Origin: Actinomycetes bacterium
GTDB lineage: Bacteria > Actinomycetota > Thermoleophilia > BMS3ABIN01
Assembly (NCBI GenBank): GCA_021791195.1
Contig: JAJYXB010000016.1
Span: forward strand, 18,223-82,222
Length of the DNA: 64,000 bases
Reading direction: 5' to 3'
A program made the position numbers and the translations under genes. Position 1 is the stretch's first letter. Every line of letters starts with the position of its first letter. This document shows positions 1 to 64,000 of this stretch, piece after piece. The notes beneath the pieces were generated by a model. It was given only the letters and a program-made list of their open reading frames with translations. It did not search any database and was not told the origin of the DNA.

Positions 1-2
1 GC

Positions 3-356
3 GAGCACGCGGCCGGCAATAAGGTTACCGTAGAGACGCATGGCATGGACGCCATGAGCAAAGGCTGCCTTGGAGGCCAGGGTTTCTGCTTCATCTCCTA
101 CCAGGGCGAGGTTCGGATCTGCGGCTTTCTTGATGTAAAATGCGGCGACCTGAATGAGCAGAGCTTTGGCGATGTCTGGCTGAACTCGCCGGTCTTTAAG
201 CAGATGCGTGACCTGGATGGCTATCATGGCCGCTGCGGCTATTGCGAGTACCGGCGTTTCTGCGGCGGCTGCCGCGCCCGCGCCTACGAGGTGACGGGCG
301 ACTATCTGGGCGAGGAACCGTTCTGCGTTTATCAGCCGAAGGCTCGGAAGCGTTGA
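3..356 (+). CDS. Radical SAM protein, C-terminal SPASM-like part (AhbC/AhbD/NirJ-like heme biosynthesis), truncated by window start
   Basis: Frame 3 is open from the window edge; Cys-rich C-terminus GCLGGQGFCFISYQGEVRICGF...CGYCEYRRFCGGCRARA; directly upstream of siroheme-decarboxylase-like genes. Confidence 0.7.
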   Translation, partial: EHAAGNKVTVETHGMDAMSKGCLGGQGFCFISYQGEVRICGFLDVKCGDLNEQSFGDVWLNSPVFKQMRDLDGYHGRCGYCEYRRFCGGCRARAYEVTGDYLGEEPFCVYQPKARKR

Positions 357-507
357 GCGGCAGGTTCCGGTGGAGGGTGTTTTTCTCCGTTTACGTTTGC
401 CGTTGGGAGTTTGTCTTGACTGAATGACTGGTGTGGAGGGGTGGAATTTATTGGCGGCAAGCCGAACCACTCCGAAAAACACCCTCCACCGGTTTCACGC
501 ACTTTTT

Positions 508-963
508 ATGGACGAGACTGATAAAAAACTTATAACTTTGATCCAGGCCGACTTTCCGATCGTCGACAGGCCTTACGCTGCTATCGGCGAAAAACTGGGC
601 ATCGGCGAAGACGAGGTGATCGACCGTATCCGGACGATCATGGAGTCGGGCGAGATCCGCCGTCTGGGGGCGTCATTCGACTCGCGCCGGCTGAACTACC
701 GCAGCACGCTGTGCGCCGTCCACGTACCGCCGGAAAAGCTGGATGCGGCGGTAGCGGCGATTAACGGCTATCACAATGTCACGCATAATTATGAACGCAA
801 TCATTATTACAACGTCTGGTTCACGCTGATCGCCCCCAGCCTGGAGCGCATCGACCAGATCCTGCGGGAGATCGAACAGCGGGCCGGCATCGGGCCGGTG
901 CTGAACCTGCCCGCGACGCGCCTGTTCAAGATCCAGGTGGACCTGCCGGTGATCGATGGCTAG
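508..963 (+). CDS. ahbA: Siroheme decarboxylase subunit, Lrp/AsnC-like (AhbA-like)
   Basis: MDETDKKLITLIQADFPIVDRPYAAIGEKLGI...RRLGASFDSRRLNY; paired with a second Lrp-like ORF. ATG at 508 preferred over the longer ORF start at 424. Confidence 0.8.
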   Translation: MDETDKKLITLIQADFPIVDRPYAAIGEKLGIGEDEVIDRIRTIMESGEIRRLGASFDSRRLNYRSTLCAVHVPPEKLDAAVAAINGYHNVTHNYERNHYYNVWFTLIAPSLERIDQILREIEQRAGIGPVLNLPATRLFKIQVDLPVIDG

Positions 964-1435
964 GGAGTTCAGCGACAGGGAACGGGAACTGGTGCGGTCG
1001 CTGCAGGAGAGCATCCCGCTGACGCCGCAGCCGTTTGCTGAGATCGCCGCCCAGACGGGGATGGACCCCGGTGAAGTGCTGGAGCTGGTCAAGGCATGGA
1101 AGGCTGATGGCACCATCCGGCGCTTTGGCGCCATGGTCCGGCACCAGCGGCTCGGTTACACCGCCAATGCCATGTGCGCCTGGGATGTTCCGGACGAGCG
1201 CGTCGACGAAGTCGGCGAGACGTTCGCGGCCGCGGCTGAGGTCAGCCATTGCTACCAGCGGCCCAAGGCGGAAAAATGGGATTACAACCTGTTTGCGATG
1301 ATTCACGGCCCCAGCGCCGAGGACTGCGAGCGGGTCGCCGCGGCGCTGGCGGAAAAGACCGGCATCGCCAGCTACCGGCTTCTTTACAGCAGCCGCGAAT
1401 TCAAAAAGATCAGTATGAAGTATTTCATCGAATGA
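956..1435 (+). CDS. ahbB: Siroheme decarboxylase subunit, Lrp/AsnC-like (AhbB-like)
   Basis: IRRFGAMVRHQRLGYTANAMCAWDVP...VSHCYQRP..W.YNLFAMIHG; overlaps the end of the upstream gene. Confidence 0.8.
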   Translation: MAREFSDRERELVRSLQESIPLTPQPFAEIAAQTGMDPGEVLELVKAWKADGTIRRFGAMVRHQRLGYTANAMCAWDVPDERVDEVGETFAAAAEVSHCYQRPKAEKWDYNLFAMIHGPSAEDCERVAAALAEKTGIASYRLLYSSREFKKISMKYFIE

Positions 1436-2937
1436 AGCGGGGCGGGCGGCCGGCATCAGCTTCCTGGAACGGTAGCGACCGGCTGGTCGCGGGGTCGCTT
1501 TTTCTGATCACCCTGCTTTCGCGCATCCCCTTCCGCACCGATCTGCTTTACGCCTGGGATTCGGTGCTCTATACACGCGCTCTCGACGGCTTCGATGTCA
1601 CTGCCGGTCATCCCCAGCCGCCGGGTCACATCTTCTACGTCGGCCTGGTGTGGCTTATCAACCGTCTGACCGGCGATCCGAACGCCGCCATGGTCTGGAT
1701 CAGCGCTTTTGCCGCCGCCGGAGCCGTGGCAATGCTCTATCGTTTCGGACGGACGCTGTTCAGCCGCGGGGTTGCCCTGGGCGCGGCGGCGCTGCTGGCG
1801 ACCAGCCTCAGCTTCTGGGTCTACAGCGAGATTGCCTACCCCTACACCCTGCTGGCCTTCCTCAGCATCGCCTGCGCCGCGGCCATCTACCAGACCTGGC
1901 AGGGCAGGGCAGGATGGGTGGTGCCCGCCGCGCTGGTGCTGGGCGTCGCCTCCGGGTTTCGCGAAGACCTGCTGCCGTTCCTGCTGCCGCTGCTGGTGCT
2001 TGGCTGGCTCGGCAAGCCGCGGCTGCGCGTTGCCGCCGCGGTGGCAGTGCTGCTGGCCGCGATCATGGCGTGGTATGTCCCCGCGGCGCTGCTCTCCGGC
2101 GGCTTTGCCGCCTATCAGTCGGCGTCTTCGGCGCAGACCGGTTATCTGCTGCACTACTCCTCGGTGTTCGGCGGGGGGCTGGGAGCGCTCGCCGACAACA
2201 CCTTCGCCTTTCTCCGCTTTCTGGGCTGGGCCCTGGCGGCAGCGATTCCGGCGCTGGCGGCTTTTCTCATCTGTCTGTCCCGGCCCGGGTTCCGCCAGGA
2301 GCGGCGCGACCGGCGCCTGCTGTTCCTGACGGCATGGTCGCTGCCCAGCGTCCTCTTCTACGTCCTGATCCATGTGGGGGAATACGGCTACGTCTTCAGC
2401 TTTCTGCCGGCGGCGCTGCTGGCGGCTGTCTGGGGCGTCTCCCGCCTGGCCCGTTCGGCGGCGGCTTCCCGGGGAGAGCGGTTCGGCCGGGCCGCGTTCG
2501 CGGTCCCCGTGGCGCTGATGACAGCTTTGAACATGGGCCTGTTCCTGCTGGCTCCGCCGGCGATGAGCGCCGACCGGCTGGCGGCGCGGGAGACGATTCT
2601 AGGCTCGAAGATCGAGACGATAAAAGAGAATTTCAATCCCTCGACTACCCTGATCGTCAGCATCTTCGACGAGCAGCAGGTGGAATATTACCTGCCGGGA
2701 TTCAGACATTTCGGCATGGACCCGATGGAGGAGCCTCGCGCCAGTCTCGAGCTTGGCCCGAGTATCAGCGCCGTTGTCATTTTCGACGATTTCCTGCGCC
2801 CGGGATCAGGGAACCTGTCCACGGCGCTGCCGCTGGCGGCCGATCAGAAATTGACGATCATCCGGCGGCGGCCCGGCGAGCGTAGCGTCGTCATCGACTG
2901 GAACAGGCAGGAGGTCTCCCTTGAAAGCGCCGGCTGA
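1432..2937 (+). CDS. Multipass membrane glycosyltransferase-like protein (GT-C/PMT-like)
   Basis: ATGA overlap with ahbB; many hydrophobic helices; LLYAWDSVLYTRALDGFDVTAGHPQPPGHIFYV N-terminal loop typical of GT39/DUF2723-like proteins. Confidence 0.6.
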   Translation: MKRGGRPASASWNGSDRLVAGSLFLITLLSRIPFRTDLLYAWDSVLYTRALDGFDVTAGHPQPPGHIFYVGLVWLINRLTGDPNAAMVWISAFAAAGAVAMLYRFGRTLFSRGVALGAAALLATSLSFWVYSEIAYPYTLLAFLSIACAAAIYQTWQGRAGWVVPAALVLGVASGFREDLLPFLLPLLVLGWLGKPRLRVAAAVAVLLAAIMAWYVPAALLSGGFAAYQSASSAQTGYLLHYSSVFGGGLGALADNTFAFLRFLGWALAAAIPALAAFLICLSRPGFRQERRDRRLLFLTAWSLPSVLFYVLIHVGEYGYVFSFLPAALLAAVWGVSRLARSAAASRGERFGRAAFAVPVALMTALNMGLFLLAPPAMSADRLAARETILGSKIETIKENFNPSTTLIVSIFDEQQVEYYLPGFRHFGMDPMEEPRASLELGPSISAVVIFDDFLRPGSGNLSTALPLAADQKLTIIRRRPGERSVVIDWNRQEVSLESAG

Positions 2938-3586
2938 TCTGCTGCGGCTCTATGGCGATGCACCGCCGGCAACGCGGCTGTTCATGCGCATCCGCCTGCT
3001 TCTGAGCGATATGGAGCGGGTCGAGCGCGAAACACCGCGAACCGGCACCATCCTCGAGTTGGGGTGCGGCCACGGGCTGTTCTCAAACCTGCTGGCGCTG
3101 CGTTCGCCGGGGCGCAGGGTGATCGGCATCGACCTCTCGCCGGAAAAGATCCGGCATGCCCGCGCCTCCATCGGCGGCCGCGGCAACATCGAATTCATCT
3201 GCGGCGACATACTCGAGCTCCAGCTGCCTGCATGCGACGCCATCACCATCGTCGATGTCACTTACCTGCTCCCACCCGGCGAGCAGCAGCGGCTGCTGCA
3301 AGAGTGCCGCCGGCTGCTTAGGCCCGGCGGCGTGCTGGTGTGGAAGGCGCAGGAACGCCGGCCACGGTGGAAGTTCGCATTCACCTGGCTGCAGGAGATG
3401 CTGGCTACGTCCGCAGGTCTGACGCAGGGAAAGCGGCGGGGCCTGCACTTCCCCAGCCGCGCGGAAGCGCTGGCGATGATGGAGGCCACCGGTTTCGGCG
3501 CCCGAGTCGTTGAGGTGCCGACGCACCGGCCATACACGGACGTCATCTACGTGGGCACGAAGCCGGGTAATCAGGGAATACCCTGA
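2921..3586 (+). CDS. Class I SAM-dependent methyltransferase
   Basis: TTG start; motif I ILELGCGHGLFSNLLA, then GIDLSPEKIRHA. Confidence 0.8.
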   Translation: MKAPADLLRLYGDAPPATRLFMRIRLLLSDMERVERETPRTGTILELGCGHGLFSNLLALRSPGRRVIGIDLSPEKIRHARASIGGRGNIEFICGDILELQLPACDAITIVDVTYLLPPGEQQRLLQECRRLLRPGGVLVWKAQERRPRWKFAFTWLQEMLATSAGLTQGKRRGLHFPSRAEALAMMEATGFGARVVEVPTHRPYTDVIYVGTKPGNQGIP

Positions 3587-4156
3587 TTTCCAAGGCAGGC
3601 CTCCGCCAGTATTATCGTTGTGGCAGCCGGTAACAGCCGCCGGCGTGTTGCCATGATCGGGCATATGGAAGCCAGCCGCGCGGAAATCGCTCACAACTGC
3701 TATTACTTATGGTTATAACCGAAGTCAACAAATTACCCTAAAGCGCTCCAGTTCCGGGAATGTTGTAAAAGCAGCTAAAATATATCGGAATTGCCGGTTA
3801 ATTAATACGAATGAATAATGAGTTAGCGACCACAAAAAGTGATTGACTTTTACCCGCCCAGGTATTATCCTTCATACCCAGGGTAGTATGCGTTGCAGTA
3901 TAAGCGGGCTCAATAGCGGACACTCGTGCGGAAGCGGATCGTTGATAATGTCACATCATGAAGAATCTTCAGTAACCAGGATATATATAAGTTTCACCCC
4001 GCATAGCAGGTAACTGCAACCTCCATTTGGCCACGACGCCTATCCTGAGACGGCGCCCCAGCACTGTCACCAAGGAAATGCGTGGTAGCATGCCCGGATA
4101 ATTGTGATTATGTTCACAATATTTGGGCGAATTTAAGGCGAAAGGAGGTGAAAAAC

Positions 4157-5113
4157 ATGCGAAGGATAGCAATCAGGGCTGCCATTGTTCTGCCCGTGAT
4201 CCTCATCCTGGCTTTTTCGGCCACGGCTTTGGCGTATAATGTGAAGCCTCCCGATGGAGGCGCCGCTCTGGCGACAGACGTCGCTCCTCACGACGGTTTC
4301 AATACCGGCGGTGGAACCGATTACTGTATCCAGTGCCACGACATTCACCAGGCACAAGGTGACTACGTGCTTACGCGCCAGTCGACCGTGACGGCGACAT
4401 GCAACACCTGTCATGCGCTCTTCGGGGCTGCTCCCGCTCCGGGCCAGGCTCCGGACTGGACGCACAACCCGCTGACAGGCGCGGCCAACCCGTCCGGCAA
4501 CCCGTCGCCGATGACCGGCACTCCGCCGACGACGTCCGATCTGCTCGCGTATAACGTGAACATGAGCGGCGCGACGGCCCAGTATATGGACAGCATCCCG
4601 GGCCATAGCCTCGGTGTCATGGCCGGTGGGACGATTGTCAGGAACAGCGATTCCATTCCCGATAGTTCTTCCACTCTGAAGGTCATGATCTCCGGTGAGT
4701 ACGGCGGTTACAATCTCGGCTACTACAGCGGGACGTCGGTAACCTCGTTCACCGGTACGCAGGGTCTGTACTGTGCTTCCTGTCATTCGCCGCACGGCGC
4801 GGTCGCCGATGGTGGCGTCGGTAACGTGATCACCGGCAACACAATGTTGCTGTCGGCACGTCCGAACCACATCACCACGCCAGTGGCGAGTTACGACGAC
4901 GGTTCGTTCTGTCTGGCTTGCCACGACAAGAACCTCGGCGTCGATGCTAGCCAGAAGACTCACCCGTCTCAGTTCTGCCTGAACTGTCACGGTGACGAGG
5001 CTAGCGGAGGTGGTACGCAGGACTTCCCGCACACCAGCACTAACCATCGACTCCTCACCACGGAGCCGGATGCGCTGTGTCTGCAATGCCATACTCCTGG
5101 CACACTGCCCTAA
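4157..5113 (+). CDS. Secreted multiheme c-type cytochrome (6 CXXCH)
   Basis: AAAGGAGGTG RBS before ATG 4157; signal peptide; CIQCH, CNTCH, CASCH, CLACH, CLNCH, CLQCH. Confidence 0.88.
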   Translation: MRRIAIRAAIVLPVILILAFSATALAYNVKPPDGGAALATDVAPHDGFNTGGGTDYCIQCHDIHQAQGDYVLTRQSTVTATCNTCHALFGAAPAPGQAPDWTHNPLTGAANPSGNPSPMTGTPPTTSDLLAYNVNMSGATAQYMDSIPGHSLGVMAGGTIVRNSDSIPDSSSTLKVMISGEYGGYNLGYYSGTSVTSFTGTQGLYCASCHSPHGAVADGGVGNVITGNTMLLSARPNHITTPVASYDDGSFCLACHDKNLGVDASQKTHPSQFCLNCHGDEASGGGTQDFPHTSTNHRLLTTEPDALCLQCHTPGTLP

Positions 5114-5141
5114 ACGGGGCCGGTTGGTAGAAGGTAGAAAC

Positions 5142-5171
5142 GGGAGAGGCATCTTAACCGATGCCTCTCCC
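5142..5171 (+). terminator. Perfect 12-bp stem hairpin after the cytochrome gene (weak terminator, attenuator or mRNA-stabilising hairpin)
   Basis: GGGAGAGGCATC-ttaacc-GATGCCTCTCCC; no long T-tract. Confidence 0.45.
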
Positions 5172-5199
5172 TTCATCAGATAAGTAGATTGGAACCAAC

Positions 5200-5748
5200 T
5201 TGCGCAGATTTTCAGTTTTTTCACCGCTTGCGGCAGCGATAGTGACGGCGATGGCCATTTTCCTGATCTCCTGTGGTTCGAACGGCACCGCAACGGATGG
5301 GGCCACCACCGCAACTGTCACCTCCCCCCATCAGATTTCTGGCGCGGACCAGCAGCAGATCGTTGCGGACGCCAGGACGGATCTGAACGAGATCGCGGCC
5401 GTCGGCCAGAATCCGGCGACGCTGACCAGCGCTTTGACGGGGAAAGCGCTGAGCGACATGGAGGCCGAGATCGACGGCAATCTGGCGCAGGGAAAGTACA
5501 AAAAACGTGATTTCCAGAATATTGTCGTCAAGATCCAGGACTTCACGGCGCCGGTGGCGGAGGTAGCGGCCGAGTTTGACGACAGCAGCTACTATGTCGA
5601 CGCCAGGACTGGCGCGCAACTTGGGCAGCCGCGGGCTCAGCACCGCAGTTATGCCCTGGCGCTGCAAAAAGAGGGGAATCGCTGGAAGATCAGCATGATT
5701 CTCTCGCCGAACGCCACCACTACTGACAGAGCGCCCTCGGCGAGCTGA
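5200..5748 (+). CDS. Putative lipoprotein of unknown function
   Basis: TTG start; lipobox FLISCGSNG; conserved position between two cytochrome genes. Confidence 0.65.
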   Translation: MRRFSVFSPLAAAIVTAMAIFLISCGSNGTATDGATTATVTSPHQISGADQQQIVADARTDLNEIAAVGQNPATLTSALTGKALSDMEAEIDGNLAQGKYKKRDFQNIVVKIQDFTAPVAEVAAEFDDSSYYVDARTGAQLGQPRAQHRSYALALQKEGNRWKISMILSPNATTTDRAPSAS

Positions 5749-5800
5749 GTGGATTTACTGGATTAGCTGGGCATTTTGGTGCATAATTACTCTCGATGTC

Positions 5801-6628
5801 TTGATCCTCTTTTGCGAAATCATCAGAAACCTGACAAAAAGGACAGAAAACTTGCGCCTCGCCTGCAGGCGGGTTATCCCCTTTTCAGTTGTTTTTTTGG
5901 CAGGTGTGTTTCTTTTCTCGGTGCTGCCCGGCTGGGCCGCAGCGGCGCAGACCAGCCCCAGCCCGCACGGAGGTTTCACCAATTCAACCTCGTTCTGTCT
6001 CGTATGCCATACGACTCACAACGCCGCGGGCGTCAGCCTGGAACCGTATGCGCTGGAGTCGGCGGTGTGTTTCACCTGTCATAATGGAACCGGATCCAGC
6101 CTCAACATTGAAGCGGAAATGAATCTCGATCCCAACAGCAACGCTCTGCACCCGATCAAAGTCAATCTGCCGAACAATAATGGCACCTATTCATACACGC
6201 CCAACACGACCGCCGGCATTGCGCCTCCCGGGCCGTATGACTGCAGCCAGTGCCATAATCCTCATGGAGATGTCGGCAACGGGGAGTTGCTGAAGCAAAC
6301 ATATAACACCAGCGAATATGTCACTTATTCGACTTCGCCGGATCCTTACGCGCAATGCTGGACCTGCCACAATTCGAACACGATCACGACCGACAAGACG
6401 CTTTTTCCCCTACATGAGGTGCATATCATCACCGACAGGGCCTCATGCTCGGCGTGCCATTACAGCCCGCACGGCGTCGCCGGTCCCAAGCTGATCAGAT
6501 TCAACCCCACTTACGTCTTCCCGTCCACGATCGCGGGGACGGGACCGGCCTATGTCTCGGGGGGAGCGAACAAAGGCAGCTGCACGCTGACGTGTCACGG
6601 CCAAGACCATAACAACGCGAGTTATTGA
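5801..6628 (+). CDS. Secreted multiheme c-type cytochrome (5 CXXCH + 1 CX3CH)
   Basis: Signal/TM segment; CLVCH, CFTCH, CSQCH, CWTCH, CSACH and terminal CTLTCH. Confidence 0.85.
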   Translation: MILFCEIIRNLTKRTENLRLACRRVIPFSVVFLAGVFLFSVLPGWAAAAQTSPSPHGGFTNSTSFCLVCHTTHNAAGVSLEPYALESAVCFTCHNGTGSSLNIEAEMNLDPNSNALHPIKVNLPNNNGTYSYTPNTTAGIAPPGPYDCSQCHNPHGDVGNGELLKQTYNTSEYVTYSTSPDPYAQCWTCHNSNTITTDKTLFPLHEVHIITDRASCSACHYSPHGVAGPKLIRFNPTYVFPSTIAGTGPAYVSGGANKGSCTLTCHGQDHNNASY

Positions 6629-6668
6629 TGGCCCGGTTTATCAAATTTTTTGAGCATGGAGTGAAGTT

Positions 6669-7283
6669 TTGTCAAAGATAATCAATATAGCCCTGGGTGT
6701 GGTGGGGGCCGCGCTGCTGATTGGCGTGGGCTTTCTCATCTATTTCCATTTCCATCCAAAACCGCCGTCAACGGAGCTGGGTATCTCTTATCAGAGATGG
6801 TCGGATGCGGTCAGCACCAATCCGGATGACTCATTCTCGCGGGCCAACCTGGCAAAAACGCTGCTGCAGATGGGCAACACCGATCGCGCCATCCAGGAAT
6901 TCAAGACGGCGATCGACCAGCAGCCCAAGAATTTCGAATACATGTTCCAGCTGGGTCTGGCCTATGTTCAGGCCAAGGACAACGCCAACGCGCTCGATCA
7001 GTTCAAGCAGGCAGCGGATCTGGCGCCGGCGGGTTCGAAATACAACTACCAGTTCGAAGCCGCGCAGACCGCCTTCAACATGGGAGACCTGCAGACTGCC
7101 CTGACCTACGTCCAGGCCAGCATCAAGGATAGCGATGTGCTCTGGAACTCGCATTACCTGCTGGGGCAGATTTATGAGAAACAGGGAAACAAGGCTCAGG
7201 CCAAGCAGGAATATCAGGCCGCGGAGAAGTTCGTTCCAGGCGACCAGGATCTTGAGGCCGCGCTCAAGCGGGTCTCGGGCTGA
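6669..7283 (+). CDS. Membrane-anchored TPR protein
   Basis: N-terminal TM helix followed by TPR-type repeats (NLAKTLLQMGNTDRAIQEFKTAIDQQP, QLGLAYVQAKDNANALDQFKQAADLAP). Confidence 0.75.
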   Translation: MSKIINIALGVVGAALLIGVGFLIYFHFHPKPPSTELGISYQRWSDAVSTNPDDSFSRANLAKTLLQMGNTDRAIQEFKTAIDQQPKNFEYMFQLGLAYVQAKDNANALDQFKQAADLAPAGSKYNYQFEAAQTAFNMGDLQTALTYVQASIKDSDVLWNSHYLLGQIYEKQGNKAQAKQEYQAAEKFVPGDQDLEAALKRVSG

Positions 7284-7341
7284 TATCAGGCGTGTCAGCC
7301 AACAACCATCAAACCTAAGGGAAGACAGAAGGCGGTAGCAA

Positions 7342-8388
7342 ATGATTTGGCAAAATTATAAGGGAAGATTGATCATCCTGGGCATTCTCGTAGTGGCGCT
7401 GGCGGTGGTCGGCCTGCTGCTCTCCCACAGACTCGTCAATACGCCGAAGGCGATTGCGGGAACGTCCTTCAATCTCGCGTTTACGATCTATGACCTGCGG
7501 ACGCCGCTGGGCGTGACGGCTGACTCCAATGATAACGTTTACGTTGCCGACACCGGCAACAGTATGATCAAGGTCTATGACAAGAACGGGAGTTTCCAGT
7601 ACAGACTGGACAGCGTCCACGACGACAAGGGCAACCGGACGATTTCTTTCCCCTCTCCTTACGGGCTGGCGATCGATAATTCCACCGGCAAGCTCTATGT
7701 ATGCGATTACTCCGTCTATGTGCTGGACAAGAGCGGCAAGTACCTCGACGAGCTCACCGTCCCCGCCGGCGTGGTCAAGCCCGATCCGAATGACAAGAGC
7801 CGCATGCGGCCGAACCAGGTGGCCATCCTGAACAACCGTGTCTACGTCACCAGCCGCGACGGCATCTATATCTGGGACAAGAACACCGACCAGTTCGTGA
7901 CCCACTGGGGAACGCGCGGCACCGGCCTGGGGCAGTACGATTATCCCAACGGCATCGCCGCCGATCCGACCACCGGCAACATCTATGTGGCGGACACGAA
8001 CAACTGGCGGCTGGTATGCCTGGGTGAGGACGGCAAGATACGCTGGACACTGGGCCGGCAGCAAAAAGGCAACATCCCCAGTCCGTGGCACCTGCTCCGG
8101 TCGGTCACCGTCGACAAGAACGGAAACGTATTCATCTCTGATTCGCCGGACCGGATCGTGGTGCTGGACAAGAACGGCAAGCTGATCTCCATCATCGGCG
8201 AGCGCGGCACGGAAGAGACCAAGCTCAATTTCCCCGAAGGCGTGTTCGTCAGCGCCATGGACAGGCTCTACATCGCCGACCGGGAGAACGACCGCGTCCA
8301 GGCCTGGCAGCTAAACTCGCAGTTGCCGAGGCCTTCGAGCGCGGATGTGGACAAATTCGCCAAGGCGCTGAGCCCGGCGACCCAGTAA
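7342..8388 (+). CDS. NHL-repeat/6-bladed beta-propeller protein with N-terminal membrane anchor
   Basis: Repeats such as PLGVTADSNDNVYVADTGNSMIKVYDKNG and YPNGIAADPTTGNIYVADTNNWRLVCL. Confidence 0.8.
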   Translation: MIWQNYKGRLIILGILVVALAVVGLLLSHRLVNTPKAIAGTSFNLAFTIYDLRTPLGVTADSNDNVYVADTGNSMIKVYDKNGSFQYRLDSVHDDKGNRTISFPSPYGLAIDNSTGKLYVCDYSVYVLDKSGKYLDELTVPAGVVKPDPNDKSRMRPNQVAILNNRVYVTSRDGIYIWDKNTDQFVTHWGTRGTGLGQYDYPNGIAADPTTGNIYVADTNNWRLVCLGEDGKIRWTLGRQQKGNIPSPWHLLRSVTVDKNGNVFISDSPDRIVVLDKNGKLISIIGERGTEETKLNFPEGVFVSAMDRLYIADRENDRVQAWQLNSQLPRPSSADVDKFAKALSPATQ

Positions 8389-8418
8389 GCACCGACCGGA
8401 ACAGCCGGAGTCAACAGA

Positions 8419-9783
8419 TTGAACGCTGAAAAAGCAAATGCAATATCACCGGTAAAGGAGCCTGGCGCGCAGCTCGGGCGGAAGCCCGCCGACGTCATGT
8501 TCGCGGTCATCATCGCTTTGGCGCTGGCCACGCTGGACATCTACCTGTCGATTATCTACTACCGGAACACCGGGTACGACATGCGCTGGCTGCTGGCCAC
8601 CATCGACATTATGGTGGTGATCTCAGTGCTGGCCGCCGCGGGCAAACGGGTGTTCCATATGCTCATCTCCATGAAGCTGGCGGTTACCATGCTGTTCGTG
8701 GTGGCGATCATGTCGATCATCGGCACCCTGCTGCCGCAAGGGGCCGATGTGCAGCAGTCGGACCTCTACAACAGCTCGCTCTATCACTTCTACAATAGCC
8801 TGGGCCTCTTCGACGTCTATCATTCGCGCTGGTTCCTGGCGCTGCTCTTCACGCTGATCGCCAGCCTCATCCTCTGCATCGGCAACCGCGTGCCGACTAC
8901 CGTCAAGAAGACGTTTCGACTGCGCGTCGACGTCAAGGACGCATTTGTCGCCAACCAGCCGCAGGCGCAGGCATTCCCCGGCGCGGGCGAGCGGGGGCTC
9001 GAGGAAGCGAGGCGTGTTTTCCGCGCCCATCATTACCGGCTGCACACCGGCTCCAGCGGGTCGGTGATGGGGCTCCGGGGGCGGTTCGCGCCGCTGGCTT
9101 CGATCGCCTTTCATTCCAGCTTCATTCTTATCGCGGCCGGCGCCTTGCTGAGCAGCCAGCTGGGCTTCAGTGACGATTCGGTGATAGTGCCGAACGGTCA
9201 GGTCGTGAACGTTCCCAATACTCAATTGCAGGTGATGAACTATAGCTTTAAGATAGAATACGAAGGAAAAGGGCTGCTCAAAAACGGCTCGATCGTGCGC
9301 GTCAGGGAGCTGGCGGACGGCAAGACCGTGCAGCGTGAGGACGGCGGCGACATGAGCCAGGTGACGCAGGTGTATGATCTGGCGCCATCGTCCTTTTTCA
9401 GCGATATCGAGGTTTACAAAAATAACCAGCCGGTCAAGCGCCAGACGATCAGGGAAGGCGACCCGCTCGAAGTCGACGGGGCCACTTTCTACCAGAAAAG
9501 CTATACGTACGACCCGTCATCAGGGCAGCCGATCTCCATCCTCGAAGTGAACCACAAGCCCTTCAAGACGCTGATCTACATCGGCGGAATACTGTTGATG
9601 CTGGCGATCATGGTGTCCCTGTACCTGCCGCAGCGCCGCATCTGGGCCAAGGTAGGCTCCGACGGGCAACTGCTGGTGGGAGGCCGGACGAGCCGGTCCA
9701 AGCTGGGATTCCGGCGGGAATTCGAACGCATGACAAAGGAGCTACAATTGAGACTGAGGCAGGAGGCCAGAGCAGATGGTTAA
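8419..9783 (+). CDS. resB: ResB-like cytochrome c biogenesis protein (system II)
   Basis: TM architecture with SMKLAVTMLFVVAIMSIIGTLLPQG and a large extracytoplasmic domain; overlaps a CcsA/ResC-like ORF. Confidence 0.8.
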   Translation: MNAEKANAISPVKEPGAQLGRKPADVMFAVIIALALATLDIYLSIIYYRNTGYDMRWLLATIDIMVVISVLAAAGKRVFHMLISMKLAVTMLFVVAIMSIIGTLLPQGADVQQSDLYNSSLYHFYNSLGLFDVYHSRWFLALLFTLIASLILCIGNRVPTTVKKTFRLRVDVKDAFVANQPQAQAFPGAGERGLEEARRVFRAHHYRLHTGSSGSVMGLRGRFAPLASIAFHSSFILIAAGALLSSQLGFSDDSVIVPNGQVVNVPNTQLQVMNYSFKIEYEGKGLLKNGSIVRVRELADGKTVQREDGGDMSQVTQVYDLAPSSFFSDIEVYKNNQPVKRQTIREGDPLEVDGATFYQKSYTYDPSSGQPISILEVNHKPFKTLIYIGGILLMLAIMVSLYLPQRRIWAKVGSDGQLLVGGRTSRSKLGFRREFERMTKELQLRLRQEARADG

Positions 9784-10831
9784 GCTCGAAAGTATCTTTG
9801 CAATAGTGACACTGCTGACGTATCTCGTCTCCGGCGGGATCTATATCTGGTACCTTGTCACCAGCAACCGGAGGGCAGCCAGGCTGGCCTCGATGCTGCT
9901 GGTGCTGGGCTTCTTCTGCCACACGATGGCCCTTGGCATGCGCTGGATCGACTCCGGTCATCCGCCGCTGTCGGATTCGTACGAGTCGCTGTCGCTGTTC
10001 AGCTGGGGGCTGGTGCTCTTCTATCTGATCAGCGAGCGTAAATATCCGATCCAGGCGGCTGGCGCCGTGGTGGTGCCTACCGCTTTCATCATCCAGAGCA
10101 TCGCCCTGGTCCTGAATGAGGGCCCGGAACCGCTGCGGCCGATCCTCAACAGTGGCTGGCTGTGGATACATGTTTCCATCGCCATGCTGTCGTACGGCTT
10201 TTTCGCTCTGGCGTTTGGAGCCGGCTTCTTCTACCTGATCCAGGAATATCTGCTGAAAAAACAGTATCAGCATGCGCTGGCGGCGTTCGTGATCATGTTC
10301 GCCGCCATCGGCCTTGCCGTCGGGCTCTGGCTGGGATTCATCTGGGCGCATCCGGCGGACGCCGTCAACCAGCAGACCGGCGAGCACTTCAACCAGTACT
10401 CTAGCGGCGATATCTACAAGATCCTGGGTTTGGCGGGCGCCGGTTTGGTGATAGCGCTGATCCTCGGGTTTGCCGCCGGCAAGGGCGCCTCGCGTCCCGG
10501 CTTCGTCAAGCGGCTGCCGTCGCTTGATGTGCTGGACGAGGTTAGCTATAGAGGCGTGGCGCTGGGATTCCCGTTGCTGACGATCGGCATCGTCACCGGC
10601 GCCATCTGGGCCGACAAGGCCTGGGGTGCGTGGTGGAGCTGGGATCCCAAGGAGACGTGGTCGCTGATCACGTGGCTGTTTTACGGTGGTTATCTGCATA
10701 CCCGGCTTACCTGGGGCTGGCGTGGCCGGCACTCGGCGATGATCTCGATCATCGGCCTGGTCGTGGTGCTGTTCACTTACATCGGAGTCAACTACCTGCT
10801 CGCGGGCTATCACTCTTACGCAAAAGTGTAG
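9776..10831 (+). CDS. ccsA: CcsA/ResC-like cytochrome c biogenesis protein (heme handling)
   Basis: Tryptophan-rich WWD signature WGAWWSWDPKETWSLITWLFYGGYLHTR. Confidence 0.88.
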   Translation: MVKLESIFAIVTLLTYLVSGGIYIWYLVTSNRRAARLASMLLVLGFFCHTMALGMRWIDSGHPPLSDSYESLSLFSWGLVLFYLISERKYPIQAAGAVVVPTAFIIQSIALVLNEGPEPLRPILNSGWLWIHVSIAMLSYGFFALAFGAGFFYLIQEYLLKKQYQHALAAFVIMFAAIGLAVGLWLGFIWAHPADAVNQQTGEHFNQYSSGDIYKILGLAGAGLVIALILGFAAGKGASRPGFVKRLPSLDVLDEVSYRGVALGFPLLTIGIVTGAIWADKAWGAWWSWDPKETWSLITWLFYGGYLHTRLTWGWRGRHSAMISIIGLVVVLFTYIGVNYLLAGYHSYAKV

Positions 10832-10840
10832 GAGGAGACT

Positions 10841-11473
10841 TTGCCGCTTTATCCCGTCAACCTGAAGGTGGACGGTCGTCACTGTACCGTTATCGGCGGC
10901 GGCCGGGTGGCGCTGCGCAAGGTGGAGAGCCTGCTCGAGTGCGGCGCCGAGGTCAAACTCGTTACTCCGTTTATCGACGAGGGGTTTGAAGCGCTGCACG
11001 GCCGTTTCGAGCATGTGGCCCGGCCGTATCGCTGGGGCGATCTCGAGGGCTCTTTCCTGGTGATCGCGGCCACCGACGACAACACTACCAACCGGGCCGT
11101 CGAGGAAGAGGCGCGCGCCCGGCATTTGCTGCTCAACGTGGTGGACAAGCCGGAGCAGTGCAATTTTTTCGTGCCGGCGACGATCCGGCGCGGAGAGCTG
11201 ATGCTTACCATGTCTACCGGTGGCGAGCTGCCGGCGCTCGCCAAACGCTTGCGCCTTCAGCTGGAGGAGGAATTTCCCCAGGAATGGTCCCAGGCGCTCG
11301 TGCTGCTGGGCAAGGCGCGCCGTCGGGTGCTGGCTCAGTTCCGGGACGAGCGGCGCAAGCAGGAGTGCCTGGGCGAGTTGGCGGGACTGGATCTGGTAGG
11401 CGTTCTTAAGGCTGGCGGCGACATCGCCGCCCAGGCGGAGATTGACAGATGCATCTCGCGGTATTTGGCGTAA
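10841..11473 (+). CDS. Precorrin-2 dehydrogenase/sirohydrochlorin ferrochelatase-like (SirC/CysG N-terminal type)
   Basis: LPLYPVNLKVDGRHCTVIGGGRVALRKVESLLECGAEVKLVTP; NFFVPATIRRGELMLTMSTGGELPALAKRLR. Confidence 0.85.
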   Translation: MPLYPVNLKVDGRHCTVIGGGRVALRKVESLLECGAEVKLVTPFIDEGFEALHGRFEHVARPYRWGDLEGSFLVIAATDDNTTNRAVEEEARARHLLLNVVDKPEQCNFFVPATIRRGELMLTMSTGGELPALAKRLRLQLEEEFPQEWSQALVLLGKARRRVLAQFRDERRKQECLGELAGLDLVGVLKAGGDIAAQAEIDRCISRYLA

Positions 11474-12777
11474 ATCATAAAACAGCCCCCGTGGAGTTGC
11501 GCGAAAAGGTTTCACTCGACGGGGATGGATGTGGCGCGCTCTCGCGCCGGCTTCTTGACGGGGCCGGCGTACTGGAGGTTGTGCCGCTTTCCACGTGCAA
11601 CCGCACTGAGGTCTACATGGTGGTGCCCCGGCCGGAGAACGGCTATGCCGCGGTGCTGGCAGCGCTGGCCGGGTATAGCGGCGTCGACGGCCAGGACCTG
11701 GAGGAATGTTCTTATTTCCACGAGGGTGAGAGCGCGGTGCGTCACCTGTACAAGGTGGCTGCCAGCCTCGACTCGATGGTGGTGGGCGAGGCCCAGATTA
11801 TGGGCCAGATCAAGGCGGCCTATCATCTCGCCCACAAGCAGGAAAGCACGAGCGTGCTCCTGAACCGGCTCTTCCGGCACGCGCTCGAAGTGGGCAAACG
11901 GGTGCGTACCGAGACCGCCATCGGCGAGAACCCGGTATCGGTCTCTTCCGTAGCGGTCGAGATGGCGCGAAGAGTCTTCGATGAACTGGAGGGCAAGACC
12001 GTGCTGCTGCTGGGCGCCGGCAAGATGGGCGAGCTGACCGCCACGCATCTGCTCTCGCATGGCATCAACAGCATTTTCGTCGGCAACCGCACCTACAGCC
12101 GCGCGGAAGAGATGGCCGCCAAATGGGGCGGCGCCGCCATTCCTTTCGACGAGCTGACCGATTATCTGCCGCTGGCCGATATCGTCATCAGCTCAACCGG
12201 CGCGCCGCATTATGTACTGCGCAAGGGCGAGGTCGAGCGGGCCATGCGCCAGCGCCATAACCGGCCGATCTTTTTCATCGACATCGCCGTCCCCCGGGAC
12301 ATCGATCCGGGAGTCAATGACGTCTATAACGCCTTTCTCTACGACATCGACGACCTGCGGGAGGCCGCGGAGGCGAACGCCGGGGCGCGCCAGAAAGAGG
12401 CCAGGAAGGCCGAGAAGATCATTGCCGAGGAGGTGGAGAGTTTCAGCCACTGGCTCGGTACGCTGGACGTGGTGCCGACGATCACGGCGCTAAGGGAGAT
12501 GGCGGAAGAGGTCAAGAAAGCCGAACTGGCCAAAGCGCTGGCCAGGTTCGACGGCCAGCTCTCGGACAGGGATCGCAACCGCATCGAGGCGATGGCGGCG
12601 GCAATCGTCAACAAGCTCCTGCACGATCCCACGGTCGAACTGAAAAAAGCATCGAACGAGCGCGGTGGATATCTTTATGTGGAGTCGATGCGTCGGCTGT
12701 TCGGGCTAAACGGCAGCAACAGGGCTTCTGGCGGGAGCCGGCCGAAACTGCGCAAATCGGAGAAAGATGAGTACTGA
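11449..12777 (+). CDS. hemA: Glutamyl-tRNA reductase
   Basis: MHLAVFGVNHKTAPVELREKV; STCNRTEVY; GEAQIMGQIK; LLLGAGKMGE. Confidence 0.93.
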   Translation: MHLAVFGVNHKTAPVELREKVSLDGDGCGALSRRLLDGAGVLEVVPLSTCNRTEVYMVVPRPENGYAAVLAALAGYSGVDGQDLEECSYFHEGESAVRHLYKVAASLDSMVVGEAQIMGQIKAAYHLAHKQESTSVLLNRLFRHALEVGKRVRTETAIGENPVSVSSVAVEMARRVFDELEGKTVLLLGAGKMGELTATHLLSHGINSIFVGNRTYSRAEEMAAKWGGAAIPFDELTDYLPLADIVISSTGAPHYVLRKGEVERAMRQRHNRPIFFIDIAVPRDIDPGVNDVYNAFLYDIDDLREAAEANAGARQKEARKAEKIIAEEVESFSHWLGTLDVVPTITALREMAEEVKKAELAKALARFDGQLSDRDRNRIEAMAAAIVNKLLHDPTVELKKASNERGGYLYVESMRRLFGLNGSNRASGGSRPKLRKSEKDEY

Positions 12778-13732
12778 AGCAACCTCCCGCCAGGTCGTGC
12801 TGGGCACGCGCGGCAGCGATCTGGCGATGTATCAGGCGCGGCTGGTAGCGTGGCTTCTGCAGACACAACATGTCGACCTGTCGGTCAAGATAAAGAAGAT
12901 CGTCACCTCGGGCGACAAGATCCTCGATTCGCCGCTCTCCAGGATCGGCGACAAGGGACTGTTCGTCAAGGAGATCGAGAAGGCGCTGCTCGATGGCGAG
13001 ATCGATCTGGCCGTCCACAGTTCTAAGGATCTGCCCACAATCCTGCCCGACGAGCTGATGATCGGCGCCTTTGGCAAGCGCGAGGATCCCCGCGATGTCT
13101 TCCTGGGAAAGGCGAAGAGTCTGCTGGAGATCCCCGCTGGCGGCAGGATCGGCACCAGCAGCCTGAGGCGGCGGTCGCAGCTGCTGGCACTCAGGCCTGA
13201 GCTGGACATCGTTGATATCAGGGGGAATGTTGATACCAGGATCGCCAAGATCGCGGAACTGGGACTCGACGGCACCATCCTGGCGGCTGCCGGCGTCAAG
13301 CGGCTGGAGCGCGAGGACCGCATCTCGTTCCATTTTTCCCTGGACGAGCTGGTGCCGGCCGTGGGCCAGGGTGTGATCGCGATCGAGATCAGGAAGGATG
13401 ATTCGTTCATCAGGCAGCTGGTCAAGCCGCAGAACGATGCCGACTCGGCCGATGCCGTGGCGGCCGAACGGGCGTTGATGCGCTGGCTGGAAGGAGGCTG
13501 CCAGGTGCCGATCGGAGCACATGCGCGGATAGCCGGCGGGCAACTGGAGCTGAAGGCGTTTCTTGGTTCTCTGGATGGCGCGAAATCAGTGCGTGACTCG
13601 ATCGCGGGCCCGCGCGGCGATGCCGAGCATCTGGGGGAAACCCTGGCGCGGCGGCTTCACGAAAACGGTGGCGCCGCGATCCTCGAGGAAGTCCGGCGCG
13701 AAGCCGGGGCTGACGGCGGCGGCTGGACCTGA
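12767..13732 (+). CDS. hemC: Porphobilinogen deaminase (hydroxymethylbilane synthase)
   Basis: VVLGTRGSDLAMYQA; KGLFVKEIE; DLAVHSSKDLPT; GTSSLRRRSQL; EGGCQVPIGAHA. Confidence 0.95.
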   Translation: MSTEATSRQVVLGTRGSDLAMYQARLVAWLLQTQHVDLSVKIKKIVTSGDKILDSPLSRIGDKGLFVKEIEKALLDGEIDLAVHSSKDLPTILPDELMIGAFGKREDPRDVFLGKAKSLLEIPAGGRIGTSSLRRRSQLLALRPELDIVDIRGNVDTRIAKIAELGLDGTILAAAGVKRLEREDRISFHFSLDELVPAVGQGVIAIEIRKDDSFIRQLVKPQNDADSADAVAAERALMRWLEGGCQVPIGAHARIAGGQLELKAFLGSLDGAKSVRDSIAGPRGDAEHLGETLARRLHENGGAAILEEVRREAGADGGGWT

Positions 13733-13769
13733 TCTTGCGCAGCGGGCGCCGGTCCGGAAAAGTTTACAA

Positions 13770-13797
13770 AAAAGGACGGTCTCAGACCGTCCTTTTG
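13770..13797 (+). terminator. Rho-independent terminator after hemC
   Basis: AAAAGGACGGTCT-c-AGACCGTCCTTTT inverted repeat. Confidence 0.7.
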
Positions 13798-13816
13798 CAT
13801 TCGTGCGCCGTTTTCC

Positions 13817-13939
13817 TTAGGGCTGTTTGGGCACTGCGACGCTGCACTGCCAGTTGACGCAATCGAAGGTGATTTCCTTCAGATTCGAGTGCTTTACAAG
13901 CAGCGGTTTACTGTATATGGCTTTGGCCCCCGTTTTCAT
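13817..13939 (-). CDS. Short peptide resembling a RiPP precursor (lasso-like leader)
   Basis: MKTGAKAIYSKPLLVKHSNLKEITFDCVNWQCSVAVPKQP (40 aa); GAGGAGGTGGGG SD just upstream of ATG; leader resembles Y-x2-P-x-L-x4-L-x2-IT. Confidence 0.55.
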   Translation of the reverse strand: MKTGAKAIYSKPLLVKHSNLKEITFDCVNWQCSVAVPKQP

Positions 13940-14246
13940 CCCCACCTCCTCGTGCCTCGTACGCGTCCCAGCAAATATTCGTAGCCTGCCCTGGCGCATT
14001 TGACCGGAGCAGGAAATGAAGCATACCATCATTTTTCAGATTTGACAATAACCTGACGCTTGCTATTAATCTGAGGGATGATCCCACCGCCGCTTCCCCG
14101 CCTTCGGAAATCCGCCGGGAATCGAGCGAGATGGCAACGCGGCCGCATTTGCGCGCGTGACCGATCTCCGGCAGGCGCCGGATTCGCCGTTGATGGCGAT
14201 GACGATGTCGCCGCCTTCGCTCCGGGATTAAGACCTTGCTGCGGCT

Positions 14247-16526
14247 TCAGTTGCCGCCCACCCCCGCCAGGAGACTGATCGCTCCCTGCTTGCTCAGCGG
14301 CTCGTTCAGATTTCCGCATTTGGGCGATTGTATGCAGGAGGGGCAACCTGTCTGGCAGGGGCAGCTCTCGATCAGCTGCCGCGCTTCGGCCACCAGCTCT
14401 TCGAACCGATGGAAGCCCGCGCGGGTGATGCCTATGCCGCCCGGATGCCCGTCATAGATAAAAATGCTGGGGCCGCCAGTCTGCCACTGGAACTCGGTTG
14501 ACAGGCCGCCGATGTCCCAGCGGTCGCACATGGCGAACAGCGGCAGGAGCGCAATCAGGCCGTGTTCGGCGCCGTGAAGTCCGCCCGGCAGGTCTTGCGG
14601 CTCCACGGCGCCGACGATCTCCTCCGGCAGTGTGAACCACAGCCCCTCGGTGCGGAAGTTCTGCGCCGGCAACTCGAGTTCGATGATCTCCAGCACCTGG
14701 TTGTCTGTCAGCTGTTTCTTCTGGAAGGCGGTCACCTGTTCGGTCACCAGCAGCCTGCCGAAGGACAGCTCCACGCCCCCGGCGCGTCTGAGCAGGGTGC
14801 GCTCCTCGATCTCGACGTCGGTCTCCTTCTTTGGCTGCGTGTAATAATCAACCAGGACCGGCTTCACCAGCGCCACCCGGCCCGCGAGGTCGAGGCGGTC
14901 GACCTGATAAGTCTCCCCCAGGTGCAGGTAGACGGCGCCCGGATGGACGAAGATAAAAGCGCGCTCGGCCTCGACCTGTCCCATGATATTGCCAGTGCCC
15001 TGCTCGACGATCGTGAACGAGTCCGCCGAAGAGGAGCGCAGCGAGACCGCTGCCGCGGGAAATTCCGGCTTTGCCCAGGTGAAGCTGTCGCCCGTCTGCC
15101 GGAGTTCGCCGGCATCGGCCAGCCGGCCGGCGGCCGCCGCCATCTCCGGGCCGAAGAAGGCGCTGTCTACGGGCGTGAGCGGGGCTTCGAACGCCGCCGC
15201 CTTCAGGTGCCCGGCGAATATCTGCTCGTTGCTGAAATCCAGGATGGCCGCTTCGACGTCCCGTTCCAGCAGCTGTTCCGGGTGCGTCATGAAGTACTGA
15301 TCCAGGGCATCGATGCCGGCGATGAAGACCGCCAGGCTCTGCTGGCCGCCGCGGCCGGCGCGTCCCCATTGCTGCAGGAGGCTGGCGACGGTGCCGGGGA
15401 AAGTCGCCGAGATGACGGCGTCGATGCCGCCGACGTCGATACCCAGCTCCAGGGCGCTGGTCGAGACCACCCCGAGCAGCTCCCCGTCAAACAGGGCCTT
15501 TTCGATCTGCCGCCGCTGGCCCGGGGTGTATCCGCCGCGGTAAGGAGCGATTGCTCCGGCCAGCTCCGGCTGTCCGTCCTCGAGTAGCCCGCGGGCGTAT
15601 TTGTAGACCAGCTCGGTGCCTTTGCGCGTGCGCGTAAAGACGATCGTGCGCGCCTTCTTCTTCAGCAGCTCGGCCAGCAGCAGCGAGCTTTCGCCAAAGG
15701 TGCTCTTGCGGATCCCCAGCGATTCATCCAGCAGTGGAGGATTCCAGAAGACGATCTGGCGCTCGCCGCTGGGGGAGCCGTCGCCGGACACCAGCTCGAA
15801 ATCCATCCCCGTCAGCGCCGATGCCAGTTCTGCTGGGTTGGCGATCGTCGCGGTCGTCAGGACGAAAACCGGACTGGCGCCGTAAAACGAGGCGACGCGC
15901 CGGAGGCGCCGGATGACATTGGCGACCCCGGAGCCGAACACGCCCCGGTACGAGTGCGCTTCGTCGATCACCACGTATTTGAGGTTGAAGAAAAAATCTT
16001 CCCAGGCGTCGCGGTGTGGCAGGATGCCGACGTGCAGCATGTCGGGGTTGGTCAGCAGGATGTTGGCCCGCTTGCGGATCTGTGGCCGGTGCGCCGCGGG
16101 GGTATCACCGTCGTAGACCGCCGGCCGCGCGAACGGCAGACGCAGCGCCTGCAACTTGCGCACCTGGTCCTGTGTGAGCGCTTTGGTGGGATAGAGGTAG
16201 AGCGCCCGTGAGCGATCGTCGCCGGCCAGCCGGTCGAGCACCGGCAGGTTGAAGCAGAGCGACTTGCCGCTGGCGCTGGCGGTGGTGACCGCCACATTCC
16301 TGCCGGCGGAAGCGAGTTCGAACGCGCGTGCCTGGTGGCTGTAGAGCCGGCTGATGCCGGCCGACGCCAGCGCCTGCCTGACGCTGCCGGCCAGCGCCGC
16401 GGGCATCTCCGCGAACCGGCCGGGCCTGGCAGCCTGATGACTGATGGCTACGATCTGGGGATATTTTTCCGGAGAGAGGCGAACCATGCCTAATCTTACC
16501 CCAGCCGGCGGCTGTAAGCGCCACAC
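14247..16526 (-). CDS. DEAD/DEAH-box helicase with C-terminal DUF1998-type Cys cluster (YprA/MrfA-like)
   Basis: TTASASGKSLCFNLPVL; VIDEAHSYRGVFG; QQWGRAGRGGQ; CPCQTGCPSCIQSPKCGNLNEPLSK. True start may be the internal MVRLSPEKYPQ. Confidence 0.88.
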   Translation of the reverse strand: MWRLQPPAGVRLGMVRLSPEKYPQIVAISHQAARPGRFAEMPAALAGSVRQALASAGISRLYSHQARAFELASAGRNVAVTTASASGKSLCFNLPVLDRLAGDDRSRALYLYPTKALTQDQVRKLQALRLPFARPAVYDGDTPAAHRPQIRKRANILLTNPDMLHVGILPHRDAWEDFFFNLKYVVIDEAHSYRGVFGSGVANVIRRLRRVASFYGASPVFVLTTATIANPAELASALTGMDFELVSGDGSPSGERQIVFWNPPLLDESLGIRKSTFGESSLLLAELLKKKARTIVFTRTRKGTELVYKYARGLLEDGQPELAGAIAPYRGGYTPGQRRQIEKALFDGELLGVVSTSALELGIDVGGIDAVISATFPGTVASLLQQWGRAGRGGQQSLAVFIAGIDALDQYFMTHPEQLLERDVEAAILDFSNEQIFAGHLKAAAFEAPLTPVDSAFFGPEMAAAAGRLADAGELRQTGDSFTWAKPEFPAAAVSLRSSSADSFTIVEQGTGNIMGQVEAERAFIFVHPGAVYLHLGETYQVDRLDLAGRVALVKPVLVDYYTQPKKETDVEIEERTLLRRAGGVELSFGRLLVTEQVTAFQKKQLTDNQVLEIIELELPAQNFRTEGLWFTLPEEIVGAVEPQDLPGGLHGAEHGLIALLPLFAMCDRWDIGGLSTEFQWQTGGPSIFIYDGHPGGIGITRAGFHRFEELVAEARQLIESCPCQTGCPSCIQSPKCGNLNEPLSKQGAISLLAGVGGN

Positions 16527-16564
16527 CGGCTTCCCGGGGAAAGGGGAGCTGAACTCCGGGGTTC

Positions 16565-19342
16565 CTAGCGCAGCGGGAGGGAGCGCGCCCCCCAGTCACG
16601 GGCGTGCGCAATCGCTTTCATCAGCTCCACCGACCACAATGCCATGCTGGCGACGGCGGTGGCCGCCAGCCACTGCCGGACTGAGAGCGGTTCGGTGCCA
16701 AAGGCTTGCCGCAGCGCCGGCACCTGCACCACGCAGATCATCATTGCCACCGATACCGCGATCGCTCCCAGGAGCCAGCGATTTTCCAGCAGGTGCGGCA
16801 GCGAGCTGTGCCTCAGCCGGCGGCTGCCGAGTGCGTTGAACAGCTGGGAGAACGCCAGCGTCACGAAGGCGATGGTTCGTGCGTGCGTGACGCTGGCGGA
16901 AGACAGGCTGATCAGTCCTCCCGGGAAATATGCGTCCAGGAGAAAAAGCGTGCCCAGCGCCGAGACGGAGCCGACGACGGCGACGAGACGCCAGACCGCG
17001 GCGTCGATCACTGGTTCGCGGCGCGGGCGGGGGGGCTTGATCATGGCCTGCGGATCAGCCGGGTTCACACCCAGCGCCAGCGCCGGCAAGCCGTCGGTCA
17101 CCAGGTTGATCCACAGGATCTGGACCGCCAGCAGGGGCAGCAGCAGTCGCTGGGCGCCGGAACCGAGCATGCCGGCGAGGATGATCCCCAGAAAAAGCGT
17201 CAGCACCTCGCCGGCATTGGAGGACAGCAGATAGGCGACTACTTTGCGGATGTTGCTGAAGATCGCCCGGCCCTCCTCCACGGCGGCGATGATGGTGGCG
17301 AAGTTATCGTCGGCCAGCACCATGTCGGCGGCTTCACGGGCGATGTCGGTCCCGCCGCGGCCCATGGCCACGCCGATGTCGGCGCGCCTGAGCGCCGGCG
17401 CGTCGTTGACGCCGTCGCCGGTTACCGCCACCGTGTGCCCGCCAGACTGCAGCGCTTCCACGATCCTGACTTTGTGTCCGGGCGAGATGCGAGCAAATAT
17501 CCTCACTTTATCAACGATCTTCTTCAACCCGGCGTCGCTGACGCCGTCGATCTGGTCGCCGGTCATGGAGACGCCCGGCAGGCCGATCTCGGTGGCGACG
17601 GCGCGGGCAGTTTCCAGGTGGTCGCCGGTGACCATGTACACGCGGATGCCGGCGCGCCGGCAGGCCTGCACCGCGGCAGCAGCCTCGGGGCGGGGCGGGT
17701 CCTGGATGCCGGCGATCCCGAGGAACACCAGCTCGCGGCCGGCGCCGTCGATGCCGTCGAAGCCGTCGCGGGGGACCGGCCGCGTGGCGACCGCCAGCGG
17801 CCGCAGGCTCCTTGCGGCCAGGGCGGACGCCGCTTTCAGATAACGCGCGCGCGCCGCCTCATCCAGCGGCGCGATGCCGCCCGCGACCGCCGCCCGGGTG
17901 CACAGGGGCAGGATTGTCTCCGGCGCTCCCTTGGCATGCAGCACTACCAGGCCGCCGCCGGCGGTGGTGGCAACGGTCATCTTCTTCGTCTCGGGCGAGA
18001 ATGGCTGCTCGGCGATGCGCCGGTTTTGTTCCGCCAGCTGCCCGCGATCGATGCCAAGCTTCAAGCCCATGATCAGCAGCGAAGCTTCGGTGGGCGATCC
18101 GGCAGGCTGCCAGCCGCCGTCCCTTTCCTCGATGGCTGCGTCTGTGGCAAGCACGGCGCTGATAGCGAGCCGGGCGGCTTCCTCGCGTGCCGCGGGCGGC
18201 CCTGAGACATCGCCCTCCGGCCGGTAACCGGCGCCGCTCAGCAGGACCTTGCCGGATGGCACCACGATCTCGCGCACGGTCATCTCCCCCACGGTGAGCG
18301 TGCCCGTCTTGTCGGAGCAGACCGCCGTGGTGGCTCCGAGAGTCTCCACCGCCGGCAGCCGGCGCACAAGGGCGTGCCGGCGCGCCATGCGCTGCGAACC
18401 GAGCGCCAGGGCGCCGGTAACCACCGCCGGGAGTCCTTCCGGGATGGCGGCAACCGCCAGCGCTACGCCGAACAGCATCATGTCCAGGATGCTGCCCCAA
18501 TCCCGGGCGCCGGATACCAGTAGCCCGGTCAGGGCCACCACGGCGGCAATCGCCAGGACCAGCAGAGCCAGCTTCCTGCCCAGCTGATCCAGGTTTTGCT
18601 TCAGCGGCGTTTCGCGCCGGGGCGCCTGATTGATGAGCTCGGCGATCTGTCCCACCTGCGTTGCCGCGCCGGTAGCGATCACTAGCGCCCGGCCCCTTCC
18701 GGCGGTCACCGCGGTGCCCGCGAATACCATGCAGCTGCGGTCCGCGACGGGCGTAGCCTCAGCGACCGGGAGAACCGACTTGGGAACCGGCGTGCTCTCA
18801 CCAGTGAGGGAGCTCTCGTCGGTTTCCAGCGCACTTGCCTCCAGCAGGCGCGCATCAGCGGCGACGCGGTCACCGGCAGCAAGCGTTACCAGATCGCCCG
18901 GAACAAGCATCTCGGCCGGCAGCCGCCGGCTGGAGCCTTGCCTGACGACGATGGCCTCAGGCCCGCTCAGCCGCTCGAGCCGGCTCAGGCTCATCTCCGC
19001 CCGGTACTCCTGGAAAAAACCGATGCCGGCATTGGCAAGCACGATCGCGGCGATCACCAGGGTGTCATAGGGGAGCGGCTCTTCAGGCCGGAAAAGCCAG
19101 GCCGCCAGGGAAATCGCCGCGGCGACCAGCAGCACGATTACCAGCAGGCTGCGGAACTGGCGCGTGAAAAGAACGAGAACGCTTTCCCGGCGGGCTTCAG
19201 GGATGCGGTTGGGGCCGAAGCTGGCGAGCCGTTTGGCCGCGCCGGCTTCGGTCAGACCGGCGGCCGCATCGGAGCCGAGCAGGGATACTATCCGGGAGGA
19301 AGGAGTACTGTGAGCGATGGCCGTGGATTTGCTGAAGTCCAT
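16565..19342 (-). CDS. Cation-transporting P-type ATPase (Ca2+-ATPase/PacL type)
   Basis: [62 protein letters not shown]. Confidence 0.93.
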
Positions 19343-19369
19343 GACCGCAGTTATACCCAGAGCGGCGAG

Positions 19370-19753
19370 CTAGCTTGCGGCTTTCCTGCGGGGGTCGACT
19401 GTTTCCTCTGGTAGACCACCGTTCTCGTCTTTGGTCTCCTGGATCTCGTCGAGCCGGTCATTGAAAGAGCCAGCGATGTGGCCGACCTGTTCGGAGATGA
19501 AGCGGTGGACATCGATCGCGGTAGGCAATGAAGAGATTTGCACCTCGATATCCTCCAGGATCGCCTGAAGCTGATTGCAGCTTTCAGACAGACGGGTACC
19601 TCCCTCAAGCGACATGGGGGAGTCACAGTAAGGGCAGTTGATTTTTTCCTCTCTGCGAAGCGCCCCTTCATCCACCCAAATGTAAGTGAAGCAATCCGGA
19701 CAGGTTGCCCAGTAGATGACAGGACGCCGTCCTGCCTTTTGATCGGAATTCAT
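19370..19753 (-). CDS. Small zinc-ribbon-like protein of unknown function
   Basis: CPDCFTYIWVDEGALRREEKINCPYCDSPM; codon-plausible ORF next to the ATPase gene. Confidence 0.55.
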   Translation of the reverse strand: MNSDQKAGRRPVIYWATCPDCFTYIWVDEGALRREEKINCPYCDSPMSLEGGTRLSESCNQLQAILEDIEVQISSLPTAIDVHRFISEQVGHIAGSFNDRLDEIQETKDENGGLPEETVDPRRKAAS

Positions 19754-19873
19754 TTTCCCCGCACCCCTGTGAAACGATAATGCACAGCAAGTTTATCATC
19801 ACGCGGATGTGATTGGGAGAGGCGCCGCCGGAAACCGGCGTGCGCGGGAAGCATTGGAGTCTGGAAAATTTTT

Positions 19874-19969
19874 TGGCGGGAAGGCGTAGGAATCGAACCT
19901 ACCAACGACGGGGTTACCGCCGCCTACCGGTTTTGAAGACCGGGTGGGCCACCAGACCCGTGCCCTCCC
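19874..19969 (-). tRNA. selC: tRNA-Sec (anticodon TCA)
   Basis: 96-nt tRNA read on the minus strand: 8-bp acceptor GGGAGGGC/GCCTTCCC, anticodon stem-loop CCGGT-CTTCAAA-ACCGG, long variable arm, GGTTCGATTCC T-arm, encoded CCA. Confidence 0.93.
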
Positions 19970-20318
19970 GCGATCGGCATGCGCCAGTGTGATTCTAACC
20001 TAATCTTCGCCGCGGGACGAATCAGCCAAACCCTGGACGCGGCCATTTTTAGTTGACATTAATATGTAATGTGTCAGAAAAGGGCGCCTGATTGTTCCAT
20101 GAGCTGCCGGACAGGGGGAGCGAAGAAAACAGCGAAAGACTTTTTATATTGGCTTCCGGAAATGAAATTCCTTTAAAATTCTTGCAGTTTTAAACATAAG
20201 AATTACTTATGGATTTGGAGAAACTGAGAAGTTATATCCGGCGCCGCTTCCAGCGACCCCCGCGGGCGTCTTTGGCCGGCGGCAAAAAACCTGACGGCGG
20301 TAGTCGTATTTCCGCACG

Positions 20319-20455
20319 CCGGTGAGCGATTATTTCCTTCAAATACAGGCTTTTAAAGTGAATGGATGGCGCCCGCCGCCACCGCATGACCGGTTGATAA
20401 AAAGGCACAATCCCAGTTTTAGCCGCGCGTTCTCTGCCACCCCGGTGAGCGATTA
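20319..20455 (+). promoter_or_regulatory. Two copies of a 14-nt element (CCGGTGAGCGATTA) in the leader of the giant surface gene
   Basis: CCGGTGAGCGATTA at 20319-20332 and 20442-20455, each followed by TTCAAAT; 123-bp period. Confidence 0.35.
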
Positions 20456-20574
20456 AATTCAAATCCGACGAGAACGGTTTTATTTGTGAAACTATTTACA
20501 ACTAAATACCCCGGGGGTAAAATTAAACGCCATTTTTGATTACCCCCCAGTCAAAATATAGAAAGGGATAACGG

Positions 20575-23500
20575 GTGAAGGTCATACAGCATGAAATAAA
20601 GCGTGCGGTAAAACCCCCTCTAGGTTTCATTGCCCTCGGACTTGCTCTTGTTTTTCTGATCCTCTCTCACGGCAGCTCCGCCTTTGCGGCCACGACCATC
20701 GGTACTACGGGCGGCGGCTGTTCCACAATCGGCACGTGGAATCAGGCCACTTTGACCTGTACGCTGACTGGTGATGTTATCATCGCCAGCGGCAACGGCA
20801 TCAACATCAACGGCTCGGGGATCACGCTCGATGGCGCCGGGCACACGATTACCGGCAGCATGGCTTACACCACCGGAATCGCCATCAGTTCTTCGAACGT
20901 CACGTTAAAGAATCTGACTATCAACAATTTTATGTACGGCGCTTATGTGATGGCTGCCAGCGGCGCCGTCATCACCGGCGACACATTCTCCGGAAACGGC
21001 TATGGCGTTTACCTCTCGGTCGCAAACAGCGCCCGGGTGTACAACAATAATCTTCTGGGCAACACCACGCAGTTATATCAGTCCGGCGGCGCCGGCGATC
21101 TTTTCAGCCAGCCAGCTCCGTCGGGCGGCAACTTCTACAGCAATTACAACACCGCGGCGCAGGGATGCGTCGACGGCAACGGCGACGGCTATTGCGATGC
21201 CGCCTACAGCTTCACCGGCGGTTCGGATGCGCTGCCATGGACCACGCAGACCGGCTGGCAGGATACGACGCCGCCGGCGATAAGCAGCGTTCTCCCCACA
21301 GGCAACATCAACACCGGTTCGGCCACCATCAGCGTCAGCTATGCCGACGCGGGTTCGGGCGTCAACACATCCGCGGTCAGCGTTACACTTGACGGTTCGG
21401 CGCTCACAGGGTGCAATATCACTGCCGCCGGCGCCAGCTGCCCCGTTAGCGGGCTCGCCCTGGGGGCGCACACCATCGGCGGTTCGGTGGCGGACAAGAA
21501 GGGCAACACCAGCAGCATCAGCGGCAGTTTCAGTGTCGTGGACAATACGCCGCCGGCCATCACCAGCATCGCACCGACAGGCGCCATCAGCACAACTTCA
21601 CCGACCATCACGGCCAGCCTGGCGGACGACCTGACCGGCGTGAACACAGCGTCGGTTTCCGTTTCACTCGACGGCACCGCGGTGCCGGGTTGCACCGTGA
21701 CGGCGTCGAGCGTCAGCTGCGGCACGAGCGGCCTGGCAGCCGGAGCCCACAACGTTACGATCAGCGCCGCGGACGTTGCCGGCAACACCGGCAGCGCTTC
21801 CGCTTCATTTAATATAGACACGACCGCGCCGGTGGTCAGCAACGTGCAACCGTCCGGAACCATCAATGCCGCTACCGCCACCGTCAGCGCCTCTTATGTT
21901 GATTCAGGCGCCGGCATCAACGCCGGCAGTGTCAGCGTCAGCCTGGACGGATCTTCGCTGGTCTGCAGCGTGACAGCATCCGGCGTTTCATGTCCGGTCA
22001 GCGGCCTGGCTGTCGGCGCACACACTATTAGTGGATCGGTGGCCGACAGCGCCGGCAACGTCAGCGCCATCAGCGGCAGCTTCACTGTCGCGGACGCCGC
22101 GCCGCCCGCCGTGGTCTATAACGGACCGAGCGGCTGGGTCAATAGCGCCAGCCCGACAATCACCGCCAGCTATACGGACGCCGCGCCTTCCAGCGGCGTG
22201 AACACCGCCAGCGCCAGCCTGAGCCTGAACGGCTCGGCGGCGATTGCATGCACGGCCCTGGCGGGCTCGATCAGCTGCCCGACCAGCGGACTGGCGGATG
22301 GTCACTACTCGGCCACCGTCACCATTAATGACAACAGCGGCAACGCCGGTTCATCCACCGGGTCGTTCGACATCGATACGGTCAGCCCGGCGGTGACAGG
22401 TCTGGCGCCCAGCGGCACTCTCGGGGTGATGTCCGCCACGATCAGCGCCAGCTACAGTGACGCCGCCAGCGGCATCAATGCCTCTTCGGCGTCGGTGACG
22501 ATGGACGGGAACCCAGTTTCGGGATGCAGCGTCTCCGCCACCGGCGTCAGCTGCAATGTCGCCGGCCTGACCAACGGAACGCACAACTATACCGCCAGCG
22601 TCAATGACCTGGCCGGCAACACCGGCACGGCCAGCGGCTCTTTCACGGTCGCCCTGGCCGATACCACGCCGCCAGTGGTAACCAGCGTCCAGCCATCCGG
22701 CACTATATATACGTCCGCTCCGACCATCAGCGCGAGCTATTCCGACACCGGCTCCGGCGTCAACACCGGCTCCGGCGTCAACACCGGCTCCGGCGTCAAC
22801 ACCGGCTCCGTGTCGGTGACGCTCAACGGCACGGCGCTGACCGGCTGTCAGGTGAGCACCACTGGCGTCAATTGCAACGTTTCCGGCCTGGCGGACGGGA
22901 CGTACAATGTGGTTGTCAGTGTGATGGACAACTCCAATAACACTGGCACGGCATCGTCGACCTTCACGGTGACGACCGTCCAGACCATCGGCACGAAGAA
23001 CATCACCAACAATGCCACCGGCGGCGACTGCGCATCTTTCGCCAGCTGGGACAATACCGCCAGGAAATGTACCCTCAACACGGACCTGGTGGTACAGAGC
23101 GGCAAGAATGGCATCAACATCGCCAGCGACGGCATCACCCTCGACGGCAACGGCCATACGATCACCGGCGGCATGGGATACACGACCGGTGTTTCCATCA
23201 TGCTTCATAGCAACGCCACTGTCGAGAACCTCAACATCAGTTCTTTCGAATATGGTATCTACACGATGTCGTCCTCGGGGGCGACGCTTGTGAAGGATAC
23301 GCTGAGCGGCAACCAGTACGGCATCTATCTGAGTGGCGGCAGCTCCAACAAGGTTTATAACAACAATTATCTGGGCAGCACGGTGGCGCAGCTTACCGCC
23401 TCCGGGAGCACCGGGAACATCTATTATCAGCCGGCTCCGGCAGGCGGCAGTTACTGGAGCAACTATTCGACGGTGGCACAGGGCTGCGTCGATGCCAATG

Positions 23501-26500
23501 GCGACAGCTTCTGCGATGCGGCCTATAACTTCAGTGGCGGCACCGATCCGCTGCCGTGGACGGTGCAGCTCAGCAGCAACGACACGACGCCGCCGATGGT
23601 CACCAATGTACAGCCGAGCGGTACGATCAACACTTCCACTGCCATCATCAGCGCCAGCTACAGCGACGCAGGCAGTGGCATCAAGGCCTCGACGGTCCTG
23701 GTCAGCCTGGATGGTACGACACTGACTTCGTGTACGGTGGCCGCCGACAGCGTCAGCTGCCCGGTTTCGGGTCTGACGCAGGGCACACACACTATCAGCG
23801 GTTCGGTCGCGGACAATTCGGGCAATACCTCGCCGATCGCGGGCAGTTTCGCCGTGGTGGATAACACACCGCCGGCGATCACGAATGTCCTGCCGTCCGG
23901 CGGCATCAACACTTCGTCCACGACCATCAGCGCGAGCGTCACCGATGATATCTCCGGGGTCAACGCTTCCTCAGTGAGCGTGCAGCTTGACGGCACACCG
24001 GTGTCCGGTTGCAGCCTGTCGGGATCCCAGCTCAGTTGCACGGTTTCCGGGCTGGCCCAGGGCAGTCACGCGCTGGTGATTGGCGCCAGCGATTACGCCG
24101 GCAACGCCGGTTCGTCCACGAGTTCGTTCATGGTCGACTCCACGGCGCCGACGGTCTCTGGCGTGCTCCCCGCCGGCACGATCACCACAGTCGCCGCGAC
24201 GATCAGCGCCGACTATTCTGATTCCGGCTCCGGCATCAACGCCACATCGGCAACATTAAAGCTCGACGGGACTACGCTGAATGGCTGCAGCGCCACTACG
24301 ACCGCGATCAGCTGTCCGGTCACCGGATTGGCCGTGGGACAGCATTCGATCAGCGGCACCGTGGCTGACAACGCCGGCAATGTCACTTCGATAAACGGCA
24401 ATTTCCTCGTCAACGATGCCGCCGCCCCGGCGATTACTTACACCGGCCCGAGCGGCTGGATCAATAACGCCAGCCCGGCCCTTACCGCGGCATACAATGA
24501 TGTGGCGCCTTCAAGCGGTGTCAACACGGCCAGCGCAACGCTCAGTCTGAACGGTGGTTCCGCCATGGCATGTACAGCAGTTGCCGGTAACATCAGCTGC
24601 CCCACCAGTCAGCTGGCGGATGGCAACTACAGCGCCGTTATCTCGCTGGCTGACAATGCCGGCAACGTCGGCACCGCCACCGGCACTTTCAGCATCGACA
24701 CCGGGGCGCCGGCGGTCAGCGGCCTGTCGCCCAGCGGCAGCATCACCACGACATACACCACGGTTTCCGCCAACTTTGCCGATGGCGGGTCCGGAGTAAA
24801 CAGCTCGACTGCTCAGGTGACCCTGGACGGCAACGCCGTCAGCGGCTGCACGGTGACGGCTTCGGGCGTCAGCTGCGCAATAACGGGTCTGACCGCAGGC
24901 GTGCATAACATCGTCGCGAGCGTCAATGACAATGCCGGCAATACCGGTACCGCTTCCGGCTCCTTCACTGTGGCGCTGGCCGATACCACGCCGCCCGTGA
25001 TTTCGAACCTGCAGCCGAGTGGCACGATTTATACGAATTCCACAACCGTCAGCGCCGACTTTACGGATAATTCCGGAGTCGACACTTCCTCTGTGGCCGT
25101 GACCCTTAACGGCAGCCCGGTCACAGGTTGCACCGTGACCGCCTCAAGCGTGAGTTGTCCGGTCAGCTCTCTGGCGGATGGCTCCTACAACGTTGCCGTC
25201 AACCTCAAGGACATCTACAACAATGCGGCTTCCGCCACGGGCTCGTTCACCGTGACGACGGTCCAGACCGTGGGCACCAAGTTCATCTACAACAATCTCA
25301 CTGGCGGGGATTGTCCCTCTATCGGCGTGTGGGACAACACGACCAAGACCTGCACGTTGCAGACAGACCTTGTCATCCTGCCGGGCAAGAACGGCATTGA
25401 AGTCTCGGGAGACGGCGTCACGCTTGACGGCGCCGGTCACACGATTACCGGCAGCCTTGGATACACGACCGGCATCGATGTCGTGATGCACAAGAATGAC
25501 ACCGTCAAGAACATCACCGTTAGTTCGTTCCAGTACGGGTTCAACCTGATGTCCTCAAACGGGATAATCATCACGGGCAATACGCTTAACGGGAACACCA
25601 CCGGCGTCAACCTTTCAGGCGGCACCGGTGATCAGATATACGAGAACAACTTCCTCAACAACATCACTCAGGCGACCGCATCGGGTACTGGAAACGTCTT
25701 CAACCTTCCGGCGCCGGCCGGCGGCAACTACTGGAGTAATTTCAACACCGCGGCGCAGGGTTGCGTTGACAATAATGCCGACGGCTTCTGCGACACGGGT
25801 TACACATTCACCGGCGGCGTTGACAATATGCCGCGTACCGGTGCCTATGTGGGCAGCGGCTCCGCGCCTGACACGACCGCGCCGACGGTGACCAACATCC
25901 AGCCGGCCGGCACGGTCGGCACTTCCAGCGTCACCATCAGCGCGGATTATGCGGACAACGTCGGCGGCTCCGGGATCAAGGCCGCGTCGGCAGTCGTTTA
26001 TCTCGATGGCAGCATCCTTAGCGGGTGCACCGCCACCACAAGCAACGTGAGCTGTCCCGTCACGGGATTAGCAGGAACCAGCCATACAATCAACGTGTAT
26101 GTTTCCGATAATACCGGCAACGTGGGCACCGGCAGCGCGTCCTTCACCGTCACGCTCGATACGGTTCCGCCGGTCGTCAGCAACATCACGCCTGCCGGCT
26201 GGATCGCGTCAGCGAGCCCGGTCGTCAACGCCAACTTCGCTGACAGTGGCTCCGGCGTCAATGCTGCCTCGTCTGTCGTGTATCTCGACGGCATGACGGT
26301 GTCCGGATGCACGGCTACCGTAACCGGTGTCAGCTGCCCGGTCACGGCCCTTGCTGATGGCAGCCATACGTTAACGGTCTCTGTCGCCGACAACGCCGGC
26401 AATACCGGCTCCGGCACTGGCTCCTTCTCGGTGGACACCACGGCGCCGGCTGTGACAAACATCCAGCCTAGCGGTGCGATCAGCACTAACTCGGCTACTA

Positions 26501-28770
26501 TAAGTGCGTATCTGAATGACGCCGGCTCAGGCCTGAACGCCTCTACTGTCACGGTCCAGATGGACAGTGCCACTCTTGCCGGTTGTACGGTAAACGCGGG
26601 CACGGTCAGCTGTCCGGTCACCGGACTGGCCAATGGTTCACATGCCATCGCAATAAGTGCAGACGACAATGCCGGCAATCACGGCAGCGCTAGCGCTTCC
26701 TTCATGGTAGCGGTCGACTCGACGCCGCCGGTGATCAGCGGGCTGGCTCCAACCGGCTGGATCAATACGGCCAGCACGACCATTACGGGCAGCTACTCCG
26801 ATTCTGGCTCGGGCATAGACGCAGCCAGTGCGTCGGTCTATCTTGATAGCGGTACGCTGTCCGGCTGCACCGCGACGGCCAGCAGCATCAGCTGTCCTGC
26901 CAGCGGCCTGGCAAACGGACTGCATAACTATACGGTCAGCGTCAGGGACTTGGCTGGCAATCTTGCTACCTCCACCGGGTCATTCTCGGTTGATTTGACT
27001 GCACCGACCCTGATCAATCTCTCGCCGAGCGGCGCGATCAACGCCACCGCGGCAACGATCAGCGCCACATATTCCGATGGCTCCGGCTCCGGCATCGATA
27101 CCGCCTCGGTCAGGGTCTATCTCGATGGCAATGTCGAAAACAACTGCACCGCTGGCCAGTCAACTGTCAGCTGCCCGACTACCGGCCTGGCCCAGGGAGC
27201 TCACACCTTTAGTGTGAGCGTCAAGGACCTGGCCGGCAACACCGGCGCGGCCTCGGGTTCCTTTACGGTGGACAGCGTTGCGCCGGCGGTAAGCGGCATC
27301 GCGCCCACCGGCACGCTAAGCAGCGCCTCCGTGACGGTCTACGCCAACTACACCGATAGCGGCTCCGGCATCAACTCCGCTTCTGCGGCAGTGACTCTGG
27401 ACGGCGCGGCCCTAAGCGGCTGCACCGCCACGGCCACATCCATCAGCTGCCCGGTCACGGGCCTGGCCGACGGCTCCCACACCATCACGGTGAGCGTCGC
27501 CGACAACGCCGGCAACACCGGCACCGGCACCGGGTCCTTTACGGTCAGCTCCGACACCACGCCGCCGGCGTTGAGCAATCTGGCGCCCAGCGGCCTGATC
27601 AGCACAACCAGCACGACCATCACCGCCGACTACGCTGACTCCGGCTCCGGCATCAACTCAGCCACCGCCCAGGTCTACCTAGACAGCGGTGCCGTAAGCG
27701 GCTGCACCGCCACGGTCACATCCATCAGCTGCCCGGTCGCGGGCCTGGCTCAGGGCGCCCATAACTACACCGTCAGCGTCGCCGACAACGCCGGCAACAC
27801 CGGCGCGGCCTCGGGTTCCTTTACGGTGGACAGCGTTGCGCCGGCGGTAAGCGGCATCGCGCCCACCGGCACGCTAAGCAGCGCCTCCGTGACGGTCTAC
27901 GCCAACTACACCGATAGCGGCTCCGGCATCAACTCCGCTTCTGCGGCAGTGACTCTGGACGGCGCGGCCCTAAGCGGCTGCACCGCCACGGCCACATCCA
28001 TCAGCTGCCCGGTCACGGGCCTGGCCGACGGCTCCCACACCATCACGGTGAGCGTCGCCGACAACGCCGGCAACACCGGCACCGGCACCGGGTCCTTTAC
28101 GGTGGTGAGTGCGGATACGACGCCACCTTCGATTACCTCGATCGAGCCCACGGGCACGATCACGACTGACTCGGCGACGGTGCAGGTCTACTACGCCGAG
28201 ACCGGTTCGGGAATCAACAGCGCGGCTTCGTATGTCTATCTCGACAGTGTGCCCATGACTGGCTGCACATACACGTCAACTGTGGTCAATTGCCCGATCA
28301 CCGGCCTGCTGCAGGGCTCGCACACGATCACCGGCAGGATCTACGACAACGCTGGCAACTACGCGGACATCGCCAGCACCAGCTTCACGGTGAACGTTAG
28401 CAACAAGCCGGACCTGGTTCTGCAGGTCAACGGCACTGCACAGCTTTCCGGCACGCAGCTGCAGATCCCGATGCGGGTTCACAACGCTGGCAGCAAGACG
28501 GCTTATACCGTCAGACTGACCGCTGATACCAATAGCGACGGAGTTACATACACTAAACCCGGCCTGCCGTACAGCGTAGCTTCCAAGATAAGCTCTGGCA
28601 GCAACAGCAACACCTTCACGCTGACATACGACGTGCCGGCTGGCATCACCAGCTTCTTTACATACTGTACTGGCACGGCATCGAATTCGTCGGAAGGTGG
28701 TGGCACTACATTCAACTACAGCTACTGGTTGCAGATCAGCGGCTATGGTTCCGGAGGCGGCGATAACTGA
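20575..28770 (+). CDS. Giant secreted surface protein: three right-handed beta-helix (NosD-like) modules plus many Cys-containing Ig-like repeats
   Basis: GTG start, signal peptide (FIALGLALVFLILSHGSSAFA); recurring TPPAxTNxxPSGxIxTxSxTISAxYxDxGSGI...GCTxxxxxxSCPVxGLxxGxHxxxxSVxDNAGNxGxxxGSFTV; recurring DGxGHTITGxxxYTTG...QGCVDxNxDxxCDxxY. Confidence 0.85.
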   Translation: MKVIQHEIKRAVKPPLGFIALGLALVFLILSHGSSAFAATTIGTTGGGCSTIGTWNQATLTCTLTGDVIIASGNGININGSGITLDGAGHTITGSMAYTTGIAISSSNVTLKNLTINNFMYGAYVMAASGAVITGDTFSGNGYGVYLSVANSARVYNNNLLGNTTQLYQSGGAGDLFSQPAPSGGNFYSNYNTAAQGCVDGNGDGYCDAAYSFTGGSDALPWTTQTGWQDTTPPAISSVLPTGNINTGSATISVSYADAGSGVNTSAVSVTLDGSALTGCNITAAGASCPVSGLALGAHTIGGSVADKKGNTSSISGSFSVVDNTPPAITSIAPTGAISTTSPTITASLADDLTGVNTASVSVSLDGTAVPGCTVTASSVSCGTSGLAAGAHNVTISAADVAGNTGSASASFNIDTTAPVVSNVQPSGTINAATATVSASYVDSGAGINAGSVSVSLDGSSLVCSVTASGVSCPVSGLAVGAHTISGSVADSAGNVSAISGSFTVADAAPPAVVYNGPSGWVNSASPTITASYTDAAPSSGVNTASASLSLNGSAAIACTALAGSISCPTSGLADGHYSATVTINDNSGNAGSSTGSFDIDTVSPAVTGLAPSGTLGVMSATISASYSDAASGINASSASVTMDGNPVSGCSVSATGVSCNVAGLTNGTHNYTASVNDLAGNTGTASGSFTVALADTTPPVVTSVQPSGTIYTSAPTISASYSDTGSGVNTGSGVNTGSGVNTGSVSVTLNGTALTGCQVSTTGVNCNVSGLADGTYNVVVSVMDNSNNTGTASSTFTVTTVQTIGTKNITNNATGGDCASFASWDNTARKCTLNTDLVVQSGKNGINIASDGITLDGNGHTITGGMGYTTGVSIMLHSNATVENLNISSFEYGIYTMSSSGATLVKDTLSGNQYGIYLSGGSSNKVYNNNYLGSTVAQLTASGSTGNIYYQPAPAGGSYWSNYSTVAQGCVDANGDSFCDAAYNFSGGTDPLPWTVQLSSNDTTPPMVTNVQPSGTINTSTAIISASYSDAGSGIKASTVLVSLDGTTLTSCTVAADSVSCPVSGLTQGTHTISGSVADNSGNTSPIAGSFAVVDNTPPAITNVLPSGGINTSSTTISASVTDDISGVNASSVSVQLDGTPVSGCSLSGSQLSCTVSGLAQGSHALVIGASDYAGNAGSSTSSFMVDSTAPTVSGVLPAGTITTVAATISADYSDSGSGINATSATLKLDGTTLNGCSATTTAISCPVTGLAVGQHSISGTVADNAGNVTSINGNFLVNDAAAPAITYTGPSGWINNASPALTAAYNDVAPSSGVNTASATLSLNGGSAMACTAVAGNISCPTSQLADGNYSAVISLADNAGNVGTATGTFSIDTGAPAVSGLSPSGSITTTYTTVSANFADGGSGVNSSTAQVTLDGNAVSGCTVTASGVSCAITGLTAGVHNIVASVNDNAGNTGTASGSFTVALADTTPPVISNLQPSGTIYTNSTTVSADFTDNSGVDTSSVAVTLNGSPVTGCTVTASSVSCPVSSLADGSYNVAVNLKDIYNNAASATGSFTVTTVQTVGTKFIYNNLTGGDCPSIGVWDNTTKTCTLQTDLVILPGKNGIEVSGDGVTLDGAGHTITGSLGYTTGIDVVMHKNDTVKNITVSSFQYGFNLMSSNGIIITGNTLNGNTTGVNLSGGTGDQIYENNFLNNITQATASGTGNVFNLPAPAGGNYWSNFNTAAQGCVDNNADGFCDTGYTFTGGVDNMPRTGAYVGSGSAPDTTAPTVTNIQPAGTVGTSSVTISADYADNVGGSGIKAASAVVYLDGSILSGCTATTSNVSCPVTGLAGTSHTINVYVSDNTGNVGTGSASFTVTLDTVPPVVSNITPAGWIASASPVVNANFADSGSGVNAASSVVYLDGMTVSGCTATVTGVSCPVTALADGSHTLTVSVADNAGNTGSGTGSFSVDTTAPAVTNIQPSGAISTNSATISAYLNDAGSGLNASTVTVQMDSATLAGCTVNAGTVSCPVTGLANGSHAIAISADDNAGNHGSASASFMVAVDSTPPVISGLAPTGWINTASTTITGSYSDSGSGIDAASASVYLDSGTLSGCTATASSISCPASGLANGLHNYTVSVRDLAGNLATSTGSFSVDLTAPTLINLSPSGAINATAATISATYSDGSGSGIDTASVRVYLDGNVENNCTAGQSTVSCPTTGLAQGAHTFSVSVKDLAGNTGAASGSFTVDSVAPAVSGIAPTGTLSSASVTVYANYTDSGSGINSASAAVTLDGAALSGCTATATSISCPVTGLADGSHTITVSVADNAGNTGTGTGSFTVSSDTTPPALSNLAPSGLISTTSTTITADYADSGSGINSATAQVYLDSGAVSGCTATVTSISCPVAGLAQGAHNYTVSVADNAGNTGAASGSFTVDSVAPAVSGIAPTGTLSSASVTVYANYTDSGSGINSASAAVTLDGAALSGCTATATSISCPVTGLADGSHTITVSVADNAGNTGTGTGSFTVVSADTTPPSITSIEPTGTITTDSATVQVYYAETGSGINSAASYVYLDSVPMTGCTYTSTVVNCPITGLLQGSHTITGRIYDNAGNYADIASTSFTVNVSNKPDLVLQVNGTAQLSGTQLQIPMRVHNAGSKTAYTVRLTADTNSDGVTYTKPGLPYSVASKISSGSNSNTFTLTYDVPAGITSFFTYCTGTASNSSEGGGTTFNYSYWLQISGYGSGGGDN
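22747..22809 (+). repeat. 18-bp perfect tandem repeat, 3.5 units, inside the giant ORF
   Basis: (ACCGGCTCCGGCGTCAAC)x3 + ACCGGCTCC, encoding repeated GSGVNT. Confidence 0.9.
27232..27545 (+). repeat. Copy 1 of an identical ~314-bp direct repeat inside the giant ORF
   Basis: Sequence from GCCGGCAACACCGGCGCGGCC to GGGTCCTTTACGGT recurs at +558 bp with no difference that I could see. Confidence 0.88.
27790..28103 (+). repeat. Copy 2 of the identical ~314-bp direct repeat
   Basis: See 27232-27545; the two identical antisense ORF tails at 27348.. and 27906.. in the supplied track confirm identity. Confidence 0.88.
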
Positions 28771-28821
28771 CCGACCGGTGGTTTAAGAGAAGCGTGATCA
28801 GATAAAACCGCGGCATAGGCG

Positions 28822-28849
28822 AAGGCCGCGCCTTTCGGGGCGCGGCCTT
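28822..28849 (+). terminator. Hairpin after the giant surface gene
   Basis: AAGGCCGCGCC-tttcg-GGGCGCGGCCTT, followed by GGTTGTTTGG. Confidence 0.65.
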
Positions 28850-28868
28850 GGTTGTTTGGTCGAGCAGC

Positions 28869-28906
28869 AAATCCGGCCGGGGGGACAGGCCCGGCCGGAT
28901 TTTTTA
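28869..28906. terminator. GC-rich hairpin between the convergent surface gene and selB
   Basis: AAATCCGGCCGGgggggacaggCCCGGCCGGATTTTTT. Confidence 0.65.
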
Positions 28907-30853
28907 TCCGGGTTTACGCCTGGCTTTCTTGCGCAGCACCCGGTGGTCCTCCAGTCGCATCGTCAGTCCCGTGCGGTCAAAATATTCCAGCAGCGCCTGC
29001 GCAAACCGGCGGCTGACGCCGATGAGGTCGCGAAACTCCGCCAGGGTTATCCGGCCGCTGGCCTGGCAGCCATCAGTAACGATCTGACGGGCCCGGGTGA
29101 TCGCTTCAGTGGAAAAATACAGGTCTGGCTTGACCTTGACCACGGCGCCTTTTTCTTCCAGCAGACCCAGGGCAAGCTTTGCATCCTGCGCGCCGGCTCG
29201 CGCATCCGCCACCATATCGGTTACCGAGGGAGGCGCCAGTCCGGCCTCCGCGATTCTGGTTTCAAACTCGCGCAACAGCTGCTGCTGCGTCTCCGAGAGC
29301 CTGGCTTCGGCTGACGGCAGAAAATATCTTTGCTTGCTCAAGGCCGCCAGCTTGTTCCGCACCAGCGATGCCATCACCGCTCCTAAAGCCGGGGATACAG
29401 GGGGCACGTTCAGGCTCCTGGCGATTTCTTCCAGGGGCACACCGGGCTCGGCCGGGTTTTCCTGCTGCCGCCGCGCCAGCGTGTCCAGAATCTCTTGCTC
29501 GTTCGCGGCGAGCGCATCGGGTGAAAAGAACACATCCCCCCCTGAGCCCGCGCGTTTCGCCGCGACCGCGGAGTCGCGCAGGGCAGCTTCAAGCGATTCG
29601 GCGGCAAGATGGCTGCGAGTTTGCAGTTCTTCACCGGTCATGCCGCCCGCTCCCGCCTCGCGCAGCAGCAGCGACACGACCCCGGCTGGATCGCCATCTT
29701 CCAGCACGGTCAGCCGCCGGACGAATTCATCGCCCCGGCCGTGCTTGCGCGGCGCCGGATCGATGACTACCCCTCCGCCGATAGTGGTGACCGGGCTCAG
29801 CGACCTGAGAATGAAGCGGTCGCCCGGGGCCGGCACGATCTTCGTCTTCAGCCGCACCTGCGCATAGCAGTCTTCACCGGGCCGCAGCCGGTCCCGGTCG
29901 GCAAACATCAGCTTGGCGGTCGCGTCGGCCGTGCCATGATGGAAGCGCGTCTGGGCGCCATACTTCAGCACCGGCGCCGTATCGATGAGGCTGATGTGCG
30001 CGTCCACCATATAGCTGGGTTCGACTGCCGCGCCGGCAACCACCATCTGGCCGCGGTGCAAGCGCTGCCTGTCGATGCCGGAAAGATTGACCGCTACACG
30101 GTAGCCGGCATCGGCGCACTTGACATCGCGGTCGTGAATCTGTACCGAGCGGGCGCGCGCCGGCAGGTCCTCCGGCAGCACCCGCACCGTCTCATCCGCG
30201 CAGACGCGGCCCGACCACAGGGTGCCGGTGATCACCGTGCCGATGCCCTTGAGCGTGAAGACGCGGTCGACAGGCAGGCGCGCCGCTGCCGCCACGCGGT
30301 GTACGGCCGCCGCCTTCGCCGCCGCATCCTCCAGCGCTCCCAGCAGCAGGGGAAGTCCTTCGCCGGTCTTGGAGCTTATCGGGATCACCGGCGCATCCGC
30401 ATAAGGCGTCTCCGACAGGAAATCCTCCACGTCGGTCTGCACCAGCTCCGCCATCTCCGCGTCGACAATATCGGTCTTGGTGATGGCGATCACCCCCTGG
30501 GGGATCTGCAGCAGCCTGATGATGGCCATATGCTCGCGCGTCTGCGGCATGACGCCGTCATCGGCGGCCACTACCAGCAGGAAGATATCGATACCGCTGG
30601 CGCCGGCGACCATGTTGCGTACGAATTTCTCGTGGCCGGGCACGTCGACGACGCTCATCGTGGTGCCGGAGGGAAGCTCAAGCTCGGCGTAGCCCAGCTC
30701 AATGGAGATGCCACGCTGCTTCTCTTCCTGCAGCCGGTCGGTGTCGGTGCCGGTGAGCGCCTTGATCAGGGCGGTCTTGCCGTGGTCGATGTGGCCGGCG
30801 GTGCCAAGTACCAGGTGCCGGGCGGGCGGACTGACTGGTATGGTTTCCATCAC
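28904..30853 (-). CDS. selB: Selenocysteine-specific translation elongation factor
   Basis: [63 protein letters not shown]; adjacent to selA. Confidence 0.95.
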
Positions 30854-30867
30854 GGAGAAGATTCCTG

Positions 30868-32295
30868 TTAAATTCCGGTTGCCTGGCCAAAGGCCGCGGT
30901 CACGGCCTCTACCTGCCCCGGCAGCACCGTGCGCGCGTCCAGCAGCAGGCGGTCTTTATGAATGCGTCCGATCACCGCCGGGTCCGTCTTCCGGAGCCGC
31001 GCGGCCAGCTCGTCCACCGACAGCGAGACCGGCGCCACCGCGCATACATAGGAATCCAGCTCGAGCAGCGGCAGTGCGCCGCCGCCCACCTTGGAGACAG
31101 CTTTTTCCACCGAAGCCGTCACCGCCGGCTCCAGATCCTTGAGCCCCGCTGCCAGCGCTTCGGCCCGCGCCCGCAGCGATTCCTCCGGCTCGCTCAGCAT
31201 CCTTAGCGTGGGAATCCGCGCGGCAGCCTCCTCTGGCTTCAGGTAGAGCGCCAGCGTGGCCTGCAGCGCCGCCAGTGTCATCTTGTCGACCCTGAGCGCG
31301 CGGGCCATCGGGTGCGCCTTCATCCGGCCCACCGCGTCGGCGGAGCCGACGACGATGCCTGCCTGCGGTCCGCCCAGCAGCTTGTCGCCGCTGAAAGTGA
31401 CGATGTCGGCGCCGGCGGCCAGGCTTGATTTCACCGGCGGCTCGCTGGCAAAAACCGGCAGTTCTGCCAAAGCGCCGCTGCCGAGGTCGTCCATCACCAC
31501 GAGGCCGCGTTCGTGCCCCAGCCGCGCCAGCTCCGCTACCTCGACGGCGGCAGTGAAACCCACCACGGCATAGTTGCTGGTGTGTATGTGCAGCAGCATC
31601 GCCGTCCCGGGGCCGATCGCCTTGCGGTAATCGTTAATCTTTGTTTTGTTTGTGGTGCCGACCTCCACCAGCCGGGCGGCGCTGGCGGCCATGATCTCCG
31701 GGATGCGAAACGAGCCGCCGATCTCGATCAGCTCACCCCGCGAGACCACCACTTCGCGGCCACTGGCGAACGTGCTCAGTGCCAGCAGCACGGCGGCGGC
31801 GTTGTTGTTGACCACCAGGGCATCTTCCGCGCCGGTGAGCTCGGTGATGATCCTGGTGATATGGTCGTGCCGCGAACCGCGGGTCCCCGCCTCGAGGTTG
31901 TATTCCAGATTGGAATAGGAAACCGACACTTCCTCAACCGCCCTGATAGCCTCCGGCGCCAGTATCGAGCGGCCCAGGTTGGTGTGAACGACCACGCCGG
32001 TAGCGTTGATCAGCGGCCTTAAAGTGGGCCGGTAGATCCGCGCCGCCTCCTGCCGCACCTGCGCCGCCAGCCGTTCGGGCGAAGATTGTGCGGCATCGAC
32101 CGGCACGCCGGCAAGGATATCCCGCCGTAGCCGCGCCAGCACGCTGCGGGCGGCATCGGCGACCAGCCGGTGGCCATGGCTGACGGCATCAGCCGCAAGC
32201 GCTTCTGCCTCCAGCAGTTCCTCGACCGATGGCAGCGATCTCAGCGCCTGCTGCTGCACGGGACCGGGTTTCTTTTTGCCGGGGGCGGTCATCAT
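30868..32295 (-). CDS. selA: L-seryl-tRNA(Sec) selenium transferase
   Basis: [10 protein letters not shown]...[36 protein letters not shown]-lysine site; [17 protein letters not shown]. Confidence 0.95.
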
Positions 32296-32504
32296 CAGGC
32301 GCTCTCCGCCAGCTGCTCGAACCCGGCGGCATCGCCCTCGATCTGATGCACGGCCCGGTTGAGTTCGTGCATGGTTGCTTCGTCCAGATTTCCTTCCCGG
32401 AATTCTTCCTGCAAATCATTGAATTTGAGCCGGAGTTCGCTGGTATGCTTCATCATATCGCGCACCTGTTCCCGCAGGGAATCGGTAAGCTCACTGTTGC
32501 ACAT
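32295..32504 (-). CDS. Small coiled-coil-like protein of unknown function, translationally coupled to selA
   Basis: MCNSELTDSLREQVRDMMKHTSELRLKFNDLQEEFREGNLDEATMHELNRAVHQIEGDAAGFEQLAESA; its TGA overlaps the selA ATG (TGATG). Confidence 0.65.
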   Translation of the reverse strand: MCNSELTDSLREQVRDMMKHTSELRLKFNDLQEEFREGNLDEATMHELNRAVHQIEGDAAGFEQLAESA

Positions 32505-32728
32505 GAATCTCCCTTCCGCGGATTGCTGTTTATGTACTCTAACGGGCGGCAGACAGGGTGTAAAGAGACCTGCCGGTCTTGCCCATAACGCCGCGATTCA
32601 AGTAATATATACATTTGAGAGGACCAGCTGGGCAATTGTTCGGCGGGAGTTTTCTCCTGCGGTCCTGATATGACAGAACCATCAATCAAATCAATAATGG
32701 CCTGTGGGCTCAGAATCGGGAGGGCCCG

Positions 32729-35269
32729 TTGAGACAACCCGGGAAGACGCGTAACTCCATCCGGTCCGGCGAGCTTACCCGGGTCGACCTTCATTTACAT
32801 TCCCGTTTTTCCACGGAATCTGACCTGTGGATCCTCCGGCAGGCCGGCATTGGGGAAAGCAACACCGACCCCGAAACCGTTTACAAGGTCTGCAAGGAAC
32901 GGGGGATGACCTATGTCACCCTCACCGATCACAACACCATCGAGGGCGGCCTGCGCCTGCAGGAACACGAGGATTTCTTCCTCAGCGAGGAAGTCACCAC
33001 TTATTTCCCCGGCGAGGATGTCAAGCTGCACCTGCTGGCGTTAGGCATCGACGAAAAGCAGCATGGGGAGATCCAGGAGCTGCGCCGCAATCTCTACGAG
33101 CTGGTGCGGTACCTGAACCAGGAGGGCATCCTTTACGTTCTCTCGCATCCGCTGACGCGGCTGGGGGGCGAGCTTACCCCCGGTCATATCGAGCGGCTGA
33201 TGCTGCTGTTCCCCATCTGGGAGGTGCACAACGGCTCCACCCTCGAGCGCGAGAATTCGATGTCCAGGCGGCTGGCGGAGCGCTGCTCGCGTGAGCTCAT
33301 CCAACAGCTGGCGGAAAAGCACAACCTCGAGCCGGTCACCCGCGAGCGCATCTCTTTCACGGCGGGCTCCGACGACCACGGCGGCTTCGATCTGGCCAGC
33401 GCCTGGACGGTAGCCGCGCCGACGCGCGGTATCGCTGAGTTCCTGGAGGAAGTGCGCTCCGGCCGCACCGAGATCGACGGCTCCCATGGCAGCACGCTGA
33501 AGCTGGCCCACACCATGTTCGGCCTGCTGGCTCATGGTGTCGAGAGCTTTGAGCACAAGGAGAAAGCGAGCGGTTTCGGCGGTCTGGCCGACTGGGCGTC
33601 GCTTGGCTTCAGGGGGGCCTCCGGCGGCGCCCGCAAATGGATGCATCTGGCGTCGCTGGCGCTTGGTGGCGGCGCCCGCACCGGCGGCATCAGAACGGTG
33701 ATGGGGGATGCGCGGCTGCGGAAAGCGCTGCTGCCGCTAATGGCGGCGTCGGCGAAGCCCGGCAAATGTGGCGGCGACCGGTATCACGATCAGGTCTTCT
33801 CGCTGGTGAACGCGGCCTGGGCGTCCGGCATGGGTTCGACTATCTCCGACCTTTCGGAAATAACATTTTTCAACGCGATTGACAACCTTGACAAGATCGG
33901 CCGGCTGGTGGCGCTGCAGACGCTGCTGCTGCCGCACTCGCTGTCGGCCAATTATCACAGCCGTCAGCGGCACTTTCTTACCCGGCTGGACAAGGAGATT
34001 TTCAACGGGCGGTCCGGCAACCACAAGGCCCGGCAGCCCCGGATCGGCCTGTTTACCGACACTTATGACGAGGTCAATGGCGTCACCAGCATCCTCCGGC
34101 GCCTGGCGGAATACTGCCAGAAAGAGGAACGGCCGCTGGACATCATCTGCGCCGGCGACCAGCAGTCGGAAGGACGCGTAGTCAGATTCCCCGCCGTGGC
34201 TGCCACCAACCTGCCGGAGTACGGCCAGCTGGACCTGAGCATCCCGCCGGTGCTTGAGGTCGTCAAACACTGCGAGGAGCAGGAGTTTGACCTGATCCAT
34301 GCGGCCACTCCCGGACCGATGGGGCTGACCGCTTTTCTCGCCTCACGCATCCTGCAGCTGCCTTTCGTGACCAGCTATCACACCGACGTCCCCCGCTGCG
34401 TCGGCCGCATCACCGACGACAAGCTCAACGAGGAAGTCGCCTGGACGTATACGCGCTGGTTCTACCGCCGCAGCGATCTCACTTTCGCGCCCTCTGTTTA
34501 CACCAGCCGCGATCTCGCCGGTCACGGTCTTGACCGGCACAAGATGGCGGTGCTCTATCAGGGCATCGACGCGGATCGGTTCTCGCCGGAGATGCGTTCG
34601 CGCCGGTGGCGCGAGCGGCTGGGCGGGGGCGATGGCAAGAAGGTCCTGCTGTTCGTGGGCCGGCTTTCGCGTGAAAAAGACCTGCGCTTCCTGGCAGAGT
34701 GTTACCTGGACATCAGATCGCGCCGTGATGACGTCCATCTGGCAATCGTCGGCGACGGCCCCGAGCGGCGGGAGCTGGAAGATCTGCTTGGCGACCGCGC
34801 CACGTTTACCGGCTGGCTGGAAGGAGAAGAACTGGCGGCGGCCTTTGCATCAGCCGATTTGTTCGTCTTCCCCAGCAGTGTCGACACCGCTGGCCAGGTG
34901 ATCCTGGAGGCCCAGGCTTCCGGGCTGCCGGTAGTGCTCTGCGATGAGGGAGGCGCCTGCGAGAATATCGTTCCCGGCCGCAGCGGCCTGACGGCTTCCA
35001 GCCGCAGTCTGAGCAGCTTTACGCATGGGATCGAGCAGCTGCTGGATTCCGGGGACACCATGGCGGCGATGTCGGCGGAAGCCCGGCGGATGGCCGAGGC
35101 GCGCTCATGGGAAAAGGTCTTCGCCGACATGTTCGACACCTACGCCGAACTCGTCAACTGGTGGCAGCCGCTATCTGCCGTTCGTACCGAAGGCGAAGCC
35201 GGCGCCGGCCGCGATGATGCCTCGCGCGATTTCTTCCTCAGCCTCGGGCGCACAGCCGGCATCCGCTGA
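32729..35269 (+). CDS. PHP-domain phosphoesterase fused to GT4-family glycosyltransferase
   Basis: N-terminus VDLHLHSRFS, LTDHNT, LSHP, GSDDHGG; C-terminus RIGLFTDTYDEVNGVTSILRRLAEY, SYHTDVPRC, LLFVGRLSREKDL, PSSVDTAGQVILEAQASGLPVV. Confidence 0.85.
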   Translation: MRQPGKTRNSIRSGELTRVDLHLHSRFSTESDLWILRQAGIGESNTDPETVYKVCKERGMTYVTLTDHNTIEGGLRLQEHEDFFLSEEVTTYFPGEDVKLHLLALGIDEKQHGEIQELRRNLYELVRYLNQEGILYVLSHPLTRLGGELTPGHIERLMLLFPIWEVHNGSTLERENSMSRRLAERCSRELIQQLAEKHNLEPVTRERISFTAGSDDHGGFDLASAWTVAAPTRGIAEFLEEVRSGRTEIDGSHGSTLKLAHTMFGLLAHGVESFEHKEKASGFGGLADWASLGFRGASGGARKWMHLASLALGGGARTGGIRTVMGDARLRKALLPLMAASAKPGKCGGDRYHDQVFSLVNAAWASGMGSTISDLSEITFFNAIDNLDKIGRLVALQTLLLPHSLSANYHSRQRHFLTRLDKEIFNGRSGNHKARQPRIGLFTDTYDEVNGVTSILRRLAEYCQKEERPLDIICAGDQQSEGRVVRFPAVAATNLPEYGQLDLSIPPVLEVVKHCEEQEFDLIHAATPGPMGLTAFLASRILQLPFVTSYHTDVPRCVGRITDDKLNEEVAWTYTRWFYRRSDLTFAPSVYTSRDLAGHGLDRHKMAVLYQGIDADRFSPEMRSRRWRERLGGGDGKKVLLFVGRLSREKDLRFLAECYLDIRSRRDDVHLAIVGDGPERRELEDLLGDRATFTGWLEGEELAAAFASADLFVFPSSVDTAGQVILEAQASGLPVVLCDEGGACENIVPGRSGLTASSRSLSSFTHGIEQLLDSGDTMAAMSAEARRMAEARSWEKVFADMFDTYAELVNWWQPLSAVRTEGEAGAGRDDASRDFFLSLGRTAGIR

Positions 35270-35290
35270 CGCCGGAGAAGCGGGGCCTGC

Positions 35291-36046
35291 CTGCCGCATC
35301 TACCGACCACACCCGCGTTCTTCCTGCTGGCCCATCATGACGACGAATTGTTCATCGCCGCGACCATGCGGCGGCTGGCGCGCCGGGGTCCGGTGGCCGT
35401 GCTCTGGCTGAGCCAGGGGGGTCTCGGCGGTCCCCGGCGTCCCGCAGAATCCGTCAGGTCGATGGATATCATCGGTGTGCCGCGGCGCAATCTGTTCTTC
35501 CTGCGGCTGCCGGACAACAGATTGCTTGACTACCTGCCGGAAATTGTTGAGAGGCTCCGCCGCCTGTTCAGCCGCTGGCAGCCGGCGTCGGTTTTTGTGC
35601 CGGCATTCGAGGGGGGACACCAGGACCACGATACCGCGCAGCTGGCGGCGGCGCTGGCGCTGGCGCGTCCGGGGCTGCAGTCGCGCCGGCAGCCGCGGCT
35701 TTACGAGTTTCCGCTCTATCGCCGCCGTGCCGGCCGCCTGCTTGCGGTAGGCAGCCTGCTGGAGGATCCGGCGGCGCCGGTTCAGCAGACTCCGGTCGAA
35801 CTGCGGGACCGGCTGCTGAAGCAGAAACTGGCGCGCGTTTACGCCAGTCAGCGCTTGATAGTCTATCCTTTGCTTGCCATCAAGGGAGGGCCGATGATGC
35901 TGCACCCGCGCGGCGAGCCTTACCGGGAGGTTCCGCCCGGCCGGGATTATACGGCGCCGCCGCATCCGGGCCGCCCGGCTTATGAATACTACACGCGGCG
36001 GCGGTTTGGCCGGTTTGCGGCCAGAGCCAGAGCCGCGAGCTCATAA
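35291..36046 (+). CDS. PIG-L/LmbE-type deacetylase (start codon unresolved; possible CTG at 35291)
   Basis: Frame continuous with the preceding GT4 ORF after a single TGA (35267-35269); FFLLAHHDDELFIAATMRRL metal-binding motif; FEGGHQDHDT. No ATG/GTG/TTG between the TGA and the motif. Confidence 0.75.
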   Translation: MPHLPTTPAFFLLAHHDDELFIAATMRRLARRGPVAVLWLSQGGLGGPRRPAESVRSMDIIGVPRRNLFFLRLPDNRLLDYLPEIVERLRRLFSRWQPASVFVPAFEGGHQDHDTAQLAAALALARPGLQSRRQPRLYEFPLYRRRAGRLLAVGSLLEDPAAPVQQTPVELRDRLLKQKLARVYASQRLIVYPLLAIKGGPMMLHPRGEPYREVPPGRDYTAPPHPGRPAYEYYTRRRFGRFAARARAASS

Positions 36047-36889
36047 TTCTTCGTCCGCCAGGATCTGCAGCACCAGCTCCATGCCGCTGAGGCGGTCGAC
36101 CAGGAGGTCGCAGTAGCGTGGCAGTTCCGCCGGCATCTCGTCAGAGATGACACCGATGCCGGCCATGAAGTTGTGCTTGCGCCGTTTCCGCTTTGCGAGC
36201 TCTTTGAGCGCATCGATGTCCGTGGTATCGTCCCCGGCGTAGATGGCCTTCATTGCCCCCAGCTGGTCCAGCAGGCGGCCGACCGCGACCCCTTTGTCGA
36301 TCGGGACCGGCGGCCTGACTTCCAGCACCTTCCTGCCCTCGCGCGCCACCAGGCCGAGCTCTTCGATCTTGGGGATGAGCTTCTCCTGGATGAGCGCCCG
36401 GGCCCGGTCCGGATCCGGCGCGCGGCGGTAATGGAACGACAGGGTGACAGTCTTGTCTTCGAGCATGATGCCGGAATCGACCATGTCCGGCAGGGAGCGG
36501 GCATATTTCAGCAGCTCCCGGACCACGCCGATGTAAGGCTGTGCCTCTGGGGTTACCACCAGGGTCCGGCCCGGCAGCATCGTTTCAAAGCCATGATTGC
36601 CGATGTAAGCCAGCTGTGAGTTGCCGACGATGCGCTTGGCCGCGGTAGCCGGCCGGCCGCTGACCACCGTCACCGCCAGATAGCGATGTTCGATCTTGCG
36701 GATCAGACGCGCGACTTCCTGGGGCAGCGTCACCGCTTCGGGCTTCGGTTTGATTGCCGCCAGGGTGCCGTCCAGGTCGAAGAAGACCGCCGTGGCGGCG
36801 GGGTCTTCGGTAAACGGCGCCAGCTTCTCCTGGATTTCGTCCAGGGAGTCCGGTGCGGGTATTTTTTCTTTCAAGGATTTACGCGTCAT
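36041..36889 (-). CDS. otsB: Trehalose-phosphatase (HAD superfamily)
   Basis: VFFDLDGTLAAIKPKPE; VVSGRPATAAKRIV; GNHGFE; YAGDDTTDIDALKEL. Confidence 0.88.
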   Translation of the reverse strand: MTRKSLKEKIPAPDSLDEIQEKLAPFTEDPAATAVFFDLDGTLAAIKPKPEAVTLPQEVARLIRKIEHRYLAVTVVSGRPATAAKRIVGNSQLAYIGNHGFETMLPGRTLVVTPEAQPYIGVVRELLKYARSLPDMVDSGIMLEDKTVTLSFHYRRAPDPDRARALIQEKLIPKIEELGLVAREGRKVLEVRPPVPIDKGVAVGRLLDQLGAMKAIYAGDDTTDIDALKELAKRKRRKHNFMAGIGVISDEMPAELPRYCDLLVDRLSGMELVLQILADEEL

Positions 36890-37138
36890 GTGCCAGAATG
36901 TTTAATCATGGGAAGCGGCGGCTCGCCACGCTCACGTTTCGTGGCGCTATGCTATCATATGCCCGGCAAGCTGGTCAGCGTAACCGCAAGGCAGGCGCTG
37001 GCGCCGGTTCTCCGGGGCGACTTATCCGGCGCTGAAGCCGGTAAGCCCGGTGACTGCGTCCGGCCGCCGCGCCGGCGACTGCCAGCGATGCCGCACCGGT
37101 AAACGGACCTGAAGAAATCCATTGCGCACGGCTCCAGA

Positions 37139-39169
37139 TTGATATACCGCCTTTTACATGACAGGACGCGGCTACTGCCGGCACCTCGGGCGCTGGCGCC
37201 GGCGGCGCTCACCCTCATCCTTTTTATTACAATATTTCTTTCCGGTCAACCAGAAGGAAGCTCTTCGGCACGCGCCGACGATACAGGCATCAGCGTCGCC
37301 ACCAGCCAGTACCTCTACCATCCCGGTGACAAGGTGACTTTCGATATCTCGCTCGACTCGGGTGGACAGAAACTCTCGGGCGACCTCCTGCTCAGCGTCT
37401 ACGCGCCGGCATCGCCGGCTGAGACAAATCCATTTCACGGCCAGCCGCGGGCGCAGCTGAGCGTCAGGAAGAATTACAGTCTGACCGGCAAGGATCGGCT
37501 GGAGTTCACAGCTTCGCTCAAGGACCTGAAGGCCGGCGCGGGTGGCTATCCCGTCAGGGTGAGCCTGGTGCACGGCGGCAAGGAGCAGCTGGGAGGCACG
37601 GCCTGGGTGGCGGTGATCGACCCTGGCGCGCACGATCCGCTCGATCTGGTGCTGGTCTGGGCGGTGACGGCGCCGCCGGAGCGGGACCCTCGGGGAGAGT
37701 TCACGGGCACCTCGCTGATCGGGCGCTGCCAGGCGACTCCCAGGACAACCGATACGCTGCTGCAGGAGCGCGATATCCAGCAGAAATTTCCGGGCATCAA
37801 GACCACCTACGCGATCGAACCGGCGCTGCTGGAGCAGCTCGGCGCGCTGGCATCCGGGTTTACACTGAACACCAGCGACGGCGTCAAGCAGTACGGGGCG
37901 GATTCACCCCAGGCGGTAGCGGCCGCCGGCTGTCTCGACAGCCTGAAACAGATGTCCGGCGCGGCTAACGTCGAATTCCTCTCGGCTCCCTACACCTACA
38001 CCGACCTGGCGCTGCTGGCAAAAGAGGGCTGGGCGGATGGCGACGGCCAGTACCGCATCGGCAATGATGTGCTGCAAAACCAGCTGGGCCTGGCGCAGGC
38101 GCCCGCGGGCGCGTATGCCCCGGGGAACGATGTCACCACCGATTCGCTGCGTTATCTCGCCGTCACCGGCGGCCAGTACACGGTGCTCTCTGGCGCCGCG
38201 CGGATGGCCGTGAAAAGCCCGCCCGAGCTGGCGGGCGCCCAGACCTTCCGGCTGCGCGACATCAGCGGCGAGCGCATCACCGCCCTGTTTGCCGCTGATG
38301 ATGCCTCGGCGGCGCTTCTGGGGGAGAAAGCCGATCCGGCTGCCTTCTTCGCCTCGCTGGCCAATGCCTATGATTCCGGCGGGAGCAGGCTGGAGATCGT
38401 CTCATCGCCTGCGCCCGACCCGGGGCTCACCGAGCAGCAGCGCAACCAGGTCTACGACACTCTCAGCCGCGAGTCCTGGATCAGGACCCTGACACTGGGG
38501 GAGGCGGCTCAGAAATACCGTCCCAGCGCCGAGCCGGCGACATTATACCGGTACATCGATGCGGTTTCGGGATACATCTCCCAAACCTATTTCCAGAAGC
38601 TGCAGGAGGCACACGGCTACTACGAGGGCTACCGCCTGGCAGTCTCGGCCGATGAACCCGGGATGATGTCGCTGTCACGCAAGATGTTCACCGCCGAGAG
38701 TGGCTACTGGACCCGGCCGGACGCCACGCCTGGCGCGGTCAACCGGGGCCTGCCCTATTTGCAGGACATCACCGATTTCACCCAGACCGAGTTCAGCCGG
38801 CTTTCCATCGCCCTGCATCTGCCGCTGCTGCAGGGATCGGCCACCGGCGAAGCGACCATGGATGTAAATAATGACGATTCTTATCCGGTTACTGCCGATA
38901 TTGTTCTTGAGGGCGATAACGTCAATTTTCCTGGTGGTGGGATTCAGCATGTGACGTTGCAGCCCGGGCGGGCACAGTTCAAGGTCGCTTACCGTGGTTC
39001 CGGATGGACGCGCCTGAAGGCCTCCATCCAGTCCGGCGGGCAGGTAATCGTGGACGACAGCGCCACCATCCACCCGATTTCGGGCCGCGCCTGGATCGTC
39101 ATCATCGTGGCGCTGGCAGCGCTGGTTTCCGGGGCCGCTTACATGCTGCTGGTGGTCCGCCGCCGCTAG
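37139..39169 (+). CDS. Secreted/membrane-anchored protein of unknown function with possible glycoside-hydrolase/deacetylase-like domain
   Basis: N-terminal hydrophobic segment, long extracytoplasmic region (YLYHPGDKVTFDISLDSGG...), C-terminal TM IVIIVALAALVSGAAYMLLVVRRR. Confidence 0.6.
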   Translation: MIYRLLHDRTRLLPAPRALAPAALTLILFITIFLSGQPEGSSSARADDTGISVATSQYLYHPGDKVTFDISLDSGGQKLSGDLLLSVYAPASPAETNPFHGQPRAQLSVRKNYSLTGKDRLEFTASLKDLKAGAGGYPVRVSLVHGGKEQLGGTAWVAVIDPGAHDPLDLVLVWAVTAPPERDPRGEFTGTSLIGRCQATPRTTDTLLQERDIQQKFPGIKTTYAIEPALLEQLGALASGFTLNTSDGVKQYGADSPQAVAAAGCLDSLKQMSGAANVEFLSAPYTYTDLALLAKEGWADGDGQYRIGNDVLQNQLGLAQAPAGAYAPGNDVTTDSLRYLAVTGGQYTVLSGAARMAVKSPPELAGAQTFRLRDISGERITALFAADDASAALLGEKADPAAFFASLANAYDSGGSRLEIVSSPAPDPGLTEQQRNQVYDTLSRESWIRTLTLGEAAQKYRPSAEPATLYRYIDAVSGYISQTYFQKLQEAHGYYEGYRLAVSADEPGMMSLSRKMFTAESGYWTRPDATPGAVNRGLPYLQDITDFTQTEFSRLSIALHLPLLQGSATGEATMDVNNDDSYPVTADIVLEGDNVNFPGGGIQHVTLQPGRAQFKVAYRGSGWTRLKASIQSGGQVIVDDSATIHPISGRAWIVIIVALAALVSGAAYMLLVVRRR

Positions 39170-39215
39170 TGCCGGGACAATTCCTCCGGCTGGCAATATA
39201 ATTGGATACACATCA

Positions 39216-39623
39216 ATGAAATCCAGAAAAAAAATCGCCTGCTTCCTTGGGGACGAGGAAGGCAGCTTCGTTATCAAGGTGGTCATTCTGGCAGTCGTGG
39301 TCGCAGCGGCTGCCGTTATGATCAGGGATGGGTTTGCGGTCTACTATTCATACCGCGACACCAATGCGGTGGCGCATGAGGCGGCCGGCGCGGCGGAGAT
39401 GGAGTGGAAGCAGAATAAAAACGATTTCACCGCCCGCGATGTCGCCGCCAGTTACTGCCAGAGCCACGGCCTGGTTTTTGATGATTTCCAGGTGTTGAAC
39501 CAGCCCGAGCACGGTTATCAGGTCACCTGCTCCACTGACGTGCAGACCAGGGTCTTCTACCGGCTGCCGTGGTTTAAGAACCTGATCCACCGCGTTGGCA
39601 CCGGCTCCGCCTTCGACAACTGA
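39216..39623 (+). CDS. Small TM-anchored protein, possibly TadE/pilin-like
   Basis: Basic N-terminus, [26 protein letters not shown], extracytoplasmic tail with two Cys. Confidence 0.5.
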
Positions 39624-39703
39624 AAGCCGCCGCTTCGCAGCGCTTGCCAAGCCGGCTCCCGCAGGTTAATGTCCTTTTACCCGAAACGTTCTGGAGGTAT
39701 CTT

Positions 39704-41059
39704 ATGACGGTAAAAACGTTACTTTCCGAAGACCGGCTGCCCACGCGCTGGTACAACATCGCTCCCGACATGCCTGCCGGCAGCCTCAAGCCGCCGCTCA
39801 ATCCGGCGACCGGCGAACCGGTGGGCCCCGATGCGCTGGCGCCGCTGTTCCCGATGTCAATCATCATGCAGGAAGTCAGCACCGACCGGTACGTTGACAT
39901 TCCGGAAGAGGTGCAGGAAATCTACAAACTGTGGCGGCCGACGCCGCTGATCCGCGCCATGCGGCTGGAAAAGGCGCTGGATACGCCGGCAAAGATCTTC
40001 TTCAAATACGAGGGTGTCAGCCCGGCCGGCTCGCATAAGCCAAACACCGCCGTGCCGCAGGCATATTATAACCGTGAGGCCGGCATCAGGCGCATCGCTA
40101 CCGAGACCGGCGCCGGCCAGTGGGGCAGCTCGATGGCGCTGGCGACGCAGATGTTCGGTATGGAGTGCACCGTCTACATGGTCAAGATCAGTTACCAGCA
40201 GAAACCCTACCGGCGCAGCATGATGGAAGTCTGGGGCGCCGAGGTGCTGGCCAGCCCCACCGATCGCACCAACTCCGGCCGCGCCATCCTCGAGCAGGAT
40301 CCCGAATCGCTGGGCAGCCTTGGCATCGCCATCAGCGAGGCGAGCGAGGACGCGGCCACCCACGACGACTGCAACTACTCGCTTGGCAGCGTGCTCAATC
40401 ACGTTTTGATGCACCAGACGGTCATTGGCGAGGAATGCCGCCAGCAGATGGAGATGGCCGGTGTCTATCCCGACATCGTCATCGGCTGCATCGGCGGCGG
40501 CAGCAATTACGCCGGCCTGGCCTTCCCCTTCATGCGCGACCGGCTCGCGGGTGAGAGGAACACCGAGTTCCTCGCCGCGGAGCCCAGCTCCTGCCCCACG
40601 GTCACCAAGGGTTCCTACACCTATGACTACGGCGACACACTCTGCTCCACGCCGCTGTTCATGATGCACACGCTCGGGCACGACTTCATCCCGCCGGGGA
40701 TTCACGCCGGCGGCCTCAGGTACCACGCGATGGCGCCACTGATCAGCGCTCTGGTGGACCAGGGTCTGATGAGCGCCGTGGCATACGGCCAGACGGAGAT
40801 ATTCGATGCTGGCGTCCGGTTTGCCCGCGCTGAGGGCATCATCCCGGCGCCGGAATCCTCGCACGCGATCAAGGCCGCGATCGACAAGGCGCTGGAGTGC
40901 AGGGAGAAAGGGGAAGAGAAGGTGATCCTCTTCAACCTGAGCGGTCACGGCCACTTTGACATGAGCGCATACGATCAGTACCTCTCCGGCAAGCTGAGCG
41001 ATTACGCCTACCCGGAAGAGAAGATCAGGGAGTCGATGGCAAAGATCCCCAAAATATAA
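39704..41059 (+). CDS. trpB: Tryptophan synthase beta subunit-like protein (TrpB2 class)
   Basis: [15 protein letters not shown]...[64 protein letters not shown] before ATG 39704. Confidence 0.92.
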
Positions 41060-41102
41060 ACCGGGGACACCTTGCCCAAAGCGAGGTTCTCCGGTTTTTT
41101 CG
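41057..41102 (+). terminator. Imperfect hairpin + T-tract after trpB2; overlaps the left end of the RAYT element
   Basis: AAACCGGGGACACCT...AGGTTCTCCGGTTTTTTC. Confidence 0.55.
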
Positions 41103-41184
41103 AACCCTGCGTTTTGGCTGTTCTCGCACGTGCTTATTCCGGACACATCCGGATTTGACAGAAGCATGAATTTGTTCTATAAGC

Positions 41185-41922
41185 TTGTCTATGGTGAGAG
41201 TCGCGCGGGTGGTTGCGCCCGGTATTCCACATCACGTTACGCAACGCGGGAACAGACGGCAGCCGACTTTTTTCCGGGACGAGGACTTCATGCTCTACAG
41301 ATCCTTGCTCCGGGAAATGTGCCATGTTTCCGGCGTTGAAATCTGGGCTTATTGCTTCATGCCCAACCACGTTCATCTGGTTCTTGTGCCCCCCACAGTC
41401 AAGAGCCTCCGGCAGGCTGTCAGCGAGACTCACCGCCGCTACACCACCAGAATCAACCAGCGCGAGGGTTGGACCGGGCATTTGTGGCAGGGAAGATTCT
41501 TCTCCTATCCGATGGACCAGTCTTATCTGCTTCACGCGGTGCGTTACATCGAGCTGAACCCTGTCAGGGCCGGTTTGTCCGTGCGGCCGGAGGATTATCT
41601 GTGGTGCAGCGCTCGAGCCCGCATCCTCGGCAAGAAGGATCGGTTGATAACGACTACTGTATTTGATGACGTCCGGACCAGAGCATTGCTCGCCAGCGCG
41701 ACTGTCGCTGATGAGGAAGCAGACAGATTCAGGGCTCACGAGAGAAGCGGGCTGCCGCTTGGCTCTTCGGAGTTCATCCAGGATCTGGAAAAGCAGCTGA
41801 ATACCAACCTGCAACGCCACAAATGCGGACGGCCACGGAAGAAGCTGACGCAGGCTGGCGGCGAGTCCGCCGAAGGAAATAATCGCCTCCACGATGAAGT
41901 GAGACCTTCTGCGGGAGGATAG
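41185..41922 (+). CDS. REP-associated tyrosine transposase (Y1_Tnp/RAYT family)
   Basis: VARVVAPGIPHHVTQRGNRRQPTFF; WAYCFMPNHVHLVL (HUH); HLWQGRFFSYPMD; YIELNPVRAGL. Confidence 0.92.
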   Translation: MSMVRVARVVAPGIPHHVTQRGNRRQPTFFRDEDFMLYRSLLREMCHVSGVEIWAYCFMPNHVHLVLVPPTVKSLRQAVSETHRRYTTRINQREGWTGHLWQGRFFSYPMDQSYLLHAVRYIELNPVRAGLSVRPEDYLWCSARARILGKKDRLITTTVFDDVRTRALLASATVADEEADRFRAHERSGLPLGSSEFIQDLEKQLNTNLQRHKCGRPRKKLTQAGGESAEGNNRLHDEVRPSAGG

Positions 41923-42005
41923 CTGCCGGTAAAATCAGAGCTTCTCCATCGGAGCTTCAGAGCAAGATGAAAAAATGTAAGGTGTCCCCGGTTTACGTCC
42001 CCGGT

Positions 42006-43244
42006 TTACGCTACCCAGGTCCAGACGACGAATTTCGCCGTCAGCACGCCCAGGAAAGTAAGCGAGCAGACCATCACCAGTTTGTCGAACCAGGGATGCT
42101 TCTCGCCCCAGATCGCCATCAGGATGAACAGCGGGAACGCCGCCAGCACGAAGCGCGGCATCGACAGCAGCGGCACGTACGTGGACGGAATCGACAGCGG
42201 CAGCAGCAGTACTGCCAGGGAGTAGACCGAATAGGCCAGCGGCAGGCGGCGGAAGGCGGCTATCGCCAGTCCCAGGAACGGTATGGTGAACAACAGATTC
42301 ATGACGTTGTAGGTCGCCCACAGGCGCGGGTCGAGGTCCACGGGCATGTAATTGATGTCCTTGCTGGTCAGCACCGTGCTCATGCCGTTGTAGGCGGCGA
42401 CGATGCCGCTCCACAGCCCGCCCAGCGGCCCGAAGGGAAGGCTGAACTGCCGCAACCAGTTGCTCTGCGCCTTTTGAAACAGCCACGGGTCGCCGAACCT
42501 GATCCCGAGGTAGAGCATCCACAGCGCCAGCCCCAGCGGCACCAGCACCAGGAACATCGCGTCCAGGATGCGGCGCCAGTTGAAACCCGTGTCCTGGACA
42601 TACATGATCAGCAGTGGCAGCAGGAGGAGGAGGCCGGCGCTGCGCGTCAGCGTCGCCAGGCCGCCCAGGACCCCCGCCAGCAGGTATTCCTTCCGCCGGG
42701 CCAGGTAGAGGCATCCGATCGTCAGTGCCAGGAAGAGCGATTCGCTGTAGACGGTCTGGAAAAAGAATGATGTTGGAAAGACGGCGAGGTAAAGCACCGC
42801 CCGCCGCGCCACCTTGCCGCCGAAATCGATCTCGACCAGCCTGTAGAGCAGGTAGAAGGCGATCAGGCAGCAGAGCAGCGAGATCAGGATTCCGGTCACG
42901 ACGCCGTTGCCGGCAAGCAACGGCCTGAATGCGGCCAGCAGCAGCGGATAGAGCGGGAAGAAGGCGGTCGTACTGTCATGGGCCGAGTAGCCGTGGTGGG
43001 CGATCTCCAGGTACCAGACCGAATCCCAGCGGGCCCAGATGTCGAAGATGTAGTGGCCCAGGCCCGTGAAGGTGTCGGTCAGGGATGTATCAACTTTCGG
43101 CGGAACGTCAAGGAACATCGGATCCACGCGAGGCATCGTCAGATAGGCCAGCGGCGCCAGCAGGAACAGGGCTCCGCGTGTGATCAGGAAGATGAAGCCG
43201 GCCTCACGCCACGCCTCCGGCAGGCGGCTGGTTATCCTCTGCAC
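42006..43244 (-). CDS. PIG-V-like/GT-C mannosyltransferase-type membrane protein
   Basis: ARWDSVWYLEIAHHGYSAHDSTTAFFPLYPLLL; FFFQTVYSESLFLALTIGCLYLARR. Confidence 0.75.
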   Translation of the reverse strand: MQRITSRLPEAWREAGFIFLITRGALFLLAPLAYLTMPRVDPMFLDVPPKVDTSLTDTFTGLGHYIFDIWARWDSVWYLEIAHHGYSAHDSTTAFFPLYPLLLAAFRPLLAGNGVVTGILISLLCCLIAFYLLYRLVEIDFGGKVARRAVLYLAVFPTSFFFQTVYSESLFLALTIGCLYLARRKEYLLAGVLGGLATLTRSAGLLLLLPLLIMYVQDTGFNWRRILDAMFLVLVPLGLALWMLYLGIRFGDPWLFQKAQSNWLRQFSLPFGPLGGLWSGIVAAYNGMSTVLTSKDINYMPVDLDPRLWATYNVMNLLFTIPFLGLAIAAFRRLPLAYSVYSLAVLLLPLSIPSTYVPLLSMPRFVLAAFPLFILMAIWGEKHPWFDKLVMVCSLTFLGVLTAKFVVWTWVA

Positions 43245-43250
43245 GGCGCT

Positions 43251-44186
43251 CTAGTCCTCGGCTTTTTTCAGGTACAGGAACCGGTCCAGGAGGCGGTGAT
43301 ATTCGCTCCAGGGCGCGTCGGTCTTGCCGCGATGGCGTTCGAAGATGTTTGCCTTGGCGTCGACGTCGTCGGCATGGTTGAGGATGAACGCCTCCAGCGT
43401 CTTGGGGCGCACCGGTGAGCCGTACTCCTTCTCACCGTGGTGGGAAAGGACAAGATGAAGCAGCTGCAGCTCCAGTTCGTCCGGGAATGAGTCCAGCCGG
43501 GCGATGGCGTCGGCGATGATCTTCTCGCCGATGACGATGTGTCCCAGCAGGCGGCCGCGGTCGGAGTAGTCGATCGCCGTCACATATCTGAATTCCAGCG
43601 TCTTGCCGATGTCATGCAGTATCGCCGCTGTCAGCAGCAGGTCGACATCCACGTCCTGGTACTGGTGGGCGATGGCGCCGGCCACGCGGCAGACCGAGAT
43701 CGTATGTTCCAGCAGCCCGTGGATGTAATTGTGGTGCATGCCCTTGGCGGCCGGCGCCTGGCAGAAAGCGGCCAGCGTCTCCGCGGTGAAAATCTCATCC
43801 AGCAGCGCCTGAAGGTGCGGATTGGAAATGTCGCCGCGGATCTCCCTGAATTCGGTCCGCATGACGTCCACATCGCGTGGGCTCACCGGCTGCAGCGCCG
43901 CGGGGTCCGCCTCATCTTCGGGGACGGGGACGATGCTGTCGAGTTCGATCTCCAGCTGGTTGCGATAGCTGCTTTTCTTGACCGTGCCGCTGATCCTGAT
44001 GACCTGGCCCTGCTCGAAGGACTGCGCCACGGATTCATCCACACGCCACATCACCGCGCTGATCTTGCCGTGGGCGTTCATCAGCTGCAGCACCAGGAAA
44101 GTGTTGCCGTTCTTGTCCTCGCGGACGGTTTTGCTCGCGCAGATGAAAACATCCTCCACGCGCTGGTTTTCTTCGAAGGGTTGCAC
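43251..44186 (-). CDS. OB-fold + HD-domain 3'-5' exoribonuclease (YhaM-like)
   Basis: N-terminal OB-like KNGNTFLVLQLMNAHGKISAVMW; HD motif LLTAAILHDIGKTLEF; HLVLSHHGEKEYGSPVRPKTLEAFILNHADDVDAK. Confidence 0.88.
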   Translation of the reverse strand: MQPFEENQRVEDVFICASKTVREDKNGNTFLVLQLMNAHGKISAVMWRVDESVAQSFEQGQVIRISGTVKKSSYRNQLEIELDSIVPVPEDEADPAALQPVSPRDVDVMRTEFREIRGDISNPHLQALLDEIFTAETLAAFCQAPAAKGMHHNYIHGLLEHTISVCRVAGAIAHQYQDVDVDLLLTAAILHDIGKTLEFRYVTAIDYSDRGRLLGHIVIGEKIIADAIARLDSFPDELELQLLHLVLSHHGEKEYGSPVRPKTLEAFILNHADDVDAKANIFERHRGKTDAPWSEYHRLLDRFLYLKKAED

Positions 44187-44376
44187 GCGTCCTTTTGGCC
44201 GATATCAGCGGTTTACTATCTTGCCGGCCGCCCGCCCGCCGGGAAAACCCCGGTTTGGGATGGCACAAGCCTGTTTATTCTATATCATAGGCAGGGCGGC
44301 AGACAGAAACGCCGGCATTTCCTGCCGCGGCTTTCCGGTTTACGGCAACTGACTGTGTCTGGTTCGGAGAGGAGCC

Positions 44377-45186
44377 ATGATGAGCGCGACTTTCACCATG
44401 CTGGGCACCGGCGGCTGGATCCCCACCGCCCGCCGGGCGACGACCTGCTGCCTGCTGAGCATGCCCGAGGCGCTGTTTATCTTCGACGCCGGCACCGGCC
44501 TGGCGCGGCTGCTGGAAGATGAATTCCGCCGCGAGCTGGAACCACCCGCGCGCGAGGTCCACCTTTTCCTGAGTCATTATCATCTGGACCATGTCTGCGG
44601 TCTCGTCTACCTGGCGGCGATGTTCCGGGGCCGGGGGCTCTACCTGCATCCGCCGGGGGCGGACATCACCGGCCTCGATCCGCTGGAAACGATCGATGCG
44701 CTGGTGCGCAAGCCGTTCAACCCCGGCACGCTGGCGGAAATGCCCCTTGACATTTCGGTAGAACCATTAGGAGCCGGCAGCCAACGGATCGCCGGTCTGC
44801 AGGTGAAAGCGCGCCAGCAGCTGCATCCGGATGCCTCCGCGGCCTGGCGCGTAGCGGACCTCATGGTCTTTGCCACCGACACCGCCGCCGATCCGGCGAC
44901 GGCCGCATTTGCCAGAGGCGCGCGCCTGCTGGTGCACGAGGCCTGGATCGATGGCGCCGAGGAGGACGATCCCGGCACGGCTCATATCGCCCGCGAAGCT
45001 TATGTGGCGCATACCTCCGCGCGCCAGGCAGCCGCGCTGGCGGTTGAGGCCGGCGTCGAACGGCTGGTGCTCAGTCATCTGAATCCCGTGCGTTCGCCGG
45101 AGTATCACAGCCGGATGCTGGACACGGCCCGCGCGGTCTTCCCGGCAACGGCGATCCTGGAAGACGGTGAGCGGATTACCGTCTGA
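44377..45186 (+). CDS. MBL-fold metallohydrolase (RNase Z-like)
   Basis: FTMLGTGGWIPTARRATTCCLL; FLSHYHLDHVCGL; LVHEAWIDG; VLSHLNPVRSPEY. Confidence 0.8.
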   Translation: MMSATFTMLGTGGWIPTARRATTCCLLSMPEALFIFDAGTGLARLLEDEFRRELEPPAREVHLFLSHYHLDHVCGLVYLAAMFRGRGLYLHPPGADITGLDPLETIDALVRKPFNPGTLAEMPLDISVEPLGAGSQRIAGLQVKARQQLHPDASAAWRVADLMVFATDTAADPATAAFARGARLLVHEAWIDGAEEDDPGTAHIAREAYVAHTSARQAAALAVEAGVERLVLSHLNPVRSPEYHSRMLDTARAVFPATAILEDGERITV

Positions 45187-45191
45187 GCGGC

Positions 45192-45392
45192 TCATCGATT
45201 CCGGAAGACGGCGAGAAGAGGATCTTTCAGCCTCTGCTGCCCCAGCCAGACGAAGACCGTGTCATCGGCATGGAAGGCCCTGAAGATGAAAGGCAGCGTG
45301 ATCAGGCAGGCAATCGCGGTCAGCAGCGCCAGCGAAACAGGCGTGCCCGGCCGCCAGCCAGCCAGGCCTTTATCCGCCGGACGTTTTTTCAT
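45192..45392 (-). pseudogene. Truncated N-terminus of a membrane glycosyltransferase-like gene
   Basis: 66-aa ORF ...LLTAIACLITLPFIFRAFHADDTVFVWLGQQRLKDPLLAVFRNR resembles the first TM/loop of a GT39-like protein, then stops. Confidence 0.4.
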
Positions 45393-45402
45393 TCATGCTC
45401 AT

Positions 45403-46113
45403 TCACCGGTTTGTGTCGTTTTTACCGCTCCTACGGCGGCGTATCAACAGATAAATCACGCCGGCGACCACCACCAGCGCGAAAGCGATGCCGCCGCCCC
45501 AGCCCAGCCAGCGGTTGATCAGCTCCCAGCTCTGACCGAAAAAATATCCCAGCAGCAGGACGATCGTCACCGAGCCGATGCCGCCGACAATGTTGTAGAA
45601 AAGGAAAGTGCGGTATGGCATCCGGCTGATGCCGGCGGCCACCGGCGCGAAGGACCTGAGCACACCGACGAAGCGGCCGAACAGGACGGTCTTGCCGCCA
45701 TGGCGCTGAAAATATCGCTCGGCGGTCTCCAGATAGGATTCCCGGAAAAAAAAGAAGCGCCCGAAGCGGCGCAGGAACTTGATGCCGCCGTAGCGGCCGA
45801 TGGCATAGCCGGTACTGTCGCCGAGAATGGCGCCGGCCGAGGCCAACGCGATCAGCGCCGACAGGTCGAAGTAACCCTGCGACGCCAGCAGCCCGGCAAG
45901 AAGCAGCGTCACTTCTCCGGGCACGACCAGGCCGACGAATGCCGAGGTCTCCAGGAAGGTCATCACGAAGACCAGCAGATATCCCCAGTTCCCCAACTGG
46001 GGGGTGATGGACTCGATGTAGCCGATCGGGAGCCGCCTTGCCGTTGGATGCTGATACATCAGCATGATATCAAATAGCGCCCGGCAGTCGTCAGAGGGAT
46101 AAAAAATGCACAT
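45403..46113 (-). CDS. DedA family (SNARE-associated) membrane protein
   Basis: FLETSAFVGLVVPGEVTLLLAGLLASQG; GDSTGYAIGRYGG; FGRFVGVLRSFAPVAAGISRMPYRTFLFYN. Confidence 0.9.
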   Translation of the reverse strand: MCIFYPSDDCRALFDIMLMYQHPTARRLPIGYIESITPQLGNWGYLLVFVMTFLETSAFVGLVVPGEVTLLLAGLLASQGYFDLSALIALASAGAILGDSTGYAIGRYGGIKFLRRFGRFFFFRESYLETAERYFQRHGGKTVLFGRFVGVLRSFAPVAAGISRMPYRTFLFYNIVGGIGSVTIVLLLGYFFGQSWELINRWLGWGGGIAFALVVVAGVIYLLIRRRRSGKNDTNR

Positions 46114-46207
46114 CTGCTGGCTGCCGCTTCAAGAGGCTTGCGTCCGGCGAGCGTTTTCCTGCGTGCGGCGGCATGGACCCCCCGGTTTGCCGCCTTCGAT
46201 CATTAAA

Positions 46208-46231
46208 AGGGCGGCCCCGAGGGGCCGCCCT
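46208..46231 (-). terminator. Terminator of the secreted rhodanese gene (minus strand)
   Basis: AGGGCGGCCCC-tcg-GGGGCCGCCCT followed by TTTT on the minus strand. Confidence 0.7.
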
Positions 46232-46308
46232 GTTGGTTCACGCATCCCGTTCGCTGCTGCGAACGGCGTCCTCTAATCAGGACAGTGTTGCTTCACGGGC
46301 TTCGCGGG

Positions 46309-48156
46309 TTAGGAGAGCTTCCTGCCGAAGGTCTCGTTGAAGCTGTTGCCGTACAGCACGCGCTGGCTGACGACGATCGGTTGGCCGCCGCGCGAGACCA
46401 CCCGGATTGGACCGCCCGCCATTTGCGGGCTGATCTGAAGCGGATTCGTATTGGTCGCGTGTGGCGCTATCGGACCGAGTGTCTGCTTCAGAACACCGCC
46501 CACATACACATCTACCGTCGCGGAGTTTGTTGGGTCGGCGTTAGTAGCCACGATCCAGTCGCCGTTCATGTTGTCCGACTTGTTGTCATACCACGGGAAG
46601 CTGTACTTCGTTCCCAGATCGGAAGCGCCGCCTCCCTCGGTATGTTCGGGGGCGATCGTCTCATTGAACGTGCCGTTATACAGTGCCCGTTCGGCAACCG
46701 TCAGATGATTGCCGCTGGTGGTGCAACCCACGCACCGCACCTCGACCGGACCTCCCTTGTAGTTGGACCAGATCTGGTTGTTTTCCGCACCTGCGGCCAG
46801 CGTGAAGTCGGTCTTGAACGTACCGCCCAGGCTGATGCTGACAGTGGCGGTGCTGGCGCCGTCATTAGCGATGTTGATCCACGTGCCCGCGCCGAAGCCG
46901 TCGTTGCTGGTATCGTACCAGGGGAAGTAGTAGACGTAGTCGGTGTTGCCCCTCGGGAGGCTGTAGGCGACGCCGCCGGGGGCAGAGCCGGTGACTACCG
47001 GATAGTTATGCTCCTCGGTGTTCGCGTTGAACTCCATCCCGTAGCTGTTGTTCCATGCCGCAAGCCCGTACCTGAGACCCTGGTCGGGGGCGCCGGCGTT
47101 GCGAATTCCCAGCGCGTTCAGACCAATTACGGCAGCGTTGGATTCCTGCTGGCCGTTGGCGTAGACAATCACGGGCTTGCTGGTGTCGATTGACAGCAGG
47201 TTGGTATAGTTGCCGCCGCCATCCTTGGCAAACAGCTGCTGATACGGGATATTTACTGCGCCGGTAATATGCCCGTAGGCGTAATCGGCAGCGCTGCGGA
47301 CATCGACGACCGTGTAGTTGCCGATGTTGCTGTCATTGACCTGGCCGGTGCCTGTGCCCGGGAAGATAAAGGGCGGGTTTGTGGCGTGGAGGGACAGATC
47401 GTCCGCCGCCCTGGTGATCTCCGCCGGCTCAGTCGAAGTGGTGTTATTGATTACCGGATACGCACCCGGGGCCGGCAGCGGATGCGGCGTCGTTTCCATG
47501 CCATACGTATGCACATAGATGTCCTTGGTGCCGGGCGTCACTTCCGCCAGCACGCTGGGCTCAGCGGCTGAGTTCCATTCCAGGTTGCCCCACTTCAGTG
47601 CGGCGATATCAGGAGCAGGGCTGCCAAAGTATCCCGCCTGGGCCACAGACCCCAGCGCCATTTCGGCCAGCTTGTCGGTATGACCACTGTAACAGGCCAG
47701 CACGATGGTCTTGTTGGCGTGTTTGGCAAGTTCGCTGCGGATGAACTGCAGGCTGTCAGGCTGGTCGATATCCTTGTAAGTGTAGGCAGGATTGACCATC
47801 CCGAGATTGATCGCTCCCGGGATGTGCCCATGGCTCATGCCAGTACCCGGGGTAGCCTGGTAGTCGGTCCAGCTCCGCATGTCTATCACGAGCGGGTCAT
47901 TGCTGGGATTGTCCCCGGCGTCACCGATGACGCCATTATTGTTGTCATCAAGCAGCGCCATCAAGGCCGGACTGGAAATGTATATAGACGGATTGGAATT
48001 TAAAAACGCGTTGCTGTTGTCGGCAATTATGCCGAACTGCTCGTCGCCGGCCGGCGGCGAGGCAGAACTGATGGCGACAAAAAAGACCAGCGCCACGATG
48101 CTGCAACAAGCCAGAAGGGCCAGCCATTTGGCCGGCCGGTGAATCATGTTCTTCAT
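46309..48156 (-). CDS. Secreted protein with two rhodanese-like domains and two C-terminal beta-sandwich-like repeats
   Basis: Signal peptide; rhodanese 1 VIDMRSWTDYQ..HGHIPGAINLG..IVLACYSGHTDK; rhodanese 2 VVDVRSAADYAYGHITGAVNIPY; repeats FPWYDTSNDGFGAGTWINIAN and FPWYDNKSDNMNGDWIVATN, each ending R(A/V)LY(N/G)..FNET. Confidence 0.85.
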   Translation of the reverse strand: MKNMIHRPAKWLALLACCSIVALVFFVAISSASPPAGDEQFGIIADNSNAFLNSNPSIYISSPALMALLDDNNNGVIGDAGDNPSNDPLVIDMRSWTDYQATPGTGMSHGHIPGAINLGMVNPAYTYKDIDQPDSLQFIRSELAKHANKTIVLACYSGHTDKLAEMALGSVAQAGYFGSPAPDIAALKWGNLEWNSAAEPSVLAEVTPGTKDIYVHTYGMETTPHPLPAPGAYPVINNTTSTEPAEITRAADDLSLHATNPPFIFPGTGTGQVNDSNIGNYTVVDVRSAADYAYGHITGAVNIPYQQLFAKDGGGNYTNLLSIDTSKPVIVYANGQQESNAAVIGLNALGIRNAGAPDQGLRYGLAAWNNSYGMEFNANTEEHNYPVVTGSAPGGVAYSLPRGNTDYVYYFPWYDTSNDGFGAGTWINIANDGASTATVSISLGGTFKTDFTLAAGAENNQIWSNYKGGPVEVRCVGCTTSGNHLTVAERALYNGTFNETIAPEHTEGGGASDLGTKYSFPWYDNKSDNMNGDWIVATNADPTNSATVDVYVGGVLKQTLGPIAPHATNTNPLQISPQMAGGPIRVVSRGGQPIVVSQRVLYGNSFNETFGRKLS

Positions 48157-48418
48157 TTCCCATCCCCTTACTAGTCTTTACTAGAATTGATTCCTATCCT
48201 AGCATATAACTCCCCCATCAAACAGAATCTCTCATAAGACCCATAAGCCTCCTTTATAGAACAGAGTGGTCACACTTTTGTCCCCAACAACCAACACGAC
48301 TCAGTATTATCGTAACCACGTTTGTATTTTTGGTGCCGAATTATAGAATCAGAGGCATTGGCTGTCAATAATACGAATTGGCAGCCACCGGATCGCCGGC
48401 ATCGAGGTAGAAGCGCGC

Positions 48419-48549
48419 CAGCAGATATCCCAGCTCCCCAGGGGGGTGATGGACTCGATGTCGCCGATCGGGAGTCGCTTTGCCGTTGGATGCTGATACA
48501 TCAGCATGATATCAAATGGCACCCGGAAGTCGTCAAAGGGATAAAAAAA
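48419..48549 (-). pseudogene. Degenerate direct duplicate of the dedA 5' end
   Basis: Near-identical to 45971-46106 (GGGGGGTGATGGACTCGATGT.GCCGATCGGGAG.CGC.TTGCCGTTGGATGCTGATACATCAGCATGATATCAAAT); net 4-nt loss shifts the frame. Confidence 0.75.
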
Positions 48550-48590
48550 CGGGCCTCAGCCCGCGACTGCCAGTGGCATCCCGAGACGTA

Positions 48591-48941
48591 TTATTTGGGC
48601 TTGGCCACCTCTTTGTATGCCTCGTGCAGCTCCTGCTCCTTCTCCATCTGCTCGGACATCACCTCGCGCAACAGATCGAAGGCGCGCAGGACCTTCTTGT
48701 TGGCGATGCGGTAGAAGATATTAACGCCGTGCCGCCGCGAGTACACCAGCGAACGCTGGCGCAGGATGGCCAGATGCTGCGAAACTGTCGCCTGGGCCAG
48801 GTCGAGCGCGGCCGCCAGCTCGCTTACGGTTTTCTCTCCTTCGCGCAGTTCATTGAGGATGAGCAGGCGCTTGGGGTCGGCCAGGGCCTTGCAGATCTGG
48901 GCATGCATGCGATAAATGCCATCTCTAACTTCAGGATCCAA
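48591..48941 (-). CDS. ArsR-family transcriptional regulator
   Basis: ICKALADPKRLLILNELREGEKTVSELAAALDLAQATVSQHLAILRQRSLVYSRRHGVNIFYRIA. Confidence 0.9.
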   Translation of the reverse strand: MDPEVRDGIYRMHAQICKALADPKRLLILNELREGEKTVSELAAALDLAQATVSQHLAILRQRSLVYSRRHGVNIFYRIANKKVLRAFDLLREVMSEQMEKEQELHEAYKEVAKPK

Positions 48942-49139
48942 CGTATTCCTTTGACTGCTGGCGACGAAAAAACAGCCGCTTTAAATATGACCAATTTACC
49001 TACATATTATTACAGGAACGAAAATAGTTCAATTCCCGAACGGGGCGGCTCGTTATTGATGCAAACTAATTAATTATATCAAGTTTTTGCATTATTGTAA
49101 TCCGCATCATCAACTATATTATTGTATGCGAATATTTGA

Positions 49140-49295
49140 AATTATGACGTTCTGTCGGCGTTGACAGGGGTGAACACTCTGGTGGCCGATGGCACGATCA
49201 AGAAGAATGACAAGCCCGTCTTCCTCTGCCAGACCGGTTCCCGCGCCTCTGGGGCGGCGGCGGAAGCCGCCACTCCCGGCTTCTCACATCCTTGA
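49140..49295 (+). pseudogene. Rhodanese-domain C-terminal remnant
   Basis: Frame encodes NYDVLSALTGVNTLVADGTIKKNDKPVFLCQTGSRASGAAAEAATPGFSHP*, with the rhodanese active-site loop CQTGSRAS, but no N-terminal half. Confidence 0.5.
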
Positions 49296-49398
49296 ACCCT
49301 TTGGGGGCTTGCCGGCGACTAATGTTATTGAAGCCGGAGCACTGGGAACTCTTTTTTCCCTCTGTTAGAATTCGAGAAACTCCCAAAGGGGCGAACCC

Positions 49399-50328
49399 AT
49401 GAATGCAGACTACGACGTTATTATCATCGGCGGCGGGCCGGCGGGTCTCACCGCCGGTCTCTACTGCGGTCGCGCCCGCATGAAGACCCTGCTGCTGGAG
49501 AAGGCGACCGCAGGCGGTCAGGCGGCCACCACAGACGCGATCGAGAACTACCCCGGTTTCCCGGAAGGGATCGGCGGTTTCGAGCTGACCGAGAAGATGA
49601 AACAGCAGGCTCTCCATTTCGGCGCCGAGATCCAGGAGATCAAGGAAGTCAGCAGTCTCGAGGTTGAGGACGGTCTCAAGCTGGTGAAGGTGGACGCGAC
49701 CGCCATCAGTGCCAGGTCGGTCATCATCGCTACCGGCGCCGAGCCGAAGACGCTCGATATCCCCGGCGTGGCCGAATTCCGGGGCAAGGGAGTCTCCTAC
49801 TGCGCCACTTGCGACGGCGCCTTTTACCGGGACAAGGTGGTTGCGGTCATCGGCGGCGGCAACTCGGCGGTCGAAGAGGCGCTGTTCCTGACCAAGTTCG
49901 CGAGCAAGGTTTATATCGTTCACCGCCGCGACGAGCTGCGCGCCGACAAGATCCTGCGTGAACGCGTCGCCGAGAGCGGCAAGGTCGAGATCGTGTGGGA
50001 TGCGCATCTGAAGAAGATCCTTGGCAAAGGCAAGGTCGAGGAGATGGTGGTGGAGAACAAGAATACGCATGACCGCACCAGTTACCAGATCGATGGCGTC
50101 TTTTTCTACATCGGCTCCGTGCCCAACACCGAGTTTTGCGAGGGCGTCGTGGACCTGGATGAGCGTGAGTTTATCCGCACTGACGAATCGCTGCAGACCA
50201 ACGTCCCGGGCGTCTATGCCGCCGGGGACTGCCGCGCCAATCTGCTCAAGCAGGTGGCAGTCGCTGTCGGCGAAGGGGCGCTGGCGGCGGTAGAAGCGGA
50301 GAAATACGTCGAGGAAAACTTCGACTAG
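49399..50328 (+). CDS. trxB: Thioredoxin reductase
   Basis: DVIIIGGGPAGLTAGLYCGRA; YCATCDGAFYRDKVVAVIGGGNSAVEEALFL; GVYAAGDCR. Confidence 0.94.
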   Translation: MNADYDVIIIGGGPAGLTAGLYCGRARMKTLLLEKATAGGQAATTDAIENYPGFPEGIGGFELTEKMKQQALHFGAEIQEIKEVSSLEVEDGLKLVKVDATAISARSVIIATGAEPKTLDIPGVAEFRGKGVSYCATCDGAFYRDKVVAVIGGGNSAVEEALFLTKFASKVYIVHRRDELRADKILRERVAESGKVEIVWDAHLKKILGKGKVEEMVVENKNTHDRTSYQIDGVFFYIGSVPNTEFCEGVVDLDEREFIRTDESLQTNVPGVYAAGDCRANLLKQVAVAVGEGALAAVEAEKYVEENFD

Positions 50329-50398
50329 CGGCGTTTTTCCTTTTATAATAGTGCCGCTTGACTTGCCCTTGTCACGGAACCTTTTTAAGGAGGAAGCG

Positions 50399-50728
50399 TT
50401 GAGCGAAAATATCGCTGAAGTCGATGACGCCAGCTGGGACGCCGAGGTGCTCGCTGCCGCGGCGCCGGTGCTGGTGGATTTCTGGGCTCCCTGGTGCGGC
50501 CCTTGCCGCACGATGTCTCCCATACTGGAAGAGCTCGCCGGCGAATACGAGAACCTGAAAGTATTGAAGCTCAACGTCGATGACAACCAGGCTACGGCGG
50601 CGAAATACGAAGTGCTGAGCATCCCCACCATGTTTCTGTTCGAAAGCGGCGAAGTCAAGAAGCGTCTCATCGGCGCCCTGCCGAAGAAAAAGCTGCTGGA
50701 AGAGCTGGGCCCCTGGATCGGTTCCTGA
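50399..50728 (+). CDS. trxA: Thioredoxin
   Basis: VLVDFWAPWCGPCRTMSPILEELA; SIPTMFLFESGE; AAGGAGG then TTG 50399. Confidence 0.93.
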   Translation: MSENIAEVDDASWDAEVLAAAAPVLVDFWAPWCGPCRTMSPILEELAGEYENLKVLKLNVDDNQATAAKYEVLSIPTMFLFESGEVKKRLIGALPKKKLLEELGPWIGS

Positions 50729-50907
50729 TGCCGTTCGTCGAGGTTAAACTTTACGAGGGCCGCAGCCAGGAACAGAAGCAGGCACTGGTTGACCGGATCA
50801 CTGAGGCGTTCGTGGAGATCTCCGGCACCCCCAAAGAGCACGTCTGGATCGTCTTCCGCGATGTCCCCAGGGACCAGTGGGGGATGGGCGGCAAGCTGCA
50901 GGGCTGA
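50728..50907 (+). CDS. 4-oxalocrotonate tautomerase family protein
   Basis: 59-aa ORF below the track cutoff: MPFVEVKLYEGRSQEQKQALVDRITEAFVEISGTPKEHVWIVFRDVPRDQWGMGGKLQG; Pro after Met; ATG overlaps the trxA stop (TGATG). Confidence 0.85.
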   Translation: MPFVEVKLYEGRSQEQKQALVDRITEAFVEISGTPKEHVWIVFRDVPRDQWGMGGKLQG

Positions 50908-50946
50908 TCCGGCAGCTGGCAGGATCGCGCCGGCGCGGCCTGCGGC

Positions 50947-51966
50947 CTATTCCAGCACGCCGGTGCCCACCAGCAGCTCGGCGATCTGCACGGCGTTGGT
51001 GGCGGCGCCCTTGCGCAGGTTGTCGCTGACAACCCACAGATTCAGCGAGTTTTCGCCGGATTCATCGGCGCGGATGCGGCCGACCATGACGTCGTCGCAG
51101 CCGGCGGCGGCAATCGGCATCGGATAGATGAGGTTGTCCGGGTCGTCCACCAGGGTGACGCCGGTGGCAGACAGCATCAGGCGGCGCACTTCCTCGACGC
51201 TCACTGGCCGCGTGGTCCTGATGTTCACCGACTCGCTGTGGCCGGTGAAGACCGGCACGCGCGCGCAGGTGGCGGTGACGCGCAGCTGCGGGTCACCGAA
51301 GATCTTGCGCGTCTCATTGATCATCTTCACTTCCTCGTTGGTGTAACCGTCATCATGGAAGTGCTCGATCTGCGGCAGCACGTTGAAAGCGATCTGGTGC
51401 GGGTAGACGTTGCACTCGATCTCGCCCGATTCCAGCACTGCCTCCGACTGGCTGAACAGCTCCTCCATCGCCGACTTGCCGGTGCCGGACACCGACTGGA
51501 AGGTGGTGACGATGATGCGGTCGATGCCGACTGCGTCATAGATCGGCTTCAGCGCCACCACCATCTGGATCGTCGAGCAGTTGGGATTGGCGATGATGCC
51601 CTCGTGCCACTTGATGTCCCCGGGGTTGACCTCGGGGACGACCAGCGGCACGTTCGGCTCCATGCGGAAGGCGCTGGAATTGTCGATGACCACGGCGCCG
51701 GCCTCGACGGCGGCGGGAGCGAACTCCTTGCTGCGGGCGCCGCCGGCGGAGAAGAGGGCGATGTCGATATCGGCGAAACTGTCATGGGTCAGTTCCAGCA
51801 CCTCGATCTCTTCGCCGGCGAAGGGCACGCTCTGGCCCGCGGAGCGCGCCGAGGCCAGCGGCCGGATCGAGGCGACAGGGAACCGCCGCTCCTCCAGAAG
51901 CTTGAGCATGACGCCACCGACCGCGCCTGTAGCGCCGACCACTGCTATGTTGTATAAGTCAGGCAT
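50947..51966 (-). CDS. asd: Aspartate-semialdehyde dehydrogenase
   Basis: NIAVVGATGAVGGVMLKLLEER; NPNCSTIQMVVALKPI; RVPVFTGHSESVNI. Confidence 0.95.
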   Translation of the reverse strand: MPDLYNIAVVGATGAVGGVMLKLLEERRFPVASIRPLASARSAGQSVPFAGEEIEVLELTHDSFADIDIALFSAGGARSKEFAPAAVEAGAVVIDNSSAFRMEPNVPLVVPEVNPGDIKWHEGIIANPNCSTIQMVVALKPIYDAVGIDRIIVTTFQSVSGTGKSAMEELFSQSEAVLESGEIECNVYPHQIAFNVLPQIEHFHDDGYTNEEVKMINETRKIFGDPQLRVTATCARVPVFTGHSESVNIRTTRPVSVEEVRRLMLSATGVTLVDDPDNLIYPMPIAAAGCDDVMVGRIRADESGENSLNLWVVSDNLRKGAATNAVQIAELLVGTGVLE

Positions 51967-51978
51967 AATCAGATTTCC

Positions 51979-52070
51979 GGGACGTTCCTTTACTTTCTTG
52001 ACTTATTCCTCGTTGAGGGACATCACTGATGATTAAATTCAAATAAGTCAAGAAAGTAAAGGAACGTCCC
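51979..52070. repeat. Perfect 29-bp inverted repeat (34-nt loop) between lysC and asd, REP/MITE-like
   Basis: GGGACGTTCCTTTACTTTCTTGACTTATT (51979-52007) / AATAAGTCAAGAAAGTAAAGGAACGTCCC (52042-52070). Confidence 0.9.
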
Positions 52071-53278
52071 TAACCCAGAGCGAACGCCGTGTGCAGCGCC
52101 CTGACGGCATCCTCCACCTGCGCCCGCTCGATCACGCAGGAGACCTTGATCGAAGAGGTGCTGATCATCTCGATATTGATACCCGCGTCCGCCAGCGTCT
52201 TGAACATCTTGGCGGCGACGCCAGGATAGCTCTTCATGCCGGCGCCGACGATCGAGACCTTGCCCATCTGCTCGCCGATGATGTAGGCGACGCCGAGCTC
52301 GTCGCTGAGGGCGTCCAGCGCCTTCTGCGCCGCCGGCAGCTCCGGCTGGTTGACCGTGAAGGAGATATCGGTCGTGCCCTGCTCGCTGACGTTCTGGATG
52401 ATCATGTCGACGTTGACGTTCTCGCCGGCCAGCGCACCGAAAACCGTCGCCGCCACTCCGGGCCGGTCCGGCACCCTGAGCAGGGTCAGTTTTGATTCAT
52501 CATCTGTATGTGTTACAGCGCTGACAACAGCTTTTTCCATGTTTTCATCTTCCTCTCTGACCCAGGTGCCGGGCTGATCGGTGAAGCTGCTGCGCACGTG
52601 CAGCGGCACGCCGTACTTCTGGGCGTATTCCACCGAGCGGAGCATCAGGACTTCGGCGCCGGTGGCCGCCATCTCCAGCATCTCGCCGTAAGAGACCGCG
52701 GCGATCCGGCGGGCATCGGCCACGATCCGCGGATCGGCGGTGTAGACGCCGTCGACGTCGGTGTAGATCTCGCATTGCTGGGCTTCCAGCGCCGCCGCCA
52801 GGGCCACCGCGGTGGTATCGGAACCGCCGCGGCCCAGCGTGGTGACGTCTTCCTCCGGCGATACTCCCTGGAAACCGGCGACGAGCACAATTTTACCACT
52901 GTCGAGCTCTTCGATTAAGCGCCGCGTCTCGACGCCGGTGATGCGCGCCTTGGTGTGCACGGTGTTGGTCTGGATGCCGGCCTGGTTGCCGCTGAGCGAG
53001 ATGGCCGTCTGCCCCAGTTCGTGGATGGCCATCGCCAGCAGCGCCACGCTGACGCGCTCGCCGGTGGACAGCAGCATGTCCAGCTCCCGTTCCGGCGGTT
53101 CGGCGGAGATGTCGTGCGCCATCGCCAGCAGCTCGTCCGTGGTGTCGCCCATGGCGCTGATCACGGCCACCACCTGGTAGCCTTCGCCGCGCGCCGCCAC
53201 CAGCCGCCGCGCCACGTTCTTGATGCGCTCGGTGTCTGCCACGGAGGTGCCGCCGTATTTCTGGACGATTATGGGCAT
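52070..53278 (-). CDS. lysC: Aspartate kinase
   Basis: [40 protein letters not shown]; two ACT regions with [20 protein letters not shown]. Confidence 0.95.
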
Positions 53279-53441
53279 ATGCTCGGCTCTTGACAGATGG
53301 GCCTGTCCGTTCCGTTTCCGCGCCAGGCCCGGTTAATTGGCATTTCGATTCTAAAACATTGAGCGCCGGGCCGCTAACTGGCGCACGGTGGCGCGGTCAT
53401 CTCAGACGCCGGGGCCGCGCGGTTCCAGGCCGGCGGCTCTC

Positions 53442-53473
53442 AAAAAAAAGAGCGGCCTGCTGAAAGGCCACTC
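53442..53473 (-). terminator. Terminator of the por operon
   Basis: Minus strand: GAGTGGCCT-ttcagc-AGGCCGCTC followed by TTTTTTTT. Confidence 0.75.
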
Positions 53474-53532
53474 CTGTTTTTCCCGTTGATATAACGTTCA
53501 GATGTGCTCTAAAGAAAAATGACCGGAAGCCC

Positions 53533-54462
53533 TTAAAGGCACTCCTCTTTCTTCAGCAGCTCTTCCCACTTGTGGTCGATGTACGCCTGGATGTCCTCCA
53601 GCACGGCTTCATTGCCCGGTTTGAACAGGTGGGCGAAGCGGCCCTGCTTCTTCATCCAGTCGGCCACCGGCGTCTTCTTCTCCGCCTTCGGCTTGTAGTT
53701 GATCTTGTACTTGCCGTTCTCGACCTCGTACAGCGGCCAGTAGCACGACTGCACCGCTTCCCTGGAAAGCGCGATCGTCTGGTCGCCAGGCGTGCGCCAG
53801 CCGCGCGGGCAGGGGGAGATGACGTTCAGGAACGCCGGACCCGGCGTGGTGAAGGCCTTCTCCGCCTTGCTCATCAGGTCCTTGAAGTTGTGCGGCGAGG
53901 CTGTGGCCACATACGGGATGTCATGCGCCACCAGGATCTGCGCCAGGTCCTTGCGGTTCTGGGTTTTGCCGTATGACTCCTTGCCCACCGGGCTGGTCGT
54001 GGTCCAGGCGCCGCACGGTGTGGCGCTGGAGCGCTGGAAGCCGGTGTTCATGTAGGCGCCGTTGTCATAGCAGACGTAGACGAAATTGTGACCGCGCTCC
54101 ACGGCGCCGGAGAGCGCCTGCAGGCCGATGTCATAGGTGCCGCCATCGCCGCCGAAGGCGACAAAGTACATGTCATCCTTGATCCTGCCCTGCTTCTTCA
54201 GCGAGCGGTAGGCGGTCTCGACGCCGCTGATGGTGGCGCCGGCGTTCTCGAACGCCGAGTGGATCATGGAATCCTTCCACGCGGTGTATGGATAGATGGT
54301 CGTCGATACCTCCAGGCAGCCCGTGGATACGGTGACTACCGCCGGCCCGGGGCAGACGCTCATGATCTGGCGCACGTTGATCGGGGCGCCGCAGCCGGCG
54401 CACAGCCTGTGGCCGCCGGTCAGGCGCTCGGGTTTGTTTGCTATCTCCTTAGGCTTGGCCAT
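53533..54462 (-). CDS. porB: Pyruvate:ferredoxin oxidoreductase-type 2-oxoacid oxidoreductase, beta subunit
   Basis: GHRLCAGCGAPINVRQIM; FAGVETAYR region, GGDGGTYDIGLQALSGA TPP-binding; YVCYDNGAYMNTGFQRSSATP. Confidence 0.92.
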   Translation of the reverse strand: MAKPKEIANKPERLTGGHRLCAGCGAPINVRQIMSVCPGPAVVTVSTGCLEVSTTIYPYTAWKDSMIHSAFENAGATISGVETAYRSLKKQGRIKDDMYFVAFGGDGGTYDIGLQALSGAVERGHNFVYVCYDNGAYMNTGFQRSSATPCGAWTTTSPVGKESYGKTQNRKDLAQILVAHDIPYVATASPHNFKDLMSKAEKAFTTPGPAFLNVISPCPRGWRTPGDQTIALSREAVQSCYWPLYEVENGKYKINYKPKAEKKTPVADWMKKQGRFAHLFKPGNEAVLEDIQAYIDHKWEELLKKEECL

Positions 54463-54468
54463 CAGGGC

Positions 54469-55653
54469 TCACCCCTCTCTCACGTTGAGATAATGTCTTG
54501 TCTGTGCCACTTCCTCGCCCGCGGCGGCCTTCTCCAGCAGCGCTACCGCGCCTTCGATGTCGTCGGGGAAGAGGTCACGGCCGCCGAGGCCGTAGATGAA
54601 GTTAAAGATCTGCGGCCGAGGTTCGGCTTCGAACATCGCCGAGCGGATTTCGGTAAACAGCGGGCCGCCCTGGGCGCCGAACGAGTCGGAGCGGTCCATC
54701 ACGCCGATGACCCTGGCGCCGGAAAGGGCCGCGCGGATCTGCTCGGTGGGGAAGGGCCGGAAGGTGCGCACCTTCAGCAGGCCGACCTTCTTGCCCTGCG
54801 CCCGCAGCTTGTCGACCATCGTCTTGACGTTGCCGGCGGCGGAGCCGATGGCCACCAGCACGATCTCGGCGTCCTCGATCATGTGCGTCTTGAAATGCGA
54901 ATAGGGCCGGCCGGTCAGCTCGCCGTACTCGCGGCCGACATCCTCGATCACCTGCATCGCCCTGGCCATGGCCTGGTTCTGGGTGACCTTGTGCTCGAAG
55001 TACCAGCCGCCGAGGCTGTCGAAGGCGCCCACAGTGACCGGGTTGGCGACGTCTAGCAGTGGATGCAGCGGCTCGAACTCACCCACAAACTGCTTTACCT
55101 GCGCGTCCTGAAGCACCTCCAGCGGGCCGATGGCGCCGCTGATGATGAAACCGTCGATCATCGTCATCACCGGCAGCCGCACGTCCGCGTGCTCGGCGAT
55201 GCGGAATGCCTGGATGGCGTTGTCATAACCCTCCTGGGCATCCTCGCCGTAAAGCTGGATCCAGCCGCAGTCGCGGCCGCCCATCGAGTCGGAATGGTCG
55301 CAGTGGATGTTGATCGGGCCGGAGAGCGCCCGCGTGATCACCGGCATGGTGATCGGCAGCCGCAGGCTGGCGGCGATAAAGAGCATCTCCCACATCAGCG
55401 CAAAGCCCTGCGATGAAGTGGCCGTGATCGTGCGCGCGCCGGCGGCGCAGGAGCCGATGGCGGCGCTCATCGCGCTGTGCTCGCTCTCAACGGCGATGTA
55501 CTCGGTCTTGACGGCGCCGTCGGCGACGAACTGGGCGTAATTCTGGGCGATCTCGGTCTGGGGCGTGATCGGGTAGGCGGACATCACGTCCGGATCCACC
55601 TGCTTCAGGGCCAGCGCGATCGCGCCGTTGCCCGTCATGGCTTTGCGGCTCAT
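54469..55653 (-). CDS. porA: Pyruvate:ferredoxin oxidoreductase-type 2-oxoacid oxidoreductase, alpha subunit
   Basis: MTGNGAIALALKQVDPDVMSAYPITPQTEIAQNYAQFVADG; ATSSQGFALMWEML. Confidence 0.92.
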   Translation of the reverse strand: MSRKAMTGNGAIALALKQVDPDVMSAYPITPQTEIAQNYAQFVADGAVKTEYIAVESEHSAMSAAIGSCAAGARTITATSSQGFALMWEMLFIAASLRLPITMPVITRALSGPINIHCDHSDSMGGRDCGWIQLYGEDAQEGYDNAIQAFRIAEHADVRLPVMTMIDGFIISGAIGPLEVLQDAQVKQFVGEFEPLHPLLDVANPVTVGAFDSLGGWYFEHKVTQNQAMARAMQVIEDVGREYGELTGRPYSHFKTHMIEDAEIVLVAIGSAAGNVKTMVDKLRAQGKKVGLLKVRTFRPFPTEQIRAALSGARVIGVMDRSDSFGAQGGPLFTEIRSAMFEAEPRPQIFNFIYGLGGRDLFPDDIEGAVALLEKAAAGEEVAQTRHYLNVREG

Positions 55654-55985
55654 TCTTCCTCCTCCTCTTCCTTGCGGGCCTCGATCTCATTCCTCATCTC
55701 GATGGCGTCGCGGGGGCAGACCTGGGCGCAGATGCCGCAGCCCTTGCAGTGCCTCAGGTCGATCGCGGCCATCCTGCCCTCCTCGACGATGATGGCCGAA
55801 TCGGGACAGCCGAAGAAGCAGATCATGCAGTCGTTGCATTTCTCCCGGTCGCGCACCGGCCGGTCCGTGCGCCAGCCGCCGGTCTCGTACTCGTCAGCGG
55901 TGCCGGAGTCGGGAATGGTCGCACCCGGCTCATGCCTGCCGGGACCCCAGGTGGCGATGTCCTCGAAGTTCCATTTCTTGCTCAT
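55650..55985 (-). CDS. porD: 2-oxoacid:ferredoxin oxidoreductase delta subunit, 2x[4Fe-4S]
   Basis: CNDCMICFFGCPDSAI and CKGCGICAQVCPRDAI. Confidence 0.93.
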   Translation of the reverse strand: MSKKWNFEDIATWGPGRHEPGATIPDSGTADEYETGGWRTDRPVRDREKCNDCMICFFGCPDSAIIVEEGRMAAIDLRHCKGCGICAQVCPRDAIEMRNEIEARKEEEEEE

Positions 55986-56554
55986 GATCCCGCGACCTCC
56001 TCGTAGCCCCGCCGGACGGCGTCCAGGTTGGCGCCTACCACCTCGTCGCTGAACTTCTTGCCCAGTGAGGTCTTTACTTCATCCAGCACGCCTTCGAGGG
56101 GAAAAATGCCGCTCACCTTCGCCAGCGCGCCGATCAGCGGCGTATTGGGGATGGCCCGCCCGATCGTCTCCAGGGCGATTCTGGTGGCGGGGACGGTGTA
56201 GACCTGCTTGCCCTCCATGCCGGCGCGCGCGGCCAGAGCGCCCGCGTCCTCCTCCGAATTGATGATGACTACGGCGCCGTTGCCGGTGCCGGCGGTGACG
56301 TCGACGGCGTCCAGCAGCGTCGGGTCCAGCACCAGGACGTAACCAGGGTGCTCGATGGCGCTGTAGATCTGGATAGGCTCATCCGAGATGCGGGTAAAGG
56401 CGACGATTGGCGCCCCCGAGCGCTCAGGGCCGTATTCCGGGAAAGCCTGGAAGTACTTGTCCTGGCTTAGCGCCACCTCCGCCGTCATCTTGGCGGCCGT
56501 AACAGCTCCCTGACCGCCACGGGCGTGCCAGCGAATCTCTGTTACCTGCTGCAT
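55982..56554 (-). CDS. porC: 2-oxoacid:ferredoxin oxidoreductase gamma subunit
   Basis: EIRWHARGGQGAVTAAKMTAEVALSQDKYFQAFPEYGPERSGAPIVAFTRI. Confidence 0.92.
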   Translation of the reverse strand: MQQVTEIRWHARGGQGAVTAAKMTAEVALSQDKYFQAFPEYGPERSGAPIVAFTRISDEPIQIYSAIEHPGYVLVLDPTLLDAVDVTAGTGNGAVVIINSEEDAGALAARAGMEGKQVYTVPATRIALETIGRAIPNTPLIGALAKVSGIFPLEGVLDEVKTSLGKKFSDEVVGANLDAVRRGYEEVAGS

Positions 56555-56732
56555 TTCAACCTCCTTCAGGGAATGAAAAATCCGTCCCGGCCCCAGGCCG
56601 GGCGATTCTGCCTGGAAAAGCTTTGCCGGCGGATGACGGGCGCTGGCGCGCCCCCGCCTTGAGGCGCAAATATTTTATCAGGGATCTGGAGGGAATTGTA
56701 GCTTTTGGCGGGCGAGCCCCGCGCGCCTTGTC

Positions 56733-58160
56733 TTACGCCGGCGGTCCGGGGAAATAGACCAGGTCGCCGGAACCGCTCAGGGCGCTGGCGTAGACTGTGG
56801 TGTTAAACGAGAAGACGCTCGCCGGCACCAGGTACTTGAGCACCACGGCACTTTGCTGTCCGGGCTGGATGTCTCCTGCCGCCACCGGCGTGGAGCTGCC
56901 CAACATCACCCCGGATGTGGCCGGCGAGCCAAGGATCTGCACCGACCCGGCCGGGGCCGAATCCGGAGCGGCCGAGATGGCGTAGCGGATCGAAAGCAGC
57001 CGGCCGGCGTAATCCGCGTCCGAAGCCCAATAGACATTCTGGATGCCAAGTGACAGGTTTACGTTGGATGTGGGGACTTGGGCCTCCATAATGCGCGAGC
57101 TTGCCTCCTGCCACACCAGCGTGCTGCCGTCGATGGCCGGATATGCCGGCGAGACGCTGCGGTCGGCGATCTTTGTCTGGACGCCGGTGTTCAGGTCCTC
57201 AATGTACAGATCGTAGGCGGAGGGGCTGGCGGGATTCGGGTCGCTGCGGCCGTCCATCCAGACAAGCAGGCTGCCGCTGATCCGCACGGAGTCCTGGTAG
57301 GCAGCGTCGTTGGTAGCGGCGTGCTCGACCCCGTTGGCCAGATTCATCCAGTGGATGTCCCACCGTCCATTCTGACATGAACGCCAGGCGACGATGTCGC
57401 CGCTGATATCCGGGAATTCATCATCGCCGGGATTGGTGGTCAAGCGGCGCTCCGGACCGGAGGGCAGGTCCTTTTCATAGACGTCCCAGTTCCCGTTGCG
57501 GTAGTCCATCCAGACGACCCGGTTGCCGCTGATGCGGGGCTCCCACTGGGCCCCGGTCGCCGCCGGGCCGTTATCGACCGGATGAGGCACGCGGTCACTT
57601 AAATCGATGTAATAAATCCTGTTGCCGGGGTCGGTCATCGGCAGGTTGGCATCTGCCGGGTTGCTGACATATACAACCGTATCGCCGCTGATGCACAGGA
57701 TGCCCTGATTCCCGGGCGCGGTCACCAGTGGCTGCTCGATGCCGAGGAAGCTCATGTAGATGTCTCCGTGACCCGAGCGCCAGTCTTCCCAGACGATGTC
57801 GGAACCGTTGGTCACGGGGTTGATCTGATCGCCTGGTTGAGCATCGGTGATGTTCAGGTTATATGCCTCCCCCAGGGGGTCCGTCAGACTGTGTCTGAAG
57901 ATGTCGTAATCCAGCGTGCCGTCAGAGCGCTGGATCTTCCTTTTCCAGGTGACCATGCTGCCGCTGACATCCGCGCGTCCCTGGTAGAAGCCGGAAGATA
58001 TCCGCACGGGAGTGATGGCGCCAAAGGCAGCCCCCTGAAGCACCACTGTCAGTGAAAACAAAACGCTGAAAAAGACAGCTACTTTTAAAAACATGACGCG
58101 CATCCCCTCATCCCTCATCCAAATGGCCTTATCCGGAAGCCCCCGTGAAGCCTGGGACAT
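56733..58160 (-). CDS. Secreted TolB/beta-propeller-repeat protein
   Basis: Signal peptide (MFLKVAVFFSVLFSLTVVLQGAAFG); repeated GxxVVWxDxRxGxxDIY units; start may be the internal MRVMFLKV. Confidence 0.75.
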   Translation of the reverse strand: MSQASRGLPDKAIWMRDEGMRVMFLKVAVFFSVLFSLTVVLQGAAFGAITPVRISSGFYQGRADVSGSMVTWKRKIQRSDGTLDYDIFRHSLTDPLGEAYNLNITDAQPGDQINPVTNGSDIVWEDWRSGHGDIYMSFLGIEQPLVTAPGNQGILCISGDTVVYVSNPADANLPMTDPGNRIYYIDLSDRVPHPVDNGPAATGAQWEPRISGNRVVWMDYRNGNWDVYEKDLPSGPERRLTTNPGDDEFPDISGDIVAWRSCQNGRWDIHWMNLANGVEHAATNDAAYQDSVRISGSLLVWMDGRSDPNPASPSAYDLYIEDLNTGVQTKIADRSVSPAYPAIDGSTLVWQEASSRIMEAQVPTSNVNLSLGIQNVYWASDADYAGRLLSIRYAISAAPDSAPAGSVQILGSPATSGVMLGSSTPVAAGDIQPGQQSAVVLKYLVPASVFSFNTTVYASALSGSGDLVYFPGPPA

Positions 58161-58265
58161 CCGGCCGGATGGCCCGCTGGTTCATTGTAGCCCAGAGGGA
58201 TGAAGACGTAAACAGCCAGTTTGACAATCGCCACGCAATAATGGCATCACGCGTCCACAAATAAA

Positions 58266-60278
58266 TCAACGATATTGCGCCGCCAGTCGCGCCGCCGCCC
58301 GCGCGACCGCCGCCCGCGCCGCCACCGGCGACTCCACGACCGCTTCGCCGCCGAAGCGGAGGATTTCGCGCACGAGCCATTTCTGGGAAAAATAAGGAAT
58401 CTCGTCGATCAGACCGCCGTCAGGGCGGACCGCCGCCGCGGGCCTTTTCTCCGCCTCAACCCGGGCTACCGCCGGTGAGAAGTGCACCCGCGCATGGCAG
58501 GGGGCCGCGCTGCCGGAAGGCAGCGCCGGGTTGGCGCGGTAGAACTCCAGATCGATGTCGCGCGGGGTGAACACCTCATCCAGCAGCGCCGCCTCTTTCA
58601 CCATCTGCAACCGGAAGGCCCGCTCGCCTCCGGCGCTGCGGCACCAGGCGATCAGATACCAGTCGCCGGCGGTCCTGGTCAGCAGGTAGGGCTCGATCTG
58701 GCGGCGCCGCGCCTGCTGGCCCTGCTCCGACAGGTATTCGATTTCGAGCAGCCTGTGCTCGTTTAGCCCGCGGGAGATCGCCTCCGCCATGACCGCGTCA
58801 CGGCCCTGAGCTTCCACCACCAGGATGGAGCGCTGCTCGTCCAGGCCGCCGGCGCGCAGGATTTTTTCGCGCGCCGCCCGCAGCGAACGGTGTTCGCCCG
58901 AAATCAGATAGCCGCCCACCAGATCGATCGCCAGCAGGAGCGCGCGCGCCTCCAGCCGCGACAGGCGGGCCGGCCGCTTCAGCAGGTCCCCATAGACGCA
59001 GCGTTCGACACGCAGGCGGTCGCCTTCGATATATCCCTCCACGAGATAGCCGCCGGCGTCCACGCTTACCAGCAGCAGCAGATCCAGATCCCGGCCCAGG
59101 GAGTCCAGGCCGTCGTAGCCAAGATCGGCGCACACCGCCGCGGCCGGCAGGAAAGCAGTCTCCTGGTCTGCCAGCCGGTCGAGCAGATAGGCCACCAGCG
59201 TTGACAGCCGTGCGAAACGCTCCGGTTTCACCTGCCGGGGCGCCGCCGGCGAAACCGCCGCCGCGGCCGGCGCCGGCGCGTCCGTGCCGGCTTCAGGGTA
59301 ATCACCCGTGTGCAGCGACTGCAGCCGCTCGAGGCGTTCGCGCATGCATCGCCTCAATCCGGCCGGCATCTCAATTTCGGCGTCGGCGCCCATGCCCAGC
59401 ACCAGATCGCACAGGCGCCCTCCGTCGGAGTACGCGGTCCTGAAGATCGAGCCGCCGCCGGCCTGCGGTTCGAAATCGCCGGCACGGCCCAGGTTTCTTT
59501 CCACCAGCCAGCTGATCCGCGGCGAGAGCTGGATCGCCGCCGTTCCCTGCTGCCGGCCGAACTGCCATGGCTCCAGGATCTCGTACCGCCGGCGGTCAAA
59601 ATCATCCGGGACGGTGAAATCATGCTCGGCCCGGGTGGCGTTGCGGATCTTTCCCTGGATGCGTCCCAGCTTGAAGACCCGGATGCCGCCGCGTTCGTGC
59701 GCGTGTCCCACGACGTACCAGTCGCCCCGCGTCAGCATCAGGCAGTAGGGGTCGACGCGCCGCTCTTCAGCCGTGTCGCGCGCGAGCGACTGATACTCGA
59801 AACGGATGGTCTTGTTCTGCGAGATAGCCTTCTCGATCTTGGCGAGGCGGTCGGCCGCGGCAGCGTCGAAGCCGGTGGAGAGAAGGTTGATGTTGATGTA
59901 ATCGGCCGCGGGATCCCCGAGAGGATTGCCGCTGCCCAGCGCCAGGTTCTGCAGCGCCAGCCGCAGGACGTCGCTATAGGCGAACTGGCCTTCCAGCAGC
60001 CACAGGCAGGAGCTCAGCGCCGAAAGCTCTTCGCGCGTGAACTCGACTGGAGGCAGGAAATAATTCTCGGGCGGCAGCCAGTAAAGCGTGCTTTCGGGAA
60101 AGCCGCCTGCGTGCGCCTGCGCTTCGCCGGCGTCGCTCAGGATATCGATGCCGAGTCGCGCCAGTTCGTCGCGGTCGGCGTAAAAGCGCCGGTCGAACGC
60201 CTGGTCGCTCATGCCGGCGTACTCCTCCACGTTGCGGCGGATGTCCCAGGTGCCGGCTTTCCTGCCGCCAACCGACAT
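58266..60278 (-). CDS. Double WYL-domain regulator (PafBC-like tandem fusion)
   Basis: Two modules: KTIRFEYQSLARDTAEERRVDPYCLMLTRGDWYVVGH and RLLEIEYLSEQGQQARRRQIEPYLLTRTAGDWYLIAWCR; N-terminal HTH probably extends upstream of the called Met. Confidence 0.85.
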   Translation of the reverse strand: MSVGGRKAGTWDIRRNVEEYAGMSDQAFDRRFYADRDELARLGIDILSDAGEAQAHAGGFPESTLYWLPPENYFLPPVEFTREELSALSSCLWLLEGQFAYSDVLRLALQNLALGSGNPLGDPAADYININLLSTGFDAAAADRLAKIEKAISQNKTIRFEYQSLARDTAEERRVDPYCLMLTRGDWYVVGHAHERGGIRVFKLGRIQGKIRNATRAEHDFTVPDDFDRRRYEILEPWQFGRQQGTAAIQLSPRISWLVERNLGRAGDFEPQAGGGSIFRTAYSDGGRLCDLVLGMGADAEIEMPAGLRRCMRERLERLQSLHTGDYPEAGTDAPAPAAAAVSPAAPRQVKPERFARLSTLVAYLLDRLADQETAFLPAAAVCADLGYDGLDSLGRDLDLLLLVSVDAGGYLVEGYIEGDRLRVERCVYGDLLKRPARLSRLEARALLLAIDLVGGYLISGEHRSLRAAREKILRAGGLDEQRSILVVEAQGRDAVMAEAISRGLNEHRLLEIEYLSEQGQQARRRQIEPYLLTRTAGDWYLIAWCRSAGGERAFRLQMVKEAALLDEVFTPRDIDLEFYRANPALPSGSAAPCHARVHFSPAVARVEAEKRPAAAVRPDGGLIDEIPYFSQKWLVREILRFGGEAVVESPVAARAAVARAAARLAAQYR

Positions 60279-60460
60279 CAGGTAAGCTACCAGCGAGAGC
60301 TGCCTGATAAGTTTGCTTTTATCCGAAGAGATGGCGCCGCCTTCCCACTGCCAGCAGTCCCGTCACCGGGGCGAATTTTTCCGTCCGGACGAACCGATAC
60401 AATTCCATCAGGATTCTAACCGCTCACGGATGATTGGGGAAGATGATGGATGCAGCTGTG

Positions 60461-60790
60461 ATGTCCGATCTCTGGTTTGTGTTTTCAATGGGCTGCCTTG
60501 TGGCGGCGCTGCTGGGCAGTGTCCGCTGGCTGTTGCTGACGCGGGCTCCGCGGGAAGCCAGACCCGGCCGCGCCGGGCGCGCCGGCGCACGCGGCGAGGA
60601 AGAGTTCAGTCTGGCGGCCGGGCGCGGCTGTCCTGACGGCGCCGGCTTCGCATGCGATGTTGACAGGCGTATAATTTGGTACCGCGGTCCGGATGGCACA
60701 CAGCCGCCCCCTGGTTCTCTGCCGGCGTTGCATTTTGTTTCCCGGTCACGGGTGAAAATCATTTCGCAGGAGAATATTTTTGTCCCTTAG
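60461..60790 (+). CDS. Possible small membrane protein of unknown function
   Basis: MSDLWFVFSMGCLVAALLGSVRWLLLT TM segment then a basic/polar tail; overlaps the addB start; weak support. Confidence 0.3.
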   Translation: MSDLWFVFSMGCLVAALLGSVRWLLLTRAPREARPGRAGRAGARGEEEFSLAAGRGCPDGAGFACDVDRRIIWYRGPDGTQPPPGSLPALHFVSRSRVKIISQENIFVP

Positions 60791-63700
60791 GCTTGTTTGC
60801 GGTCCAACCGGCGCCGGCAAGACGGCGCACGCTGTCGCGGCTTTTCTCGATGCTGCCGCGCGAGGGGCTAACCCGCTGTTCATCGCTCCCGGCGGTCCGG
60901 ATGCGCGCCACTTTCACCGCGAGATTTTGCGCGCGGCGGGCAGCGGCGGCGGCCCGGGCGTCCTCACCGGCGGCAGGGTGGGGACGTTTGACAGCCTGTG
61001 CGCCGGGGTTCTGGATGCCAGCGGCGCGCGGGCCAGGGTCATCAGCCCCGGCGAGCGCTTTCTGATACTGCGCGCGGTAGTCGATTCGACGCAGCTGCAC
61101 AGCCTCGCCGGATCGTCCGTCTTCGACGGGTTCGTGCGGTCATTCTCAGAGCTCACCGCCGAGCTGGCGTCGCTGGGAATCGGCGTCGAACAGCTGGGCA
61201 AGGCTCTCCGCTCGTGGGCGGGCGGCGACGAATGGCGGAAAGGCCTCAATAAGGACCTTTACCGGCTGCTGGATCGATACGAGGCGGCATTGGCTGACGC
61301 CGGGATCATCGACGTGGAAGGATCGCAGCGGAAAGCCCTGACGGCGTTGGCCGCGGATGCGGGCCTGCTGGCGCACCGGGCGGTGATCGTTGATGGATTT
61401 TGGGATTTTACTTCCCTGCAGCACGACCTGATCCAGCAGCTGGCGCTGGCTGCGGATGAAGTCCTGGTCACATTGCCCTACGCCAGCGGCCATCCGGCCT
61501 ATGCCGCGCCGTCACTGCATTTTGCCCGGCTTGCCAGCCTGGCGGGCAGCGAATCGCTGATGCTGGAAGCGCCGTCCGCAAGCGGCCGCAGCCCGGCGCT
61601 TGAACATCTGGACGGCAACCTTTTCCGGGAGAGGCTGACTGACTTTCCGGCAGGGGGTTCGCTGCGGGTCCTGACCGGCGCCGGCATCCGGGGGCAGGCG
61701 GAGGTCATTGCCGCCGAGGTTCTCAAACTCTGGCGCAGTGGACAGAATCTCGATGAGATCGCCGTCGTCTGCCGTGACCTGGGGCCGGATCTTCATATCC
61801 TCTCCGCGGTCATGAAGGCTTACGATGTGCCGCACCAGTTTGACGCGCCACTGCCACTGCCGCTGACCGCCGTGGGCAGAACCGCGCTGTCCCTGCTGGA
61901 TTTTGCCACGGGCAGCCGCTCGCGGGCGAGCCTGCTGGCTTATCTGCGCAGCCCGCTGTCCGGTATGCCCCTGCCGGCAGTCGATGAATTCGACAGCCGC
62001 TGCCGGCGTTACGGGATTGAAGAGCCTGCTGTTTTGTTGATGGAATGGAAGCTTCGTGGCGGCCGGCCCCTCGATGAGGTCAACCGCCTGACGGATGCGG
62101 CCGCGCGCGGGGTGGGAGAACTGGCGGACGAGCTTTGCCGGCTGCTCCAGGACCTGCTCCGGGAGCAGGCGGCCGCCGGGACCGCTCTGGCTGAGCTGCA
62201 CACCGGCCTGGCCGCCCTCGAGGTTCTCCAGCTGCTGTGCCGGCAGGCCGGGCAGGTCGGCAAGCTGATCGCCAGTGAGGCTAGCCGCGGCGCCCGCGGG
62301 TCTGATGCCGCCGCCAGGCTGCTGGAGCGCGCGATCAAACAGGCCGTAATCCGGATCCCCGCCGCCAGCCGGCAATGCGTACGCCTGCTCGATCCACACC
62401 GGATCCTCAACCAGCGTTTTGATATTGTTTTTGTCTGTGGCATGGTGGAAAAACAGTTTCCCAATCTCGGCCGGGAGGATTCTTTCTTTTCCGACAGCGA
62501 CCGCCGTGTACTGGCAGAAGGGCACGGGCTCTGCCTCGACAGGCGCGAGCACCGTCTGGATCAGGAGCGGTTTCTTTATTTCCGCACACTCAGCCGCGCC
62601 CGGGAGCGGGTGTATCTCTGTTACCCATCCTGCGACAAAGAAGGAAGGCCATCAATAAAATCACTTTTTGTTGATGACACCCTGCGGCTGTTCGATCCAG
62701 AATCAGTCATCACCGCCGAAAGGACGCTCAGCGACCAGACTTATCCGCCCGGCGAGGCGCCCACCATCAGCGAAGCGCTCCGCTCGCTCGCGGTCTGGTC
62801 CCGTCGCCGGGATGACGCGTCAGTAAAGGCACTGATCGCGAGCGACCCGGCAGGGCTCGGTGAGCGCCTGGCGGCGAGCCTGGCTGCCAGCCGGCCGGAT
62901 GAGGCGTCTGTCAGCGACCCGCAGATCATTTCGGCGCTGAAGGAACGGGCCGGTTTTCAGGTCACCGAGCTGCAGACGTACCTGCGCTGTCCGTTCCGCT
63001 ATTTCGTGGAAGCGCTGCTTCAGCCGGTGGAAATCACGCCAGCGGCGCGTGGCCTGAAGCGTGGCCGGGTGATCCACGACATCCTCTGCAGATTCGGCGC
63101 CCAGCTGAAGCGTTCGGGCCTGTTTCTCAACGCGGAAGCCGGCCAGGAGCAGATCGCCGCCGCCAGGCGCCAGATGTCGGATTTCATCGAGGACGAATTC
63201 CTGGACGCGGATCAGGGTCTCGAGACCCTGATCCTCAGGAGCGAGCTTGAATTTCATCTCAACCGTTACATAGACAGGGAAGTGGAAAGCAACCGTGACC
63301 TGGAATACTTTGATTTCGAGGTTGGTTTCGGCGGCGCACGCGGCAAGTGCGGCGGCAGGAACAACACGGAGAACGTGTTGCCCGTGGGAGATTTTTACCT
63401 CAAGGGGCGGCTCGACCGCGTTGACCGGGAGGCGGGCAGCAGCCACGCTCTGGTGATCGACTACAAGTCGTCGCGGTCGGCGATCTCGCAGGCGGATTTC
63501 GGGAAGCGGAAAGAGATTCAGATCCCCCTCTACATCCTCGCGCTCCGGGAAGCCTTCGGCCTCGAGCCGGTCGGTGGGGAATACTATGCCCTGCGCGGCG
63601 ACGAACGCGGTGGCCTGTATCTGGCGGGATACGAGCAGATGATCGGCGCGGCTTCCTCCCAGATCAAACAGAAAGACTTTGTCTCCGCGGATGAGTTTGA

Positions 63701-63878
63701 ACAGCATCTGGAGGCAGCGAAGACGCTGGCAAGTGAGGCGGTCGCCGGGATCCGCGCGGGTGATTTTCGCGCTCAGCCGCTTGACAAAAAGAAAGATTGT
63801 CACTGGTGCGGCCTGGCCGGTGTCTGCCGGGTTGCTGCCGGCGCCAGGCTGGAAGGCAGTGAGGCCAGCGATGCCTGA
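60780..63878 (+). CDS. addB: ATP-dependent helicase/nuclease AddB-like (PD-(D/E)XK, Fe-S Cys)
   Basis: LRLVCGPTGAGKTAHAV; TELQTYLRCPFRYFVEALLQP; HALVIDYKSSRS; CHWCGLAGVCRVA. Confidence 0.85.
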   Translation: MSLRLVCGPTGAGKTAHAVAAFLDAAARGANPLFIAPGGPDARHFHREILRAAGSGGGPGVLTGGRVGTFDSLCAGVLDASGARARVISPGERFLILRAVVDSTQLHSLAGSSVFDGFVRSFSELTAELASLGIGVEQLGKALRSWAGGDEWRKGLNKDLYRLLDRYEAALADAGIIDVEGSQRKALTALAADAGLLAHRAVIVDGFWDFTSLQHDLIQQLALAADEVLVTLPYASGHPAYAAPSLHFARLASLAGSESLMLEAPSASGRSPALEHLDGNLFRERLTDFPAGGSLRVLTGAGIRGQAEVIAAEVLKLWRSGQNLDEIAVVCRDLGPDLHILSAVMKAYDVPHQFDAPLPLPLTAVGRTALSLLDFATGSRSRASLLAYLRSPLSGMPLPAVDEFDSRCRRYGIEEPAVLLMEWKLRGGRPLDEVNRLTDAAARGVGELADELCRLLQDLLREQAAAGTALAELHTGLAALEVLQLLCRQAGQVGKLIASEASRGARGSDAAARLLERAIKQAVIRIPAASRQCVRLLDPHRILNQRFDIVFVCGMVEKQFPNLGREDSFFSDSDRRVLAEGHGLCLDRREHRLDQERFLYFRTLSRARERVYLCYPSCDKEGRPSIKSLFVDDTLRLFDPESVITAERTLSDQTYPPGEAPTISEALRSLAVWSRRRDDASVKALIASDPAGLGERLAASLAASRPDEASVSDPQIISALKERAGFQVTELQTYLRCPFRYFVEALLQPVEITPAARGLKRGRVIHDILCRFGAQLKRSGLFLNAEAGQEQIAAARRQMSDFIEDEFLDADQGLETLILRSELEFHLNRYIDREVESNRDLEYFDFEVGFGGARGKCGGRNNTENVLPVGDFYLKGRLDRVDREAGSSHALVIDYKSSRSAISQADFGKRKEIQIPLYILALREAFGLEPVGGEYYALRGDERGGLYLAGYEQMIGAASSQIKQKDFVSADEFEQHLEAAKTLASEAVAGIRAGDFRAQPLDKKKDCHWCGLAGVCRVAAGARLEGSEASDA

Positions 63879-64000
63879 GATCGAGCTGACCACGGAACAG
63901 AAGCGCGCCATCACGACCCTCGCCGGTCCGCTGTTCGTGGCGGCTGGAGCCGGCTCAGGCAAAACGGGTGTCGTCACGCGCCGGTTCGTGCACGCGATCG
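63871..64000 (+). CDS. addA: AddA/UvrD-family helicase N-terminus, truncated by window end
   Basis: MPEIELTTEQKRAITTLAGPLFVAAGAGSGKTGVVTRRFVHAI; overlaps the addB stop. Confidence 0.85.
   Translation, partial: MPEIELTTEQKRAITTLAGPLFVAAGAGSGKTGVVTRRFVHAI

Follow-up and report, generated by a model that had tools for sequence, protein, structure and literature searches.

Organization of the PHP-GT4 and PIG-L locus

The window, the whole 64,000-nucleotide stretch of DNA analysed here, carries on its plus strand a PHP-GT4 gene (32729..35269) in which a PHP/CehA-like metallohydrolase region is joined to a GT4 glycosyltransferase; the Pfam models Glyco_trans_1_4, Glycos_transf_1 and Glyco_transf_4 match the product, and its N-terminus is weakly CehA/McbA-like. 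The 846-aa open reading frame ends at a TGA (35267..35269), beyond which the same frame stays open until TAA 36044-36046 and encodes a PIG-L domain, as the initial annotation had described; the domain is a genuine member of the family, matched by PF02585 with an E-value of 2e-15. Twenty codons separate the TGA from the metal-binding motif AHHDDE (35330..35347, plus strand), and ATG, GTG and TTG are absent among them. The first canonical codon of the PIG-L frame is TTG 35348, immediately 3′ of the motif, and a product begun there would lack AHHDDE, which bears out a further part of the earlier description. The sole near-cognate codon in the window from the PHP-GT4 stop to the FFLLAHHDDE segment is a CTG (35291..35293, plus strand), the putative start codon of a PIG-L-family deacetylase gene of 251 aa plus stop (35291..36046, plus strand), whose predicted product retains the PF02585 match at 57.8 bits versus a gathering score of 28.2. 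Positioned 13 nt 5′ of this CTG is GGAG (35274..35277, plus strand), a weak or over-spaced Shine-Dalgarno candidate with a duplex energy of -8.6 kcal/mol, similar to that in relatives with CTG or TTG, which may help re-initiation downstream of the TGA.

Adjacent GT4 glycosyltransferase and PIG-L deacetylase genes are also characteristic of MshA/MshB and BshA/BshB, and the best NCBIfam resemblances of the pair include MshA, BshA and BshB1; the present pair differs in the fusion of a PHP region to GT4 and in scores that fall far below every cut-off. Identity with MshA or BshA was rejected on the NCBIfam equivalog cut-offs (90.9 versus 462.5 and 81.8 versus 273.7, respectively), as was identity with BshB1 (37.4 versus 182.5) or MshB, for which no model matched. 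The pair is likely to act on a GlcNAc-containing lipid or small molecule, which the GT4 would glycosylate before de-N-acetylation. Elsewhere in the window, positions 20575-28770 encode a 2731-aa protein that combines NosD-like repeats with numerous Ig-like (Big_13) domains.

Comparison of the gene pair among relatives

Three explanations had been offered for the absence of a canonical PIG-L start: initiation at the rare codon CTG 35291, read-through or selenocysteine insertion at the TGA, and a mutation or assembly error. The relatives used to weigh them are genomes of one Thermoleophilia family, all draft metagenome assemblies as far as the records show, and PHP-GT4 and PIG-L are adjacent in 14 genomes of this family, the window's own included; in one more, G003, the contig breaks off at the PHP-GT4 ortholog and hides any PIG-L neighbour. 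A recoded TGA, whether by selenocysteine or read-through, would yield a PHP-GT4-PIG-L fusion, and has in its favour the in-frame open domain and the presence in the window of selA and selB, both above the NCBIfam cut-offs, and of tRNA-Sec (19874-19969), all three of which had been recognized correctly. The window's genome moreover encodes what is likely a true selenoprotein (L132:2952-4586, contig C4), in which a thioredoxin-like region with a UQGC motif (TGA 3072-3074) precedes an oxidoreductase resembling, below the cut-off, the NCBIfam model SQR_III_seleno (type III sulfide:quinone reductase selenoprotein). Whereas this TGA and both of its flanks are conserved in G010, the residues right after TGA 35267 (RRRSGAC) are not conserved, and the hairpin once regarded as a weak SECIS candidate folds no more than slightly better than shuffled sequences (z of +1.26 for 35262-35330 and a slightly better -1.1 for 35270-35312). 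Furthermore, the PHP-GT4 stop among the relatives is TGA, TAA (G011) or TAG (G002 and G009), and PIG-L lies in frame 0, +1 or +2 with respect to GT4. All seven genus g6 genomes show an out-of-frame overlap, with GT4 running on for 50 nt past the PIG-L start. Such varied stops, frames and overlaps do not accord with any one recoding mechanism, and we assign recoding a next to negligible probability. The TGA is a genuine PHP-GT4 stop, judging by the differences in stop type and frame relation among the 13 relatives, and it has no connection with the sel genes close by; the comparison lays to rest a selenocysteine reading that is tempting but mistaken.

The same alignment bears on where PIG-L begins. 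The column 13 codons 5′ of AHHDDE is CTG in eight of the 14 genomes (35291 in the window) and TTG in three; two of the eight have a TTG immediately before the CTG as well, and two of the remaining three genomes have an ATG 2-3 codons earlier than this column. An in-frame stop 63 nt before AHHDDE leaves the window with no canonical start, and G018, with its stop at 54 nt, likewise has none. The genus g6 genomes carry GGGAG 4 nt upstream of the CTG or TTG, and the second base of this codon, which is there a third codon position of GT4, is T in 7/7; in the window's genome, only 10-13% of the third positions of the codon boxes concerned are T. Counted by codon position across the genomes, beginning with the fifth codon past the start, differences number 189/92/648, a third-position concentration indicating that the stretch is protein-coding and under selection. 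Besides AHHDDE, an instance of the (A/P)H.DDE metal motif of PIG-L/LmbE-like deacetylases, the product carries their downstream H.DH motif, as GGHQDHD in the window and GGHxDHD in the relatives.

Translation from TTG 35348 without AHHDDE, or a pseudogene, would accord with TTG 35348 being the first canonical codon, but AHHDDE and the segment upstream of it are conserved in 14/14 genomes, with 480 synonymous versus 238 non-synonymous codon pairs, and the first metal motif would be lost; we consider this very improbable. Equally improbable is that a sequencing or assembly artefact, or a recent mutation, destroyed the true start or a fusion in the window's genome only. A single draft assembly leaves room for such an event, but other genera also have CTG or TTG at the corresponding column, G018 provides a second case in which CTG is forced, and the N-terminus is under purifying selection. 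The rare-codon explanation, in contrast to the other two, is strongly supported by the comparison with 13 relatives, from which both the existence of two genes and the position and CTG identity of the start column emerge at the sequence level. The PIG-L gene almost certainly begins at CTG 35291, and the overall reading, in which two separate genes are present, PIG-L has its own CTG start, and CTG serves as a start codon in this Thermoleophilia family, is very probably correct.

CTG starts in other genes of the family

CTG is a common leucine codon in this genome (58% of Leu codons and 6% of all codons), so that one CTG at one column in one genome is weak evidence; TTG makes up only 5.7% of Leu codons, and an exchange between CTG and TTG therefore fits a start codon. 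The window's genome was scanned in part, over 442 kb and then 788 kb, for genes with coding signal preceding the first canonical start, and the best cases were followed. In the NAD kinase gene (L181-L199; 19 family genomes), the start column is CTG in 16/19 and TTG in 3/19, and an in-frame stop deprives 13 of the 19 of any canonical start. For the transketolase N-subunit (L200-L215), 15 of 16 genomes have CTG at the start column, mostly with GGAGG or AAGG 9 nt 5′ of it, and ten have no canonical start. Differences by codon position in NAD kinase number 534/695/1733 after the CTG and a flat 1123/1163/1033 before it, and the third-position pattern of the transketolase N-subunit is alike; the coding signal of both genes begins at the conserved CTG. 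In four genomes of the window's genus (G000-G003), a SpeE-like gene carries CTG and lacks any canonical start, whereas it has ATG in G004 and GTG in G005. Outside the family, all 20 readable NAD kinases from 21 genomes of other families of the class have a canonical start available, which marks the NAD kinase CTG as a feature of the window's family.

When 267 ortholog pairs shared by the window's genome and G010 were compared, four genes (PIG-L, SpeE-like, NAD kinase and transketolase N-subunit) used CTG in the window's genome, a rough frequency taken from partial genomes; the same pairs include one apparent ATT start and perhaps one ATC. The former belongs to a HAD hydrolase (L067:13566-14237) with GAGG 5 nt 5′, for which same-genus relatives have GTG, and for which G015 has CTG where G013 has TTG. 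The latter is a two-copy WYL/WCX regulator in the window (58266-60362, minus strand), whose conserved N-terminus precedes the first canonical ATG 60278 and whose start is possibly an ATC near 60332. A genome-wide test over 788 kb found no excess of Shine-Dalgarno sequences before CTG, and hence either few genes use CTG or the many internal CTGs leave the test with too little power.

Proposed mechanism of initiation at CUG

PHP-GT4 ends at TGA 35267, and translation of PIG-L would begin at CTG 35291, with CUG presumably read as fMet. Initiation there is probably aided by the intervening GGAG and by ribosomes that reach the PHP-GT4 stop 21 nt before the CTG. Altered versions of two initiation components were considered and rejected. 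In 14 of 19 genomes the initiator tRNA, called as tRNA-Met, has an anticodon stem of the ordinary initiator type (GGG/CCC); the assembly of the window's genome yielded no such tRNA, probably through incompleteness. IF3 is ordinary by sequence, with nothing obvious distinguishing it from solved IF3s. An ordinary initiator tRNA and IF3 point to CUG being read as a weak near-cognate start, and the simplest mechanism would be that fMet-tRNA pairs with CUG as a near-cognate codon, weakly yet well enough, with assistance from the Shine-Dalgarno sequence, for which the poor example before PIG-L in the window (GGAG at 13 nt) is a weak point. Such a start would hold expression low and be sensitive to IF3.

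The start of infC, encoding IF3, is itself GTC, behind AAGGAGGTG, in 15/15 family genomes examined (L165-L179). Insofar as sigR of Streptomyces also starts with GTC and is repressed by IF3 (PMC5472188), the CTG genes could respond to IF3 as well. It is about an even chance, however, that the CTG starts, although real, are not subject to regulation by IF3 or otherwise, having arisen by TTG to CTG drift tolerated under weak selection, a scenario compatible with two genes and a CTG start for PIG-L. TTG and CTG do swap at the same columns, TTG is common as the first canonical codon (83/304), and IF3 looks ordinary; yet NAD kinase keeps CTG in 16 genomes and the transketolase N-subunit in 15, across several genera, and pure drift would be expected to revert more often to ATG, GTG or TTG, switches to CUG being very rare elsewhere (only four among about 69,000 reconstructed ancestral starts; PMC5622118). 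A more ambitious and rather doubtful extension of the CTG-start reading is an initiation-fidelity regulon, in which the CUG-started genes (NAD kinase, transketolase N-subunit, PIG-L, SpeE-like and others) would be kept by selection as IF3-gated weak starts and, with infC itself starting at GTC, the level of IF3 would be coupled to NADP and pentose metabolism.

Relation to known non-canonical starts

NCBI translation table 11 lists CUG as a possible start; to our knowledge, gene callers generally do not propose CTG starts, and the annotations behind published CUG frequencies seldom take them into account. CUG reportedly accounts for 0.024% of bacterial starts and has 0.86% of the activity of AUG in Escherichia coli (PMC11497404), and in Mycobacterium smegmatis it was not selected as a leadered start (PMC4633059). 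The rare bacterial CUG starts share their codon with the genes described here, which differ in frequency (four in 267 ortholog pairs) and in family-wide fixation in core genes. Like sigR, PIG-L is an actinobacterial gene whose non-canonical start is conserved and which belongs to a pair that is translationally coupled, here presumably, although the codon is CTG rather than GTC, several unrelated enzyme genes are involved, and control by IF3 is here hypothetical. Similarly, infC starts with ATT in E. coli and ATC in Streptomyces and is autoregulated by IF3 (as reviewed in PMC5472188); the family's infC start is also non-canonical, but is GTC, and the CTG genes do not encode translation factors. 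The literature searched yielded no conserved, multi-gene natural case of CUG starts in bacteria.

A CUG fixed family-wide in genes of core metabolism exceeds what earlier reports describe (PMC11497404, PMC4633059, PMC5622118), and its conservation in NAD kinase and transketolase can hardly be put down to noise. For the genomes of this family, CTG starts mean truncated or missing gene calls. Overall, the family provides a natural system for asking how CUG is selected as a start codon, and whether weak starts regulate.
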